Positions 1-64,000 of a DNA stretch of 64,000 nucleotides are shown piece after piece. The notes under the pieces were generated by a model. The model did no database searches, was not told where the DNA came from, and saw only the letters and a program-made list of their open reading frames with translations. Source of the DNA: an uncultured Clostridia bacterium. GTDB taxonomy: Bacteria > Bacillota > Clostridia > Christensenellales > Borkfalkiaceae. Both the position numbers and the translations under genes were made by a program. The stretch is from contig CANREJ010000004.1 of NCBI GenBank assembly GCA_947629665.1, positions 1-64,000 on the forward strand, in the 5' to 3' direction. How positions within the stretch are numbered: position 1 is the stretch's first letter; each line of letters opens with the position of its first letter.

Positions 1-3000
1 TATGACAATATAGGCGTTAGACTTGCTAAAACCGAGTTTAATAACTTCGCCGAGGCGGCGCAGAAGTTGTACAATGCGATAGCAAAAGAGGCGAAATTGC
101 CGGAGCTTACAGAACTATCCTTGCAGGGCATAATGGATATGTTCAAGAAGGAAGAGCAAAGCAAGGATGACGGGCAAACCAACGAAAAGACTGTTGCGGA
201 GAAGGTTATTGAGATTCTCAACAAGTTAGATATAACCAACGCCGGAGACCTCACAATAAAATACGGCGAAATAACCGCAGTGCTTATAAACAGCAACGGT
301 GCACTTTCTGCAAACGTTACATACAAGGATATTTCTGCAAGCGTAGAAGTAAAGAACCACGAAGAAGTACCCATGCCCGGTATTAAGTACTTTGACGGAG
401 CGAAATTAATTCCTTTGCTCAACAATGTAACTAATATAATTACCGAGAAAGGGCTTACAATAAGCGGAAGCGTAATCATACCTATAACTACGGGCGAGAG
501 CAAGACGGAGATAGGTATAAATATAACCGCACTCTCAATAAAGTGGAACGAACAGCATGAGTTTACATTCGGTCTTTCGGCAACGCTCACGCTGGATAAA
601 ACGCCGCACACTATATATGCGGAATACAATGGCGAAAATATTTCGCTGGTATATGACAATATAGGCGTTAGACTTGCCAAGAGCGAGTTTACAAACTTTG
701 CCGCCGCGGCGCAGAAGTTATATAACGCAATAGCAAAAGAGGCGAAATTGCCCGAACTCAAAGAACTATCCTTACAGGGCATAATGGATATGTTCAAGAA
801 GGAAGAGCCGAAGGGCGACGGGCAAGGCAACGAAAAGACCGTTGCGGAGAAGGTTATTGAGATTCTCAACAAGTTAGAGATAACCAACGCCGGCGACCTC
901 ACGATTAAATACGATAATATAACCGCAGTGCTTGTAAATAACAACGGTGCGCTTTCTGCAAACGTTACATACAAGGATATAAATGCAACGGTTAATATCT
1001 CAACATGTGCGGAGGAAGCCGGCAAATCCGTGCTTCCCGCAGATACCGAGGTCAAATATTTCAGTGCGGCGGATCTAATTCCTTTAATGACCGACGTAAC
1101 AGAAATAATAACCAACAAGGGCGTAACCGTGGGCGGAACGGTGAATGTAACAGTGGGCTCCACCGCAATACAGGTAACCGTTTACAGGCTTTCGGTAACG
1201 TGGGAGAACGGTATTAAACTTTTGCTTGACGCCCGCATAACCGCAGACGGAACAGATCACGATATTTACGCAGAGTACTCGGCGGAAAGCAACCAACTCA
1301 CCGTTGTGTACGGTTCGCTTCAAGATGGCGTAGGCGTACAGCTCAACGTAAAAGATGACGCGGCCACGTTTGAGGACGCGCTTGTAAAACTGTACAACCG
1401 TATTGCGGAAGTTATAAATACCATAGTAGAAGATAAACCCATGAAGCCCGCCGAAGACCTCAACGGCGTGTATGAGAATATAACGCCCGTAATCAATAAG
1501 ATAACCGATCTTATAAAAACTCTTGAAAACGCCTTTGAGAGCGTAAAAGACATAACGGGCAAAATAGAGGGCGTAAAGACCGAAAAACTGAATATCTTTG
1601 ATATTATCAACTCGCTTGAATACAGTAAAGAGGCCGACAAATTCACTGTGGAGACCGCAGGTATAAATCTCTCCGTATGGAAGGATGCGGCCGGCTTCAA
1701 TCTGGGCGTGCAGACAAACGGCACGGTTGTGGAACTCAACGGTTTGACAATAATAGCCACCTCGGCCACGGAAAGTTTCTTTGACGTAGGCGTAGAGCCC
1801 ATTGACGCGGACGGCTTGTGCGAGCTTGTGGATTACATAGGCGCGGCTGTGGAAATGCTTGCCAAGGACACCTTTAAAATAGAACTTAAAGGCACTGTTA
1901 CCACCACAGACGAAAGGTATAAGGACGTAGAGAACAACGTTAAATATAATGTTGAAGCCGTCTTTGAGTATATTCAGGGCAGCGAGTACCCCGTACACAT
2001 TGAGACGGGCGCGGACGGCGGCGAACCCAACTTCTGGATATCGCCCGATATGTACGCCCACGTAATGGTGAACCTCAAATCCACAATAATCGACGTGGAC
2101 AGCGTGCTCTTCGATATATACATTCTGGACGGCAATCCCGAAATAGGCGAAAACGGCCTGACTTCGGGTACGCTCACAACGGACGACGAGCTGGACGTAT
2201 ATATGTCGATCTCGCGCATACCTTACGAATTGAATGATAACGACGGAAAGAACCACTCAAACCCCGTAAAGATTTACGCGCCTGTAAAAGAGATAATGAC
2301 TATCGCCGCGGCGGGAGTGGCAATGGCAGATTTAGGCGGAATAACCACGGAGTATAAGCAAATAAACGAGATTATAGCCAAAGTTGCCGATACGCTCGAC
2401 GTGCTTCTTGTGGACAAATATCTCACCTACACAAAGGACCAGTTCTCGTCGCTCGGCGCAAGCCTACTCGAACAGTTGCTCGGCGGTAAGTTATCCGATA
2501 TAATAAACGGTTTACTCAAATCTTTGGGCGGAGAAAACGCCGAAACTGCTCCCAAGACCGCGGAGCCCAATGCGGAGCCCGATACAAACGTGCCGGAGGA
2601 GCAGGGTGAATACGGCAGGAACCGCGAACGCAAGGGCGCGCTTGCAAAGTTTGAAGTAACGCCAATCGCGGACGAGAACGGCAAAAATACGGGCGCCACT
2701 TTCACCGTGCAGGTTAAAGAGGGTGCAACCGCCTCCGTAACCAAGGAAAATTACACCTATAAGTACGCGTATACGGACGCGGACGGCGCGGAGCAGAGCG
2801 AGGAGCGCGAGAGTACAAGAATTACAAACGTAACGGTTAAAAATTCCAAACTCAACGCAACCGATACAATACCCGAACTTAACGTAACCGTGGATTATGA
2901 AAATGTTTCCAAGGAAACCGAGCTTTCGGGCTACATATCCTTTGTTGGGGTCGATAATCTGCTTCAAGCGGTGGTAAACTCCGCAACGCATGCAACGGGC

Positions 3001-5478
3001 ACGGAAGATGACGGCATTTCAACATACGACCTCAATAAAAACTTCTATATAAGCGGTGAGTTGACCATTGGTATAGGAAGTATAGAAGCGCATAAAGTTG
3101 AGATCGACGGTCTTTCTGTATCTATTGACAAAAACAGCGAAATTGAAGTGAACCTCAAATTGCACTATAAAGGATTGTGGTTACTTACAGATTTGGTAAA
3201 CGGCGCTTCGACGGTAGAAATGACCATAAAGAACGGAATGGTATACTTGAAGAGAGTACAAACTACCAATTCTTTTAATAGTCAACTCAAAACTCCCAAA
3301 ACGATCTACCGTGTAATGCCTCTTGATACGTTTATGGCCGACATAATGAATCAGCTTGTGTTTATTCTCAATTTCGGCGACACAATTGCCAACCTTATGA
3401 CAAAAGACAGCACCGGAAATGAAAATACCGAAAGTACTTTAAGCTACAAGCAGGACTACGGCGAACAACTCGGCGACTATTTGCACTCCTTTATCACCAA
3501 ACAAAACGAAGAAGGTACGGCGTCTTGGACGGCTACGCTAAGCAACGTGGGCATAAACAGGCTTGCGGGCATGACCAGCCTTCTTTCGGACAAAACCACA
3601 GTAACGTTAAACGGAGCAAAGGAAGAGGTTACCGACGAGGCCGGTGCGCTATTGTTTGAAAAATATACAATTAAGTCGCTCGATCTCAATGCTAAACTGT
3701 TCTCGGTGCTTACTGTTGGCGGCAACCTCGTTTGGCACAACCCCTGCAACATATACGACGGGGACAGCGAGGCGGCAAAGAACGCTTTGGAAAGCTCCGC
3801 TCCCTCAATCAAGGCGGAAGAGTGGCTTGGCGTTTCGGGCGCATATACCTTTGAAGATATAAAGGCAAATGTCGAATGGGATAAGCTGGCAACTGCAATC
3901 AACACTACCCAAACAGCCGACACCGTCAACCCCGAGTTCTCCACCGACACAGAGAGCTATCTTGAAGTAATTTTCAACGGCGACGAGAACAATTACGACA
4001 ATATCGACTCGCACGCGCGTTTGGGTAAATACGGTTACTATCTCAACGACGGAAGCGAAGAGAAATTGCTCAAAGAAGAGGTTGTATGGTTCATCAACGA
4101 AAACAGCGAAATTTGCAGCAAAAATATCTCCGATCCCGACCTTGCGGAATACGCAAAAGAGCACTACGGCTTAGTTTGGGGCGAACCCGTAAGGAACGGC
4201 GGCACGTTTAAAAAGGCTGCCTCGTATGTTGCCGAAAAGTACAGCGTAAAAATTCACAGCGAACACTATATGCCGGGCTATGATTCGGGAGATACAGACT
4301 ATATGTATGAGTATGTCCATACATACGGTGATAGGGTCAACATTGATATGTCGTATGAGATCCGCGGCAACGCCGAAGATACGTGGTACCGCATAGCGTA
4401 TGCGGAGTACAACGGCGAAAAGTATTATGGGGAGGATATAGATTCGCTTGTAATTGGAGCCGACGCGGAAATTACAATAGTTTGGGAGGAGATACCTCAC
4501 GCCACGGTAACGGTTGAAAGCGAGCATGAAATAGCGGGCTTTGAAAGCGCAGGCGGTAAGTGGCAAAAGACCTTTGAAATAGAGACGGGCACGTACGTCA
4601 ACCTCAAAGAGCTCGTAGGCTATATAGCCGACACTGCGGAGGGCTACACCTTCGGCGGCTTCACTCTGAACGAGGGCGACGAGGAAACCTCGGATATAGT
4701 GAACATAAGCGGCGACACGACCATCTACGTAAAGTGGATAGAGCCCGAAATTACGGTGAACTATTACAGTTCTTTGAACGTTGCGGGCTACGAGCAAACG
4801 GTAAAAGAGGGCTACACTACGGTTTACACCACTTCCGCAACGTATAACATGAGCTCGGGCTTCGGCGTAATAACTCCCGAATACTCGGGCTATGAGTTCC
4901 TCGGCTGGTTCTATAACGACGGCGGGAATTGGATAAAGGTAACCGACGTTAAGAACGACATCGAGGGCTCGGATAAATATTCCACCGCAGTAGAATTGCA
5001 CGCCCTGTGGTACAGTGTATCGGTAAATTGCACAAGGGCGCAAAGAACGGAAAGAAAGGAGGGAACAGTATTTAAAAAGACTTTCCATACTTTCTATCTT
5101 GACGTCAATCTCGATATTAAATTTGAAGCAGTTGAAAATTTGCTTGATTTGATTACGGTTTCGGACGTGAATTATCGTATGTATTTCACATTCGATGATC
5201 CTGCTCCTAAATATTATGCAACAGATAAGGAGTATCAAGATACGAAAATAGGTTCACATACCGGAATTTTGCCTTGCGACCATTACAGCAAAAACTTTGC
5301 CGCCGACAACGGTTTGGGTTTCTCCTTTGTCTCCGAAGAGTTGCAAAGCAACAGCGGTGCGGACGATTACACTACTTGGAACGTAGTATATTCATATAAT
5401 TTAAAGTTCGGCGACAGTGTTTTATTGACGTCGGGCGAAAGTGAAAGTAATTATTTAAATGGTAGGTTTGCATTTTAA
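1..5478 (+). CDS. Giant repeat-containing surface protein (5' end outside window)
   Basis: Frame 1 is open from base 1, so the TTG at 67 in the ORF track is not the real start and the N-terminus lies upstream. At least 1825 residues are visible. The first part is a tandem repeat of 217 residues (651 bp): the motif YDNIGVRLAK recurs at bases 1 and 652, a diverged third unit starts near 1330, and each unit contains AIAKEAKLPEL and LQGIMDMFKKEE. The middle (about residues 450-1400) is beta-rich and of unknown family. About residues 1400-1690 contain InlB B-repeat-like modules ending in patterns such as YEFLGWF and ELHALW. No LPXTG motif or C-terminal membrane anchor is visible, so the anchor may be an N-terminal lipobox outside the window. 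A surface role (adhesion or polysaccharide contact) is inferred from the repeats only. A strong hairpin follows the stop. Confidence 0.85.
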   Translation, partial: YDNIGVRLAKTEFNNFAEAAQKLYNAIAKEAKLPELTELSLQGIMDMFKKEEQSKDDGQTNEKTVAEKVIEILNKLDITNAGDLTIKYGEITAVLINSNGALSANVTYKDISASVEVKNHEEVPMPGIKYFDGAKLIPLLNNVTNIITEKGLTISGSVIIPITTGESKTEIGINITALSIKWNEQHEFTFGLSATLTLDKTPHTIYAEYNGENISLVYDNIGVRLAKSEFTNFAAAAQKLYNAIAKEAKLPELKELSLQGIMDMFKKEEPKGDGQGNEKTVAEKVIEILNKLEITNAGDLTIKYDNITAVLVNNNGALSANVTYKDINATVNISTCAEEAGKSVLPADTEVKYFSAADLIPLMTDVTEIITNKGVTVGGTVNVTVGSTAIQVTVYRLSVTWENGIKLLLDARITADGTDHDIYAEYSAESNQLTVVYGSLQDGVGVQLNVKDDAATFEDALVKLYNRIAEVINTIVEDKPMKPAEDLNGVYENITPVINKITDLIKTLENAFESVKDITGKIEGVKTEKLNIFDIINSLEYSKEADKFTVETAGINLSVWKDAAGFNLGVQTNGTVVELNGLTIIATSATESFFDVGVEPIDADGLCELVDYIGAAVEMLAKDTFKIELKGTVTTTDERYKDVENNVKYNVEAVFEYIQGSEYPVHIETGADGGEPNFWISPDMYAHVMVNLKSTIIDVDSVLFDIYILDGNPEIGENGLTSGTLTTDDELDVYMSISRIPYELNDNDGKNHSNPVKIYAPVKEIMTIAAAGVAMADLGGITTEYKQINEIIAKVADTLDVLLVDKYLTYTKDQFSSLGASLLEQLLGGKLSDIINGLLKSLGGENAETAPKTAEPNAEPDTNVPEEQGEYGRNRERKGALAKFEVTPIADENGKNTGATFTVQVKEGATASVTKENYTYKYAYTDADGAEQSEERESTRITNVTVKNSKLNATDTIPELNVTVDYENVSKETELSGYISFVGVDNLLQAVVNSATHATGTEDDGISTYDLNKNFYISGELTIGIGSIEAHKVEIDGLSVSIDKNSEIEVNLKLHYKGLWLLTDLVNGASTVEMTIKNGMVYLKRVQTTNSFNSQLKTPKTIYRVMPLDTFMADIMNQLVFILNFGDTIANLMTKDSTGNENTESTLSYKQDYGEQLGDYLHSFITKQNEEGTASWTATLSNVGINRLAGMTSLLSDKTTVTLNGAKEEVTDEAGALLFEKYTIKSLDLNAKLFSVLTVGGNLVWHNPCNIYDGDSEAAKNALESSAPSIKAEEWLGVSGAYTFEDIKANVEWDKLATAINTTQTADTVNPEFSTDTESYLEVIFNGDENNYDNIDSHARLGKYGYYLNDGSEEKLLKEEVVWFINENSEICSKNISDPDLAEYAKEHYGLVWGEPVRNGGTFKKAASYVAEKYSVKIHSEHYMPGYDSGDTDYMYEYVHTYGDRVNIDMSYEIRGNAEDTWYRIAYAEYNGEKYYGEDIDSLVIGADAEITIVWEEIPHATVTVESEHEIAGFESAGGKWQKTFEIETGTYVNLKELVGYIADTAEGYTFGGFTLNEGDEETSDIVNISGDTTIYVKWIEPEITVNYYSSLNVAGYEQTVKEGYTTVYTTSATYNMSSGFGVITPEYSGYEFLGWFYNDGGNWIKVTDVKNDIEGSDKYSTAVELHALWYSVSVNCTRAQRTERKEGTVFKKTFHTFYLDVNLDIKFEAVENLLDLITVSDVNYRMYFTFDDPAPKYYATDKEYQDTKIGSHTGILPCDHYSKNFAADNGLGFSFVSEELQSNSGADDYTTWNVVYSYNLKFGDSVLLTSGESESNYLNGRFAF

Positions 5479-5491
5479 ATAAAAATTGCGG

Positions 5492-5520
5492 GGCGCGGGC
5501 TTGAAATTCAAGCCCGCGCC
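5492..5520 (+). terminator. Hairpin terminator after the repeat protein
   Basis: A 14-bp perfect inverted repeat, GGCGCGGGCTTGAA and its complement, surrounds a single A. It starts 13 bp after the TAA. The downstream side is AT-rich without a clean U-run, so it may also act as an mRNA 3' stabiliser. Confidence 0.7.
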
Positions 5521-5554
5521 TAAACAAATGAACTTTATAATTTTAAAAAGGGTA

Positions 5555-5583
5555 TTGCAAATTAAATAATTAGGTGATATAAT
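5555..5583 (+). promoter_or_regulatory. Sigma-A promoter of the HIT gene
   Basis: TTGCAA, a 17-bp spacer and TATAAT, with a TG one base before the -10 (extended -10). The predicted start is near 5590, giving a leader of about 28 nt that carries AAGGGGA before the ATG at 5618. Confidence 0.8.
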
Positions 5584-5617
5584 TTTATTTGGTATAAAAT
5601 ATAAAGGGGAAAAATAT

Positions 5618-6037
5618 ATGAAAGATTGTAACTGCGGTTACTGTATGCGCGGCGAGCTTTTGGATAAATTCGGCATATATATCTGCGATTTATCCGTAAG
5701 CACGCTCATTCTTTTTAAAGAGCAGTCCCACCGCGGCCGCTGTATAGTGGCTTACAAGGACCACGTTTCCGAAATCGTGAACATTTCCGATGAGGAGCGC
5801 AACGCCTTTTTTGCCGACGTAAACCGCGCGGCAAAGGCAATACACAAGGTATTCAAGCCCGATAAACTCAACTACGGCGCCTACGGCGACACGGGTTGCC
5901 ACCTGCACATGCACCTCTGCCCCAAATATAAGGACGGCGAAGAGTGGGGCGGCGTATTCCAGATGAACCCCGGCAAGGTATATCTTACCGATGAAGAGTA
6001 TGCAGAGATGATAGAGGATATCAAATCCGCATTGTAA
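5618..6037 (+). CDS. HIT family (histidine triad) protein
   Basis: A 139-residue cytoplasmic protein of the HIT superfamily, nucleotide-binding hydrolases or transferases acting on AMP-linked substrates. The histidine triad HLHMHLCPK lies at about residues 95-103; the middle histidine of the triad is the usual catalytic nucleophile. The length suits a single-domain HIT protein. The N-terminus has a cysteine cluster (CNCGYC), as in zinc-binding members. The start is fixed by AAGGGGA about 8 nt upstream and by the promoter at 5555-5583. It appears monocistronic. The substrate cannot be told from sequence; an AMP-lysine or AMP-NH2 hydrolase (HinT-like) is the default reading. Confidence 0.9.
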   Translation: MKDCNCGYCMRGELLDKFGIYICDLSVSTLILFKEQSHRGRCIVAYKDHVSEIVNISDEERNAFFADVNRAAKAIHKVFKPDKLNYGAYGDTGCHLHMHLCPKYKDGEEWGGVFQMNPGKVYLTDEEYAEMIEDIKSAL

Positions 6038-6095
6038 GCTAACGCGGCAAGCGCGGATATACTTCGCATAACATTGTCGCGTTTACGTTTTGCTT

Positions 6096-6187
6096 GGGTC
6101 ACGTACGTCTGTGTACGCTCCCCGTCGCAAAGCCGCGCGCTCCTTGTTCTGCTTGTATCTGCGCACTTGCTAACTTCGTAAGTGCAG
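6096..6187. repeat. Dispersed intergenic repeat C, copy 1
   Basis: Starts with GGTCACGTACGTCTGTGTAC, then GCTCC, and ends in a segment like CTTGCTAACTTCGTAAGTGCAG. The same two blocks, 40-60 bp apart, recur at 24981-25100, 29530-29600 and 29838-29925, and the end block alone at 8968-9040. The core is a near-palindrome around GTAC. No ORF fits it. Confidence 0.6.
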
Positions 6188-6345
6188 TTTTCCCTTGCCC
6201 TCTTCCGTGTAACGGGGGAGGGTGCCCTGAAAGGGCGGGTGGGAGTAAATAATTTAACCGCACATTAAGCCTGTCATTTCGAGTCGCGGAGCGCGAGATA
6301 ATCCCCTCGTGGATTGGTCGAGGTTGGATAACACGGCAACAAAAA
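6188..6345. repeat. Intergenic palindromic fragments
   Basis: Non-coding. Two short elements stand out: a purine/pyrimidine inverted segment (CCCTCTTCCGTG and GGGGGAGGGTG, then AAAGGGCGGGTGGGAG) at about 6198-6245, and TGTCATTTCGAG followed by GCGGAGCGCGAGA at 6272-6299. The latter resembles a short intergenic repeat I recall from many bacterial genomes. Neither is part of a gene here. Confidence 0.45.
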
Positions 6346-6419
6346 TTTATGCTTGACCTGCGGTAAAGTAAGTCAAGAACCAACGCATAAAGAAACTTGG
6401 ATGCAACGTAACGTTGCCA
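6346..6419. repeat. Dispersed repeat E, single unit
   Basis: Contains GCTTGACCTGCGGTAAAG directly followed by TAAGTCAAG, then AACGCATAAAGAAACTTGG and the palindrome GCAACGTAACGTTGC. It is almost the same as 25507-25560 and related to the units at 9054-9090 and 30018-30150. It sits directly upstream of the leader of the GltD-like gene. Confidence 0.6.
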
Positions 6420-6481
6420 CGAAAAATTTGAGTGTGCGCAACCACACGAAAATTTTTGTGAAAACATATAAGGAGATTAGT

Positions 6482-7705
6482 ATGGCTCATAATGTAATAG
6501 CCGAAGCTAAAAGATGTTTAAATTGTAAAAAACCGCTTTGCAGAACAGGTTGCCCCATAAACACGCCCATTCCGCAGATGATTCACATGTTTTTGAACGG
6601 CGAAATAAAGGAAGCGGGCAAAATGGTGTTTGAAAACAACCCCCTGTCCGTTGTCTGCTCCATTGTCTGCAACCACGGCAACCAATGCCAGGGGCACTGC
6701 GTGCGCGGCATAAAAGGCGAACCCGTTGAAATTTCCACAATAGAAAATTTTGTGTCCTCGCGCTATCTCGACACGTTGGAGCTGGACAAGGCTCCCTGTA
6801 ACGGCATAAAGGTGGCGGTAGTCGGCGCGGGTCCCGCAGGCATAACCATATCCATAAAAATGGCACTGTTGGGTTACGACGTAACCGTGTTTGAGTCAAA
6901 GTCCAAAATAGGCGGCGTTTTGCGCTTCGGTATTCCCGAATTCCGTCTGCCCAAGTCCATTGTGGACAAGTACGAAGTGATTATGCGCAAGCTCGGCATA
7001 AAGATAAAGCCCAATATAACCATAGGCAAGGCGTTCGGCGTGGAGGAACTCTTCCGCGACGGCTTCAAGGCCATAGCCATAGGCACGGGCGTAACGTGGC
7101 CCATCGCCCTCAACATTAAGGGCGAAACGTTGGGGCACGTCCACTACGGCATACACTATCTCGAATCGCCCGAAAGTTACCAACTCGGCGACAGCGTAGT
7201 TATAATCGGCGCGGGCAACGTTGCCATGGATGTGGCGCGCACGGCCCTCCGCAAGGGCGTAAAGGACGTTAAAATCACCGTCCGCTCCGAACAGTACTCG
7301 GCGAGCAAGGAGGAGGCGGAGTACGCCGAAATCGAAGGCGCGCAGTTCGTATATAATAAGGCGCCCGTGGAAATCACCGACGAGGGCGTAATATTTGTCG
7401 ATACCTACACCGACGAAAACGGCAAACTCATATTCACCGACAAGGCCGAGCTGATGAAGTGCGACACGGTTATGATTTGCATATCCCAACGCCCTTCAAA
7501 ACTGATATTATCCGATACTTACGGTTTGGAAGTAAACGAGCGCGGGCTTGCAAAGATAAGCGAAAACGGCGAAACGTCAAGGCCCGGTCTGTTTGCTTCG
7601 GGCGACGTCGTTCGCGGCGCCAAGACGGTTGTAGAGGCGGCGGAAACTTCCAAGCGCGTTGTGGAAGCCATGGATAAGTATTTAAAATCCCTTCCCAAAG
7701 AGTAA
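6482..7705 (+). CDS. GltD-like NAD(P)H-dependent oxidoreductase (glutamate synthase small-subunit family)
   Basis: The start is the ATG at 6482, 5 nt after AAGGAG; the longer ORF-track start at 6353 runs into the upstream repeat. The 407-residue protein has an N-terminal Fer4_20-type cysteine domain (CLNCKKPLCRTGC and CSIVCNHGNQCQGHC, about residues 15-75), an FAD-binding VAVVGAGPAG near residue 115, an NADPH-binding VVIIGAGNVAMD near residue 240, and the C-terminal FASGDVVRGAKTVVEAA loop. It should pass electrons from NAD(P)H through FAD to iron-sulfur centres. No large GltB subunit is adjacent. It may be a stand-alone homotetrameric-type glutamate synthase or an NfnB/SudA-like transhydrogenase subunit; sequence alone does not decide. 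It is slightly shorter than the usual 460 or so residues. Confidence 0.85.
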   Translation: MAHNVIAEAKRCLNCKKPLCRTGCPINTPIPQMIHMFLNGEIKEAGKMVFENNPLSVVCSIVCNHGNQCQGHCVRGIKGEPVEISTIENFVSSRYLDTLELDKAPCNGIKVAVVGAGPAGITISIKMALLGYDVTVFESKSKIGGVLRFGIPEFRLPKSIVDKYEVIMRKLGIKIKPNITIGKAFGVEELFRDGFKAIAIGTGVTWPIALNIKGETLGHVHYGIHYLESPESYQLGDSVVIIGAGNVAMDVARTALRKGVKDVKITVRSEQYSASKEEAEYAEIEGAQFVYNKAPVEITDEGVIFVDTYTDENGKLIFTDKAELMKCDTVMICISQRPSKLILSDTYGLEVNERGLAKISENGETSRPGLFASGDVVRGAKTVVEAAETSKRVVEAMDKYLKSLPKE

Positions 7706-7777
7706 TAATTTGCACCTGCGCGCACATAAACGTCGCGCATATGTACGCAAAATTATATGAACCGAAATAAAATATCA

Positions 7778-7806
7778 GCGGCGGCGCATAATCAATGCGC
7801 CGCCGC
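7778..7806. terminator. Bidirectional terminator between convergent genes
   Basis: An 11-bp perfect stem, GCGGCGGCGCA, with a 7-nt loop. It is followed by ACTTTTATAT on the + strand and by a T-rich stretch on the - strand, between the GltD-like gene and the DUF362 gene. Confidence 0.8.
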
Positions 7807-7826
7807 ACTTTTATATACAGGCAGAT

Positions 7827-8696
7827 TTATTCAACTTCTATAAGCTCGTATTCCCTCGAACCTATGCCGAGTTCGGCGGCCGCTTCAATGGTATGCACGC
7901 CGTTGCGGCTTTCAATGCGCTCCAAAAGGTGCGCCCGGCCGGGGTCGTCCTTTGCGGCGTAAACCAAATCGAGGCAGGCCTGGTCTATTGCAACGGGGTC
8001 AAGAGATACAAGAATCCCTATATCCTTCATGCAGGGGTCCTCGGCCACGGCACAGCAGTCGCAGTCCACGGACATATTTTTCATCACGTTCACGTAAACG
8101 GCGTTGCCGTTGAAAAACTTAACAACCGAGGAAGCGGCGTCCGCCATTGCCTCCAAAAAGGAGTCGTGGTCGCTCGTCCAAAAATCTTCGGGCACTCCCG
8201 CGCCGTGAATATACGCCTTGCCGTAGGAGGAGGCAATGCCTATGGAGAGCTGTTTCAACGCCCCGCCGTAGCCGCCCATGGGGTGCCCTTTAAAGTGCGA
8301 AAGCACCAAAAGCGAGTTATAGTTGGCAAGATTTTTGCCCACGTAATTCTTTTTTATTATTTTTCCGTCGGGAATATCCAGCACCAGGTCAGGGCCTTCG
8401 GCGTCCAAAAGATCCACATTAAAATATTGGCTCCAACCGTGTTTTTTAAGAGTTTTAAGGTGCTTTGCCGTTGTGTTGCGCTCGCCCTCGTAGGCGGTGT
8501 TGCACTCTGTTACAGTGCCTCCGACATACTCGATTATGGGCTTCCAGAAATCGGGTTTTAAAAAGTTTTGGTTGCCCACCTCGCCGGAATGGAGTTTAAC
8601 GGCTACATTGCCTTTAAGCTCCACGCCGAGCAGTTTGTACGTCTGCAAAACTTTTTCGGGCGTAATCGTTCTTGAAAGATAGACCTTTTGCTTCAT
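7827..8696 (-). CDS. DUF362 domain protein
   Basis: 289 residues, ATG at 8696 with AGAGG about 6 nt upstream. Family features: N-terminal KVYLSRT, VAVKLHSGEVGNQNFLKP, CNTAYEGERN, the glycine-rich KGHPMGGYGGALKQLSIG and C-terminal SLDPVAIDQACLDLV. DUF362 proteins often end in a 4Fe-4S ferredoxin domain. This one has no CxxCxxC repeats, only an isolated CDCC near residue 210, so it is the short form. Proposed roles in the family are redox or iron-sulfur related but unproven. It is transcribed alone from a divergent promoter at 8728-8756 and converges on the GltD-like gene. Confidence 0.85.
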   Translation of the reverse strand: MKQKVYLSRTITPEKVLQTYKLLGVELKGNVAVKLHSGEVGNQNFLKPDFWKPIIEYVGGTVTECNTAYEGERNTTAKHLKTLKKHGWSQYFNVDLLDAEGPDLVLDIPDGKIIKKNYVGKNLANYNSLLVLSHFKGHPMGGYGGALKQLSIGIASSYGKAYIHGAGVPEDFWTSDHDSFLEAMADAASSVVKFFNGNAVYVNVMKNMSVDCDCCAVAEDPCMKDIGILVSLDPVAIDQACLDLVYAAKDDPGRAHLLERIESRNGVHTIEAAAELGIGSREYELIEVE

Positions 8697-8727
8697 AAAA
8701 ACCTCTGTTTAGCTTTATTTATATACA

Positions 8728-8756
8728 ATTATAAAGGAAAATTGTGCGTTTGTACA
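8728..8756 (-). promoter_or_regulatory. Promoter of the DUF362 gene
   Basis: Minus-strand TGTACA, a 17-bp spacer and TATAAT. The -35 matches consensus at 4 of 6 positions. The predicted start lies about 25 nt before the ATG. Confidence 0.6.
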
Positions 8757-8770
8757 GTGTTTTTGATAAA

Positions 8771-8951
8771 GTTCACGAAAAAACAGACGTTCGGCGATGT
8801 CTGTTTTTTCCGTGATTAGAGGAGCCGGCTCCTCTTTGCGCCATTTTTAAGGGCGCACATTTTATATAATGGCGCAAATTCACCTTGCTGAGGCAAAGGT
8901 TTTTGCAAATTGTGGCTTGCTGCGCAGGGAAACCCTGCTTGCAACGTAAAT
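8771..8951. ncRNA. Multi-hairpin element, copy A (candidate structured RNA or hairpin mobile element)
   Basis: No ORF. In order: hairpin PX (8774-8814, arms GAAAAAACAGAC and GTCTGTTTTTTC), P0 (8819-8834, GAGGAG/CTCCTC), P1 (8835-8844 paired with 8869-8878, TTTGCGCCAT/ATGGCGCAAA, 24-nt loop), P2 (ACCTTGC...GCA-A-AGGT), a conserved linker AAATTGTGGCTTGC, P3 (GCAGGG/CCCTGC, 8924-8938) and the tail TTGCAACGTAAAT. Copy B at 29630-29813 has the same order and nearly the same spacing but different stem bases that still pair. PX alone would work as a bidirectional terminator. The transcribed strand is unknown because pairing is nearly all Watson-Crick. Confidence 0.5.
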
Positions 8952-8967
8952 TATTTTAAATATTTTT

Positions 8968-9090
8968 TGTTCTGCTCGCTTCTAACCGCTTGTAGACTTC
9001 GTAATTGCAGAAAACTTCGTAATTACAGCTCCCGCACATGCCAAGTACTATCGCAATAAAGAAACTTAGGTCAAGCGTTACGCTTGACAA
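8968..9090. repeat. Fragments of repeats C and E upstream of the V-ATPase operon
   Basis: Holds the C-type tail (TGTTCTGCTCGCTTCTAACC, then two AACTTCGTAATT-like blocks) and an E-type end (AATAAAGAAACTTAGG followed by the hairpin GTCAAGCG-TTA-CGCTTGAC at 9070-9088). The right arm of that hairpin contains the TTGACA used as the -35 box of the next promoter. Confidence 0.6.
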
Positions 9091-9112
9091 AAGGGGAGTG
9101 ATGAAATAAAAT
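9084..9112 (+). promoter_or_regulatory. Probable promoter of the V-ATPase operon
   Basis: TTGACA (9084-9089), 17 bp, TAAAAT (9107-9112). A second possible -10, TATAAT at 9114-9119, would be 24 bp from the same -35 and is less likely. The leader to the first gene is about 57 nt. Confidence 0.7.
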
Positions 9113-9176
9113 ATATAATAGCGTAATAGGATAAATGTTACATAATTCAATAAAATAAATAAAGGGTTCTTAAATT

Positions 9177-9488
9177 ATGGAAGAGGGCTTAATAGCGGTA
9201 GTAGCGCAGGCTGAGGCACAGGCTGCAAAAATAAGGGAAGAAGCGCAGGCGGAAGCGGCGCAGATTATTGCCGCCGCCGAAAAGCGCGCGGCTGAAATTA
9301 TAAAAACAGCCGAAGTTTCGTGCGCAAAATACCGTAAGGAAGCTCTTGCCGCCGCCTGTGCCGAGGCGGACAACGAATATAACGCGGCAATTGCGGGGAG
9401 CGCGGCCGCGGCAAAGGAATACGCCGACGGGCTGATTGCCCGTTCGGAGGGATATGTTCTGGACGTGGTAGGGAGGCTCGCCAAGTGA
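9177..9488 (+). CDS. ntpF: V-type ATPase peripheral stalk subunit (NtpF/AhaH-like, G/H type)
   Basis: A 103-residue, alanine- and glutamate-rich protein. Residues 8-60 form an uninterrupted amphipathic helix (AQAEAQAAKIREEAQAEAAQ), as in the coiled-coil peripheral-stalk subunit that pairs with subunit E and resists rotor torque. It is the first gene of the operon, the same place as ntpF in E. hirae. Its GTGA end overlaps the GTG start of subunit I, implying translational coupling. Such short coiled coils are poorly conserved, so the identification leans on position. Confidence 0.8.
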   Translation: MEEGLIAVVAQAEAQAAKIREEAQAEAAQIIAAAEKRAAEIIKTAEVSCAKYRKEALAAACAEADNEYNAAIAGSAAAAKEYADGLIARSEGYVLDVVGRLAK

Positions 9489-11470
9489 TAGCCCAAATCA
9501 AAAAACTCAATATGGCGGCGCTTTTATACGACAGGGACGCCCTTTTGAACGTCCTCCAAAAAACAAACGCCGTCGAAATAAAGGAGCATGCCCGGGCGGA
9601 GGGTGCGTCGCCGCTCGACGGGGACGCGGAAGAACTCAACGGTTACCTCAACTCGCTTGAAGCCGCGCTCGAAATTTTGGTTTCCGCCGCGGAAAACGCC
9701 GCAAAGGCCAAAAAGGACGGCGCGGGCGCACCCGTAAAGGACGGCTTTACGGTAACGTATGACGAATTTTTCTCGGCGGGCGAAAAAAAGGAAGAGATGG
9801 ACGCGCTCGTAGCGCATATAAATGAGCTTGCAGATAAAAAGAACGCCGCCGCGGCCGAAGAGGCGCGCCTTGCCCGCTCAATAGCCGCCGCACGCCCCTA
9901 TGCCGGCATATATTCTCCATTCAACGCGTTTGCCGACACACAGCATACACGGACGCGTTTGGGCTTATTGCCTTCCGCCGCCTGGGACGGCCTTCAAAAA
10001 ACTTTAAACGAAATACCCCTCGCCGCCTACTCGTTCGAGAGCGTAGAAGGGGGCGTTGTTTTACTGATAACCGCACACAGGTCTGCATTTCCGCAGGTGG
10101 AAAGCCTTTTAACGGAGGCGGGTTTCACCCTCTGCCCCTACAATTCCCAAACCTGCGGCGCCGACCAATACAACCTTTTAATGGCGCGCCTTGCCGCCGT
10201 ACGTGAGGAGCAGACAATCGCCTCGCGCGAGCTTGCCGGGCTAACAGACTGCGTGCGCGGATTAAAAATTTACTGCGACTACGTAAACTTTTCGCTTGAA
10301 AAGGCAAACGCCGCCCAAAAAATGCTCGGCATGGAGCGCACGTTCTTTTTGGAGGCGTTCGTACCCGCGGAGAGCGAAAACGCCGTAAAGACCGCGCTGG
10401 AAAATTCGGGTTGCGCAATATGGTTTGAGTTTTCCGAGCCCGCAGAGGACGAGGAGATTCCCACGCTTTTAAAAAACAACGCGGTCATAACCAATTTCGA
10501 AACTATAACAAACATGTACTCCCCGCCCAACGCGCACGAGTTTGACCCCAACACCGTAATGGCGTTCTTTTACAGCCTGTTTTTAGGCTTTATCATGGGC
10601 GATATCGGCTACGGGCTGTTAATGCTTTTGGGCGGAGGTTTTCTTTGGTATAAAAGCAGGAAGGGCAGTGGAATCAAGAGCCTTTCGGGCGTGTTTGCAG
10701 TGGGCGGAATATTCACAATATTCTGGGGATTTTTGTTCAATTCGCTCTTTGGAATAGCGATATTGCCCAATACGATAATGCCCTCGGCGTTTGACATGTC
10801 AAGCAACACGTTCGACAACTACACGTTCATAGGCATGCAGATTCCCGCAGTGCTTGTAATCGCAATGATGCTCGGCATAAGCCAGCTTTTGGCGGGCTAC
10901 CTCTGCCGCGCGTTCGGCGAATGGCGCAAGGGCAACGTTCTGGACGGAATTTTCGACGGCCTGGTTTGGGCGCTCTTTTCCGCAGGCGTAATAATCGCCG
11001 TTTTGGGGCTTGTGGAGGAGTTCCATATGCCCTCGCAGCTCACATTGGCGGGCGGTATTACGGCGGGTGCAAGCCTTGCATGCGCCGCCCTCACCGCCGG
11101 CAGAAAGGAAAAGCTGGTCGGCAAGTTCACAAAGGGCTTCGGCGCCGTCTACGGCGTGATAAATTATGTTTCGGATATATTGAGCTACGCCCGCCTCTAC
11201 GGGCTGATGCTCTCCGGGGCGATAATAGCGCAGATAGTTTCAATGTATTCCATACAGTTTATAACGGGCGGCAACGCACTGCTTGCAATTCTGGGCGTGG
11301 TTTTAATGCTTGTGGGGCACGCCTTCAACCTTGCAATAGGCCTTTTGGGCGCATATATCCACGACGCAAGGTTGCAGTATGTGGAGTTTTACGGCAGGTT
11401 CTACACGGGCGAAGGCGAACTGTTCACGCCCTTGGGTTCCACGCACATGCACGTATATGTTGAAGGCTGA
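9485..11470 (+). CDS. ntpI: V-type ATPase subunit I (a-type stator)
   Basis: 661 residues with a GTG start overlapping the previous stop. The N-terminal half (about 1-350) is cytoplasmic and helical. From residue 357 come seven or eight membrane segments opening with the family hallmark FFYSLFLGFIMGDIGYG. Late segments contain SDILSYARLYGLMLSGAII and LVGHAFNLAIGLLGAYIHDARLQ; the SYARL arginine is the expected half-channel residue next to the rotor ring. This subunit carries the ion half-channels and links the peripheral stalks to the membrane. The length is normal for bacterial V/A-type subunit I. Confidence 0.95.
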   Translation: MIAQIKKLNMAALLYDRDALLNVLQKTNAVEIKEHARAEGASPLDGDAEELNGYLNSLEAALEILVSAAENAAKAKKDGAGAPVKDGFTVTYDEFFSAGEKKEEMDALVAHINELADKKNAAAAEEARLARSIAAARPYAGIYSPFNAFADTQHTRTRLGLLPSAAWDGLQKTLNEIPLAAYSFESVEGGVVLLITAHRSAFPQVESLLTEAGFTLCPYNSQTCGADQYNLLMARLAAVREEQTIASRELAGLTDCVRGLKIYCDYVNFSLEKANAAQKMLGMERTFFLEAFVPAESENAVKTALENSGCAIWFEFSEPAEDEEIPTLLKNNAVITNFETITNMYSPPNAHEFDPNTVMAFFYSLFLGFIMGDIGYGLLMLLGGGFLWYKSRKGSGIKSLSGVFAVGGIFTIFWGFLFNSLFGIAILPNTIMPSAFDMSSNTFDNYTFIGMQIPAVLVIAMMLGISQLLAGYLCRAFGEWRKGNVLDGIFDGLVWALFSAGVIIAVLGLVEEFHMPSQLTLAGGITAGASLACAALTAGRKEKLVGKFTKGFGAVYGVINYVSDILSYARLYGLMLSGAIIAQIVSMYSIQFITGGNALLAILGVVLMLVGHAFNLAIGLLGAYIHDARLQYVEFYGRFYTGEGELFTPLGSTHMHVYVEG

Positions 11471-11505
11471 AAAACGCGACATATATTGGGATTTTAAGGT
11501 CAAAA

Positions 11506-11522
11506 CCGCAAATTTTGCGGTA
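11506..11522 (+). promoter_or_regulatory. Intercistronic hairpin before the rotor-ring gene
   Basis: A perfect palindrome ACCGCAAA-T-TTTGCGGT lies in the 84-bp gap between subunits I and K, the longest gap in the operon. It precedes a strong SD (CGGAGG) 9 nt before the ATG at 11555. Confidence 0.5.
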
Positions 11523-11554
11523 TCAATAAGGCAATAATTCGGAGGTTAAATATT

Positions 11555-12007
11555 ATGTACACAACAGGTTACGTCATTGCAATGGTGGCGGTTGCGCTCT
11601 GCGTACTTTTGTGCGGTGTGGGCAGTTGTATCGGTCTTTTTAAGACGGGCCGCGCGGCGGCGGGAGTTTTGAGCGAGAACCCCAAAAAGTTCGGCAAGCT
11701 CATGGTTTTGGTGCTTCTCCCCGCAACGCAGGGTATCTACGGCTTCATAATCGGCATAATCGCTTCCCGCTCGCTCGTTCCCGACATGGTAACGGCGCAG
11801 GGCTGGGCGTTTGCGGGCGCAGTGCTTCCCATGATGATATCCGGCTTGGTTACGGGCATATTCCAGGGTCAGTCCGCCGTAAACTGCATATATGCGGTAG
11901 GCAAGCAGGACTCCCTCGGCGGCAAGCTCATAATCTACCCCGCCATGATAGAGTTCTACGCAATATTGGGTTTGATAATATCCATAATGCTTGTAGCGGC
12001 AATGTAA
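11555..12007 (+). CDS. ntpK: V-type ATPase subunit K (rotor ring proteolipid), Na+-type ligands
   Basis: A 150-residue, four-helix duplicated proteolipid. The only membrane carboxylate is E133 (YPAMIEFYAILGL); the first hairpin has Q59 at the equivalent site (LLPATQGIYGF). E. hirae NtpK binds Na+ through L61, T64, Q65, Q110 and E139. With E133 aligned to E139, residues at the same offsets here are L55, T58, Q59, Q104 and E133, so all five ligands are kept. I therefore infer Na+ coupling. The wider gap, hairpin and strong SD upstream fit the need for many copies per complex. Confidence 0.93.
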   Translation: MYTTGYVIAMVAVALCVLLCGVGSCIGLFKTGRAAAGVLSENPKKFGKLMVLVLLPATQGIYGFIIGIIASRSLVPDMVTAQGWAFAGAVLPMMISGLVTGIFQGQSAVNCIYAVGKQDSLGGKLIIYPAMIEFYAILGLIISIMLVAAM

Positions 12008-12016
12008 GGAAATAAA

Positions 12017-12604
12017 ATGAGCAAGGAAGATATTGTAAACCGCCTCATATCCGATGCGGAGAGCGAGGCGGCGGACATAGTAAAAGCGGCTTCGGCGCGG
12101 GCGGATGAAATTATTGCCGCCGCCGAAAAGCGTGCTTTATTGGAGCGCAGTGAAGCGGAAGCCGAAGTCGGCGGCCGGGCAAAGCGCTATGCCGACGGCA
12201 GGGCCGCGGCGGCGCGGCTGGACTCCGCAAAAATTCTGCTTGCCGAAAAGCGCAGGGTCATAGAGCAAATTTATTCAAACGCGCTCCAAAAACTGCTGGC
12301 GCTCGGCGAGAGTGAATCGGTTGCGCTCCTTGCGCGGCTGTTGGAGGAGAACGCCGAGGATGGCGACGAAATAGTTTTCGCCCAAAACTTCAAATACTCC
12401 AAAAAAGTTGCGGCGCTACCCGTAGTTGCCGCAAAAAAACTCACCGTATCCGCAGAACGCGCGCCCATTTCGGGCGGGTGCCTTCTCCGCGGCAAAAAGA
12501 GCGACAAGGATCTGTCCTACGCCGCCCTTTTGAACGCGGATATGGAGGAGCGGCAGGCGGAAATAGCCGCAAAGCTGTTTGCCGCCCAAACAAAAAAAGA
12601 TTGA
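12017..12604 (+). CDS. ntpE: V-type ATPase subunit E
   Basis: 195 residues. The N-terminal 90 or so form the peripheral-stalk helix, with ADEIIAAAEKRALLERSEAEAEV similar in character to the NtpF helix. The C-terminal domain (VAAKKLTVSAERAPISGGCLLRG) matches the globular part that binds the head. AGGA precedes the ATG by 6 nt; the gene starts 9 bp after subunit K and ends 1 bp before the subunit C start. Together with NtpF it should form the two peripheral stalks. Confidence 0.9.
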   Translation: MSKEDIVNRLISDAESEAADIVKAASARADEIIAAAEKRALLERSEAEAEVGGRAKRYADGRAAAARLDSAKILLAEKRRVIEQIYSNALQKLLALGESESVALLARLLEENAEDGDEIVFAQNFKYSKKVAALPVVAAKKLTVSAERAPISGGCLLRGKKSDKDLSYAALLNADMEERQAEIAAKLFAAQTKKD

Positions 12605-12605
12605 C

Positions 12606-13544
12606 ATGTTGGATCCTATCTACACAAACGGCGTTATAGCCGTAAAAGAACGCGGCCTTTTGGGCGAAAAACTGCTCCGCTTCACCGAAATGACGGCGGA
12701 GGAAGTTCTGCGCGCCCTTGCGGAGGCGGGTTTTGGAAGCGGCGCGGAGGAGCGCACGGGCGAAGCCCTGTGCGAGGCGGAGGAGCGCGCCCTCGATAAT
12801 TTTATACGGGAGTACGCCCCCTCCAAAACGGAGCTTATATATCTTCTTTCCCCGCGTGATTTCCACAACGCAAAGGCGCTCTGCAAGGCGCAAATACTGC
12901 ACACGGACGCGCAAAACATGCTTGCGCCCGAAGGGTTGATAGCCGTTGCGGAGCTTGCCTCGGCAGTATCCGGGCAAAACACCCTGCCGCCTTATATAGG
13001 CATGCCCATAAGCGAGGTTCTCTCGCGCGCCGATATAACGGGCGCGGAGGTCGGCGCGGTGTTTGACGGCGCGCTCTGCAAATATCTCTCGGCGTGCTGT
13101 AAATTCAGTCCCGTACTCAAAAAACTTGCGGCGGGCAGGGCGGACAGATTGAACATTCTAACGTCATTCCGCTCCGGCGGGGAGGAATTTGCGCAAAAAC
13201 TCTACGTCGGGGGCGGCAAGCTCAAACCGGGAGATTTAAGCGTACTCTTCGGGGACGAGGATGAAATTTTAACGGCATATAAAAAATCGCCCTATCTCGG
13301 CTTTATAAGGCTGTGCCTCTCGGCAAAAAACAGGGGTCTGCCGTTCACTGCGGCGGAACGCGCGCTCGAATCGTTCGAAGCGGAGTACTTCGTCCAAAAA
13401 AAGTACGAGCTGGAAGGCAAACTGCCGTTTTTGTACTATGTTTTCCGCCGCCGTGCGGAAATACAGAACGTGCGCATAATAACTGTATGTTTAAACGCGG
13501 GGCTTAACGCCCAGAGCATAAAGGAGCGCCTGCGCGCGGTTTAA
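12606..13544 (+). CDS. ntpC: V-type ATPase subunit C (rotor-ring adaptor)
   Basis: The true start is the ATG at 12606, one base after the subunit E stop; the ORF-track start at 12579 lies inside ntpE. The 312-residue, helix-rich protein is of the V/A-ATPase C/AC39 family, the funnel-shaped socket between the c-ring and the central stalk. Conserved stretches include NAKALCKAQILHTD, YIGMPISEVLSRA and the C-terminal FYYVFRRRAEIQNVRII-like helix (here LYYVFRRRAEIQNVRII). No separate SD is clear, so translation is probably coupled to subunit E. Confidence 0.92.
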   Translation: MLDPIYTNGVIAVKERGLLGEKLLRFTEMTAEEVLRALAEAGFGSGAEERTGEALCEAEERALDNFIREYAPSKTELIYLLSPRDFHNAKALCKAQILHTDAQNMLAPEGLIAVAELASAVSGQNTLPPYIGMPISEVLSRADITGAEVGAVFDGALCKYLSACCKFSPVLKKLAAGRADRLNILTSFRSGGEEFAQKLYVGGGKLKPGDLSVLFGDEDEILTAYKKSPYLGFIRLCLSAKNRGLPFTAAERALESFEAEYFVQKKYELEGKLPFLYYVFRRRAEIQNVRIITVCLNAGLNAQSIKERLRAV

Positions 13545-13558
13545 GGTAAGGAGTGGGT

Positions 13559-13882
13559 ATGACGGGCAAAATGGCGATCGTCGGGAACGGCGACAGCATA
13601 ATGGTTTTTAAGGCGGCGGGCGTTGCAACCTTTCCCGCCCAAGACGAAAAAAAAGCGCGCGAAGTTCTGCGTAAAATCGCCGCCGAATACAAAATAATTT
13701 TCCTCACGGAGGAGCTTTACAAGCCGCTTGGCGACTTTTTAAAGCGCTTCGACGAGGAGCCCTATCCCGTTGTGCTTGTAATTCCGTCGGGCAAGGGGCA
13801 AACGACCTACGGCGAGGAGTTTTTAAAGAGCGCCATGGAGCGCGCCCTCGGCGTAGACATACTTTTTAACGGTGAAAAATAA
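13559..13882 (+). CDS. ntpG: V-type ATPase subunit F (NtpG)
   Basis: 107 residues. AAGGAG ends 5 nt before the ATG at 13559, which is preferred over the GTG at 13553 that overlaps the SD. A Rossmann-like fold is suggested by MAIVGNGDSIMVFKAAGV at the N-terminus and IIFLTEELYKPL and VVLVIPSGKGQ later. In the complex it binds the central-stalk subunit D and stimulates ATPase activity. Position between C and A matches ntpG of E. hirae. Confidence 0.92.
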   Translation: MTGKMAIVGNGDSIMVFKAAGVATFPAQDEKKAREVLRKIAAEYKIIFLTEELYKPLGDFLKRFDEEPYPVVLVIPSGKGQTTYGEEFLKSAMERALGVDILFNGEK

Positions 13883-13901
13883 TATTTAAGGTATATAGAT
13901 T

Positions 13902-15668
13902 ATGACAGGCAAAACGGTTAAAATTTCCGGACCTTTGATCGTTGCGGAAAACATGGCTGACTGCAAAATGTACGACGTTGTAAAGGTCTCCGAAATGGGG
14001 CTCATAGGCGAAATTATAGAGCTCCGCGGCGACAGGGCGTCCATACAGGTCTACGAGGAAACTTCCGGGTTAGGCGTGGGCGAAAAGGTCGTATCCACGG
14101 GCGAGCCGCTCTCGGCGGAACTCGGTCCGGGGTTGCTTACGGGCATATTCGACGGAATCCAGCGCCCCCTGACCACGCTGTTTTTCAACTACGGAAGCCG
14201 CATATCCCGCGGCGTGTCCGTAAACAAGCTGGACAGGGAAAAGATATGGCATTTTACACCCAAAGTACAGGAGGGTGAAAAGGTGCAGGCGGGCGATATC
14301 CTCGGCGTCGTGCAGGAAACGGAGATTGTGGAACACCGCATAATGGTTCCCGTAGGCGTTGAAGGAGTTGTAACGCAAATAAATGAGGGCGACTTCACAA
14401 TAGAGGAAACGGTGGCCGTAATCACGGGCGCGGACGGCGAAAAAAATATATCCATGCTCACAAAATGGCCGGTGCGCCTCGGCAGACCGTATAAGGAGAA
14501 ATTATCGCCCTCGGAGCCGTTGGTAACGGGCCAGCGCGTAATCGACACGCTGTTCCCCATAGCCAAGGGCGGCGTTGCGGCCGTTCCGGGGCCTTTTGGA
14601 AGCGGCAAAACGGTAGTCCAGCACCAGCTCGCCAAGTGGGCGGACGCCGACATAATAGTTTACGTGGGCTGCGGCGAGCGCGGCAACGAAATGACGGACG
14701 TTTTAAACGAGTTCCCCGAACTCAAAGACCCCAAAACGGGCGAACCTTTGATGAAGAGAACGGTGCTCATAGCCAACACATCGGATATGCCCGTTGCCGC
14801 GCGCGAGGCGTCCATATACACGGGCATAACCATTGCCGAGTACTTCCGCGACATGGGCTACAACGTAGCCATAATGGCGGACTCCACCTCACGCTGGGCG
14901 GAGGCCCTGCGCGAAATGAGCGGAAGATTGGAGGAAATGCCGGGCGACGAGGGCTATCCCGCCTATCTTGCCAGCCGCCTTGCGGAATTTTACGAGCGTG
15001 CGGGCATAGTTAAACTTTTGGGAAAGGAGGAGAGAATAGGCTCCGTTTCCGCAATAGGCGCAGTTTCCCCTCCCGGAGGCGATTTGAGCGAACCCGTATC
15101 GCAGGGCACCCTCCGCATAGTAAAAGTGTTCTGGGGGCTTTCGGCGTCGCTCGCCTACAAGCGGCACTTCCCCGCAATCGATTGGCTTGTGAGCTACTCG
15201 CTCTACGCCGATAAAATGAAGGATTGGTACACTGCCAACGCGGGAGCAAGATTTTTGGAATACAGGCAGTTCATAATGACCAAATTGCAGGAGGAGGCGG
15301 CTCTGGACGAAATCGTCCGCCTCGTGGGCATGGACGCCCTCTCCTCGCGCGACAGGCTCATAATGGAGACGGCAAAAATAATCCGCGAGGACTATCTGCA
15401 CCAAAACGCTTTCCACGAAGTGGATACCTACACCTCAATCAAAAAACAGATGTTGATGCTCAAACTCATCTGCGACTTCTACAACCTATCGGAGGAAGCC
15501 ATAAAGAGCTACGTATCCCTCAACGACATACTCGCCTGCCCCTTCAAGGATAAAATAGGCAGGGCAAAGTATATCCCGGAGGAAAATCTTGAAGAGTTCG
15601 ACAGTATCTTTGCCGAAATGAGCGCCCAGATAAAGGCGCTTGCGCAGGGAGGTGAAGAGGATGTATAA
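13902..15668 (+). CDS. ntpA: V-type ATPase catalytic subunit A
   Basis: 588 residues, the normal length. The P-loop [11 protein letters not shown] lies near residue 230 and a Walker B-like segment at [18 protein letters not shown]. The bulge (non-homologous) region typical of A subunits covers about residues 110-190. The [10 protein letters not shown] and [12 protein letters not shown] patterns are standard for the family. It hydrolyses or makes ATP at the A/B interface. TAAGG precedes the ATG by about 10 nt, and the last 8 bases overlap the start of subunit B. Confidence 0.97.
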
Positions 15669-17034
15669 GGAATATAAAACCATAAAGGAAGTAGTAGGCC
15701 CCCTCATGCTTGTTGAGGGCGTGGAGGGCGTAAAATACAACGAACTCGTCGACGTTGTCTGCACCGCGGGCATACGCCGCGGCAAGGTACTCGAAGTAAA
15801 CGGCGACAGGGCGGTGGTACAGCTGTTCGAGCGTTCCCAAGGGCTGCAAATAGCCACCGCCAGGGCAAGATTTTTGGGGCACAGCCAGGAACTTGCCGTA
15901 TCGCGCGATATGCTCGGCAGGGTATTCGACGGCATGGGCAACCCCCGCGACGGCGGTGCGGCTATAATTCCCGATAAAAAATTGGATATAAACGGCGAAC
16001 CTATCAACCCCGCCGCGCGCGACTACCCCAACGAGTTCATTCAAACGGGTATATCGGCAATCGACGGCCTGAACACCCTTGTAAGGGGGCAAAAACTGCC
16101 CGTATTTTCCATGAGCGGCCTTCCCCACGCCGAGCTTGCCGCGCAGATAGCGCGCCAGGCAAAGGTGCGCGGCTCGGACGCAAAGTTTGCCGTGGTTTTT
16201 GCCGCGATAGGCATAACGTTCGAAGAGGCGCAGTACTTTGTGGACGACTTCAAGCGCACGGGCGCAATAGAGCGCACGGTGCTGTTTACCAACCTCGCCA
16301 ACGACCCCGCGGTAGAGCGCATAGCCACCCCGCGAATAGCCTTGACCTGCGCGGAATATCTTGCGTTTACCTGCGGCATGCACGTGCTTGTCATTATGAC
16401 GGATATAACCAACTACGCCGAAGCCCTGCGCGAAGTCTCCGCCGCCCGCCGCGAAATCCCCGGCAGGCGCGGCTATCCCGGCTATCTCTATACCGACCTC
16501 GCGTCCTTATATGAGCGCGCGGGCAGAATCCGCGGCAGCGAAGGCTCCATAACGCAAATTCCCATCTTGACAATGCCGGAGGACGACAAAACCCACCCCA
16601 TTCCCGACCTCACGGGCTACATCACAGAGGGGCAGATAATGCTCTCGCGCGATCTCTACAAAAAGGGGTTAAATCCCCCCATAGACGTTTTGCCCTCCCT
16701 TTCGAGGTTAAAGGACAAGGGCATAGGCAGGGGCAAAACGCGCGAGGACCACGCCGACACAATGAACCAGCTCTTTGCGGCGTATGCTCGCGGCAAGGAG
16801 TGCAAGGAGCTGTCGGCAATATTGGGCGAAGCCGCGCTTTCGGACGTGGATAAACTCTACGCAAAATTTGCCGAAGAGTTTGAAAAGCTGTACGTAAACC
16901 AGGGCTTTGAAACGAACAGAACCATTGAAGAAACGCTCGATTTGGGCTGGAAATTGCTCAAAATCCTGCCCGTGGGCGAACTCAAACGTATCCGCAGCGA
17001 ATATATAGATAAATATCTCAACAGAGAGGAATAG
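15661..17034 (+). CDS. ntpB: V-type ATPase non-catalytic subunit B
   Basis: The start is the ATG at 15661 preceded by GGAGG; the GTG at 15640 in the track lies within ntpA. 457 residues. The former P-loop is degenerate ([16 protein letters not shown]), as expected for B subunits, while the arginine-finger region [19 protein letters not shown] is present. It alternates with A in the head. The 8-bp overlap with ntpA suggests equal expression of the two. A small hairpin (GCGGA-AAAA-TCCGC, 17035-17048) follows the stop before the SD of subunit D. Confidence 0.97.
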
Positions 17035-17064
17035 GCGGAAAAATCCGCACATATAAGGTAGATT

Positions 17065-17682
17065 ATGGCAAGGCTCAACGTAAATCCCACAAGGATGGAG
17101 CTAAAAAAACTTAAAGCGCGCCTCACAACGGCGGTGCGCGGGCATAAACTTTTAAAGGACAAGTCGGACGAGATGATCCGCCGCTTCACCGTAATAATCC
17201 GCGAAAACAAGCGGCTGAGGCAGGAAGTGGAGGAGGAGCTGTTCCAAACGTTAAAGCAGTTCTCGGTTGCCCGCTCGGTAACCCCCGCATACAGCGCCGA
17301 AACGGCCTTTTCCATGCCCACGGTGGCTGTAAAAGCCGAGTGCGGCACAAAGACCGTTATGGGCGTGGACGTCCCCGACGTCAAACTCGTGGAAGAAAAG
17401 CGCACGGACGGCCTTCCCTACGCCTTTACTGAAATAACCAGCGAGGCCGACTATTCCGTGGGCAAAATTTCCGCGCTGCTGCCCAAACTCATCGAGCTTG
17501 CGCAAACGGAAAAAACGGTACGCCTTCTGGCGGACGAAATAGAGCGCAACAAGCGCCGTGTAAACGCGCTGGAATACGTAATGATTCCGCAGTTGGAGGA
17601 AACGATAAAATATATACGCGACAAGCTGGACGAAAACGAGCGCGCCTCAATAGTGCGGCTCATGAAAGTTAAAAACAGGTAA
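17065..17682 (+). CDS. ntpD: V-type ATPase central-stalk subunit D
   Basis: 205 residues, typical of V/A-type subunit D. The N-terminal helix RLNVNPTRMELKKLKARLTTA and the C-terminal helix VNALEYVMIPQLEETIKYIRDKLDE should pair as the coiled-coil shaft inside the A3B3 head. Last gene of the operon, followed at once by a strong terminator. The start ATG has AAGG about 9 nt upstream. E. hirae has ntpJ, a KtrB-like gene, near this end of its operon; here ktrBA lies 1.8 kb further on the other strand. Confidence 0.95.
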   Translation: MARLNVNPTRMELKKLKARLTTAVRGHKLLKDKSDEMIRRFTVIIRENKRLRQEVEEELFQTLKQFSVARSVTPAYSAETAFSMPTVAVKAECGTKTVMGVDVPDVKLVEEKRTDGLPYAFTEITSEADYSVGKISALLPKLIELAQTEKTVRLLADEIERNKRRVNALEYVMIPQLEETIKYIRDKLDENERASIVRLMKVKNR

Positions 17683-17683
17683 C

Positions 17684-17727
17684 AAAAACCGCCCTGCCGC
17701 TTAAATTTCAGCGGCAGGGCGGTTTTT
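17684..17727. terminator. Bidirectional terminator closing the V-ATPase operon
   Basis: An 18-bp perfect stem, AAAAACCGCCCTGCCGCT, with an 8-nt loop and T5 on the + strand. On the - strand the A-run becomes a U-run, so it also ends the convergent DUF1295 gene. Confidence 0.95.
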
Positions 17728-17741
17728 ATAATCATTTAAAA

Positions 17742-18647
17742 TTACCTGAAACGTTTTATAGGAAAGAGCATGCGCGTCTGCGCCTTGTATGCCTCAAACC
17801 CTTCTTTGCGTGCCTGGTGCCCGTCGGCGAGGGGTATGCTCACAAACAGGAACAGCAACGTGTTGGCAACCGCGCCCGCTATAAGGTACCACATTTGCGG
17901 CAGAGTGCAAACGGCGGCGAGCGCAATTCCCCACCACATAGTAATCTCGCCGAGATAGTTGGGGTGGCGGGAATATTTCCAAAGCCCCGTGCGGATGAAC
18001 CCGTCGGCTCCCGATTTTTTGAATTTGTGCATCTCAACGTCCGCCGTGCCCTGCAAAATCACCGCCGCAAGCGAAACGAAGCAAAATATCACGCTCCCCA
18101 CATTGAACGCGGGCGCCCTTAAAATCACGTACACCGCAGGCAGGGTACAGCCGTAAACAACCAGCGTGGGCACCATGTGTATGCCGATAAAGTTCACAAC
18201 GGGATAGAGTTTGCCCGTCTTTTCTTTAAGCATGGTATACCGCCAATCCTGGCAGTGAAGCCCCTTAAAGGTGTACGCCCAATTTGCCGTAAGCCGTATT
18301 CCCCAAACCAAAATAGCCGCCAGCATAAAAATCTGCGTTGCGCCAAGGGGCTGTATTGCCGCCCCGCCGTCAATAAGCGCAAGATTTTGCTCTATTTGCA
18401 ATATAGCAAAGGCAAAGGTAATCACAATGGGCTGTACGCTCCAATACGGGTCGTAAACGGAGGCGTTTTTGAATATAACGCTGAAAACAAAGGTTATCAC
18501 GGTTGCAATGGCGTCGGCAACCAGCAGTTTAAGCCACACCCCGTGTATGGGAATAAAAATATAGCTCACCACGCCTCCGCCCGCCGCCAGCGCGTACACA
18601 AGCGCGACAATAACAAAACTCAAAGCCCTGTTCTGTAAAATTTTCAT
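17742..18647 (-). CDS. DUF1295 family membrane protein (steroid 5-alpha-reductase/methyltransferase-like fold)
   Basis: The start is the ATG at 18647 (MKILQNRAL), with TGAGG just upstream; the ORF-track TTG at 18683 lies upstream of the predicted transcription start. About 301 residues with seven or so hydrophobic segments. The C-terminal region KYSRHPNYLGEITMWWGIAL is the DUF1295 and isoprenylcysteine-methyltransferase signature, and DPYWSVQPIVI near residue 70 is also typical. A lipid-modifying or NAD(P)H-dependent reductase role is suggested by the fold family but the substrate is unknown. Its promoter lies back to back with that of the next gene. Confidence 0.85.
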   Translation of the reverse strand: MKILQNRALSFVIVALVYALAAGGGVVSYIFIPIHGVWLKLLVADAIATVITFVFSVIFKNASVYDPYWSVQPIVITFAFAILQIEQNLALIDGGAAIQPLGATQIFMLAAILVWGIRLTANWAYTFKGLHCQDWRYTMLKEKTGKLYPVVNFIGIHMVPTLVVYGCTLPAVYVILRAPAFNVGSVIFCFVSLAAVILQGTADVEMHKFKKSGADGFIRTGLWKYSRHPNYLGEITMWWGIALAAVCTLPQMWYLIAGAVANTLLFLFVSIPLADGHQARKEGFEAYKAQTRMLFPIKRFR

Positions 18648-18665
18648 CTTGAACCTCACGGCAAT

Positions 18666-18694
18666 ATTATACAAAATACCCAAAAATTTTGCAA
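18666..18694 (-). promoter_or_regulatory. Promoter of the DUF1295 gene
   Basis: Minus-strand TTGCAA, a 17-bp spacer and TATAAT. The leader would be about 12 nt and holds the TGAGG SD. Confidence 0.8.
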
Positions 18695-18708
18695 GTATAT
18701 GGATTATA

Positions 18709-18737
18709 TTTACACGCCGCTTTCCCCGTGCTATAAT
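18709..18737 (+). promoter_or_regulatory. Promoter of the AlkZ-related gene
   Basis: TTTACA, a 17-bp spacer and TATAAT with an extended -10 (TGC before it). Six bases separate the -10 from an in-frame ATG at 18744, so the transcript probably starts at or one base beside that codon. Confidence 0.8.
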
Positions 18738-18743
18738 GTAGAT

Positions 18744-19427
18744 ATGTTATTTTGGAAAATCACGAGTTATAAAGATTTAAGCGCGCTTGTGGAAGAGGTT
18801 GGTTTTTTGCCCTTTTTCCGCGGTGAAATTGCGGGTTTTTCGGTGGAGGAATGTACCCCGCCCGAACTTTGGTTTTCGGACGAGGAGGGCCCGTGGGAGT
18901 GGAAGGGCCCCGTAATAAACGCCGCGCACTGCGCCTACGGCAAATTTTACCGCGGCAAGGCAATGTATATTGCACAGAGGTTTTTCGGCGATTTCTGCAA
19001 TTACCGCCGCGACGGCTACGACTACGACGCCCGCATGGACGACGGGCTTGCCCGCCACGCCGATATCCCCATAATGGAGGAGCTTATCAAAACCCCCTCG
19101 CTCGTGTCAAAGCAGTTGAAGGCGCGCGTGTGCTTCACAAAGGAGCGCAAACGCACGTTCGAAGGCTCTTTAACGCGCTTGCAGATGCTGGGTTATATAA
19201 ATATAGCGGGCTTTGAATACGCCGTGTCAAAAAGCGGCAGTCCCTACGGCTGGGGATTGGCGCGCTACACCACGCCCGAAGCGTTTTTCGGGGAAGAGTT
19301 TTTACGGGAGGCGTACAGATTACAGCCCTGCGAATCCCTGAAAAAACTCAATACGTACCTGCAAAAATTACTGCCGCACGCCTCGGTTTCCCAAATAGAG
19401 AGGGTACTTTTGCTCGGCAGGGAATAG
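18744..19427 (+). CDS. AlkZ-related protein (winged-helix glycosylase-like), probable leaderless mRNA
   Basis: I place the start at the ATG at 18744 (MLFWKITSYKDL), because the ATG at 18699 lies upstream of the promoter. No SD is present at either. The 227-residue protein resembles Firmicute proteins annotated as AlkZ-related, distant kin of YcaQ/AlkZ DNA glycosylases. Shared features include the opening helix with VEEVGFLPFF, GFSVEEC, the WEWKGPV and AYGKFYRGKA patterns, GDFCNYRRDGYDY and a late WGLARYTTPE. I do not see the QxQ-type catalytic motif of true AlkZ, so DNA repair is only a possibility. Confidence 0.7.
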   Translation: MLFWKITSYKDLSALVEEVGFLPFFRGEIAGFSVEECTPPELWFSDEEGPWEWKGPVINAAHCAYGKFYRGKAMYIAQRFFGDFCNYRRDGYDYDARMDDGLARHADIPIMEELIKTPSLVSKQLKARVCFTKERKRTFEGSLTRLQMLGYINIAGFEYAVSKSGSPYGWGLARYTTPEAFFGEEFLREAYRLQPCESLKKLNTYLQKLLPHASVSQIERVLLLGRE

Positions 19428-19435
19428 CGAAAAAT

Positions 19436-19464
19436 AAAGGGCGCGGAGCACTCCGCGCCCTTTT
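19436..19464. terminator. Bidirectional terminator between AlkZ-related gene and ktrA
   Basis: AAAGGGCGCGGAG-CA-CTCCGCGCCCTTTT. Symmetrical A and T runs serve both convergent genes. Confidence 0.9.
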
Positions 19465-19467
19465 AAA

Positions 19468-20118
19468 TTATTTTGTTTTGTTTGCAAACCTTATAATTTC
19501 CTCGGTGTTGCCGAACACAACCATGTGGTCGCCGTCCTCGAACAGGTAGTCCGCACCGGGTGAGGGAATAACGGTGGAACCCCGCTTGATTGTCAAAACG
19601 TTCAGCCCGTGCGCGCGCGGATTGACCGCCAAAATGGTCTTCTGGAACCATTTTGAGGGCACGGCAATTTCAAATATGGAGTACTCGGAGTCAAGCTCAA
19701 AGTAGTCGTAAACCTTTTCGGCATTAAGTTTAACGGCAAGTTTTTCGGCAATATCGCGGTTGGGGTAAACCACTTCGTCCGCGCCCACCCTCAAAAGGAA
19801 TTTGCGCTGTATATCCGTGTCCGCGCGGGAAACAACGTACTTTGCCCCCAAATCCTTCAAGTTGGAGGTAATTTCCAGCGAGGATTGAAAGTCCTCGCCT
19901 ATCGCAACCACGCACACGTCAAACGAGGGCACGTCCAGCGCCTGCAATGTGTCAATGTTCATGCAGTTGCCTATAAGCGCGCCCGTATATTTGGGCGCAA
20001 GCATATTGATAACGTCCTCGTCGCGGTCGACTATCATAACCTCATCGCTCATTTCAAGCAGGTTTTCACCCAAAAGCTGGCCGAATTTTCCAAGGCCGAT
20101 AAGCAGTACCGATTTCAT
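19468..20118 (-). CDS. ktrA: KtrA-type K+ uptake regulatory subunit (RCK)
   Basis: The start is the ATG at 20118 (MKSVLLIGLGKFG) with CAGGAG 6 nt upstream; the track start at 20139 has no SD. 216 residues. The RCK-N domain has the Rossmann GLGKFGQLLGENL and acidic end VDRDEDVI. It is followed by an RCK-C domain (about 135-216; TVIPSPGADYLFEDGDHMVVFG). Cytoplasmic octamer that gates KtrB in response to ATP/ADP and, in some species, c-di-AMP at RCK-C. Second gene of the ktrBA pair, 43 bp after ktrB. Confidence 0.93.
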   Translation of the reverse strand: MKSVLLIGLGKFGQLLGENLLEMSDEVMIVDRDEDVINMLAPKYTGALIGNCMNIDTLQALDVPSFDVCVVAIGEDFQSSLEITSNLKDLGAKYVVSRADTDIQRKFLLRVGADEVVYPNRDIAEKLAVKLNAEKVYDYFELDSEYSIFEIAVPSKWFQKTILAVNPRAHGLNVLTIKRGSTVIPSPGADYLFEDGDHMVVFGNTEEIIRFANKTK

Positions 20119-20161
20119 ATTTATCTCCTGAATTGTCAATACGTGTTAAGTTTTTTATAAA

Positions 20162-21502
20162 TTATCCAATCAAAAGCGTGTCCACGGGGTAACGCGTGTC
20201 GGGGTCTTTGCGCTTCTTTGCCAGCGCAAGCGCCAAGGTCAAAATGCCCACCCTGCCCGCGTACATCAACAGTATCAAAATTATGTGCGAGTAGGGCGAA
20301 AGCAGGGGCGTAAGGTTCATTGAAAGCCCCACGGTGCCCATTGCCGAAACGCACTCGTAGAGTACGGCTTTAAAGGTTACTTCGTCGCCGTGTTCTATCG
20401 CGCAAATGGCAAGCGTTGCAATAAGCACAAACATTAAGCAGGCGGCAAGAATGGCAAGCGCCTGCGAAAGCACCGAGTATTCGATGCGCTTTTTGCCTAT
20501 GTTTATATCGCGCACGCCGCGGAAAACGCCAACCATACCCATTATAATCACGGCGAAAGTGCCCACTTTTAGGCCGCCCGCGGTGGAGCCCGAACTTCCG
20601 CCTATAAACATGAGTATCACGGCAAGCAGGTAGCCGCTGTCCGAAAGGGTAGTGGGGTCTGTGGTATAGAAGCCCGCCGTCCTGGGCGAGGTTGCGTTAA
20701 AAAATGAAAGCAGGAGTTTTTGCCAGAAATTGTAGCCCGCATAGGAGGGATTGTTCCACTCGAATCCCAAAAACATAAACGTGGGCACAAGCAACAAAAG
20801 CCCGCTGGTAATCAAAATCACCTTTGTGTTGAGCTGGAATTTTTTAAAGCGGAAGCGGCAGGCAAGCACGTCTCCCCAAACGCAGAACCCCAGGCCGCCT
20901 ATAATAATCAAAAAGCAAATGGTAAGGCTCACAAGCGGGTCGGTTGCGTACTCTATGAGCGAAGTTGCGCCCAAAAGGTCAAACCCCGCGTTGCAAAAGG
21001 CGGAAACGGAGTGGAATACGCCGTAGTATATCCCCCGTCCCCAGCCGTAGTCGGGCACAAACCGCGCGCACAGCACCACTGCGCCCAAAAACTCGAACAT
21101 GGCGGAGCCTATAATTATTCTCTTGATGAGACTGCGTATATCCGAAAGTTTTTCGCCGCCCGCGCTCGTCATAAACGCCTTGCGGCTACCTATGCCCATA
21201 CCCCGTCTGAAAAGCAGGATTATGCTTGAAACAAAGGTCATAAATCCCAATCCGCCGAGCTGAATCAACAGCAAAATCACAATCTGCCCGTAAAGCGTCC
21301 AGTGCATGCCCGTGGCGTAGGGTGTGAGCCCCGTAACGCATGTTGCGCTCGTTGCCGTAAACAGCGCGCCTATGTAGTTTGTACTCTCGCCCTCCACGGT
21401 TGCAAAGGGAAGGACCAACAGCGCACTGCCTATCAATATTACAAATAAGTATCCCAGGGCAAGAAGTTGCCAGGTGGATATTTTTTTTCGTTTGCCTTTC
21501 AT
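20162..21502 (-). CDS. ktrB: KtrB/TrkH-family K+ transporter
   Basis: A 446-residue membrane protein with four M1-P-M2 repeats. The selectivity-filter loops are TCVTGLTP, AFCNAGFD, GGSSGSTAGG and AMGTVGLSM, each with its glycine. The length and partner gene suit KtrB rather than the longer TrkH. Known KtrAB systems are Na+-activated, which fits the Na+-type V-ATPase nearby. The promoter at 21516-21544 leaves a leader of about 7 nt with no SD, so initiation is nearly leaderless. Confidence 0.93.
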   Translation of the reverse strand: MKGKRKKISTWQLLALGYLFVILIGSALLVLPFATVEGESTNYIGALFTATSATCVTGLTPYATGMHWTLYGQIVILLLIQLGGLGFMTFVSSIILLFRRGMGIGSRKAFMTSAGGEKLSDIRSLIKRIIIGSAMFEFLGAVVLCARFVPDYGWGRGIYYGVFHSVSAFCNAGFDLLGATSLIEYATDPLVSLTICFLIIIGGLGFCVWGDVLACRFRFKKFQLNTKVILITSGLLLLVPTFMFLGFEWNNPSYAGYNFWQKLLLSFFNATSPRTAGFYTTDPTTLSDSGYLLAVILMFIGGSSGSTAGGLKVGTFAVIIMGMVGVFRGVRDINIGKKRIEYSVLSQALAILAACLMFVLIATLAICAIEHGDEVTFKAVLYECVSAMGTVGLSMNLTPLLSPYSHIILILLMYAGRVGILTLALALAKKRKDPDTRYPVDTLLIG

Positions 21503-21515
21503 AAAATACAGGTTG

Positions 21516-21544
21516 ATTTTACCACCCTTTTAAAATCTTGTCAA
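21516..21544 (-). promoter_or_regulatory. Promoter of ktrBA
   Basis: Minus-strand TTGACA, a 17-bp spacer and TAAAAT. The -10 ends 13 nt before the ktrB ATG, leaving no room for a riboswitch leader. Confidence 0.8.
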
Positions 21545-21733
21545 GCGGGCGGCGGGCGCTGATAAAATAATAGTTATTTATATGAGCGTTGCACCTTTTG
21601 TGCGTTTGGCAGCATATGTTTTAATATCGCCCCGTAGCCGCCGCGGCACATATGCGCCGCGGTTAGAGTTCAGCGCCGCAAATATGTGTTGCGCCGCATA
21701 GGCCGCAAAAAACATATGCGTCAAAGGCAATGT

Positions 21734-23137
21734 ATGGGGCAAAAGAGCAAAACTGCGCGACCGTGTGCGGTTTTACGGAGGTTTAACACGTCAAAATATT
21801 TTGGAACGGACGGCTTCCGCGGCGAAGCCGGCGTAACTATCACCGCCGAACACGCCTTCAAGTGCGGCAGGGTTCTCGGCTGGTACTTCGGGCCGAACAT
21901 GGGCAAAAAGTGCCGCGCCGTCATAGGCAAGGACACCCGCCTGTCCTCCTATATGCTGGAATATGCCCTCGCCGCGGGCATAACTTCTTCGGGCGGGGAC
22001 GCCTGTATACTGCATGTAACAACAACGCCGTCCGTGTCCTACATCACCCGTTGCGACGGCTTCGACTGCGGCGTAATGATTTCGGCAAGCCACAACGGTT
22101 ACCGCGACAACGGCATAAAACTGTTCAACGCGCAGGGCGAAAAGCTCTCCGGCGGGGTAATAACCCTTATGGAAAAGTATCTGGACGGCGATTTACAGCC
22201 ATTCGGCGGCGACATACCCCTTGCAAGCGGCAAGAGCGTCGGGCGCACGGTGGACTACGTTTCGGGCAGAAACCGCTATATAGGCCACCTCATTTCCCTG
22301 CCGACGTGTTCCTATAAGGGCTATAAAATAGGTTTGGACGCCGCCAACGGCAGCGCGTTCGGCATAGCCCGCTCGGTGTTTGACGCGCTGGGCGCAAAGA
22401 CGTATATCATAGGCGGCGACCCCAACGGCACCAACATAAACGGCGGCGTGGGCTCAACGCATATCGAGGCGTTGCAAAAACTTGTGCTGGATAACTCGCT
22501 GGACGTGGGCTTTGCCTTCGACGGCGACGCCGACCGCTGTATAGCCGTGAATTCCCGCGGGGAAGTGCTCACGGGCGACGAAATACTGTATATATGCGCC
22601 CTGTTTTTAAAGAGCCGCGGGGAACTCATAAACGACAAAACCGTATGCACGGTGATGAGCAACGGCGGGCTGATAAAAAGTTTAAAGGCGCACGGCATAA
22701 CCGCGGAGGTGTGCGGCGTGGGCGACGGCAACGTGTGCAACGCCATGCGGCAGTCGGGAGCGGTTCTGGGCGGGGAGCGCAGCGGCCATGTCGTGTTCTC
22801 CAAGTACGAAACCACGGGCGACGGCCTGCTCACCGCAATCATGCTCATGGAGGCTATAATCGCGCAAAACGGCAACCTGTATGCGCTTTTAAAGGGTTAT
22901 AGCCCCCTTGCGCAAATAAATTGCAACGTGCCCTGCACGGATAAAGTTGCGGCCATGCTTGGCGTTGCGGAGCTTGCCCGCAGTCTGGAAAAAACCCACG
23001 GCGTGCGCATAGTCGTCCGTCCGTCGGGCACCGAGCGCGTGATAAGGCTTATGGCGGAGGGCGAAAACACCGAAGAGTGCGCGCTCGCCTTAAAGGCCCT
23101 CAACCAAAAAATAATTTCAAATTGTTCGGGATTTTAA
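21734..23137 (+). CDS. glmM: Phosphoglucosamine mutase
   Basis: Converts glucosamine-6-phosphate to glucosamine-1-phosphate for cell-wall UDP-GlcNAc. The N-terminal KYFGTDGFRGE, the catalytic serine loop MISASHNGYRDNGIK, the metal loop FDGDADRC, the sugar loop GERSGHV and the phosphate loop RPSGTERVIRLMAEG are all present. The start is uncertain. ATG 21734 (AAAGG upstream) adds 18 residues before the conserved start. A perfect GGAGG lies 6 nt before an in-frame ACG at 21788, which would give 449 residues and catalytic Ser101, close to E. coli (445 residues, Ser102). I keep 21734 as the conventional start. glmS follows 18 bp downstream. Confidence 0.93.
   Translation: MGQKSKTARPCAVLRRFNTSKYFGTDGFRGEAGVTITAEHAFKCGRVLGWYFGPNMGKKCRAVIGKDTRLSSYMLEYALAAGITSSGGDACILHVTTTPSVSYITRCDGFDCGVMISASHNGYRDNGIKLFNAQGEKLSGGVITLMEKYLDGDLQPFGGDIPLASGKSVGRTVDYVSGRNRYIGHLISLPTCSYKGYKIGLDAANGSAFGIARSVFDALGAKTYIIGGDPNGTNINGGVGSTHIEALQKLVLDNSLDVGFAFDGDADRCIAVNSRGEVLTGDEILYICALFLKSRGELINDKTVCTVMSNGGLIKSLKAHGITAEVCGVGDGNVCNAMRQSGAVLGGERSGHVVFSKYETTGDGLLTAIMLMEAIIAQNGNLYALLKGYSPLAQINCNVPCTDKVAAMLGVAELARSLEKTHGVRIVVRPSGTERVIRLMAEGENTEECALALKALNQKIISNCSGF
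21749..21774 (+). promoter_or_regulatory. Hairpin just upstream of the glmM SD
   Basis: AAAACTGCGC pairs with GTGCGGTTTT (two G-U pairs, 6-nt loop) and ends 2 nt before GGAGG. It could modulate initiation if the real start is 21788. Upstream, 21545-21733 holds no gene; short GCCGC and CATATGCG-like segments recur there, and I found no convincing promoter. Confidence 0.35.
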
Positions 23138-23155
23138 TTTTCGGAGGCTCGGTAT

Positions 23156-24916
23156 ATGTGCGGAATTATAGGCTATGCAGGCAGCGGAAACGCAGGTGAA
23201 ATTATATACGACGGGCTGTTAAAACTCGAATACCGCGGCTATGACTCGGCGGGTATAGCCGTGCTGGACGGCGGCAAGTGCGCCATAGTAAAGAGCGCGG
23301 GAAGAGTTAAAAAACTCAACACGTCCGCGCAATTACTCGGCGGAAGCATAGGCATAGGGCACACCCGCTGGGCCACCCACGGCAAGCCCGACGACGTAAA
23401 CGCCCACCCGCATGTCTGCGGAAAAATCGCGGTTGTGCACAACGGCGAAATAGAAAACTACGCCGAGCTTAAAAAATCGCTTATGGACGGCGGAGATAAG
23501 TTTTTGTCGCAGACGGACAGCGAAGTCATTCCCCACCTCATAAACAAGTTTTACTGCGGCGACCTGTTGGAGGCCGTAATAAAATGTGCAAGTATGCTCA
23601 AAGGTTCGTATGCGCTGTTGGCAATACGTGAGGGGAGCGGGGAGATAGTGGCGGCAAAAAACCGCTCGCCCGTAATTTTGGGCTTGGGCGAAAACTGCAA
23701 CTTCTGCGCCAGCGACGAGCCGGCCCTTGCCGGCAAATGTCCGCGGATATGCGTTTTGGAGGACGGCGATTTTGCCGTAATAACCAAGGATTCCGCCACC
23801 GTCTACAATTCAAAAAAACAAAAAATAAACCGCGCCGTTCTGCCCAATTCCGCCAAGGAACAGTCGCTGTCGCTCGGCGGCTATCCCCACTACATGATAA
23901 AGGAACTCTGGGAAGCCCCCGCGGCGGTAAAAAACACCGTTACGGCGTTCGGCGAGGTAAAAAACGCGGTATGTTCGGCAATTTGCGGGGCGGATAAAAT
24001 TATATTCACGGGTTGCGGCACGGCATATCACGCCGCCCTTTTGGGGAAAAGATATTTTGCGGAACTCGCCGGTATTCCCGCCGAGGCGGAATACGCTGGC
24101 GAGCTGAGGTACGATAAACTGTACGCCGGCAAAAATACCTGTCTGATTGCCGTAACGCAGAGCGGCGAAACGGCGGATACGGTAGAGGCGGCAATTCTGT
24201 GCAAAAAGTCGGGCGCAACCATTGCGGCGGTAACCAACAGCCCACATTCGGCAATAACCCGCACGGCGGACATAACGGTGCCCGTGTGCGCAGGCGCGGA
24301 AATATGCGTCGCCGCCACCAAGAGCTACTCGGCGCAAATCGCCGCACTGCTTTCCGCGGCCCTCGCCCTCTCGCAGAATACCGGGCTTGCCGAAGAGCTT
24401 TCCAACGCGCCCGCTTTAATCTCCCAAACTCTTCAAAACCTGGATATATACGCACTTGCCGAAATGTGCGCGCGTGCACGCGGGGTATATTTTATGGGTA
24501 GGGGAATAGATTACGCAGTTGCGTTGGAGGGCAGTTTAAAGTTAAAGGAAGTAAGTTATATCGCCGGCGGCGGCTATCCTTCGGGCGAACTCAAACACGG
24601 CCCGCTCGCCCTTATAGACGGTTCAACGCTGTCAATATTCATAATAACGGACGCCGCGCTTTCCCAAAAGAGCATGGAGGCGGTGGAACAAACGCTTTCA
24701 CGCGGGGGAATGGTTGCCGTAATAACAACATTGCCGCATGTGCACAAGCGTTTTGAACGCCGGGCGGAGGTGGTAACTCTGCCCGAATGTAATAAATATA
24801 TTGCGCCGCTTGCCGCGGCCTCCGCACTGCAATTTTTGGCATACAGGGTGGCGGTTATATTGAACAGGGACCCGGATAAACCGCGCAATCTTGCAAAGAG
24901 TGTTACGGTGGAATAG
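23156..24916 (+). CDS. glmS: Glutamine-fructose-6-phosphate aminotransferase (isomerizing)
   Basis: 586 residues. The N-terminal glutaminase starts MCGIIGYAG, with Cys2 as nucleophile, followed by EYRGYDSAGI, GHTRWATHG and QTDSEVI. The isomerase half has two SIS domains (TGCGTAYHAALLGK, VTQSGETADTV, MGRGIDYAVALEGSLKLKE) and ends KPRNLAKSVTVE. It makes glucosamine-6-phosphate, the GlmM substrate, so the pair covers the first two dedicated UDP-GlcNAc steps. GGAGG precedes the ATG by 8 nt. Only 18 bp separate it from glmM, so the glmS ribozyme common in Firmicutes cannot be in its usual place. Confidence 0.97.
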   Translation: MCGIIGYAGSGNAGEIIYDGLLKLEYRGYDSAGIAVLDGGKCAIVKSAGRVKKLNTSAQLLGGSIGIGHTRWATHGKPDDVNAHPHVCGKIAVVHNGEIENYAELKKSLMDGGDKFLSQTDSEVIPHLINKFYCGDLLEAVIKCASMLKGSYALLAIREGSGEIVAAKNRSPVILGLGENCNFCASDEPALAGKCPRICVLEDGDFAVITKDSATVYNSKKQKINRAVLPNSAKEQSLSLGGYPHYMIKELWEAPAAVKNTVTAFGEVKNAVCSAICGADKIIFTGCGTAYHAALLGKRYFAELAGIPAEAEYAGELRYDKLYAGKNTCLIAVTQSGETADTVEAAILCKKSGATIAAVTNSPHSAITRTADITVPVCAGAEICVAATKSYSAQIAALLSAALALSQNTGLAEELSNAPALISQTLQNLDIYALAEMCARARGVYFMGRGIDYAVALEGSLKLKEVSYIAGGGYPSGELKHGPLALIDGSTLSIFIITDAALSQKSMEAVEQTLSRGGMVAVITTLPHVHKRFERRAEVVTLPECNKYIAPLAAASALQFLAYRVAVILNRDPDKPRNLAKSVTVE

Positions 24917-24972
24917 CTCCCGCGTGCTCCCGCGGCTCCCGCCAACGTGTTATAAACGGCGCAATACTGTGT

Positions 24973-25110
24973 CGCGTTTGCGCGCTCCTCGGTCATGTAC
25001 GTCTATGTACACTCCCGTCGTCGCTTACGCACGCTCCTTGCTCTGCTCGCTTCTAACCGCTTGCTAACTGCGTAATTACAAGTTACTCCGTAATTACAGC
25101 TGCCGCAATT
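24973..25110. repeat. Dispersed repeat C, copy 2
   Basis: CGCTCCTCGGTCATGTACGT, then CTATGTACACTCC, then CTTCTAACCGCTTGCTAACTG and a GTAATTACAG tail ending GCCGCAATTTT. It is closest to 29826-29945. The preceding 24917-24972 has GCTCCCG repeats and CGCCAACGTGTTATAA, also found at 29608-29622. Confidence 0.7.
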
Positions 25111-25143
25111 TTAAAATATAAAACAAAAAAATTCACCACATAG

Positions 25144-25180
25144 CAAACGCGGCGCGCCATTCGGCGCGCCGCTACGTTTG
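25144..25180. repeat. Hairpin repeat D, copy 1
   Basis: CAAACGCGGCGCGCC-ATTC-GGCGCGCCGC-TA-CGTTTG: a GC stem of 10 bp extended by CAAACG/CGTTTG. Its twin at 29975-30011 differs in the loop (AAAA) and one arm base. Both follow a C repeat and precede E repeats. Confidence 0.75.
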
Positions 25181-25190
25181 ATTTGTAGTT

Positions 25191-25575
25191 AAGTAAGTCA
25201 AGTGAAAAAGTAATTAAGATACTCGGCCACGGCGACCCGCCGCCGATACGCCGTCCGTTTGACCTGCGCAAAACCTCGATTACCGCCAACGTAATAAAGA
25301 AACCCGGCCACGGCGACACGCTGCTACGTTTGAATAGTGATTTAGTATGTCAAGTGAAAAAGTAATTAAGAAACCTGGGTGCAGCGACTCGCTGCCGACC
25401 CGCTGCTACGTTTGAATAGTGATTTAGTAAGTCAAGTGAAAAAGTAATTAAGATACTCGGCCGCAGCGACCCGCTGCCGGCGACACGCCGTTAAGCGTTA
25501 CGCCCGCTTGACGAGCGGTAAAGTAAGTCAAGCAATTAAGCAATTAAGAAACCCAGGTCAAGCGTTACGCTTGCG
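25191..25575. repeat. Tandem array of repeat E (about five units of roughly 80 bp)
   Basis: The core GTCAAGTGAAAAAGTAATTA is seen at about 25197, 25350 and 25432, with diverged units near 25275 and 25515. Between cores lie GGCCGCAGCGACCCGCTGCC-like inverted segments and CTGCTACGTTTGAATAGTG blocks. The last unit ends in the hairpin CAAGCGTTACGCTTG, which overlaps the 3' end of sdaA. No ORF. Confidence 0.7.
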
Positions 25576-26772
25576 GTAATGGGTTGCAAGCCCGCCGGAA
25601 GCTGTTTCGCGGTAATTGCCAAGTAAGTCCCTGCCCGTGGCGTACATTGTTTCAACAACCGTGTCAAAGGAAATTTTGCGCGAATCTGCCAAAAAATCGG
25701 CGAGCGAAAGCGCGTTTATGGCTCTCATGGCGGCAACGGCGTTGCGTTCTATGCACGGGATTTGTACAAGCCCGCCTATGGGGTCGCAGGTCAGGCCGAG
25801 GTGGTGTTCCATTGCCACTTCGGCGGCGTATTCGATTTGTCCAAGCCCCATTTCAAAAAGTTCCGCAAGCGCGGCGGCGGCCATACAGCACGCCGTGCCT
25901 ATTTCCGCCTGGCAGCCGCACTCCGCGCCGCTTATGGAGGCGTTTTGTTTTATAATATTGCCGATAAGCCCGCCCGTAGCCAACGCTTTAACGATTTCCC
26001 CGTCGGAAAACCCTCTTGTCTCCTGCATATATTTAAGCACGGCGGGCACAACCCCGCACGCCCCGCAGGTCGGCGCGGTAACTATAATCCCGCCGGAGGC
26101 GTTCTGCTCGCTCGTCGCAAAGGCGTAGGAGCAAACCAGCCTGTTTTCCCGCGTCTGCGCCGACTCGTCTATGTGCCGTTGGTGGTAAAGATATTGCGCC
26201 CTGCGCTCCGTTTCCAGCCCGCCCGGCAAAATTCCGGAACAGGTAAGCCCCTCGTGAATGGTAATTTTCATTCTCTCCCAAATTTTGGCGAGATATAAAA
26301 ATATATCCTTGCCTTCGCACTCCTCAACGTACTGCCAAAGCCTTATATCCTTTTTTTTGCAGTACTCGGCAATGTCAGTAAAGGTTGTAAGAGGATATAT
26401 GTCGGCAGGCGGAAACTTGTCGTCCTTTTCGTCGTCGAAAACTATGGTTCCGCCGCCCACGCTGTAAACTCTCTGTTTTGCAACCGTTTGCCCGCCCGAA
26501 ATCACCTCTATATCCATGGTGTTGGGGTGAACGTCGCAGGGCGTCTGCGCGTCGAATATCACCTCACATTCCAGCGGCGCGGCCGTTTTTACAATCACGT
26601 TGTCTGTGCCGTGCCCCTTGCCCGTCATTGCAAGCGAGCCGTATAACGTAACTTTAAATTTTTCGGCCTGCGGAAAGCGCTCCTTCATGGCCTTGACGGC
26701 GCGTTCGGGGCCTATCGTGTGAGAGCTGGAAGGCCCGCGCCCTATTTTGTAAAGTTCCCTCAAAGATTGCAT
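25558..26772 (-). CDS. sdaA: L-serine ammonia-lyase (single-chain, iron-sulfur type)
   Basis: 404 residues, beta and alpha domains fused. Deaminates L-serine to pyruvate and ammonia. Opening motif YKIGRGPSSSHTIGPERA; cluster-binding regions CGACGVVPAVLKY, SGAECGCQAEIGTACC and CDPIGGLVQIPCIERN supply the cysteines of the 4Fe-4S centre. AAGGGG precedes the ATG at 26772. It lies 11 bp after the phosphatase gene and is likely co-transcribed with it. The last residues, RKRNA, and the TGA stop fall inside the dispersed-repeat hairpin CAAGCGTTACGCTTG, so the natural C-terminus seems replaced or trimmed. The catalytic regions are intact. Confidence 0.95.
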   Translation of the reverse strand: MQSLRELYKIGRGPSSSHTIGPERAVKAMKERFPQAEKFKVTLYGSLAMTGKGHGTDNVIVKTAAPLECEVIFDAQTPCDVHPNTMDIEVISGGQTVAKQRVYSVGGGTIVFDDEKDDKFPPADIYPLTTFTDIAEYCKKKDIRLWQYVEECEGKDIFLYLAKIWERMKITIHEGLTCSGILPGGLETERRAQYLYHQRHIDESAQTRENRLVCSYAFATSEQNASGGIIVTAPTCGACGVVPAVLKYMQETRGFSDGEIVKALATGGLIGNIIKQNASISGAECGCQAEIGTACCMAAAALAELFEMGLGQIEYAAEVAMEHHLGLTCDPIGGLVQIPCIERNAVAAMRAINALSLADFLADSRKISFDTVVETMYATGRDLLGNYRETASGGLATHYRKRNA

Positions 26773-26783
26773 ATATATGCCCC

Positions 26784-27581
26784 TTATTCAAGATATTTTG
26801 CTTTGAGAATTTCTATTTCCTCTTGCGTTACGCCCAGTGCGGTAACCACGTAGTTTTCCACACTGCCGTATTCGCTCTCCAAAAAGTTCATTAAATTCAA
26901 TATATATTGGGGTCTGGGCAGCATTTGCGCAAACAGCAGTTTTTTAAAGCGTATGGCGCAGGGCGCGATTATAAGCGCAAACTTCTGCCAGTATCTGCGC
27001 CGTTTCTGGTAGGTATGGCTCAGCATATAGTCCTTTAAAATCTCTTCGCGCCCCACTCCCAGAACGGAAAGCAACAGCATAGTTATAATCCCCGTCCTGT
27101 CCGTTCCGGAATTGCAGTGGTAGAGTATACAGTTTTCCTCCGCCACAAACAAATCGAACACCGTTTTAAGTTTTTGGCGGGATTCTTCGTCCGTTACAAT
27201 AAACTTGTACATGGCGTGCATATAATTTTCGCTCTTGCCGAAGTCCCTTCTCACCCGCCTGCTCTGTATATACATTTCGGTGGACATGTGCCTTGCATGC
27301 GTAAGTTCGGGATAGGCGGTGGGGATAAGATATAGATATCTGTAACTAACCCCGCGCAAAAGGGTGGGCGGATGTTCGGCAATTTCGCGGTTGGAGCGCA
27401 AGTCCACTATGTTGTCTATATTGAGTTTTTCCAAAGCCTCAACCGTTTCGGGCGGAAGTTTGCTCAGCCTGCCGCTGCGTATCAGCTTACCGCTTTTCAC
27501 CTTTTTACCGTTTTGGGTAGGTATTCCGCCCAAATCGCGGATATTTTTGGTGTTTTTAAGTTTCATAAGCTCGTTTTGCAT
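26784..27581 (-). CDS. Tyrosine phosphatase family protein (Y_phosphatase3 type), leaderless
   Basis: 265 residues. The CX5R catalytic loop HCNSGTDRTG lies near residue 155; the family entry motif NIRDLGGIPTQNG with IVDLRSNREI is at the N-terminus. Members of this family dephosphorylate tyrosine, serine or phosphoinositide substrates; the target here is unknown. The ATG at 27581 sits 6 bp after a -10 box, so the mRNA should start at the codon and there is no SD. First gene of a two-gene unit with sdaA. Confidence 0.88.
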   Translation of the reverse strand: MQNELMKLKNTKNIRDLGGIPTQNGKKVKSGKLIRSGRLSKLPPETVEALEKLNIDNIVDLRSNREIAEHPPTLLRGVSYRYLYLIPTAYPELTHARHMSTEMYIQSRRVRRDFGKSENYMHAMYKFIVTDEESRQKLKTVFDLFVAEENCILYHCNSGTDRTGIITMLLLSVLGVGREEILKDYMLSHTYQKRRRYWQKFALIIAPCAIRFKKLLFAQMLPRPQYILNLMNFLESEYGSVENYVVTALGVTQEEIEILKAKYLE

Positions 27582-27587
27582 ACCATC

Positions 27588-27616
27588 ATTTTAACAGAAA
27601 GCGGCCGTTTAGTCAA
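27588..27616 (-). promoter_or_regulatory. Promoter of the phosphatase-sdaA unit
   Basis: Minus-strand TTGACT, a 17-bp spacer and TAAAAT. Six bases (GATGGT) separate the -10 from the ATG. Confidence 0.8.
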
Positions 27617-27693
27617 TGATATTCCCAAAATAAAGTTTTTTAAAGTCGGCGGGCGGAATATCATATAACTGAACCATAATTGCGGAGGGGCAA

Positions 27694-28710
27694 TTGAACG
27701 CATACAAAGCCATAACCATATCCGCCGCGCTCTGCGTACTCATAATACTATCGGGCTTTTTTTCAGCCGCCGAAACGGCATTCACGGGTTTTTCGGCGGT
27801 TAGAATAAAACGCCTTGCAAAAACTTCCCGCCGCGCCCGCCTTGTGTTAAGGCTCAACCGGAATTACGGCGACGTTTTAACGACCCTTTTAATAGGCAAC
27901 AACGCCGTCAATATATTGGCGACGTCCCTTGCAACAACGCTGTTTTCCGCCGCGGTGGGCGAGGGCGGCATAACCATTTCAACGGTTGTAATGACCTTGC
28001 TCGTGCTTATATTCGGCGAAGTCTCCCCCAAAACTGTGGCCAAGGAGTTCCCCGAAGAGTTTGCAATGTTTGCCGCGCCCGCAATAAAGGTGTGCATGTG
28101 CGTATGTATGCCGCTGTGCAAGCTGTTCGCGCTGTGGAAAAAATTGCTTGCAAAAATCTTCCGCTTCAACAGAAAGAACGCCCGCATAACCGAGGAGGAG
28201 TTCGGCATAATCGTGTCGGACGTAGCGGCGGAGGGAGTGCTCCCGCGGGAGGAGGAGCGCATAATAATCAACGCCCTGCGCTATAAAAACCTTACGGCGG
28301 AATCGGTAATGGTTCCCGCCCAAAATGTTACATGTATCGAGATTTCCCAGAGTACAAAGGAAATTTTGCGGATATTCGGCGAGTCCAACTACTCCCGTGT
28401 GCCCGTAACTTCGGGCGGGCTTTGCAGGGTGCTGGGCATACTGTACAGGGCGGATTTTTACGAAATGCTTATAAGCGGCAGAAAGGATATTTTGCCCATT
28501 TTAAAACCCGCGTTCTACTGTAAGCCTTCCGATAACCTGGGCGCACTTCTCAAAACCATGCAGGGTGCGCGCAGGCACCTTGCAATCGTCGCCGACGGCT
28601 CGCGCGTGGAGGGGCTCATCACCGTGGAGGACATTTTGGCACAGCTCGTAGGCGAAATACAGGACAGGTACGACGTGGTTCCCGAACGCAAAACGCCTCC
28701 GCCGACATAA
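27694..28710 (+). CDS. CNNM/CBS-pair membrane protein (hemolysin-related, short form)
   Basis: 338 residues, TTG start 5 nt after GGAGGGG. The N-terminal DUF21/CNNM domain has hydrophobic segments and the FFSAAETAF signature plus GNNAVNILATSL and FGEVSPKTVAKEFP. It is followed by ITEEEFGIIVSDVAAEGVLPREEERII and a CBS pair (MVPAQNVTCI to VEDILAQLVGE). Homologues are proposed Mg2+/cation exporters or sensors. Usual members of 420 or more residues add a C-terminal CorC_HlyC transporter-associated domain; this one stops at PERKTPPPT right after the CBS pair. Confidence 0.9.
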   Translation: MNAYKAITISAALCVLIILSGFFSAAETAFTGFSAVRIKRLAKTSRRARLVLRLNRNYGDVLTTLLIGNNAVNILATSLATTLFSAAVGEGGITISTVVMTLLVLIFGEVSPKTVAKEFPEEFAMFAAPAIKVCMCVCMPLCKLFALWKKLLAKIFRFNRKNARITEEEFGIIVSDVAAEGVLPREEERIIINALRYKNLTAESVMVPAQNVTCIEISQSTKEILRIFGESNYSRVPVTSGGLCRVLGILYRADFYEMLISGRKDILPILKPAFYCKPSDNLGALLKTMQGARRHLAIVADGSRVEGLITVEDILAQLVGEIQDRYDVVPERKTPPPT

Positions 28711-28720
28711 AAAACAGCTC

Positions 28721-28750
28721 TTGACAGTGCGGTTGCGCGTGTGCTATAAT
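28721..28750 (+). promoter_or_regulatory. Promoter of the radC-like gene
   Basis: TTGACA, an 18-bp spacer and TATAAT with an extended -10 (TGC). It lies 10 bp after the CNNM stop. Confidence 0.85.
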
Positions 28751-28781
28751 TCCACCTGTAATTTTTTACCGAGGTTTATAA

Positions 28782-29444
28782 ATGGAACACGACGGACACA
28801 GACAACGGATTTTGCAAAAGTTCAAAGCGGGCGACATAACGCAGGACCACGAGCTTTTGGAAATTTTGCTCTTCAACGCATATCCGCGCAAAAACACAAA
28901 CCCCGTCGCGCATACTCTCATGCAGACGTTCGGCACTTTAAAGGGCGTTTTCGAAGCGGACTACAACGATTTGGTGGCGATAGACGGCATAGGCGAGAGC
29001 GTTGCGCTGTACATAAAGTGCGTCGGCGCGTGCGCCCGTCCCGCCTATGCCTTTGACGCATACGAAAAGCACCTAAAAAACTACGGCGACTTTAAGGCGT
29101 TTGCCTCAATGCGGCTCCGCTCCAAAACGGAGGAGGTTCTGGAACTGTACTTTTTGGAAAAGAGCGGAAGAATAAAATATATCTATTCCCACTCTGCCGA
29201 CGATGAACACCGTGTAACCATAAGCAGGGGCACGGTTCCGTCGCTGGTGGCAACGGTTGCGCCGTTCGGGCTGGTAATAGCGCACAACCACTTAATGGGT
29301 TCGTCCGCGCCCTCATCCGCCGATGACGAATTTACGCAGGAAGTTGCCGAAGTATGCAGGCTGTACGGCGTAAAGCTCTACGACCACTGCATTTACGCGT
29401 CGGATAATGATGTGTATAGTTATTTTTTTACGGACAGGATTTGA
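28782..29444 (+). CDS. radC: RadC/JAMM-family protein
   Basis: 220 residues. The N-terminal part has a helix-hairpin-helix-like segment (LVAIDGIGESVALYI). The C-terminal RadC domain has the JAMM metal motif HNHLMGSSAPSSADDEFT (HxH, ten residues, D), with the upstream ISRGTVPSLVATVAPFGLVIA strand. RadC proteins are predicted metal-dependent enzymes of uncertain function despite the DNA-repair name. GAGG precedes the ATG by about 8 nt. The usual start of the RadC domain (EVL..) is recognisable at EEVLELYFLEKSGRI, near residue 119. Confidence 0.9.
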   Translation: MEHDGHRQRILQKFKAGDITQDHELLEILLFNAYPRKNTNPVAHTLMQTFGTLKGVFEADYNDLVAIDGIGESVALYIKCVGACARPAYAFDAYEKHLKNYGDFKAFASMRLRSKTEEVLELYFLEKSGRIKYIYSHSADDEHRVTISRGTVPSLVATVAPFGLVIAHNHLMGSSAPSSADDEFTQEVAEVCRLYGVKLYDHCIYASDNDVYSYFFTDRI

Positions 29445-29467
29445 CGACGCGCCGAAACGCGCGTCGT
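29444..29467 (+). terminator. Hairpin at the radC stop
   Basis: ACGACGCGC-CGAAAC-GCGCGTCGT, overlapping the stop codon. There is no clear U-run, so it may be only a 3'-end hairpin. Confidence 0.5.
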
Positions 29468-29506
29468 TAGCTACCGAGCGTTGTGTATAAGGCGTCGTTC
29501 TGCTGT

Positions 29507-29629
29507 GTTGCGCTGCGGCAACTTTCAGTTACGTACGTTTTAGTACGCTCCTTCAAGTTATCCTCGCGCGCCTTGCATAACTCGCTTCTACCCACCGCAA
29601 GCTCCCGCCAACGTGTTATAAGCTACGCT
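29507..29629. repeat. Dispersed repeat C, copy 3 (diverged)
   Basis: Contains AGTTACGTACGTTTTAGTAC and GCTCC, then AACTCGCTTCTACCCACCGC and CTCCCGCCAACGTGTTATAA. No ORF. Confidence 0.55.
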
Positions 29630-29813
29630 GTTCACAAAATTCTCGGCAGGCCGTGCCTGCGAATTTTCGTGATTTTGAGGGCTTCTCGCCCTCTGCCTGC
29701 GATTTTCTAAGCGCCCCCAATTATATAATCGCAGGCATTCACCTCGCAGAGGCGCAGGTATGCGCAAATTGTGGCTTGCGGCGCAAAAGCGTGGTTTTGC
29801 TTGCAACGTAAAT
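29630..29813. ncRNA. Multi-hairpin element, copy B
   Basis: Same arrangement as 8771-8951. GTTCAC opens it, PX is at 29633-29671, P0 is GAGGGC/GCCCTC (29677-29693), P1 TGCCTGCGAT/ATCGCAGGCA (29694-29703 with 29728-29737, 24-nt loop), P2 ACCTCGC...GCG-C-AGGT, the linker AAATTGTGGCTTGC is conserved, P3 GCAAAA/TTTTGC (29783-29800), and the tail is TTGCAACGTAAAT. Most base differences from copy A fall in paired positions and are matched by a change in the partner. Confidence 0.5.
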
Positions 29814-29825
29814 ATTTGGGAATAT

Positions 29826-29945
29826 GCGCACTCCTCGGTTACGTACGTCTATGTACGCGCCCTTCGTTGCTTACGCACGCTCATTGTCTTGCTTGTTTCT
29901 AACCCGTTGCTAACTACGTAATAACAACTCCCGCAATTTTTAAAT
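29826..29945. repeat. Dispersed repeat C, copy 4
   Basis: GCACTCCTCGGTTACGTACG, then TCTATGTACGCGCC, GCTTACGCACGCTC, TTTCTAACCCGTTGCTAACT and ACTCCCGCAATTTT. Collinear with copy 2 at 24973-25110. Confidence 0.7.
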
Positions 29946-29974
29946 AGTAAAAAACAAAATAATTCACTTTATAG

Positions 29975-30011
29975 CAAACGCGGCGCGCCAAAAGGCGCGC
30001 CGCTATGTTTG
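29975..30011. repeat. Hairpin repeat D, copy 2
   Basis: CAAACGCGGCGCGCC-AAAA-GGCGCGCCGC-TATGTTTG. Pairs with 25144-25180 as the same element. Confidence 0.75.
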
Positions 30012-30017
30012 ATTTGT

Positions 30018-30150
30018 GGCAAAGTCAGTCAAGAGCCAACGTAATTAAGAAACTCGGCCGCAGAACCACTCTGCTTGACCTGCGTTATCGTTCGTCTACC
30101 GTAAACGCAATTAAGAAACTTGGCCGCAGCGACACGCCGCCCAAAATTTT
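30018..30150. repeat. Repeat E, two units
   Basis: AAAGTCAGTCAAGAGCC then AACGTAATTAAGAAACTCGG (near 30037) and AACGCAATTAAGAAACTTGG (near 30106), followed by CCGCAGCGACACGCCGCC. The first unit follows repeat D as at 25191. Confidence 0.65.
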
Positions 30151-30262
30151 TTAATCGCAAAAATGCCGTATATTAATACATTTTTACTTATAATTATACA
30201 AAACCACCCCAAAAAGTGTTCCCGCCTAACATTTTTTGTTAACAGCTAAAATTATTTCAAAA

Positions 30263-30279
30263 TATAAGCAAAACTTATA
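30263..30279. promoter_or_regulatory. Possible operator upstream of the surface-protein operon
   Basis: Inverted repeat TATAAG-CAAAA-CTTATA, 43 bp before the -35 box, in a strongly AT-rich stretch (30151-30322) that otherwise holds no gene. Binding by a regulator is only inferred from symmetry. Confidence 0.3.
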
Positions 30280-30322
30280 GTATATATAAGTCAAACGGAA
30301 GGTTTATATACCTATTATATAT

Positions 30323-30351
30323 TTGACATTAATAAATAAATGTGATAAAAT
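30323..30351 (+). promoter_or_regulatory. Promoter of the surface-protein/peptide-transport operon
   Basis: TTGACA, a 17-bp spacer and TAAAAT, with TGA before the -10 (extended). The leader is about 80 nt. Confidence 0.85.
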
Positions 30352-30370
30352 TCCAAAAAAATTATAGATC

Positions 30371-30415
30371 GGAAGGGCGCCCTTCCGTATAATCGCTGCT
30401 TTGCAGTGATTATAC
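30371..30415 (+). promoter_or_regulatory. Structured 5' leader with two hairpins
   Basis: A 16-bp palindrome GGAAGGGCGCCCTTCC runs directly into a 13-bp stem, GTATAATCGCTGC/GCAGTGATTATAC, with a TTT loop and a single G-T pair. Placed between the promoter and the SD at 30427-30434. It may protect the very long mRNA at its 5' end or act in regulation. Confidence 0.5.
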
Positions 30416-30438
30416 AAAAACATTTAACAGGAAAGGAC

Positions 30439-30678
30439 ATGGCAAAAAAAGAATATCCCGACGACGACGGAAGAACAATTATAAATATGAACGTCGAGGG
30501 GTTCGGGTGGTACAAACCGGAAGAGGAGCAAAAGGCAGGCAAGTCGCTTGCAGGAAAATCCCGAAAGGAGAAAAAGAAAATCTTTCGCTCCACCTATCTG
30601 TCGGTGCTGTTGCCGCTTGTATGTCTTTTGGTAGGCGTATCCTTAACGTTCTTCATCTTGTATTATTTTTGGCTTTAA
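30439..30678 (+). CDS. Small tail-anchored membrane protein, function unknown
   Basis: 79 residues from the ATG at 30439 (AGGAAAGG just upstream); the track start at 30406 lies in the leader hairpin. The N-terminal 50 are hydrophilic, with the motif DDGRTIINMNVEGFGWYKP, then a lysine-rich stretch and one hydrophobic helix at the C-terminus (LSVLLPLVCLLVGVSLTFF). This predicts a cytoplasmic head held by a tail anchor. I recall DGR-x-I-x-NMNV small proteins from other Clostridia but know no function. It heads the operon, 44 bp before the first giant lipoprotein gene, with no terminator between. Confidence 0.75.
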   Translation: MAKKEYPDDDGRTIINMNVEGFGWYKPEEEQKAGKSLAGKSRKEKKKIFRSTYLSVLLPLVCLLVGVSLTFFILYYFWL

Positions 30679-30722
30679 AAATTACTACATTGTGTATGCT
30701 CATATGAATCAGGAGGTTAGTT

Positions 30723-33700
30723 ATGAAACGACTCAGTAACAAATTGCTCATAGCCGTATTGGTTATGGTAGCCGCACTGTGTCTGTTTACGTTCGCGGCT
30801 TGCGCGAAGGAAGAACAGGCTTCAACCACGGTAACCGTATCCTATGACGGCGGCGAGTTGAACGGAGAAACGTCCGCAACGTTCCAAATGGACGCCGGCG
30901 GCGATCTTGGAACCGCCCTTGCGGAGTATGAGGGCGTAGCTAAAAACGGCTATACTTTTGCTGGCTGGAATATGCCCGAAAAAGTTGACGGCAAATATGC
31001 CGCCGAAATAACGGTAACCGCCAAGTGGACGGCAGTAAGCTACACCATCACCTATAACTACGACGGCGGCGCTCTGCCCGAAGGCCAGACCAACCCCGCA
31101 ACCTACACCATAGAGCAGGACGTAACCTTTGTTGCGCCCCAAAAGGTCGGCTATGATTTTGCGGGCTATGTGGACGGCTCCGACAATCCCGTAACGGGCA
31201 TAACCAAGGGCACCACGGGCAATATGACCGTAAAGGCGACCTGGACAAAGGGCAAAACTACCGTTACCGTTGATTTTGGCGGCGGCAAGATAGACGAAGC
31301 AACCGAAGCGTCGTTTACAATCGACTGCGACGGCGACCTTGAAGCCGCTCTTGCAGACTATGCAGGCGTAGCTAAAACCGGCTATACCTTTGCAAGCTGG
31401 ACGTTGCCCGAAAAAACGGACGGCTTCTATGCAAAAGAGGTAACCGTAACGGCAAATTGGACGGCTGTAAACTACTCCATTACCTATGACTACGGTGAAG
31501 GCGGCGCCCTGCCCGAAGGCAAAACCAACCCTTCGTCCTACACTATTGAGCAGGACGTAACCTTTGTTGCGCCCCAAAAGACGGGCTATACTTTTAAAGG
31601 TTTTAAGGACGCCAATGGCAACACCGTAACGGATATAACCAAGGGCACCACGGGCGATTTAGCTTTAACCGCCACGTGGGACGTAATTAAAGCCACCGTC
31701 AATTTCTATCTTCCGGGCGGGGAGGAGCCCCTTAAAACTTCCGTATTCGAATATAACACGGACATTGCCTTGCCCCAGGAGGTAAAAGACCAAATCACGG
31801 GTCAGGATCTTGTGCTTTCCGGTCTTTTAAACGAGGACGGCACTCCCTTCACCGTTGAAAAGGCGACAGAAGAAGTTACATACAACGTCATTCTCGACGT
31901 CTACAACAAAACCATGACTTTTGCCGAGGGCAATGCGGACGATTATGAAACGGAGGCCGAAATCACCTATAATGCGGACGGTTTCTATACCGCAACCGTA
32001 ACGGGCAATAATCTCACTGCGCTCTATTATCCTAATTATTATAATGGCAAGCCCGTTGAAGTAATTTTGGATTCCACCCAAGTGAACAACAGCATATATT
32101 TTGCCGCGTTGACGTCGGCATATATCCCCGCCAATGTAAAACTTATATGGAACGAAGGAACCAACGCAAACTACTTCGGTTTGTTCCACAGCGCGGAGAA
32201 ACTTGACAAGGTAACCTTTGGCGCGGGCAGTAAATTGCAGGAAATACACGACGTAGCAATGTTTAAAAACACCGCCATGCTCAAAACGGTGGCACTTCCC
32301 GATTCAATCGAAGTTATATTCGCGGGCAGCCAAAACGGTATCTTCTCGGCAGATTCCGGCAAAACCGTGGGGCTTACGTCCTTTTCCGTTCCCAAAGCGT
32401 TAAAGAAATTGCCCCAAAACACGTTCAGCGGCGCAACAGCGCTTGAAAGTTTTATAATTCCCGAAGGTTCGCAACTCACCGAAATGAGTTCCTTCGGCGG
32501 CGAATATGAAAAAGTAACCGAACTTGACTTCTCCAATGCGACCAAGCTCGTAAAATTGCCTACCCTTTCGGGCTTCTATAACGTTGCAACCTTTAAGTTC
32601 CCCGCTTCCTTGCAGGAAATAGGTACTTTTGCAGGTTCGCAAAACAAGAACGACAAGGTAACTTCCATCGACCTTTCGGGCACTCAGGTGGAGGAGCTTG
32701 GGGCAAACACTTTTGCAAATCTTCCCAACCTTGCGGAAGTTAAGTTCCCCGCAACGCTCACAACCATAGGCCTGCGTCTTTTCGGCGCAAGCGGCACAGG
32801 CAACGACAACACCAAAATAACCGAACTCGACTTTTCGGGCACACAGCTTGCCGCCGTTCCCGAATTGGCGTTTGCGTATATGTCCGGCCTCACAACGGTA
32901 AAATTCCCCGCGACGTTAAAGCAATTCGGCACACTTGAACGTACAAACGACACCACGTTGAAAGGTGCAAACAACACGGCGGTATTCTATGAAAGCACAA
33001 ACGTTACCACAGTAGTGTTTGGCGGCGCGCTCGACGTATTGGGCGACTTCGCCTTGTATAACCTCGGCAAACTCGGCGACATCACCGTTGAGATTGCCGC
33101 AAACGGCCAGATGGGCTCGCACGTGTTTGCAAATGCGGGCGCGGCTTCGGCTACAATAACCGTCAAGCTCGGCGCGGGCGCAACGGCCGCCGACTCGGCG
33201 TTCATGTTCACCAAGGCTCTCAACCTCAATTTGCAGGGCTTTGCAAGTTTCGGCAACAGCGGCATAACCGCCCCCGAATCGCTGGATAGCATAGCGGCGT
33301 TAAGCGTTACAACCAACGCTGTCGCAACTATCGCAAACTATCCCGCACTCTACGGTTCGCTTGTTGCAAATGTAACGTTTGACGAAGCCTTGACCGAGCT
33401 CAAAGGTTACGCCTTTGCGCTCAGCCGCGCAACCCCCGTGTTTGCAAAAACCGAGGGCGTAACCTACGGCGGTTACCTGTTCTATAAATCATCAATTGAA
33501 AAATTTGACTTTACAAACACGCCTTTCAAAAACGTAACCGAAAAAATGTTCTACGGCAGTGCGGAATTGGACGAACTCGCAGGCTGGGATACTCTTGAAA
33601 CCGTTGAAACCGGCGCGTTTGTGGGCACAAGCGTTACCAAGTTTGAAATAGGCAAAAATCTTACGTACGTCAACCCAGAAGCGTTCACTTCGGGCACGGT

Positions 33701-36700
33701 AACTTACGACGTCGGCTCCACGAACAGCTATTATGAAAAGGCTACAAACGATGAAGGCGACACCGAATATATCCTCTACAAAAAGGATAACAAAGTATCC
33801 ATATTCTATGATGTAAAGATGGCGGGCGACGAGGACTTTGAACGCGACTTTACCGCCACGGAAATCAAGCTCACCGAACTCGGCAACGCCTATGCGGGCA
33901 ACACGCACCTCACGGGCATCAAACTTCCCGACACAATCACCGTTATTTCGGCAAACGCGTTCAAGGACTGCACGGCTCTTACATATGCCGAGTTCGAAGG
34001 CGAACTCACCGAAATCGGCGAAAGCGCATTTGAGGGTTGCACCGCATTTGCAGTGTTTGAAATCCCCGCAAGCGTTATAAAGATAGGCGCAAACGCCTTT
34101 AAGGGCACGGGTCTTTCAATCCTCACCGCAAAGGAAGGCAGTCAGCTCGCGCAAATCGGCGACAACGCGTTCGACGGCACCAAACTCACCTCCGTAAATC
34201 TCTCTGCGGCAACCGAAATAGAGAGCTTCGGCGCGGGCGCGTTTGCAAACCTTGATCCCAAATTGGAAGAAGGCCAAACCTTCACGTTTACCTTCCCCCA
34301 GTCCCAAAAACTTACAACCCTTCCCAATAATCTGTTTGAAAACGACCTCTGTCTCACCGAGATTGAGATACCCGCTTACATAACCACATTTGCAACGGGC
34401 GTATTCAAGGGTTGCACCAACCTCACAAAACTTTCGTTTGCAGAGGGTAGCGTAATAAGCGAATTCGGCCAGGGTTCATTTACAGGCCTCAACATTACCG
34501 ACCTTACGCTTCCCGACGGCGTTAAGACCATCGGCAAAGCGGCGTTTGCCCAAATGACGGAACTTGAAAAGATAACCATACCCGCAGGCGCAACAATCGA
34601 GGCGGGCACAAGCGGTACAGATAAAAAGAATATGGGCGCGTTTACGGGTTGCACGGCCTTGACTGATGTAACGTTCAAGGGTACAGGCGTAACCGTTCCC
34701 GACTACACATTCTACAATTGCTCTAAACTTGCAAATGTCAACTTTGAAAATGTTAAAATAATAGGCCTTGCCGCATTCTACAACACGGGCTTTACTTCAA
34801 TCACTCTCGGCGCAAATATACTTTCCGATGATGAAACTCCCGCAGTAGGCAAAGCGGCGTTTGCGACCAGCACAAACCTTGATACGGTGAATATCGCAAC
34901 CACCGTAACGCTCGCCGCAGGCACGGGCACAAGCACGACAAGCCATGGCGTATTCGGCGGTTGTACGGGTCTTAAAACCGTAACCATAACGGGCGAAGAC
35001 ACAGTAGAAATTCTCGACTACACATTCTACGGTTGCACCGCGCTTGCTACGGTCGATTTTGCAAAAGTTACCTCGGTAGGCACGGCCGCGTTTACAAGCA
35101 GCGCCCTCAACGGTTCTTTGGATTTGTCCACAATAACATCTTTCGGTAAGGCCGCATTTGCATCTTCAACACAGATAACCGAAATAAAACTTTCACCCGC
35201 GGCTACATGCGTGGACGGTTCGAGTACAAGCGGCGCAAACCTTGGTGTATTCGGCGGTTGCAACGGCCTTACTACCGTAACATTTGCCGAGAGCGCGGAA
35301 AACAAGATGTTCTCGGTTCCCGCCTACGGTTTCTACGGTTGCACGGCTTTGAGTAGCTTTGATTTCTCAAAAGTAAGCGCGGTAGGCAAGAGCGCTTTCC
35401 AAATGGGCAGTTTTGCTTCCACAACCAAGCTGAATTCAAATGCGGACGACTTTAAAAACATTACTACCATAGGCGACAACGCTTTCTACTATTTCAACGT
35501 TGACGCAGTAAATCTTTCGGGTGCAACAAATATAGGCGCTACGGCGTTCTACGGTGCGGAAAATCTTAAATCTGTATCTTTCGCCGAAGATGCAGAAGAA
35601 CTTGTAATCGGTAAAGCCGCCTTTGCCGGTAGCGGTCTCACGTCCGTTACAATTCCAAATGGAGCAACTCTCACCGCAGGTACAAGTGGCACGGGCACAA
35701 GCGTTGGCGCATTTGGCAATTGCACGGGTCTTGGAACAGTAACGTTTGCAAATAAAGTAACCTCTTATGAAGTTCCCAACTACACGTTCTATGGCTGTAC
35801 CAACCTTAAAACGGTTGAATTTACAAAGATAAGCTCAATAGGCAACTATGCTTTCAGCAACTGCGGCTTCCAAAACGTTGAGTTGGGTGCAAATACAACC
35901 CTCGGCACATACGCGTTTGACGGTTGCGCCGCCCTTACAACGGTTACTCTTGCAGATGGTGCAACAATAGCAAGCATACCAAACTACGCTTTCAGAAACT
36001 GCACTTCACTTACGAGTTTCCCGTTCGATAAAATCGCCGCGCCCGCTTCGGCAACAACATTTAATATCGGTTCCAACGCGTTTGAAAGTTGTACGTCGCT
36101 CACAAGCGTAACATTTGCAAACGACGTGAATATCAACGGTAGCGCATTTAAAGGTTGCACCGCGCTTAAAACGGTTGACTTTGCCCATGTTAAGGCAATA
36201 AGTACCAGCACATTTGAAAATTGCGCTTCGCTTACCGAAGCAACCGCAATATGCAACACCACAAGCACAAACGCCACAACAAAAGCGCAGGTTCCCGGCT
36301 CGGCGTTCAAGGGTTGCTCTTCGCTTATCACGGTAACTATTCCCGCAGACGTCAAAACAATAGGCACTAACGCTTTCCAAAATTGCTACAAATTGGTAGT
36401 GGTAATTAATAACAGTGCAAACCTTACTTTGACTGCTGGCGGCACAGGCAACGGCGATTTAACTAAATATGCCAAACTTGTTATAAACAGCGAGGGTGAA
36501 AACACCGTTCTCTTTAAAACCACCGACGAAAAGTTTATGGTTATAAAAGAAACGGCGGAAGAAGTTGCAACCTATTCGGTAATAGCGTACACCGGTACGG
36601 ATCCAGCGGTGGTTCTGCCCGAAAAGCTCACGCTTGACCTTGGAGATGAAAAAACAGAAGAAGTAACAAGCTATAAACTCTACGATTATCTGTTCTATAA

Positions 36701-38213
36701 CAGCACGGCAATCACAAGCATAACAATTCCTGCTTCCGTAAAGGAAATAGGCGCAAGTGCGTTCCAAAACGCAACCAAACTTAAAACGGTAACAATTACC
36801 GACGAAGAGGAAAATGCAAGCAAACTCACTACCATAGGCGCGTCGGCGTTCGCGGGTTCGGGCATAGAAAGCATAATTATTCCCGCATCTGTAACGGCGG
36901 CGGGCGGCAACTTCCCCGCAGGTTCAAGCGCAACAACAGGCGTGTTCAGCGGTTGCACGTCTCTTGAAACGGTAACGTTCAAGGGCACGGGCGTAACTGT
37001 TCCGGCATACGCGTTCAACGGTTGCACCGCACTTACAACGGTAAACTTTGCAAATATATCTTCAATCGGCAAGGGGGCGTTCGCCAAAACGGGTCTTACG
37101 GCCGTTGAACTTGTCGCAGGCACAACCATAGAGGAAGGTAGCGGTACAAGCGACGGAGCCTTTGCCCAGAGCGTGGCCTTAACAAAAGTTACATTTAATT
37201 CCACGGACGTAAAGGTTCCGGCATACGCTTTCTACGGTTGCACCGAACTTGCCACGGTAAACTTTGCAAACGTATCTTCAATCGGCAAAGCGGCGTTCTA
37301 TAACACCGGCTTTACAACTCTCAGCCTTTCGGCAGATACCGAGCTTTATACCGCAACAAGTACCAGTGACGGCGTATTCTCGGCTTGCGCAAAACTTACC
37401 GAGTTTGGGTTTATTGGCAACAAGACCTGGACAACAATACCCAAGTATTTCTTCTATAATTGCAAAGTGCTTACAAAATTCAACGCTTCCCAAACCGAAA
37501 ACGTTGTGCTTCCCGCAGGCCTTACCGAAATCGGCGACAATGCTTTCTACGCTACGGCAATAGCGAGTGTTAGAATCCCCGCTTCTGTAACGTCAATCGG
37601 AGCTAATGCGTTCTATAACTGCGCTTCGCTGGCAACGGTTGAGTTTGAAGCTCCCGCCGAGGGTGTAGAGGCGGCAAACCTTGCAATAGGCAACAGTGCG
37701 TTCAGCAGCACGGCAATAACGGGAATCACCCTTCCCGCCCGCGTAAACTCCATAGGCACAAACTTGTTCCAGAATTGCGCTTCTCTTCAAACGGCGGATC
37801 TCACCACGGCAAACATAACCGCTCTTACACAAAACACGTTCCGCGGTTGCGCTGCGCTTACCACCGTAAAACTTCCCAAGGTCCTTGCGGAAAACGGTTT
37901 GGACGCCGCATTCCTGTTCAACGGTTGCGTTGAGCTCACAGATATTTGGTATGAGGGCGACGCGGTTCTCACTTCTCCCACCAAGCAAAAGAGCGGTAAC
38001 AACTACCAGCAAATATTTGCCGGAGGCGAAAACGACGTAACGTTCCACGTAAAAGACGCCACCAAGTACGATGAAACATGGGGCACCAATCCTCAACAGT
38101 TTGTAACTTCCAGGGGTGCGGCAAACGGCCATAAAGCCGTATTCGTTACGATTGAACCTGAGGTTACGGACACGGAGACGGACGCCGGTACGGATTCGGG
38201 CGAGCAAGCATAA
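30723..38213 (+). CDS. Giant BspA-like leucine-rich-repeat lipoprotein with InlB B-repeats
   Basis: 2496 residues. The N-terminus MKRLSNKLLIAVL...FTFAAC is a lipoprotein signal with Cys26 (or close) as the lipid site. About residues 35-330 are four InlB B-repeat-like modules arranged as two duplicated pairs (GYTFAGW, TVTAKW, YTIEQDVTFVAPQK repeated). From about 400 to 2460 it is LRR_5/BspA repeats (FKGCTALKTV, AFYGCTALA, IPASVKEIGASAF), several dozen of them. The last 20 residues are acidic (TDTETDAGTDSGEQA). An outward-facing binding protein is expected; BspA relatives bind host proteins such as fibronectin or fibrinogen, but the ligand here is unknown. AGGAGG lies 7 nt before the ATG. Blocks of about 73 residues are duplicated in the second half. 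Confidence 0.93.
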   Translation: MKRLSNKLLIAVLVMVAALCLFTFAACAKEEQASTTVTVSYDGGELNGETSATFQMDAGGDLGTALAEYEGVAKNGYTFAGWNMPEKVDGKYAAEITVTAKWTAVSYTITYNYDGGALPEGQTNPATYTIEQDVTFVAPQKVGYDFAGYVDGSDNPVTGITKGTTGNMTVKATWTKGKTTVTVDFGGGKIDEATEASFTIDCDGDLEAALADYAGVAKTGYTFASWTLPEKTDGFYAKEVTVTANWTAVNYSITYDYGEGGALPEGKTNPSSYTIEQDVTFVAPQKTGYTFKGFKDANGNTVTDITKGTTGDLALTATWDVIKATVNFYLPGGEEPLKTSVFEYNTDIALPQEVKDQITGQDLVLSGLLNEDGTPFTVEKATEEVTYNVILDVYNKTMTFAEGNADDYETEAEITYNADGFYTATVTGNNLTALYYPNYYNGKPVEVILDSTQVNNSIYFAALTSAYIPANVKLIWNEGTNANYFGLFHSAEKLDKVTFGAGSKLQEIHDVAMFKNTAMLKTVALPDSIEVIFAGSQNGIFSADSGKTVGLTSFSVPKALKKLPQNTFSGATALESFIIPEGSQLTEMSSFGGEYEKVTELDFSNATKLVKLPTLSGFYNVATFKFPASLQEIGTFAGSQNKNDKVTSIDLSGTQVEELGANTFANLPNLAEVKFPATLTTIGLRLFGASGTGNDNTKITELDFSGTQLAAVPELAFAYMSGLTTVKFPATLKQFGTLERTNDTTLKGANNTAVFYESTNVTTVVFGGALDVLGDFALYNLGKLGDITVEIAANGQMGSHVFANAGAASATITVKLGAGATAADSAFMFTKALNLNLQGFASFGNSGITAPESLDSIAALSVTTNAVATIANYPALYGSLVANVTFDEALTELKGYAFALSRATPVFAKTEGVTYGGYLFYKSSIEKFDFTNTPFKNVTEKMFYGSAELDELAGWDTLETVETGAFVGTSVTKFEIGKNLTYVNPEAFTSGTVTYDVGSTNSYYEKATNDEGDTEYILYKKDNKVSIFYDVKMAGDEDFERDFTATEIKLTELGNAYAGNTHLTGIKLPDTITVISANAFKDCTALTYAEFEGELTEIGESAFEGCTAFAVFEIPASVIKIGANAFKGTGLSILTAKEGSQLAQIGDNAFDGTKLTSVNLSAATEIESFGAGAFANLDPKLEEGQTFTFTFPQSQKLTTLPNNLFENDLCLTEIEIPAYITTFATGVFKGCTNLTKLSFAEGSVISEFGQGSFTGLNITDLTLPDGVKTIGKAAFAQMTELEKITIPAGATIEAGTSGTDKKNMGAFTGCTALTDVTFKGTGVTVPDYTFYNCSKLANVNFENVKIIGLAAFYNTGFTSITLGANILSDDETPAVGKAAFATSTNLDTVNIATTVTLAAGTGTSTTSHGVFGGCTGLKTVTITGEDTVEILDYTFYGCTALATVDFAKVTSVGTAAFTSSALNGSLDLSTITSFGKAAFASSTQITEIKLSPAATCVDGSSTSGANLGVFGGCNGLTTVTFAESAENKMFSVPAYGFYGCTALSSFDFSKVSAVGKSAFQMGSFASTTKLNSNADDFKNITTIGDNAFYYFNVDAVNLSGATNIGATAFYGAENLKSVSFAEDAEELVIGKAAFAGSGLTSVTIPNGATLTAGTSGTGTSVGAFGNCTGLGTVTFANKVTSYEVPNYTFYGCTNLKTVEFTKISSIGNYAFSNCGFQNVELGANTTLGTYAFDGCAALTTVTLADGATIASIPNYAFRNCTSLTSFPFDKIAAPASATTFNIGSNAFESCTSLTSVTFANDVNINGSAFKGCTALKTVDFAHVKAISTSTFENCASLTEATAICNTTSTNATTKAQVPGSAFKGCSSLITVTIPADVKTIGTNAFQNCYKLVVVINNSANLTLTAGGTGNGDLTKYAKLVINSEGENTVLFKTTDEKFMVIKETAEEVATYSVIAYTGTDPAVVLPEKLTLDLGDEKTEEVTSYKLYDYLFYNSTAITSITIPASVKEIGASAFQNATKLKTVTITDEEENASKLTTIGASAFAGSGIESIIIPASVTAAGGNFPAGSSATTGVFSGCTSLETVTFKGTGVTVPAYAFNGCTALTTVNFANISSIGKGAFAKTGLTAVELVAGTTIEEGSGTSDGAFAQSVALTKVTFNSTDVKVPAYAFYGCTELATVNFANVSSIGKAAFYNTGFTTLSLSADTELYTATSTSDGVFSACAKLTEFGFIGNKTWTTIPKYFFYNCKVLTKFNASQTENVVLPAGLTEIGDNAFYATAIASVRIPASVTSIGANAFYNCASLATVEFEAPAEGVEAANLAIGNSAFSSTAITGITLPARVNSIGTNLFQNCASLQTADLTTANITALTQNTFRGCAALTTVKLPKVLAENGLDAAFLFNGCVELTDIWYEGDAVLTSPTKQKSGNNYQQIFAGGENDVTFHVKDATKYDETWGTNPQQFVTSRGAANGHKAVFVTIEPEVTDTETDAGTDSGEQA

Positions 38214-38247
38214 TATCATAGGCACAGTTTTATATAAAACCCTGCAT

Positions 38248-38273
38248 TTCCCTCCCGATTTTTCGGGAGGGAA
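38248..38273 (+). terminator. Intra-operon hairpin (possible attenuator)
   Basis: TTCCCTCCCGA-TTTT-TCGGGAGGGAA in the 139-bp gap before the protease gene, followed by CAGGTAGTTTTT. The T-run is displaced by 7 nt, so it may partly terminate or just stabilise the upstream mRNA. Confidence 0.55.
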
Positions 38274-38352
38274 CAGGTAGTTTTTAACGGATTTATCAAT
38301 TTTATTGCAATATTCAACAAAAGTCCTGATTTTGCAGGACAGGAGGGTCATT

Positions 38353-41300
38353 TTGAAAAAGTTAGCTTTAAGCATACTCTCGCTCGTGCTTGTGGGCACG
38401 CTCGCCGTCCAGCCTGTTTTTGCGCAGACTGCGGCAAGCCCCGTGGGCGCGGCGGAAAATGCAAACGAAGCCTCGCAAACCCAAACCGCGGAGGAGTCTC
38501 TCCGCGAATACAGCTACGGCGGCGGTGAAGTTATAAACGTAACCGACTCCCTCGGCGAGGCCATTGCCCAAAAAGTAAACGGCAGCATTGCACAAAACGA
38601 GTATGCGCAATATGCTCATTCTACCGATTCCCGCAAGATAATCGTGGAATTGAGCGGAAACAGCCTTGCAAGCGGCTACCGCGCTCTGGGCAGCGCAACG
38701 GCATACGGCAGTATGGCGGATTATGCCGCCTCCGCCGCGGGCAAAAAACTCGCCGCAGAGTGCAGGGCGGAACAGCAGGACTTTATGTCAACGCTCGGCA
38801 AAATGGGCGTGGAGTATTCGTGTGAATATAATTACAACGGCATTGTAAACGGCGTTGCGCTCACGGTAAAGGAGAGCGACCTTGCCGCCATTTCGCAGGT
38901 GGAGGGCGTTAAAAACATAATCTTTTCGGAGCAATACGCAGTTCCCACGGCCGAGGCAGTGTTCAACCCCGTTAAGGCATATTCCACGGGCATTTACGAC
39001 ACAACGGGCATAAGCTACACGGGTTCGGGCGTAGTTGTCGCCATTTTGGATACGGGTCTGGACTACACCCACAACGCGTTTTCCACCATGCCCCGCGTGC
39101 AAACCCTTAAAAAGTCCGACATAAAGGCGGCGGTGGACAGCGGCAACCTTGCCGCGCAGGCAAGATTGGAGGGAGTAACGGAGGATAATCTCTACTACAA
39201 CGCAAAAGTGCCCTTCCAGTTCGACTACGCCGACAACGACGCCGACGTATTCCCCATAGCCTCCTCGCACGGCACCCACGTTGCGGGCATAATTACGGGC
39301 TACGAGGAGACGGTCAACTACGAGCCGCTTCCCTCCGACACGAACATGTATTTCAACACCAACGAAAACGGCGACCCCACCTTTAAGGGAGTTGCGGTGG
39401 ACGCGCAACTTGCAATCTTTAAGGTATTTTCCGACGATTTGGATGAGCCCGGCGGCGATACGGTCAATATAATTGCCGCCCTCAACGACGCGGTTTTGCT
39501 CGACGTTGACGTTATAAATATGTCCCTTGGGCTTTCATGCGGATTTTCGAGGCTTTCGGACGACGATTCCGTAAACAAAATTTACGACTCGATACGCGAC
39601 ATGGGCATTTCGCTCATAGTGGCCGCGGGCAACAACTTCTCTTCGGCGTACAACGGCACTTACGGCAACACCAACCTTGCCACCAATCCCGATAGCGGCA
39701 CGGTAAGCTCGCCCTCGATTTACAACGGTGCAATTTCCGTAGCCTCTGTAAGCGGCCAGCTTTCGCCCTATTTCCTTGCCAACAACTCGGTTGCGGTATA
39801 TTACAGCAACGCCCGCAACAGCGCAGGGCAGGAGCTGGACTTCCTCAACACACTTTTAAACGGTTCGGCAACCAAAACGTTCAATTACGTGGTAATAGGC
39901 GGCTACGGTGAAAACCACAACTACACCTCCGCCGTAAAGGCAAAGTTCGCGGGCGGCAACACCATAGCGGTTGTATCGCGCGGGAACACAAGTTTTGAAG
40001 ATAAACAAAAGGTAGCGGCCGCCAACGGCGCGGTCGGCTGTATCATATATAACAACGTATCGGGCATGATAAACGCCTCGCTCGGCACGGGCTATGAAAT
40101 CCCCACCTGCACCATAACGATGGATATCGCAAAGCAGTTCATCTCGCAGGAGGAGGGCACCATAACCTTAAACCGGGACTTTAAGGCGGGGCCTTTCATG
40201 AGCGATTTCTCTTCGTGGGGCGCCACTTCCGACCTGCACCTGTACCCCGACATAACCGCCCACGGCGGCTACATAACCTCGTCGGTACTCGGCGGCTACG
40301 GCGTGTACAGCGGCACATCCATGGCAACCCCCAATGTGGCGGGTATTTCAACCTTGATAAGGCAGTATCTTGCCGAAAAATATCCCGATATGACCAAGCG
40401 CGAGCGCAACGACCTCATGTATCAGCTCATGATGTCCACTGCGACCATCGCCAAAAACGAGGAGGGCAATCCCTACTCCCCCAGAAAACAGGGCGCGGGG
40501 CTTGCCGATATAAACAACACTATCAACACGGAAGCCTATCTCTATGTTGAAGGCGACAACAAAACCAAGTTGGAGCTGGGCGACGACCCCGGAAGGGAGG
40601 GCGTATACACCCTGCGTTTCCGTATAAATAACACGTCGTCGGCGGCAAAAACCTACCGTCTGGATAAATACGTAATGACCGAAACCATGTCCTCCGACGG
40701 AATAACCGTAGCCGAAAAGGCGTACATGTTGGATGACGCGGCAGTCAAGCTCGTAAAGGCTGAAAGCGGCGCAACGTATTCAAACAACGTGCTCACCGTT
40801 GCGGCGAAAACGGACGCGGAGCTTGTGTTTACGCTTACGCTCACGGCGGCGGACAAGGAATATCTCGATACAAACTTCGCCAACGGCATGTTTGTGGAGG
40901 GCTATCTGCGCTTTATAGAGGAAAATTCGGCGACGGAAAACATTGAACTGAGCATACCTTTCATGGCGTTCTACGGCGACTGGCTCGCCGCGCCCATGTT
41001 CGATAAATCGTGCTACGACGTTTCCCAATCCTACTTCGATTCCTCCGTACCCGACGAGGACAAACTTCAAGCGGACGTATACGAATCCGTAGTAATAGGA
41101 AAATACTACCGCTCGCTGGAAAGCCTCATGGGCTTGGGCGAATACATAATGATCCACGAGGACCAGGACACCCCCATAGTTGAAAGTTCCGTGGATAAAA
41201 TAGCCGTCGGCGGCTCCGACTACGGCATATACGAACTGTACGCCGTGTATGCGGGCATGCTGCGTTCGGCAAAATCCATGCGCATAACGGTAACCGACGC

Positions 41301-44300
41301 CGTAACGGGCAATGTGGTTATGGAGAAGATGGAGTATGAGGTGGGCAAGTCGAGCAGCGGCGGTCCCGCGTTTATCGAGATAGAACTCGACCCCCTTGAA
41401 CTCGGCTTAAAGAACAACACCAAATACAACGTAACGCTCACGGGCACGCTGGACTATGAAAACGGCGACAGGGCAAACGTAAACACGTGGGAATTCTCCT
41501 TCTACGTAGACTACGAAATGCCCAGCGTCAGCAACTACACCGTGAGGACGGTATACGACAGGGACAACAACGAAACCGTTTACCTCGACCTCGAATTGAG
41601 CGACAACCACTACATAGAGTGTTTACAGCTGTTCTCGGCAAGCACGTCCAACGGCTCCGATCTCACAATGCTCAACCAATATCCCATACCCATAGAGGGC
41701 GGCAGGAACAGCATAACCAAAGTAACGGTAGACATAACAAATTATGTTGAAGCGTTTAAAGAGAACAAAATCAACGGCGTATCCAACCAGATAGGCGTCT
41801 ACATGCAGGACTATGCGCTCAACACGGGCGCCTACATAGTTCCTCTCCGCTGGGACGAAGTGGAGAGCATATCCATGAAGCACAACGGCGAAGAGCTTTC
41901 CGAAATAAAGAACGTTGAAATTGCCGTGGGCGAGGCATACGCGTATGAACTCACAACCCTTCCCACAAAGGTTGACCCCGCCGCGCTCAACATAACGTTC
42001 AGCAATCCCGGCATAGCCGAAATCCGCGACGGCGTAATCTACGGCAAGCGCGCGGGCAACAGCCACGTTACAATAACGCCTCTGCGCCCCACGCTTGAAA
42101 ATTACACCTACGAGTTCGACCTTGCGGTAACCGACGGCACGGCGGAAAAAGTTGCGGCAAAGAACGTATATTTCAGCACATATAAAAACGGCAAAATGAC
42201 CGTAAAAATTTCCAACAACCAAATAAATCTGGACTGCGGTGAAACCACTCAGCTGGGCTTGACCTACGACCCGTGGTACGCCGCACCCGAAAATCTCAAA
42301 TGGGCAACTCTCACGCCCAACACCGTATCTGTAACATCGGGCGGTGAAATCACAACTCTCAACGAGGGAGTGGGGCGCGTGCGCGTGAGCTGGACTTATG
42401 ACGGCGTTGAATATTCATCGGCGCTCACGATTCGCATAGGCGAAAAGTACGAAATAGTCAGCGGGTATTTATACCGCTATCACGGCGCGGACGAAGTTCT
42501 GCAAATCCCCGCCAACCTCGGCATAACCACCATAGGGCACTATCTCGAAAAGACCTCCGGACCCTTCTACCAGAACACAAAAATAAAGACGGCAATAGTG
42601 CCCACGGGCGTAACAACAATAGGTTTGGCGACCTTCTACGGTTGCACTAACCTTCAAACGCTGTTCCTGCCTTCCACGCTCGAAACTATCGGCGAGGGCG
42701 CGTTCTACGGCTGTACCAAACTTAAAAACGTATATTGGTACACCGAGGCGTATTGGGACGACGACTTCAACGCCTACACGTTTGTAAACGAAAACGGCGA
42801 GCGCGTGCGTTGCTTTGCCGACACGGGCGAAGTGGTAGGCGGCTTTGAGTACACCTCAAACTGCACGGCAAAAAACATAAACGTCCGCACGCAGGCATTC
42901 TATTTGTGCCGCGCAATGGAAAACTTCGATCTCTCGCACACCACGGCGGTCTACGCGCAGGCATTCTCGTTTTGCAGTTCGCTTAAATCGCTGGACGTAT
43001 CCAACGTATCCTATGCCGAATCCTACGCTTTCAGCAGTTGTTCAAGCGTAACGGAAATAAAGATGTCCCAAAAGACGGCGGTAGGCGACGGCATGTTCTT
43101 TGGCGACACATCGCTCACAAGCGTGGATATCTACGCTCCAAAGTTGGGCAACCAGGCGTTCTCCGATTGTTCGGGATTGCAGGAAGTGAACATTTGCGCA
43201 AACATTTCCGTAATAGGCGCGCGCGCATTCTATAACTGCAACAGGCTGGTTAACTTCAACCTTCGCAACAACGCGCGCATAACCCAGCTCAACGCAACGG
43301 TATTCGGCAACTGCACGGCGCTCACATCGCTCTCGCTCAACGGCGTATCGTTTTTGGGCAGCGAAGTGTTCAACAACTGCAACAAGCTCGAAGAAGTAGA
43401 CTTCGGCTCGCGCTCCACGCTGGACACGGTTTCGTCCTATCCGTTTGTGGGATGCAGCCGCCTTGTGCGCCTGACCGTGGCAGAAAATAACCGCTATCTC
43501 ACCACCAAAACGGTAACGGTGGGCGACGTTGAATACAGCCTTATCTATCGCGGCAATTCGCTAATTCTCGCGCCCACGGCATACAAAATTTCCTCGTTCG
43601 ATTTCAGCGACGGCGAGGGCGGTGTAGTGGAGGAAATAGGCGCCAGCGCCTATGCGTACTCCGGCATAAATACGGATACTCTCGTAATTCCGGAGGGCGT
43701 AAAGAAGATAGGCGACTATGCGTTTTACAGTTGTTCCTTCAAGACGCTCGTGCTTCCTTCCACGCTGGAATATTTGGGCGACCAGGTATTTGCCTACAAC
43801 ACAAGTTTAAGGCGCGTTGTATTCCTCGGCGGCGACTTTAAAGTAGTAAGCTATTGCTCCTTCCTGCGTTGCAGTGCGCTCGAAGAGGTAGTTTTACCTG
43901 AGGGTATAACGGAAATCGAAATGAGCGCCTTCCGCTATTGCACGTCGTTGCAGGGAATCACCTTCCCCGCTTCCCTCAAAACGGTAGGGCCGTACGCCTT
44001 TGAAAGCTGTATTTCCCTCCAAAACATAGAGTTTGAGCCGGGCAGCGAGCTTGAAACCATCGACAGGTACGCGTTCAGCAACATTCCCATCAAAACTTTC
44101 GAGTTCCCCGCAGGCATAAAGAACATAGGCAACTATGCTTTCTACTATTCTGGACTCACCAAAATAACCGTTCCCGCATCAATTGAAACGTTCGGCAACT
44201 TTGCGTTTGCATATTGCCCCGACCTCAAAGACGTAACGTTGGAGGAAGGGCTCACCTACGTAGGTTACGGCGCGTTCTCATGGGTGAACACGGCGGGCAC

Positions 44301-45708
44301 GGGCTTCTACTACAACACGAGGCTCACGGAAATATCCTTCCCCGACTCCGTTACAATAATAGGACCCTATGCCTTTGCAGCGTGCAGGGGGCTTACTTCG
44401 CTCAACCTCAACAAAGTCAAATATATTTACGACTGCGCATTTATGGGTTGCAACAGATTGGCGTCCGTAACGGGCGAAAATGTAGAATCCATAGGCGTGC
44501 AGGCGTTCTACCAGGATACGGCTCTCACAGAGTTGAGCTTCCCCAAGGCAAAACTTGTAAACGCCAACGCGTTTATGCAGTGTACGGGGCTTACGGAAAT
44601 AGATTTGCCGGAGTGCGAAGCCATTGCAAGCTATGCGTTCTACCAGGACACGGCTCTCACTAAAATAAACGCCCCCAAGACGGAGGTTATATATCCCGCG
44701 GCATTCTACGGCGATTATGAGTTCAAGGAATTCAACTTCCCCCAGGTTAAATTTATAGGCGAGGCGGCATTCTTTGCTTCGGGGCTTACAACCGTAACCC
44801 TTCCCAAAACGCTCGAACGTCTTGACAGGGCGGCCTTTGCCCAGAGCATATATCTGGAAGAATTTATAGTTGAGGACGGCAACACCGTATTCACCACCGA
44901 CGGCAAGGGCGTTTACCGCACACTGCCCAACGGCGGGCTTGAAATAATTTCCTACGCGCAGGGCAACGAGGCAACGGAGTACTACGTAAAGGAGGGCACC
45001 GTGCGCATAGGCGACTGGGCGCTCTCGTACGCAGGCAACATTACCCGCATAGAGCTTCCTTCCACGTTGAAGAGCGTCGGCACGGGCGGCATGTACTACC
45101 TCGGCATGAAAAAGGACCAGGATCCCCCCACCTACGTGTTCCACAGCGTTGAAGCTCCCGAAGTGGAGGGCGAGTACGAGGAAGATTTGCAGAGCTTCAT
45201 CCAGCTCTACAACAATTTCAGCATCAATCTCGGCGGCGGATACATTTTAAAAATAGAGTATCCCAAAAACGGCACGGGCTACAACAACCACGTCTACGGC
45301 AACTACTTTGCCGAGCCCGAAACCTATCTTGCCGAGGGAGCCGAACAGGGCACGCTCGCGCTGGTTGAAAGAATCGACGCGCTCGACCCCGAAAATCCCG
45401 ACGGCAACGAAATAACCATAATCCGCAGGAGCTACAACCTCCTCGGCGCAACCCAGAAGAGTTTTGTAACGAACTACCAAAAATTCTGCGAAATCGAGGC
45501 GGCTTACAACGAACAGCAGGGTGAAAACCCCGGTGAAAGCGAAAATCCCGGCGAGGACGGAGGCGGCGAAGCCGCGGCTCCCGCAAAAGGCGGTTGTTCG
45601 GGCTTTATATCGGGCGGCGACGCGGGAATTATAGGCGGAGCCATGCTGTTGCTCGCCGCGGCGCTCATTGCAGTAAGTAAAAAGAAGGGAGGCAGTGCAA
45701 AGAGATGA
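38353..45708 (+). CDS. Membrane-anchored subtilisin-family (S8) protease fused to LRR_5 repeats
   Basis: The start is the TTG at 38353 after AGGAGGG; 2451 residues. Sec signal LKKLALSILSLVLVGTLAVQ, cut likely after VFA. A propeptide-like region (about 70-200) precedes the catalytic domain: Asp233 (ILDTGLDY), His306 (SSHGTHVAG), oxyanion Asn427 (AAGNNFS) and Ser656 (SGTSMATP), with a PA-type insert between (around NTIAVVSRGNTSFEDK). Fn3-like and Big_2-like domains follow (about 740-1360). LRR_5 repeats fill about 1375-2250. The tail has a linker with KGGCSGF, a hydrophobic helix (GAMLLLAAALIAVS) and KKKGGSAKR, so the protein is held in the membrane facing out. Its last bases (ATGA) overlap the next start. 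Confidence 0.93.
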   Translation: MKKLALSILSLVLVGTLAVQPVFAQTAASPVGAAENANEASQTQTAEESLREYSYGGGEVINVTDSLGEAIAQKVNGSIAQNEYAQYAHSTDSRKIIVELSGNSLASGYRALGSATAYGSMADYAASAAGKKLAAECRAEQQDFMSTLGKMGVEYSCEYNYNGIVNGVALTVKESDLAAISQVEGVKNIIFSEQYAVPTAEAVFNPVKAYSTGIYDTTGISYTGSGVVVAILDTGLDYTHNAFSTMPRVQTLKKSDIKAAVDSGNLAAQARLEGVTEDNLYYNAKVPFQFDYADNDADVFPIASSHGTHVAGIITGYEETVNYEPLPSDTNMYFNTNENGDPTFKGVAVDAQLAIFKVFSDDLDEPGGDTVNIIAALNDAVLLDVDVINMSLGLSCGFSRLSDDDSVNKIYDSIRDMGISLIVAAGNNFSSAYNGTYGNTNLATNPDSGTVSSPSIYNGAISVASVSGQLSPYFLANNSVAVYYSNARNSAGQELDFLNTLLNGSATKTFNYVVIGGYGENHNYTSAVKAKFAGGNTIAVVSRGNTSFEDKQKVAAANGAVGCIIYNNVSGMINASLGTGYEIPTCTITMDIAKQFISQEEGTITLNRDFKAGPFMSDFSSWGATSDLHLYPDITAHGGYITSSVLGGYGVYSGTSMATPNVAGISTLIRQYLAEKYPDMTKRERNDLMYQLMMSTATIAKNEEGNPYSPRKQGAGLADINNTINTEAYLYVEGDNKTKLELGDDPGREGVYTLRFRINNTSSAAKTYRLDKYVMTETMSSDGITVAEKAYMLDDAAVKLVKAESGATYSNNVLTVAAKTDAELVFTLTLTAADKEYLDTNFANGMFVEGYLRFIEENSATENIELSIPFMAFYGDWLAAPMFDKSCYDVSQSYFDSSVPDEDKLQADVYESVVIGKYYRSLESLMGLGEYIMIHEDQDTPIVESSVDKIAVGGSDYGIYELYAVYAGMLRSAKSMRITVTDAVTGNVVMEKMEYEVGKSSSGGPAFIEIELDPLELGLKNNTKYNVTLTGTLDYENGDRANVNTWEFSFYVDYEMPSVSNYTVRTVYDRDNNETVYLDLELSDNHYIECLQLFSASTSNGSDLTMLNQYPIPIEGGRNSITKVTVDITNYVEAFKENKINGVSNQIGVYMQDYALNTGAYIVPLRWDEVESISMKHNGEELSEIKNVEIAVGEAYAYELTTLPTKVDPAALNITFSNPGIAEIRDGVIYGKRAGNSHVTITPLRPTLENYTYEFDLAVTDGTAEKVAAKNVYFSTYKNGKMTVKISNNQINLDCGETTQLGLTYDPWYAAPENLKWATLTPNTVSVTSGGEITTLNEGVGRVRVSWTYDGVEYSSALTIRIGEKYEIVSGYLYRYHGADEVLQIPANLGITTIGHYLEKTSGPFYQNTKIKTAIVPTGVTTIGLATFYGCTNLQTLFLPSTLETIGEGAFYGCTKLKNVYWYTEAYWDDDFNAYTFVNENGERVRCFADTGEVVGGFEYTSNCTAKNINVRTQAFYLCRAMENFDLSHTTAVYAQAFSFCSSLKSLDVSNVSYAESYAFSSCSSVTEIKMSQKTAVGDGMFFGDTSLTSVDIYAPKLGNQAFSDCSGLQEVNICANISVIGARAFYNCNRLVNFNLRNNARITQLNATVFGNCTALTSLSLNGVSFLGSEVFNNCNKLEEVDFGSRSTLDTVSSYPFVGCSRLVRLTVAENNRYLTTKTVTVGDVEYSLIYRGNSLILAPTAYKISSFDFSDGEGGVVEEIGASAYAYSGINTDTLVIPEGVKKIGDYAFYSCSFKTLVLPSTLEYLGDQVFAYNTSLRRVVFLGGDFKVVSYCSFLRCSALEEVVLPEGITEIEMSAFRYCTSLQGITFPASLKTVGPYAFESCISLQNIEFEPGSELETIDRYAFSNIPIKTFEFPAGIKNIGNYAFYYSGLTKITVPASIETFGNFAFAYCPDLKDVTLEEGLTYVGYGAFSWVNTAGTGFYYNTRLTEISFPDSVTIIGPYAFAACRGLTSLNLNKVKYIYDCAFMGCNRLASVTGENVESIGVQAFYQDTALTELSFPKAKLVNANAFMQCTGLTEIDLPECEAIASYAFYQDTALTKINAPKTEVIYPAAFYGDYEFKEFNFPQVKFIGEAAFFASGLTTVTLPKTLERLDRAAFAQSIYLEEFIVEDGNTVFTTDGKGVYRTLPNGGLEIISYAQGNEATEYYVKEGTVRIGDWALSYAGNITRIELPSTLKSVGTGGMYYLGMKKDQDPPTYVFHSVEAPEVEGEYEEDLQSFIQLYNNFSINLGGGYILKIEYPKNGTGYNNHVYGNYFAEPETYLAEGAEQGTLALVERIDALDPENPDGNEITIIRRSYNLLGATQKSFVTNYQKFCEIEAAYNEQQGENPGESENPGEDGGGEAAAPAKGGCSGFISGGDAGIIGGAMLLLAAALIAVSKKKGGSAKR

Positions 45709-48596
45709 AAAATAAAATTCTTATAATGGCGTGCGCGCTTTCCCTGTGCATAACGGGCGCAATATTTGCAGGTTGCAACAACAAAACACAGCCACCCGAA
45801 AACAACGGGCCCGCTACGGGCGTGGAGGGCGTAATCGACGGCACGGGCGAAGGCTACGAGGAACAGGCCTACACATATTCCTTCCAAACGAACGGCGGCA
45901 GTGCGGTCGAAGGCGGCACGCTCTATAAAAACGAGCTGTTGTTAAAGCCGCAGAACCCCACGCGCAGCGGATATAAGTTCACGGGCTGGTATTTTGACGA
46001 GGAGTGCACACGTCTTGCCGAGTTTGTGAATTACAGAATGCCGGGGCGGGATATAACCTTTTACGCGGGCTGGCAAAAGTACATCAAAATCTCCTTTAAC
46101 ACTTTGGGCGGCTCCGAAATGGCTCCCATAGAGGGCGTTGCGGGCGACGAGGTAACGGAAGGCGCCACGCCCGTGCGCGAGGGATACGTTTTCGAAGGCT
46201 GGTATGCCGATGAGGACTGCACCCAAAAATACACTTTCGGCACAATCCCCGAAGAGGATATAACCGTTTACGCCAAATGGCGTGAAAGAAATATGAATGT
46301 TACGGTAACGTTTGTAAACGAAAACGGCGAAACCGTAAAGACGGAGACCCATGCCGAGGGCGACGTCATCGAACTCCAAGCGGAACAGCCTTCGGGCGAT
46401 AACGCGGAGTATTTCGAATACGCGGGCTGGGCGGTAAGTTCCCAGAACGGCCGCGTAGTCAGCGGCAAATACACCGTAACCGGCGAAGATACAACTTTAA
46501 CTCTCACATTCAAAACCCATAAACAGTGGGCAAAGATAACCGTTGAGCCCTCAATGTATCTCAAAGACGAGTACAGCGAAGGCATAACATTCTACGCGCA
46601 GAAGGGCTTGCCCCTCTCGGCGGGCAAACACTCCTTCACGGAGTACACGGGCGATGTTCCCTTCTATGAACTGCTCTTCAACCGGGACACGGTTGCAAGT
46701 CAGCGCATAGACTACCTGGGGCTAACCAGCACTCACGGCGTTGCGTTCAACCCCGAAGCCGATTTGGTTGCGGGCGACATGAACCTCATTCCCGATTTCA
46801 GCTCCAAGGACCTTTCGTTTCAGCCCATATACATACTTGCGGACTACCCCTCCGGCACGCTGTTCTACGGCGAAGAGGACGTGCGCACCTATCTCGGCAT
46901 AGACGCGGACAAGGAAATCACTCCCACGCAGTGGGCGCAGTTCCAAAAGGTGTACTACATGGTAGATACATATAACTACCAACAGGACATAACGGAAATT
47001 TACATTCCCGACAACTACAAGGAGGAGGGCGACGACGGTTCCTATCCCGTGATACTGATAATGGACAACGCCTTTAAGGGCTTGACCGAAATAACCAAGG
47101 TTCGCCTGCCGCTGTCCCTTCTGTCCATACAAAAGAGCGTATTCGAGGGTTGCACAAGCCTTGCGGACGTAAACCTCCCCGAAGGTCTTTCGGAAGTGAG
47201 CGACTCCGCGTTTAAAGGTTGCACTTCCCTTGAAGAGATAAACATTCCCAAGAGCCTTCTCATCTTCGGCTACAATGTGTTTGAAGGCACGCCTTTTGAG
47301 CTTAATTTGCAAATAAGCGCGTTCGGCAAAGACTTTATCTATCTCAACAACGGCCAGGTGCTCTACAAGTGCATGAAGGAATATCCCGACCTGCCCGCGG
47401 ACTTCAAATACGATTTGAAAGATCCCGAAATGGGCAAGCATGTGCTCACGTTAAGCGACGGCGACATCTACTCCATAGCGGGCGGCGCGTTCGCCGGCAG
47501 AAAGGGGCTTGTCGGCGTGGCGATAGGAAAGGGTGTGGAACTTATAGGCAACGGCGCGTTTAAAAACTGCCGCGACCTGCACACGTTTATCCCCGGCAGC
47601 GATACCCTCTACATTCTCGACGAGGCCTTTATGGACTGCGAAAACCTTGTGGAATTTCTCAACAAGGACACCTTGATAGAGCTGGGTGCGCGTGCGTTTA
47701 AAAATTGCACCTCCCTCGTGGGCATACAGTACCAGCCCCCCGCGGACGGCGAAGAGGAGCCCAACGCCATAAAGTACGACAGGTTCTATATAGGTTTAAA
47801 TCTTATGACCATAGGCGAGTCGGCGTTTGAAAACTGCACCTCGCTCAGCCATGTGGAAATGGCGCGTTACAGCTATCTGGACGGCCCCACACTCTATTAC
47901 CAGGCGACGATATTGAATTATATCCCCAAAAACGCGTTCAAGGGCTGCACCAGCCTTGTCGACTTCCGCGCAATGGATGAAGTTCTGGAAATAGCTTCGG
48001 GCGCGTTTGAAGGCTGCACAAGCCTCGGCACAGTATATCTGGGCGACACGGCGGACGCCGTTATCTCCAAAGTCTGCAAGGACGCGTTCAAGGGCTGTAC
48101 AAATTTGCACAGGGTGGTAATCGCCCGCACCGTTACATCGGAAACGGACGAACTCATAGAGTTTGAAAACGGCTGTTTTGAAGAAAGCAATAAATACTTC
48201 TATATACAGGTTATGACTACGGGCGCAATGCAACGCTACCAAAACAGTACGGAGCTGTATAAGGACCACTTCACCACAACGCACACAGGCGCGCCCACAA
48301 TCACGGTAAACAGCCGCGAAGTTGCAATACAGGGCAGTGAAACTTACACTCTGGACGCGGCGTTTATAAAGCAGTACGTGGCGGCGGAGGACACAAACAT
48401 AGGCAACTTTGAGCTTACCGCCCCCGAAAACCTCGTGTGGAAGGTTGTATCGGTAACGCTCGGCGAAAAGGATATCGTCGCAGATACAAACGGAACCTAT
48501 AACCTGTCCGCGGCGGGAACTTACACGTTAAAATTCTCCGTAACCGACGCCTACGGCGTATCGTCTACCGACCAGATATACCTGGTTGTACAATAA
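45705..48596 (+). CDS. LRR_5/InlB-repeat lipoprotein
   Basis: 963 residues, coupled to the protease gene by a 4-bp overlap. Lipobox IFAGC near residue 24. Two classical InlB B-repeats (SGYKFTGWYFDEECT and GYVFEGWYADEDC, about 50-190) and a diverged third are followed by a domain without recognised family (about 280-440). LRR_5 repeats come next (about 450-820; FEGCTSLADVNLPEGL, FKGCTSL). The C-terminal 100 residues look like an Ig/cadherin-type beta domain (LSAAGTYTLKFSVTDAYG). Presumed surface binding partner of the protease encoded upstream; ligand unknown. Confidence 0.92.
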   Translation: MKNKILIMACALSLCITGAIFAGCNNKTQPPENNGPATGVEGVIDGTGEGYEEQAYTYSFQTNGGSAVEGGTLYKNELLLKPQNPTRSGYKFTGWYFDEECTRLAEFVNYRMPGRDITFYAGWQKYIKISFNTLGGSEMAPIEGVAGDEVTEGATPVREGYVFEGWYADEDCTQKYTFGTIPEEDITVYAKWRERNMNVTVTFVNENGETVKTETHAEGDVIELQAEQPSGDNAEYFEYAGWAVSSQNGRVVSGKYTVTGEDTTLTLTFKTHKQWAKITVEPSMYLKDEYSEGITFYAQKGLPLSAGKHSFTEYTGDVPFYELLFNRDTVASQRIDYLGLTSTHGVAFNPEADLVAGDMNLIPDFSSKDLSFQPIYILADYPSGTLFYGEEDVRTYLGIDADKEITPTQWAQFQKVYYMVDTYNYQQDITEIYIPDNYKEEGDDGSYPVILIMDNAFKGLTEITKVRLPLSLLSIQKSVFEGCTSLADVNLPEGLSEVSDSAFKGCTSLEEINIPKSLLIFGYNVFEGTPFELNLQISAFGKDFIYLNNGQVLYKCMKEYPDLPADFKYDLKDPEMGKHVLTLSDGDIYSIAGGAFAGRKGLVGVAIGKGVELIGNGAFKNCRDLHTFIPGSDTLYILDEAFMDCENLVEFLNKDTLIELGARAFKNCTSLVGIQYQPPADGEEEPNAIKYDRFYIGLNLMTIGESAFENCTSLSHVEMARYSYLDGPTLYYQATILNYIPKNAFKGCTSLVDFRAMDEVLEIASGAFEGCTSLGTVYLGDTADAVISKVCKDAFKGCTNLHRVVIARTVTSETDELIEFENGCFEESNKYFYIQVMTTGAMQRYQNSTELYKDHFTTTHTGAPTITVNSREVAIQGSETYTLDAAFIKQYVAAEDTNIGNFELTAPENLVWKVVSVTLGEKDIVADTNGTYNLSAAGTYTLKFSVTDAYGVSSTDQIYLVVQ

Positions 48597-48614
48597 ATTT
48601 AAAGGAGCCGAACA

Positions 48615-51600
48615 ATGAAAATATTTAAAAGATTGTTGGTAATAACTCTTTGCCTTATCCTCGGCGCAACCCCGTTCTTTACGGCGTGCGGCGGAGGCGG
48701 CGGCAAACCCGAAACATGCACAATATCATTCTATCAGGATTCCTCCGCGGCTGAGCCTTTTGACGCCATGACGGTTAATAAGGGAACGGTGCCCGATATT
48801 TCGGGCGTAACCGCACCCGCCAAAACCGGCGAAACGTTTACGGGCTGGACGGACGTAAAAAATTCCTCCGCGCCCTATGACGTAACCAAGACGGTAGAGG
48901 CAGATCTCAACCTCTACGGCATGTGGCAACCCAACCCCGGCCAAACTGTAAGGGTAACGTTTAACTTCAATTACGAGGGCGCACCCGCCGGCGTGGTTAA
49001 GGAAGGCCCCGCGGGCAGTGCAATGGAATTTCCCGTTGCCGAACGCGCCAACTACGTGTTCAAGGGCTGGTTCACAAATAAAGAATGTTCCGCCGACGCG
49101 GCTTACACCTCTTTAAACTACCCCGAATCCAATACCACACTCTTTGCCAAGTGGGAGCTGGACAGCAATTCCGCGCTCATAACCTACATGCTCGGCGAGG
49201 AAGTGTTTGCAACCAAGGCGGTGGTAAAGGGCGGCAAGGCTGAAAATATCGCCTGCGACCCCTATGACTACGTGTTCCTCGGCTGGCAAAACGAAAGCGG
49301 CCAAGACTACGACTTTAACGCCGTTGTAAACGAAAACGTAACCATATATGCAGATTATTACAGCAAAGGCCTTGACGTGAAGGACGGCGAAGTCTGGGGC
49401 TACGACGACGAAACTTACGGCAAAAACATAGTCGTTCCCGCAATCTGGTATGGCGACGACGGCGCGGGCGACCCCGTTGAAATAACCGTAATAGGCAACC
49501 TCGGCGGCCTTAACTGCGAGAGCATAGTTCTGGCCGAGGGCATAACCACGATAAATAATTCTGCGTTTGCAAACTGCCAGTCCCTCCAAAAGGTGGTAAT
49601 CCCCTCCACGGTAACCTCCATAGGCACGGGCATCTTCCAGGGTTGCGAAAACCTTGTGCAAAAGTCGTTCGGCGGCAACGATACCCTCGAAGTAAAGGAC
49701 GGCATAGTTTTAAGCGAAGATAAAACAACTGCGCTCCTCTATGTGGGCGACGCTCCCGAAGGCACCGTAACCGTACCCGAAACGGTAACAACAATCGAAA
49801 AGTTTGCCTTTTCGTATGCAAACATAAATAAACTCGTAGTGCCCGCAACTGTCAACAAAATAGTTGAAAACGCCTTTTCAAACAGCCTGATAAGGGAGGC
49901 GGATATAAGCATGGGCACGCAGAAGTATCTGCCGCAGAACGCGTTTGAAAATTCAACCCTTTTAAAAACGGTAACGCTTGCCGCGGGAATCACCACCATA
50001 CAGGTGAGCGCATTTAAGGGTTGCACGTCGCTTTCAACCGTAAATATCGGCGCGGACAAAGTAAAACTTAAAAACAGCGCATTCTACTATTGCTCGTCGC
50101 TTGAAACTTTCCCCTTTGAAAAGATAGAAGAACTCGGCGACAGCGTATTTGCCTATGCGGGCATAAAGGAATACACCTTTGCGCAGGACGCCACCGAAGT
50201 TGCGGCAAAGCAGTTTGAAAATTGGAACAACCTCACCACGGTAACCCTTCCAGCAAGCATACAAAAGATAGGCGAAAGCGCGTTCGACGGTTGCAAAGCC
50301 CTTGCAACTATAAATATCGACGACGGCTCGGAACTTGCCGAAATAGGCGCGCGTGCCTTTGCCGAAACGGCAATCGGCGCTCTCGACCTCACAACGTGCA
50401 ATAATCTCACCGTTATAGGCGCAAACGCATTCTACAACTGCGCCTCACTCACAAGCATAAAACTGCCTTCAAGCCTCAACATTATAGGTTCGGCGGCGTT
50501 TGCGGGCTGTTCCGCGCTTCAAGAAATCAGCATTCCCTTCGTCGGCTCCTACAACTACGAGGGATTTTGCAAATATTTCGAGGAGTCGTTTATGCCCGAC
50601 TTCTGCACAAGCCTTTCATACAGCCTAATGGCTCACAACGGCAAGTATTATCTGGACAAATACAAAGAGGACCCCGACGGCTTTATCAATCAATATATGA
50701 ATAAGGCCGGCCAGGTATGGTACGAACTCCACAAGGCGGGCAAGGAAGAGGAATACAACGAAAAGAACCTCACGGAAATATTCTCAACGGCCTCGCTGTT
50801 CGGCTATGTATTCGGCAGTAACGCATATCAGGGCAGCGTGCTTATCCAGCAGTACAGGGAAGTTGCAGATTCCGGCACGCCCCAAACTTACAGCTTCTAC
50901 ATTCCCGAAACCCTCAAAAAAATAACGGTAACGGGCAAAACAATAACGGCGTGCGCCTTCAACTCCATGCTCAGCTATACGGGCACGTTTGAATTTACCG
51001 AAAATTTAACCGATATAGGCGTGCGTGCGTTCAGCACGCAGACGGCAATTCCCGCCTTTGACTTTTCCACGGCAACAAACCTCAAAACAATAGGCGCAAA
51101 CGCCTTTTCAAACGACAGGGGGCTCACCCAGGTGGTATTCCCCGACTCGCTCGAAGTCATAGGCGCAAGCTCCTTCCGCTTCTGCTCCAACCTTGCAACA
51201 GTGCAGGTTCCCGTAGCTTCCAAGGAAAAGCCCCTCGTTTTGGGTTCGTATGCGTTTGGCAATTGCGAAAATCTCTCCAAGTTCTACGCCAAGGGCGAAA
51301 CAACCGAAGAGGGCACGTTCAAATTCAAAAACGTCAATTTCTCCAACTATTCATTCATCGAATGTACAAAGCTCAAAGTTGTGGAAAGCCCCGAATCCGT
51401 AGGCTTTATAATGGATTGGTACGGTGCGGCGGGCGCACAGCTCCAATGCAACGCCTTCTACACCGACAGCCTTGTCGAAGTTAAATTCCCCACAAACGCC
51501 GCAAACTTCCGCTACGTGCTTCCCGAAGAGAATGTGGGCGAAACGGAAGAGGCTCTCAAAAAGCAAGGCTTTGTGGATAAATGTATCCCCGGCAGACTGT

Positions 51601-53393
51601 TCTACGGCTGCGGCGGGCTTCAAAAGTTCAACGCCACGGCGGACTATGACGTAGTAATTCCCGACGGCATAACGGCGATAGGTCCCTATGCGTTCCAGGC
51701 GTACACGGGCCCCTCCGTTCCCAACATGCCCATAAAGACCATCAAATTCCCTCTGACCCTCAAAACCATATTCGACGGCGCGTTTGGGCACACCGATCTT
51801 GAAGAAGTGGACGCATACATGGTGGACGACCTTTCAAGCGGCTTCTACTATGCGAACAAACTCAAAAAGATATATCTCAACCAGGACGTTCAGCTCACCC
51901 CGCTGGTATTGTGTACAACCACTGCGTTAAAAACAGTTGCCCTTAAAGACGATGAGGGCAATGTGGTAAAGGAAGAGGCAAACGTTGCCCATCTTCCCAA
52001 CGGCACAACCGAAATCCCCAACTACGCTTTCCAGAATTCGGGCATAGAGAAGATAGTATTGACCGAGGGCATTGAAACAATAGGCACGTATTCCTTCTAC
52101 GGCGCGGAGGAGCTCACCAAAGTGGAGCTTCCCCAATCGCTCACAACCATTGGCGACGGCGCGTTTGAAAGGTGCTTCAATCTGGTTGACGTGGAGTTCG
52201 CCACAACGAACAACCTCAAATTTATAGATAACAGCGCGTTTGAATACTGCACGTCATTGCAATCCATCGATATCCCCGAAGGCGTTGTATATCTCGGCGC
52301 GGACGCGTTTAGCGGGGCAATAAAACTTGAAAGAATTTCCCTGCCTTCAACTCTGTTCTATGCGGGCGGCTCGTCGATTTTCTGCAACTGCCTGTCATTA
52401 AAAGAGGTAATGCTTTTCGGCAGTGTTCCCCCTCAGATAGATTTTGATATAGCCGACGTAAACTATGCTTATTCGGCGTTCAATATCGCCGACCAAAACT
52501 ATATTGCTTCCATACCCGCGCACGTTGCGGCGGAGCTTGCCAAAGTGGATCAGGCGTACACCCAAAACGAGCGCACCATGACCGAAAACATCAAGGATTT
52601 TAAAGAGTACTTTATAGGTAAAAACGGCCTTAAAATCTATATCCCCGAAGACGCAAAGGCAATGTACGAGGAAAATATCGCCAACGGTCTGCGCGTTACG
52701 GGTACGGGCGGTATCAGCGGCAAGGCACAGCGCAAGGATTTCGGCTGGCACAACTATAAGGACGCCTTTGTAACTTATGAAAGCGGCGTATATGCCGAAC
52801 AGGGCAACGCCACCCCCATAGCCTTCTATATTGCAAGCGACAATTCCGCCTGGGTCAAGGAAGGCTCCGCAGAATATAAAGACGCCACGGAGGCGGGCTA
52901 TGCCTACGACGCGGCAACGAACACGCTTTCGAAGAGCGGCGCCCGGCTCAAATCGATAGGCGGGCTGTATATGGACGTAACGGCAACCTATTCCAAGGGT
53001 TCCGCGGGCACAACCGACGCCAACACGCGCCTTTTGCAGTTCCGTCCACAGCTTGTAATAAGCGCGGCCGGTAATGCGGCAATGTATGTTTACGACGGCA
53101 ACAAGGTGAATGGCGACGACTACACCAAGTACGTTCCCAATCTGTACTACGGCACCTACACGCTCTCGTGGAGCGGGGATGCCCTTACGGTAACGCTCAC
53201 CTTCAATAAACTTACAACAATGACGTTCCAAAACAACGACGCGGGCATAAACACCGCAGATGTTACTGCCGTTACCTTCACCCTCACCGAAAATAACGGC
53301 GCGTTTGCGTCGGGCGAAGTAACGGGCACCAAGCTCGGCGACAGTAAAATAGTGTTTACCCGCGGCAGCAACGTACAGACAACCGAAGGCTGA
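48615..53393 (+). CDS. Large LRR_5/InlB-repeat lipoprotein
   Basis: 1592 residues; AAAGGAG before the ATG. Lipobox FFTAC near residue 25 followed by a glycine linker (GGGGG). Three InlB-like modules (about 35-250; GETFTGW, YVFKGWFTNKEC, YVFLGWQNE). LRR_5 blocks run from about 290 to 1270, interrupted at about 640-760 by a helical, charged insert (YEGFCKYFEESFMPDF). The C-terminal 300 residues are beta-rich, with YKDATEAGYAYDAATNTL and GTYTLSWSGDALTVTLTF, resembling a carbohydrate- or ligand-binding sandwich but not assigned. Starts 18 bp after the previous gene. Confidence 0.92.
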   Translation: MKIFKRLLVITLCLILGATPFFTACGGGGGKPETCTISFYQDSSAAEPFDAMTVNKGTVPDISGVTAPAKTGETFTGWTDVKNSSAPYDVTKTVEADLNLYGMWQPNPGQTVRVTFNFNYEGAPAGVVKEGPAGSAMEFPVAERANYVFKGWFTNKECSADAAYTSLNYPESNTTLFAKWELDSNSALITYMLGEEVFATKAVVKGGKAENIACDPYDYVFLGWQNESGQDYDFNAVVNENVTIYADYYSKGLDVKDGEVWGYDDETYGKNIVVPAIWYGDDGAGDPVEITVIGNLGGLNCESIVLAEGITTINNSAFANCQSLQKVVIPSTVTSIGTGIFQGCENLVQKSFGGNDTLEVKDGIVLSEDKTTALLYVGDAPEGTVTVPETVTTIEKFAFSYANINKLVVPATVNKIVENAFSNSLIREADISMGTQKYLPQNAFENSTLLKTVTLAAGITTIQVSAFKGCTSLSTVNIGADKVKLKNSAFYYCSSLETFPFEKIEELGDSVFAYAGIKEYTFAQDATEVAAKQFENWNNLTTVTLPASIQKIGESAFDGCKALATINIDDGSELAEIGARAFAETAIGALDLTTCNNLTVIGANAFYNCASLTSIKLPSSLNIIGSAAFAGCSALQEISIPFVGSYNYEGFCKYFEESFMPDFCTSLSYSLMAHNGKYYLDKYKEDPDGFINQYMNKAGQVWYELHKAGKEEEYNEKNLTEIFSTASLFGYVFGSNAYQGSVLIQQYREVADSGTPQTYSFYIPETLKKITVTGKTITACAFNSMLSYTGTFEFTENLTDIGVRAFSTQTAIPAFDFSTATNLKTIGANAFSNDRGLTQVVFPDSLEVIGASSFRFCSNLATVQVPVASKEKPLVLGSYAFGNCENLSKFYAKGETTEEGTFKFKNVNFSNYSFIECTKLKVVESPESVGFIMDWYGAAGAQLQCNAFYTDSLVEVKFPTNAANFRYVLPEENVGETEEALKKQGFVDKCIPGRLFYGCGGLQKFNATADYDVVIPDGITAIGPYAFQAYTGPSVPNMPIKTIKFPLTLKTIFDGAFGHTDLEEVDAYMVDDLSSGFYYANKLKKIYLNQDVQLTPLVLCTTTALKTVALKDDEGNVVKEEANVAHLPNGTTEIPNYAFQNSGIEKIVLTEGIETIGTYSFYGAEELTKVELPQSLTTIGDGAFERCFNLVDVEFATTNNLKFIDNSAFEYCTSLQSIDIPEGVVYLGADAFSGAIKLERISLPSTLFYAGGSSIFCNCLSLKEVMLFGSVPPQIDFDIADVNYAYSAFNIADQNYIASIPAHVAAELAKVDQAYTQNERTMTENIKDFKEYFIGKNGLKIYIPEDAKAMYEENIANGLRVTGTGGISGKAQRKDFGWHNYKDAFVTYESGVYAEQGNATPIAFYIASDNSAWVKEGSAEYKDATEAGYAYDAATNTLSKSGARLKSIGGLYMDVTATYSKGSAGTTDANTRLLQFRPQLVISAAGNAAMYVYDGNKVNGDDYTKYVPNLYYGTYTLSWSGDALTVTLTFNKLTTMTFQNNDAGINTADVTAVTFTLTENNGAFASGEVTGTKLGDSKIVFTRGSNVQTTEG

Positions 53394-53401
53394 AAAACGG
53401 T

Positions 53402-54583
53402 ATGAAAATCAAACAAAAAAATTTAATTATATGTATTCTTTTGCTCGTGCTGGCGCTTGCGGCAACGCTCGCGGGCGCCTGTTCGGGGCAGAAGAATGCC
53501 GAAGAAATTGCCAGGGAAAACGGCGCTACCGTTAAAATCACTCTGGATTTGGCGGGCGGCTCGTCAAACGAGCAGCAGTACAGGTATCTGTATATCCGCA
53601 ACGATTCGCCCATCGCGCTCCCGTGGGAAGAGTTGGGCGGCAAGGGCATAATCAATCCCCCCTCAAAGGAGGGGTTCCGCCTGGACGGCTTCTATCACGG
53701 CGAGAAGGATGAGGAGGGCAATATAACCTACGGCGCAAAGTGGGAGCGCAGCGAGCGTTTTTCGCAGGATACAACCCTGTACGCCAAGTGGGTGCGCCCC
53801 TTCGTTTACCGCGTTTACGACCGGAACGGCACGGCGGTAAAGGACTTCCCCGTAACCCCCGGCGAAAAGTTCGACTCTGCCGAGCGCAGCGCCGCAAAAG
53901 TGGACGGCTACACCTTTATCGCCTACTATAAGGACAAGGATTTGACCGTCCCGTGGGATGAAGATTTTGTCCACCCCGGCTATCCCGACGGCGTAACCGA
54001 GGAAACGGCGCAGGACGGGGACTACGTTGTCGCCGTGTATGCAAAATATGTGGAGGGCGACTTTAAAAAGGTATATAAGCCGAGCGATTTTACCGTTGCC
54101 TCCAACTATTGGCTCATAGGCGAAAACGGCGTTCTGGACTTTGAGGGCAAAAACTTCCCCGTGTTGCGGCAATTTACGGGCAAACTCGTGGGCAACGGCG
54201 TGGTAATCAAAAACGTCAATCTTTCCCGCGAAAACGCCACGGACGGCGCAATAGGTCTTTTCGGCGCTTTAAACGGCGCACAAATTTCCAATGTAACCTT
54301 TGAAAACTGTTCCTTAACGGTAAAATACACCCGCCGTCCGCAGGGCGTAAGCGTGGTAAAAGTGGGCTTTATGGCGGGTTCGGCGCAAAACGCCTCGCTC
54401 ACGGACGTTACGTTCACAAACTGCTCTTTAACGGTAGACGTTGCAAAATCCGCCCAGGAACAGCCCGTGGTTCCCTGCGAATATGAGGACGCAAATCCCC
54501 TTTGGGCAAACCGTGCCGACGACGAAGCCAACGCCGTCGTGCTTACCAATGTAAACGGCAATATCGCACTCAGCGTTTTATAA
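53402..54583 (+). CDS. InlB/GLUG-like repeat lipoprotein
   Basis: 393 residues, 8 bp after the previous stop. Lipobox LAGAC near residue 27. Residues about 40-220 hold two InlB-like modules (GFRLDGFYHG with TTLYAKWV; GYTFIAYYKDKDLT with YVVAVYAKYV). The last 150 residues have GLUG-type strands (AIGLFGALNGAQISNVTFENCSL and VGFMAGSAQNASLTDVTF), typical of adhesin beta-helix segments. No LRRs and no C-terminal anchor. Smallest of the four lipoproteins of this type in the operon. Confidence 0.9.
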   Translation: MKIKQKNLIICILLLVLALAATLAGACSGQKNAEEIARENGATVKITLDLAGGSSNEQQYRYLYIRNDSPIALPWEELGGKGIINPPSKEGFRLDGFYHGEKDEEGNITYGAKWERSERFSQDTTLYAKWVRPFVYRVYDRNGTAVKDFPVTPGEKFDSAERSAAKVDGYTFIAYYKDKDLTVPWDEDFVHPGYPDGVTEETAQDGDYVVAVYAKYVEGDFKKVYKPSDFTVASNYWLIGENGVLDFEGKNFPVLRQFTGKLVGNGVVIKNVNLSRENATDGAIGLFGALNGAQISNVTFENCSLTVKYTRRPQGVSVVKVGFMAGSAQNASLTDVTFTNCSLTVDVAKSAQEQPVVPCEYEDANPLWANRADDEANAVVLTNVNGNIALSVL

Positions 54584-54608
54584 ACAAACAAATTTGAGGA
54601 GTCAAATT

Positions 54609-57269
54609 ATGAAAAAAAAGATTGTAACTGCAATTTCGGCGTTGCTTGCGGGCGCACTCGTACTGCCCGTAGCCGCCTGCGGCCAAAAGAAAACAATTCG
54701 CAATGCCGAAACAGATCCGCTCATAATGAGCATCCAGCCCGTTGAAATGTTGTTTAACCCCTTCTTTTCAACGGCGGGCACCGATTCGTCCGTAGTGGGC
54801 ATGACGCAAACTTCCATGCTCTCCGCCGACCGCGACGGCAACATAGCTTTCGGCGACGCCGAACCCTGCGTAGTAAAGGATTATTCCATCCGCTATCTGG
54901 ACGCAAGCCGCCAACCCGTTACAACGGGCACGGACGACGGATTCTCCGTGTATCAGTTTGTAATTAAAAAGGGCATAAAGTTCTCCGACGGAGAACCTCT
55001 CACCATAAAGGACGTGCTCTTTAACCTCTACATGTATCTCGACCCCGTTTATACGGGTTCCAGCACGATTTATTCCACCGACATAGTAGGTCTGGAATAT
55101 TTCCGTTCGCTCGGCCTGTCCACGGGCGACGACAACCGCGAATCCCCCCTTGACGCAACGGCAAACGCCAACGCGACGGTGCGCTGGTCCAATCTCGCCG
55201 ATTACATGACTACGGCGGTTGCGGCAAGCATACTCACCGACGAGGAAGTTGCGCAGGCAAAGGAGGACGCAAAGGCGCTTGCCGAACTCTTCCGCCAGGA
55301 AGTAAACAACGACTGGGCGAGCGCGGGCGAAAGCCTTGAAAACTATCAAAAGGAATACAACGTAACCGAACAGTGGGAGGTATACCTCCTTCTCGAAGGC
55401 GTTATGAGCATAAAAGTGGAGAACGGCAAGCCCAAAAAGACCAACGGCAAGTACGACATAGACGAAAACACCGTTCCCAAGAGCAGTGAGCTTGCCTCGC
55501 ACGACCAAACGGCGGTAACCGACTTTGTGTACGACTATTATCAGGGCGCAACGGCCGCAAGCGGCGAGGGCAGAAGCTCGCTCACCAAGTTCGTCGAGGT
55601 AATGAGCTGGGCTTCGGGCTCCACACTTCACAGCAATATAGTTGCGGAAGAAAAGAGTAAGGTCATCGCCGACGTAACCGAACAGGGCAAAAATCCCAAA
55701 ACAATAGAGGGCATCACGGTTATAAAGGGCGATAAGTTTGTGGCTTCGGGCGAGAGCAAGAGCCAAACGGCCTACGACGCAAGCTACGACGTATTGCAGG
55801 TGGAGGTGAACGGCATCGACCCCAAGGCGATTTGGAACTTCGGCTTCACCGTATCACCCATGCATTACTACTCGGACGCCTCCGTTTCGGCGGAATATAA
55901 TGAAACGGTCGACTATCACTCGTTCAACGCACCCGGCACCCCCGGCTACGACGAGTCCAAGCCCATAAGTTTCGGCTTCCCCATGGGCGACTACCGCTAC
56001 ATGACGCAGGTAGTGCAGTACCGCAACCACGTACCCATGGGCGCGGGCATCTATAAGGCCACAAACTACAACGGTTCGGGCGACTTCAACGCACTGAACG
56101 GCACCACGACGGGCAACTTCTACGACGGCAGTATGGTTTACTACGAGCGCAATCCCTATTTCTACACGACTTTTGCCGAGGATTCAACCGAGGAAAGCAA
56201 CGCAAAAATCAAGTATATGCGCTATAAAGTAGTGGACACTTCCAACGTCCTCAACGCCCTTGTTTCGGGCGAAATAGACTACGCCGACGTGGGCGCCACA
56301 CCCGACAACCAAAACGAAGTTTCCCGTCACGCCGATTATCTTTCGCAGGTAATGACAAAGACCAACGGCTACGGCTATATAGGTATCAATGCAAAATACG
56401 TCCAAAATATCTTTATAAGAAGGGCTATAATGTCCGTTATGGACGCAAGTTTGGTTCAGTCCTACTATCCCGGCAACCTTTCCAGCATAATAACCCGTCC
56501 CATGACAACCTGTTCGTGGGTATACAACAACAAGGACGGCACGCTGTGGGAGCCGGAAGCCAAGTATTCCTTCAAAATCAGCGAATACAACAACACCGCC
56601 ACGCGCGACCAATCCCTTGAACAGTACAACCATTGGATGGATGAAGCGCGCAACGCGGGCGTAGTACGTTCCACCGCAAGCGGCACGTGGGAGTATAACA
56701 CCGACACGGGCTGGAAGCCTTTGAAATTCACATTCACAATAGCGGGCGGCACCGACGACCACCCCGCATACCAAACGCTCTCGGCGGCGGCAAGGGTACT
56801 CAACGACAACGGTTGGGAAATAACCATCAACCCCGACTCACGTGCGCTCACAAAGCTCTCAACGGGCAGTCTTGCAATATGGTGCGCGGCATGGTCGTCC
56901 ACAATCGACCCCGACATGTTCCAGGTATATCACATGGAATCCAAGGCAACCAACACCCTCGCGTGGGGCTATGATTGGATAAAAGCCAACAGCAGCGACC
57001 TTGCACAGACCGATTACGGCCTCCTTTGCGACCTCTCCGACCTCATCGACGAAGGCCGCTCGGTAAACGACCAGTACGCCCGCAGTGAAACTTACCGCAC
57101 CGCGCTGGACGTCTTGATGGATCTCGCCGTAGAGTTCCCTCTCTACCAGAGGAACGATTTGTTTGTGTACAATTCAACCGTAATCGACGCAACCACAATG
57201 AACCAGAACCCCACCTCATACAGCAGCCCCATGAATGAAATTTGGAAGGTTGATTATATAAAAGGCTGA
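54609..57269 (+). CDS. Peptide ABC transporter substrate-binding lipoprotein (SBP family 5), oversized
   Basis: The start is the ATG at 54609 after GAGGAG; the TTG at 54594 includes the SD. 886 residues against the usual 500-600. Lipobox PVAAC at residue 24. Family 5 features: the N-terminal LFNPFFSTAG segment, IKKGIKFSDGEPLTIKDVLFNLYMYLDPVY and a C-terminal IRRAIMSVMD to SYSSPMNEIWKVDYI region. An insert of roughly 230 residues follows the first lobe (about 175-410), helical and rich in charged residues. It should deliver peptides, perhaps released by the upstream protease, to the permeases encoded next. Confidence 0.93.
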   Translation: MKKKIVTAISALLAGALVLPVAACGQKKTIRNAETDPLIMSIQPVEMLFNPFFSTAGTDSSVVGMTQTSMLSADRDGNIAFGDAEPCVVKDYSIRYLDASRQPVTTGTDDGFSVYQFVIKKGIKFSDGEPLTIKDVLFNLYMYLDPVYTGSSTIYSTDIVGLEYFRSLGLSTGDDNRESPLDATANANATVRWSNLADYMTTAVAASILTDEEVAQAKEDAKALAELFRQEVNNDWASAGESLENYQKEYNVTEQWEVYLLLEGVMSIKVENGKPKKTNGKYDIDENTVPKSSELASHDQTAVTDFVYDYYQGATAASGEGRSSLTKFVEVMSWASGSTLHSNIVAEEKSKVIADVTEQGKNPKTIEGITVIKGDKFVASGESKSQTAYDASYDVLQVEVNGIDPKAIWNFGFTVSPMHYYSDASVSAEYNETVDYHSFNAPGTPGYDESKPISFGFPMGDYRYMTQVVQYRNHVPMGAGIYKATNYNGSGDFNALNGTTTGNFYDGSMVYYERNPYFYTTFAEDSTEESNAKIKYMRYKVVDTSNVLNALVSGEIDYADVGATPDNQNEVSRHADYLSQVMTKTNGYGYIGINAKYVQNIFIRRAIMSVMDASLVQSYYPGNLSSIITRPMTTCSWVYNNKDGTLWEPEAKYSFKISEYNNTATRDQSLEQYNHWMDEARNAGVVRSTASGTWEYNTDTGWKPLKFTFTIAGGTDDHPAYQTLSAAARVLNDNGWEITINPDSRALTKLSTGSLAIWCAAWSSTIDPDMFQVYHMESKATNTLAWGYDWIKANSSDLAQTDYGLLCDLSDLIDEGRSVNDQYARSETYRTALDVLMDLAVEFPLYQRNDLFVYNSTVIDATTMNQNPTSYSSPMNEIWKVDYIKG

Positions 57270-57290
57270 TAAAAACAACAAAAGGAGAGA

Positions 57291-58277
57291 ATGATGTTTA
57301 AATACATCGTCAAACGTATCCTCATATCGATAATAATTATTTTCGGGGTAACGTTCATCACATATTCGCTCTTCCGCCTCATGCCGGACAACTACGTCTA
57401 CAACAAGTTTGCGGCGCAGTCGGCAACCAACCCCAACTGGGAGGAGCAGGCGGCGCGCGTTGAACACCTGTACGGTTTGGATTTAAACGTTGTAAGCGGT
57501 TATTTCCACTGGCTTGGCAGCGCGCTCAAAGGCGACTTCGGCTATTCGTTTATAGACGGCGCGGCCGTTACGCAAAAGATAAAGGATTCCCTTCCCGTAT
57601 CCTTTATAATGTCTTTGATAGTAACGATTTTGCAAATAGCCATCGCCCTGCCCCTCGGCATAAAGGCGGCGGTCAACCAGTACGGCCCCACGGACTATAT
57701 CACCACGGTATTCACCATGCTGGGCATATCGCTCCCGTCTTTCTTCTTTTCGGGAATCATGATAAAGGTGTTTGCGGTTGACCTCGGCTGGTTTGACCCC
57801 AGCCTCGGCTTGCAGTCGGGCAACTTCACGGGCAACGGCTGGGAGCTGTTCTGGAACCAGGCATGGCACCTTGTTCTGCCCATATTCGTAAGCACCGTTT
57901 TAAGCCTGGGCGGGCTTATGCGCTACACGCGCACCAACATGCTTGAAGTGCTTAGCGCGGATTATATAAGAACGGCGCGCGCAAAGGGCGTAAAAAAGCG
58001 CAACATAATCTACAAACACGCCTTCAAAAACACGGCAATCCCCCTTGTAACAATGTTTTCGGGCATATTGGCAAGCCTGTTCTGCGGCTCCATGATAATA
58101 GAGCAGATTTTCGGCATACAGGGCATAGGCTACCAATCCTACACGGCAACAACGCAGGGAGATATCCCCTTTGTAATGGCGTATAACACGTTTATCGCGT
58201 TGCTCACGGTAATAGGAATATTCATTTCCGATATCCTGTATGCAATAGTCGATCCGCGCGTAAAACTCGGTAATTGA
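57291..58277 (+). CDS. Peptide ABC transporter permease (OppB/DppB type)
   Basis: 328 residues. Two ATGs in tandem at 57291 and 57294; AAAGGAG is 3 or 6 nt away, so 57294 may be the one used. Six membrane helices. N-terminal YIVKRILISIIIIFGVTFITY is characteristic, and the EAA loop is ADYIRTARAKGVKKRNIIYKHAFKNTAIP. First of two permease subunits that form the channel; the order binding protein-B-C is standard for Opp/Dpp operons. Confidence 0.95.
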   Translation: MMFKYIVKRILISIIIIFGVTFITYSLFRLMPDNYVYNKFAAQSATNPNWEEQAARVEHLYGLDLNVVSGYFHWLGSALKGDFGYSFIDGAAVTQKIKDSLPVSFIMSLIVTILQIAIALPLGIKAAVNQYGPTDYITTVFTMLGISLPSFFFSGIMIKVFAVDLGWFDPSLGLQSGNFTGNGWELFWNQAWHLVLPIFVSTVLSLGGLMRYTRTNMLEVLSADYIRTARAKGVKKRNIIYKHAFKNTAIPLVTMFSGILASLFCGSMIIEQIFGIQGIGYQSYTATTQGDIPFVMAYNTFIALLTVIGIFISDILYAIVDPRVKLGN

Positions 58278-58287
58278 GGAGGGAGTT

Positions 58288-59349
58288 ATGGAAGAAGAAC
58301 AGAACACAAATCCCCAACAGACCGAGGTTGCGGCAGAAGGCGCAATGCAGACGGTGGAGGGCACGGAAAATCTTTCGGACAGGGTAAAAGTTTTAAGCCC
58401 CGCGAGGCTGGTATTAAAGCGGTTTTTCCGCTCAAAGCTCTCGGTAATCGGGCTTGTAACCCTCCTTGTGCTGTATTTGGTATGCTTTATAGGCCCGCTA
58501 TTTTCCGACATGACCTATGAAACAATAGACTATAACGGCGCACAAAACGCGCAGTCCACCGAAATCACTTACACCGTGGAAGGCGTAGAGTACACCATGT
58601 ACGACATAACCTACACCGAATCCATAAACTTAAAGGCATATCCCAGCGCAAAACATTGGCTGGGCACCGACGAAAACGGCAGGGACGTGCTTATGCGCGT
58701 TCTCTACGGCGGGCAGATATCCCTCACCATAGGCATAGTGGTAGTTGTGCTGGAAACGCTCATAGGCGTAATCATGGGCGGAATTGCGGGCTATTTCGGC
58801 AAGTGGGTGGACCAGATTATAATGCGTATAGTGGATATTTTCTACTGTATTCCGCAGATGCCCATTTTGCTGATATGCAGCGCCATTTTGGCGGCCAACG
58901 AAGTAAACGGCATAGCGCGTATATATTGGCTGTGCCTGGTACTCGTATTTTTCGGCTGGGCAGGTACGGCGCGGCTCGTGCGCGGGCAGATATTATCTTT
59001 GCGCGAGCAGGAGTTCATGCTTGCCGAACGCTCCATGGGCGTTCCCGTGCGCCGCAAAATCTTTTTGCACCTCATTCCCAACGTTTTGCCCCTTTTAATA
59101 GTGCAAATGACGCTGGGGCTGGGCAGTGTAATTTTAACCGAATCAACGCTGTCCTATCTCGGTCTGGGCGTGCCCATTCCGTATGCGACGTGGGGCAATA
59201 TAATACAGGCCCTGCGCGACTTTACAACGCTTCAATATCACTTCCATATCTGGGGTCCTCCCGGAATATGTATAATGCTCGCCGTTTTGAGTTTTAACTT
59301 CGTGGGCGACGGGTTAAGGGACGCATTCGATCCCAAAATGAAGAAGTAG
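58288..59349 (+). CDS. Peptide ABC transporter permease (OppC/DppC type)
   Basis: 353 residues. A hydrophilic N-terminal 45 residues precede the first helix (SVIGLVTLLVLYLVCFIGPLF). The typical LGTDENGRDVLMRVLYGGQISLTIG follows, and the EAA loop is EFMLAERSMGVPVRRKIFLHLIPN. The C-terminus ends FVGDGLRDAFDPKMKK. GGAGGG lies 5 nt before the ATG. Heterodimer partner of the previous permease. Confidence 0.95.
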   Translation: MEEEQNTNPQQTEVAAEGAMQTVEGTENLSDRVKVLSPARLVLKRFFRSKLSVIGLVTLLVLYLVCFIGPLFSDMTYETIDYNGAQNAQSTEITYTVEGVEYTMYDITYTESINLKAYPSAKHWLGTDENGRDVLMRVLYGGQISLTIGIVVVVLETLIGVIMGGIAGYFGKWVDQIIMRIVDIFYCIPQMPILLICSAILAANEVNGIARIYWLCLVLVFFGWAGTARLVRGQILSLREQEFMLAERSMGVPVRRKIFLHLIPNVLPLLIVQMTLGLGSVILTESTLSYLGLGVPIPYATWGNIIQALRDFTTLQYHFHIWGPPGICIMLAVLSFNFVGDGLRDAFDPKMKK

Positions 59350-59359
59350 GAGGGGGACT

Positions 59360-60565
59360 ATGGAAAACCAAGTGGAAAACAAAAACCAAACGTCTGCCTC
59401 CCCCAAAAAGCCGAACGCCTTTGTTTCGGGCGCAAAAAAGCTGTTCACGGCGGGCATACCCCGCAAATCGCTCTACGACTACGAGGACGTTTCCCCCACG
59501 GAGGAGGAGCTTAAAGAGAACATATTGATAGTAAACCATCTCAAAAAGTACTTCCCCGTGGAGAGCAATCTCATAGGCCGCCCCATTCGCTATTTAAAGG
59601 CGGTGGACGACGTATCCTTAAAAATCCCCTACGGCAAAACGCTGGGCATAGTGGGCGAAAGCGGTTGCGGCAAGACCACGCTCGGCAGAACGCTCCTCGG
59701 CCTTTACGATAAAACGACGGGCGAGGTTTACTTTGACGGCAACAACATAACAAATTACGGCGAACGCCAGACGAACGCAATCCGCAAGGATATGCAGGTG
59801 ATATTCCAGGACCCGTATTCCTCGCTCTCCCCCCGTTTCACGGTGGGCGGAATAATAAGCGAGGGCGTGCTTGTGCATAAGATAGTGCCCCGCAGCCAAA
59901 TCAAGGACTACGTTGTAAACTTAATGGAGCGTTGCGGCTTACAGCCCCAATATTACGAGCGCTACCCCTACGAGTTTTCGGGCGGGCAACGCCAGCGTAT
60001 CTGCATAGCCCGCGCGCTTGCAGTAAAGCCCAAGTTCGTTGTGTGCGACGAGCCCGTTTCCGCGCTCGACGTGTCCATACAGGCGCAAATTCTCAACCTT
60101 TTAAGGGAACTCCAACAGGAGATGAAGCTCGCCTATATGTTTATCTCGCACGATTTATCCGTTGTCCGGCACGTATCGGACAGCGTAGGCGTAATGTATC
60201 TTGGCAGTATGGTGGAGTGCGGTCCCACGGAGCGGATTTTCGATAATCCCATGCACCCGTACACAAGGTCGTTGCTCTCCGCGGTGCCCGTGCCCGACCC
60301 CAGGCGCAAGAAGGACAGAATAATTTTGCAGGGCACAATACCCAGCCCCGCCAACCCGCCTTCGGGCTGCCGTTTCCACACGCGCTGTCCCGAATGTATG
60401 GAGATATGCAAATACAAGGCGCCCGTCTACCGAGAATACGAAGAGGGGCACTCGTGCGCATGCCACCTCTACGACCCCGGATATTTATCCGATCCCGTAG
60501 GCTACAAGGCGGCGTACTCCGAAGCGGACGCGGTGTTCGCGGCCTTTCCCTCCAACGTTGACTAA
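59360..60565 (+). CDS. Peptide ABC transporter ATPase (OppF/DppF type)
   Basis: 401 residues. Walker A GESGCGKTTLGRTLLG near residue 99, Q-loop VIFQDPYSSLSPR, signature FSGGQRQRICIARALA and Walker B KFVVCDEPVSALD. The C-terminal oligopeptide domain has CRFHTRCPECMEICK, a four-cysteine pattern that may bind a metal or cluster as in other OppD/F proteins. The PSLSP/SSLSPR-type Q-loop and TTLGR mark the F type. It has an N-terminal extension of about 55 residues not needed for the ATPase fold. F precedes D here, the reverse of the common order. Confidence 0.95.
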   Translation: MENQVENKNQTSASPKKPNAFVSGAKKLFTAGIPRKSLYDYEDVSPTEEELKENILIVNHLKKYFPVESNLIGRPIRYLKAVDDVSLKIPYGKTLGIVGESGCGKTTLGRTLLGLYDKTTGEVYFDGNNITNYGERQTNAIRKDMQVIFQDPYSSLSPRFTVGGIISEGVLVHKIVPRSQIKDYVVNLMERCGLQPQYYERYPYEFSGGQRQRICIARALAVKPKFVVCDEPVSALDVSIQAQILNLLRELQQEMKLAYMFISHDLSVVRHVSDSVGVMYLGSMVECGPTERIFDNPMHPYTRSLLSAVPVPDPRRKKDRIILQGTIPSPANPPSGCRFHTRCPECMEICKYKAPVYREYEEGHSCACHLYDPGYLSDPVGYKAAYSEADAVFAAFPSNVD

Positions 60566-60589
60566 AAAGGCAGGCAAGAGGAATAATCC

Positions 60590-61732
60590 ATGAAAAAAAG
60601 CAAAAGCGGCTATATCGGGTTTAAAGAATCCCGCAAAATAGTCAAATACAACAAACAGCAGATAAGGTACTACGAAAGGCTCAAAAAGCGCAAACATATC
60701 CCCCGCGAGGAATATCTTGCCACAATGAAAAACGAGGACAACGTAGTTGAATTTGACGATCTGCACACATATTTCTTTACTGACACGGGCACGGTAAAGG
60801 CGGTGAACGGCGTAAGTTTCGATATTCCCGCGCACTCCACCGTGGGCGTGGTTGGCGAAAGCGGTTGCGGCAAGTCCGTAACGTCGCTCTCCCTTCTGCG
60901 GCTCGTGCAGGCTCCGCAGGGGCAAATCGTTTCGGGCAGTATCCGCTATAAAACCAAGGACGGCGACTGCTACGACATAACCAAGCTCCCGCAGGACATG
61001 ATGGAAAAGATAAGCGGCAAGGAAATTTCAATGATTTTCCAGGAGCCTATGACGTCGTTGAATCCCGTTTTCACCATAGGCTACCAGCTTGACGAAGTAT
61101 CCCTGTTGCACATAGAGGGCGCAACAAAGGAGTCCGCAAGGGAAAAATCAATCGAAATGCTCAAACTCGTGGGCATAGCCAACGCGGAGGGGGTATACAA
61201 GAGCTACCCGCACGAACTTTCGGGCGGTATGCGCCAGCGCGTTATGATAGCCATGGCGCTGTGTTGCCAGCCCAACCTCATAATAGCGGACGAACCCACA
61301 ACCGCGCTCGACGTAACCATACAGGCGCAGATTCTGGACCTTTTGCGCGAACTGAAAGACAAGCTCGACAGCTCCATAATGCTCATCACGCACGACCTCG
61401 GCGTAATAGCCGAAATGGCGGACTACGTCGTTGTAATGTACGCGGGCAAGGTAATAGAGGCGGGCAACGTCTTTGAAATTTTCGATAACCCTTCCCACCC
61501 CTACACAATAGGACTTTTAAAGAGCAAGCCCGTAATAAACAAAAAGGTAGACGAGCTTTACTGCATAAAGGGCAGGGTGCCCAGCGCGGTGGATTTGCCC
61601 GACTACTGTTATTTCCGCGACAGGTGCGACATGTGTACCTCGGCGTGTGCTGGCAGTTATCCCGAATTTGTACAACTTTCGCCCACGCACAAAGTTGCCT
61701 GCCACCTCTATGAAAGCAAGGTACTGAAATAG
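60590..61732 (+). CDS. Peptide ABC transporter ATPase (OppD/DppD type)
   Basis: 380 residues. Walker [18 protein letters not shown] near residue 88, Q-loop [17 protein letters not shown], signature [16 protein letters not shown] and Walker [15 protein letters not shown]. The C-terminal domain carries [14 protein letters not shown]. The first 45 residues are basic and lysine-rich ([20 protein letters not shown]), an addition shared in position, not sequence, with the OppF-type partner. Last gene of the operon; no convincing terminator is visible in 61733-61820. Confidence 0.95.
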
Positions 61733-61825
61733 AAATAAATTTTAAAAAGATAATCCGGGCGGATTGCCAATAAAAAGCCATGCAAGGCACAAAATTTGTC
61801 ATAAAAAAAGGTTACAAAACTTTTG

Positions 61826-61854
61826 TTGACATTCAACGGACGGGGGATTATAAT
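61826..61854 (+). promoter_or_regulatory. Perfect-consensus promoter of the terminal surface gene
   Basis: TTGACA, a 17-bp spacer and TATAAT, matching consensus at all 12 positions. Predicted start near 61861, leader about 135 nt. Confidence 0.92.
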
Positions 61855-61994
61855 ATCAATTAAATAACAACAATATCTTACACTTTCTCTTGCAGATGCT
61901 TAATATCCTTCTCCGCAATTTTGCGGGGGGGGGGTATTGTTTTATTTGTAAAAAAAGCCGCCAATGCGGCAAACTGAAAATGGGAGAAGAGTAT
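61855..61994 (+). promoter_or_regulatory. Leader with hairpins and a G10 tract
   Basis: Contains the stem CCGCAA/TTGCGG (61914-61927) running into ten consecutive Gs (61925-61934), then a second small stem GCCGC-CAAT-GCGGC. GGAGAAGAG precedes the ATG at 61995. The homopolymer is placed where slippage could change leader folding. Confidence 0.6.
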
Positions 61995-64000
61995 ATGAAA
62001 ATTCAGATTTTCAAAAAGACATTGATAGCGTTTTTGTCGCTACTGTTTTTGTCGGCGTTAAGCATTGCGCTTATCCGTGTAATTCCCGCGCATGCCGCAG
62101 AATACACCCTCACGGTCTATGGCGGAGAAGGTGGTACGGTTGAAGTAGACGGTCAAACGTTAAATACCGCCGAAGAATGGCGCGCAGTTACAGTAACAAG
62201 TTATGGCGGCCGTGTAGAAGTTAAAGCCAAACCTAATGAAGGCTATTCTTTTGCATATTGGTATAATGACGATATTAATATACCGCTTAATACTTATAAT
62301 AATGATAAATCGGCATACTCATCTACTATTTCCCATTATACAAATGCTAACGCAAATCTCCACCCGAAATTTGTAAAAGTTGCTGATTTTACTCCTAAAA
62401 CAACGGTTAGTGGGCAATGGCAACAGCAAGAAGATGGGGAATATACATTAACAAGCGGAAATTCGTATGATACTTCTAGTGGGCCGTTTAAGCGTAATAC
62501 TTTACATTCTATTAAAATGGAATCTATAGGCGCAAACAAATGGTACAATGTTTCCGGTAGCATAACGGTAGAACACGGTACAGAAGCTCCTCCCGAATAT
62601 GGAACGCTTATAGTTACCGATGGCGTAACAGAAATATTATCATATGTAATTCATACCGGCAATTCAAATCAGGCCGAAACATTCGATTTTAATTTAAAAA
62701 TCGCGGGCGACGGTTATCACTGCGTTAAATTTGATTATAAAGTACCTGGTATAATGCACGAGGAAACAAAGCCGCAAAAGTTGGATTTAACGCTGAAAAT
62801 TTCAGAAACTACCAAAGAAGACGTATATGCTGCAAATGAAGTTGTCTCGCAGGAGATACAATTCCCTAACCCCGACCTTGGAGAGGTTTACTATCTGGAA
62901 GGGCGTGGAGTTTCCAAGGACATCACAGAGGACGAAATAAAGAGTTCGGGTACAAAAATTGAAATTCAGCAAGGTAAGGCGAATGTTGAATTTCATAAAA
63001 ACATACCCATTATATTCTACGCTATTGAAAATGAAGGAGAGGTCAATTCTACAATCGATCCGCAAAAACAAACGTCTATTCACCACGGCGGCATTTATCC
63101 CGCTGACAGCGTATTTGAAGTTAAAGGCAAAGAATCAAATAAATGTGTTTCATTTTCTTTTACAGATAATGAAATAATTGCGATTGATACAAATGGTACG
63201 GAACAGGCAGTATTTGAAAAAACTCCCATAGTGGTTGATATCCGCGAAGTAGGGTTACTTCCCGATATTACCTATACTACAACCGTAAACAGCTTGCCCG
63301 ATAAGCAAGATGTTACCATTCAAAACGGCGGAACCATTCAGTTTAACTATGCAAACAGCAACACCGTAATGGTTAAAATAGACTCGGCAAAAAATGTTAA
63401 GGAGCATAAATTTACTATCACAAATAATGGCGGCGAACAAAATTATGAAAGTTTGCAAGGCCAATACGGTTTTGTATTAAATAATGTAAAGGAAAGGCAC
63501 GTTATAACTATTTTGCCCGATTACGGCACAAGGATTTATTTTGCGGAACCTTTCGAATTGACTATCGGCATGACAATCGCCGGCGGAGTGCAAAATGTTA
63601 TTTCAAAGGCCTCTGACAATATAACGGTAACCGACGACGATATTTATTCTTGGCATTTAGATCCTGCGTATAACGGCGAAAACGAAGCCTATGCGTTTTC
63701 ATCCGGACTAACGGGTACGGGTAAAACAAGGACCGTATCGCAAGTAGGTTTTACATTTAGCGGCAAGGGTCAGTTTAAACTTGAATTTTATATATCTGGC
63801 AAAGTAGCATCTAACACTTCGTTAGTATGCTATAAAATAGGTGAAAAAGTTACAAATAATATTATTGGAACCGACTATGAGGAAGATATCAAGAAAGATG
63901 GTGCAACTAGTCTTTGCATGATGAATACCGATCCTGCTTTGATTAGAGATAAAGAGCATGTTACCGCTATAGACGGTAAGCCGAACTGGTATTCTTTTGT
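61995..64000 (+). CDS. Secreted repeat-domain protein (3' end outside window; absent from ORF track)
   Basis: Open from the ATG at 61995 to the window end, 668 codons; the track omits it for lack of a stop. Signal peptide MKIQIFKKTLIAFLSLLFL with a hydrophobic core and a cut site after AHA (residue 34). Residues about 35-100 form a divergent InlB-like (Flg_new_2) domain: YTLTVYGGEGGTVEVDG and PNEGYSFAYWYND. The rest is beta-rich without a family I recognise; a second unit seems to open near YSWHLDPAYNGENEAYAF. The codons are clearly more AT-rich than in the preceding operon. Likely a cell-surface or secreted protein. Confidence 0.85.
   Translation, partial: MKIQIFKKTLIAFLSLLFLSALSIALIRVIPAHAAEYTLTVYGGEGGTVEVDGQTLNTAEEWRAVTVTSYGGRVEVKAKPNEGYSFAYWYNDDINIPLNTYNNDKSAYSSTISHYTNANANLHPKFVKVADFTPKTTVSGQWQQQEDGEYTLTSGNSYDTSSGPFKRNTLHSIKMESIGANKWYNVSGSITVEHGTEAPPEYGTLIVTDGVTEILSYVIHTGNSNQAETFDFNLKIAGDGYHCVKFDYKVPGIMHEETKPQKLDLTLKISETTKEDVYAANEVVSQEIQFPNPDLGEVYYLEGRGVSKDITEDEIKSSGTKIEIQQGKANVEFHKNIPIIFYAIENEGEVNSTIDPQKQTSIHHGGIYPADSVFEVKGKESNKCVSFSFTDNEIIAIDTNGTEQAVFEKTPIVVDIREVGLLPDITYTTTVNSLPDKQDVTIQNGGTIQFNYANSNTVMVKIDSAKNVKEHKFTITNNGGEQNYESLQGQYGFVLNNVKERHVITILPDYGTRIYFAEPFELTIGMTIAGGVQNVISKASDNITVTDDDIYSWHLDPAYNGENEAYAFSSGLTGTGKTRTVSQVGFTFSGKGQFKLEFYISGKVASNTSLVCYKIGEKVTNNIIGTDYEEDIKKDGATSLCMMNTDPALIRDKEHVTAIDGKPNWYSF

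Follow-up and report, generated by a model that had tools for sequence, protein, structure and literature searches.

Five hairpins between DUF362 and the V-type ATPase operon

The window, i.e., the whole stretch analysed here, comprises 64,000 nucleotides from an uncultured Clostridia bacterium. In it, a DUF362 gene and a V-type ATPase operon are read divergently, and the spacer between them carries, just past a promoter-like site for DUF362, a structured element (copy A). A previous sequence-only reading had placed this element at 8771-8951 and a second copy (copy B) at 29630-29813; both are present at these places, with revised ends. The true left end of copy A is the TCAC at the base of hairpin PX (8773), and its right end lies about 7 nt further than first placed, at about 8957. 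Copy A is one of about 50 copies, in the 1.86-Mb genome, of a dispersed repeat of about 190 bp in which five hairpins follow each other in the order PX-P0-P1-P2-P3.

On the forward strand, copy A starts with PX (8773-8815), whose arms TCACG-AAAAAACAGAC and GTCTGTTTTTT-C-CGTGA close at the left end of the element, with background conservation upstream. It is followed by P0 (8819-8834; GAGGAG-CCGG-CTCCTC) and by P1 (8835-8878), the loop of which contains the conserved AAGGGCGCAC and TATATAAT. The conserved linker TTCACCTTGCTGAG (8879-8892), existing in two variants linked to the P0 type, leads to P2 (8893-8906; GCAAA-GGTT-TTTGC). Then come the conserved unpaired AAATTGTGGC (8907-8916), in which AAATTG is nearly invariant; P3 (8917-8944), made of an outer stem TTGC/GCAA and an inner GCAGGG-AAA-CCCTGC; and the right-end tail CGTAAATTATTTT (8945-8957), in which ATTATTT is 89-100% conserved, with background beyond. 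The full copy B, on the same strand, covers 29632-29819 (PX 29632-29672, P0 29677-29693, P1 29694-29737, P2 29752-29765, and P3 to about 29805).

The comparison of both copies largely agrees with what had been claimed. The P1 arms are TTTGCGCCAT/ATGGCGCAAA in copy A (8835-8844/8869-8878) and TGCCTGCGAT/ATCGCAGGCA in copy B (29694-29703/29728-29737), i.e., five of the ten pairs are changed on both sides, and P0 and P3 do differ by two and three pairs. On the contrary, the single T-A to C-G change proposed for P2 had been read in a wrong helix: the family supports the P2 given above against GCGCA-GGTA-TGCGC in copy B, with two compensated changes.

Throughout the family, the order is PX, P0, P1 (loop of about 25 nt with GGGCGCAC and TATATAAT), the linker TTCACCTCGCTGAG, P2, AAATTG, P3, and the tail, for a length of 187 +/- 3 nt. 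Conservation starts at TCAC and stops after ATTATTT(TAAAA), with background just outside. Conservation is strong in the linkers, loops, and tail, as had been noticed for the unpaired stretches of the first two copies. The P2 loop follows the consensus RGKN (GGTA in 62 of 119 copies), and the PX base exists in two types, TCACG/CGTGA and TAACG/CGTTA, which are matched even at the terminal bases. Some copies form head-to-tail arrays of unlike subtypes with a period of about 196 nt (L116, L154, and L040).

Other copies contain nested inserts, located in the loops of PX, P0, and P3 and in the P1-P2 linker. The P0 loop of L011, L012, L021, L023, L025, L030, and others holds a hairpin-rich insert of about 120 nt (CTTCTCACACGGCGTAAGGACAACGCCGTG...), while other inserts, with GCGAGCGAAGCGACGC-like palindromes, are found in the loops of PX and P3; these are repeats nested in hairpin loops. 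In L019, L002 (2631), L141, and L128, P3 gives way to an alternative 3' part (GGGACGAGCGAGGCATTTCATAGCACAGCACAGTGTGCTGTGC...) that resembles the P0-loop insert in reverse direction. Around copy B, two further dispersed repeat families adjoin the element (29468-29599 and 29825-29928); each is found at about 15-25 places in the genome, often beside the five-hairpin element and beside each other. Downstream of copy B (30723-45708) are two open frames of great length, 2496 and 2467 aa.

Distribution, insertion sites, and candidate movers

A DNA search of this genome gave 48 similar places, and the covariance-model search that had been suggested for this genome and its relatives gave 53 matches here; the element is present in 80 of the 93 congeners. 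Counts per genome, which are lower bounds, go from 0 to more than 35, several congeners having at least 35 copies and several none. In the family Borkfalkiaceae, matches occur in 119 of the 301 genomes, and 5 of the 18 genera are represented (the own genus and four sister genera); the rest of the order, outside this family, presents almost none. A genome-wide pattern scan returned, among the matches listed, Candidatus Coproplasma and Clostridia gut assemblies. In the papers searched, we found no account of repeats from this genus, and the family appears to be undescribed.

Several sites are filled in one genome and empty in another. Three relatives have the gene neighbours of copy A without the element; conversely, next to gltD, a copy is present in a relative (G017) and lacking in this genome. 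The spacer of G017 that is orthologous to the DUF362/V-ATPase one (L240, G017:C10, about 3050-3350) contains an unrelated direct repeat (GATTAAACGTTACGTTTATTGATTGGAGCTAACGC...) in about three copies. Two further comparisons (L124 vs. L065 and L107 vs. L165) reveal a clean insertion of the element alone into the short spacer that separates a ribosome-binding site from a TTAA/TTTAA stretch. Since the flanks of the relatives used are 70-85% identical, loss is possible at each single site and the junctions are placed only to within a few bases. The orientation toward flanking genes is nearly random (39 same, 32 opposite, 33 convergent, and 12 divergent).

Like MITEs, the copies are non-coding, numerous, intergenic, and located at sites that are empty in relatives. 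However, terminal inverted repeats are absent, the left end TCACAAA.. and the right end ..AATTATTT not being complementary, and no target duplication was found by common words, the longest word common to both flanks being 3.94 observed vs. 3.98 shuffled; a duplication of 2-4 A/T bases perhaps occurs. As these are the two features that define MITEs (PMC2229807), we report the family among the small interspersed repeats of bacteria, as a new variant and not as a MITE. The alternative of a mobile hairpin DNA element, already proposed from the two copies, agrees well with about 50 dispersed copies, empty orthologous sites, near-random orientation, and sharp ends. Hence, we consider it probable that this is a non-autonomous, intergenic, mobile DNA repeat family, with five hairpins, a fixed AT-rich tail on the right, and conservation of loops and linkers. 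Its lifestyle is like that of BOX (PMC3049150) and of ERIC, YPAL, and CIR (PMC2229807).

The family also persists. The closest distinct copies are only about 92% identical, so that no recent burst took place, and almost every copy is intact, a state equally compatible with a maintained function. Some sit at orthologous sites and share the left junction across species, and even in different genera (L042 and L184) related elements occupy the same site. Two such orthologous sites present compensated changes, with three PX pairs fully compensated in L038 vs. L128 and a change from C-G to T-A in L132 vs. L140. At three others (L059/L141, L002/L034, and L146/L157), the site and left junction are common and whole hairpins differ, which may result from short-tract recombination or from renewed insertion at the same place. 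Linkage is seen among the types of P0, P1, and linker; it is weak for P3 and absent for P2. Moreover, among the 12 imperfect P1 stems, 5 combine arms belonging to two known types, as expected of recombinants.

Such retention and intactness would be expected as well if the element was kept for the host, as a REP/BIME-like chromosomal architecture element or bidirectional terminator with occasional spread; the excess of convergent over divergent sites (33 to 12) and the symmetry of PX, with its A- and T-tracts, go in the same direction. Nevertheless, we judge this explanation very improbable, as congeners carry anything from no copy, in several of them, to 35 or more, and as the sites differ between relatives.

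We also looked for an enzyme able to mobilize the repeat. The Y1 transposase domain (PF01797) is absent from this genome and from G014, G002, G016, G030, and G006, which are among the congeners richest in the element, and present in 28 of 93 congeners; reverse transcriptase (RVT_1, PF00078) is absent here and in most element-rich congeners; and the IscB-type RRXRR domain, for which we found none here, passes the cut-off in 1 of 93 genomes. All three were rejected as movers, being absent here and in many element-rich relatives. For the same reasons, we discarded an IS200/IS605-type or REP/RAYT element (no Y1 (HUH) transposase in this genome), a retroelement, either group II intron or reverse-transcribed repeat (no reverse transcriptase in this genome), and a HEARO/IscB omega-RNA element, which also gave no Rfam covariance-model match. 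Near the copies, no repeated protein family was found, just host genes and ORFs inside repeats. The one copy on a viral contig (L178:1459-1640; IMGVR_UViG_3300027374_000002) lies just upstream of a gene for a 696-aa P-loop, membrane-anchored protein, Zot-like by inspection, and of a REP_ORF2-G2P rolling-circle Rep gene, with GmrSD and HsdM genes nearby; this setting looks like an integrated filamentous phage. The Zot/Rep pair was rejected as mover, since it was not found near other copies.

Matching of the arms: RNA, DNA, or arm-copying

We confirmed that the pairing is far beyond chance. In 119 aligned copies, which come from model or pattern matches and are thus biased towards intact ones, 97.6% of the stem cells are paired, vs. 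75.2% in shuffles, a control that ignores the relatedness of copies. When the partner is slid by 1-3 columns, which preserves relatedness, 33-54% of the cells pair. All of the 25 modelled pairs show changes on both sides, and covariation reaches 0.541 vs. 0.157 in shuffles. By hairpin, 95.2% of the modelled P0 pairs are paired, 98.6% of the cells in P1, 99.4% in P2, and, in P3, 97.8% for the inner and 91.3% for the modelled outer stem, P0 and P3 both presenting both-side changes. In 105 of 117 copies, P1 pairs perfectly, 28 types of arm being represented. When folded as a single strand of DNA, copy A is much more stable than its shuffles, by z = -5.7 on the forward strand and -6.4 on the reverse one, and so is copy B, by z = -4.2. 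Corrected mutual information revealed no tertiary pairs, the top signals being nested pairs and a non-complementary linkage between P0 and the linker.

Paired changes in non-coding elements are usually taken to prove a functional RNA. Here they are extreme, yet the G-U test points to DNA. Selection on one RNA strand tolerates G-U pairs and not A-C mismatches, and the RNase P RNA of the same genus fits that expectation (G-U 8.2% and A-C 0.6%; 6.0% and 0.8% at covarying pairs, using a MAFFT/RNAalifold structure). In the stem cells of the element, G-U pairs (1.0%) are as rare as A-C mismatches (1.1%), and PX, which is outside the model, presents 10 G-U and 15 A-C among 1544 cells. The constraint is therefore strand-symmetric, and the matching of the arms appears to be imposed on the DNA and not on an RNA. 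RNAs made from both strands would also give this symmetry, but nothing else supports them.

The structured RNA that had first been put forward is thus disfavored. A fold selected in an RNA or in a cis-acting RNA element (leader, terminator, or sRNA) would account for the covariation, for the conserved loops, and for PX, a GC stem flanked by A- and T-tracts and often located 10-30 nt past a stop codon; a TATAAT-like box within the P1 loop could also be read this way, although we rejected a promoter role for it, no matching -35 being found. We nonetheless hold it to be quite unlikely: besides the lack of G-U tolerance, copies lie in both orientations relative to genes and at sites empty in relatives, Rfam gives no match at the gathering threshold and nothing of note at E <= 5, and terminator and promoter scans reveal nothing inside copy A.

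The main rival for the compensation is of another nature. At replication, template switching homogenises the arms of inverted repeats (PMC8604942). The paired changes had been taken to argue for selection on structure; the pairing and the changes are real, but on their own they do not make this inference secure, because arms can also be matched in this way. The repeat would then be old and slowly moving or inactive, its palindromes being kept matched without selection on folding. Such arm-copying is strand-symmetric, as is the observed equality of G-U and A-C; it changes pairs without intermediates, in line with P1 (UA/GC/CG), where only 2 G-U are found in 1178 cells; and it fits the absence of very recent copies. 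On the other hand, arm-copying also inverts spacers, while 86 PX loops are forward and 1 is inverted; it leaves aside the strong conservation of linkers, loops, and tail and the P0, P1, and linker types that travel together, which imply a constraint at the sequence level; and insertions are seen relative to empty orthologous sites. The conserved unpaired segments and the loops that are practically never inverted argue that something beyond template switching acts. As a full explanation, we regard arm-copying as unlikely.

In the mobile DNA repeat that we favor, the element would be recognised as folded DNA, either as a single strand or as a cruciform, and this recognition would oblige the stems to pair and the loops and linkers to hold their sequence and direction. 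Its spread may be ensured by an enzyme acting on the folded form, possibly at the replication fork, while in single-stranded form. Hairpins would be swapped between copies through short recombination tracts, and mismatched arms would be rematched by template switching, by selection, or by both. Both processes may well act together, with template switching as the source of matching arms, and with order and direction being kept by the recognition of loops and linkers. A bolder proposal, which we find possible and rather doubtful, is a novel type of mobile DNA that would be recognised solely through its chain of folded single-stranded hairpins, with a free stem sequence and with arms kept complementary at the DNA level; its hairpins would be exchangeable cassettes, replaced in place at conserved sites, and moved by a host enzyme. 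With its many copies, its filled and empty orthologous sites, and its dozens of species, the family makes it possible to tell selection on DNA folding apart from the copying of arms by template switching.

Comparison with known hairpin repeats

REP and REPIN sequences are thought to move by a single-stranded-DNA mechanism. Like the present family, those associated with Y1 (RAYT) transposases are short extragenic palindromes with many dispersed copies (PMC3116915, PMC3733652); however, they measure 20-40 bp and carry GTAG or CGTC tags, and the Y1 domain is missing from this genome and from several of the relatives that are richest in the element. The integron attC sites (PMC2727003) would be comparable only by a works-like analogy, as DNA hairpins poor in conserved sequence, conserved in structure, and with conserved unpaired features; an attC is a single hairpin adjoining a gene cassette, whereas our copies are scattered over contigs.

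The CIR repeats of Caulobacter and Brucella (PMC2229807) are also made of separate stem-loop arms and a linker, without terminal inverted repeats, but they have two arms with a GANTC loop, against five hairpins and no such motif noted here. ERIC/IRU and YPAL/RU-2 of enterobacteria (PMC2229807, PMC2267715) are palindromic intergenic repeats as well (127-168 bp), with no known mover and, for YPAL, without TA ends. They differ in folding as one long stem-loop instead of several separate hairpins, and YPAL makes target duplications of 3-26 bp, whereas none is detectable here.

How small bacterial hairpin repeats move is still open for BOX, ERIC, and YPAL, and the family described here offers a starting point. 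BOX of Streptococcus pneumoniae (PMC3049150) is likewise modular, structured, intergenic, high-copy, without its own enzyme, and slow-moving, about half of its insertions being old and shared. Nevertheless, BOX has an A-B-C organization with terminal inverted repeats resembling an IS, while our repeat consists of five hairpins without such ends, and from copy to copy its stems are entirely different, the changes affecting both arms.
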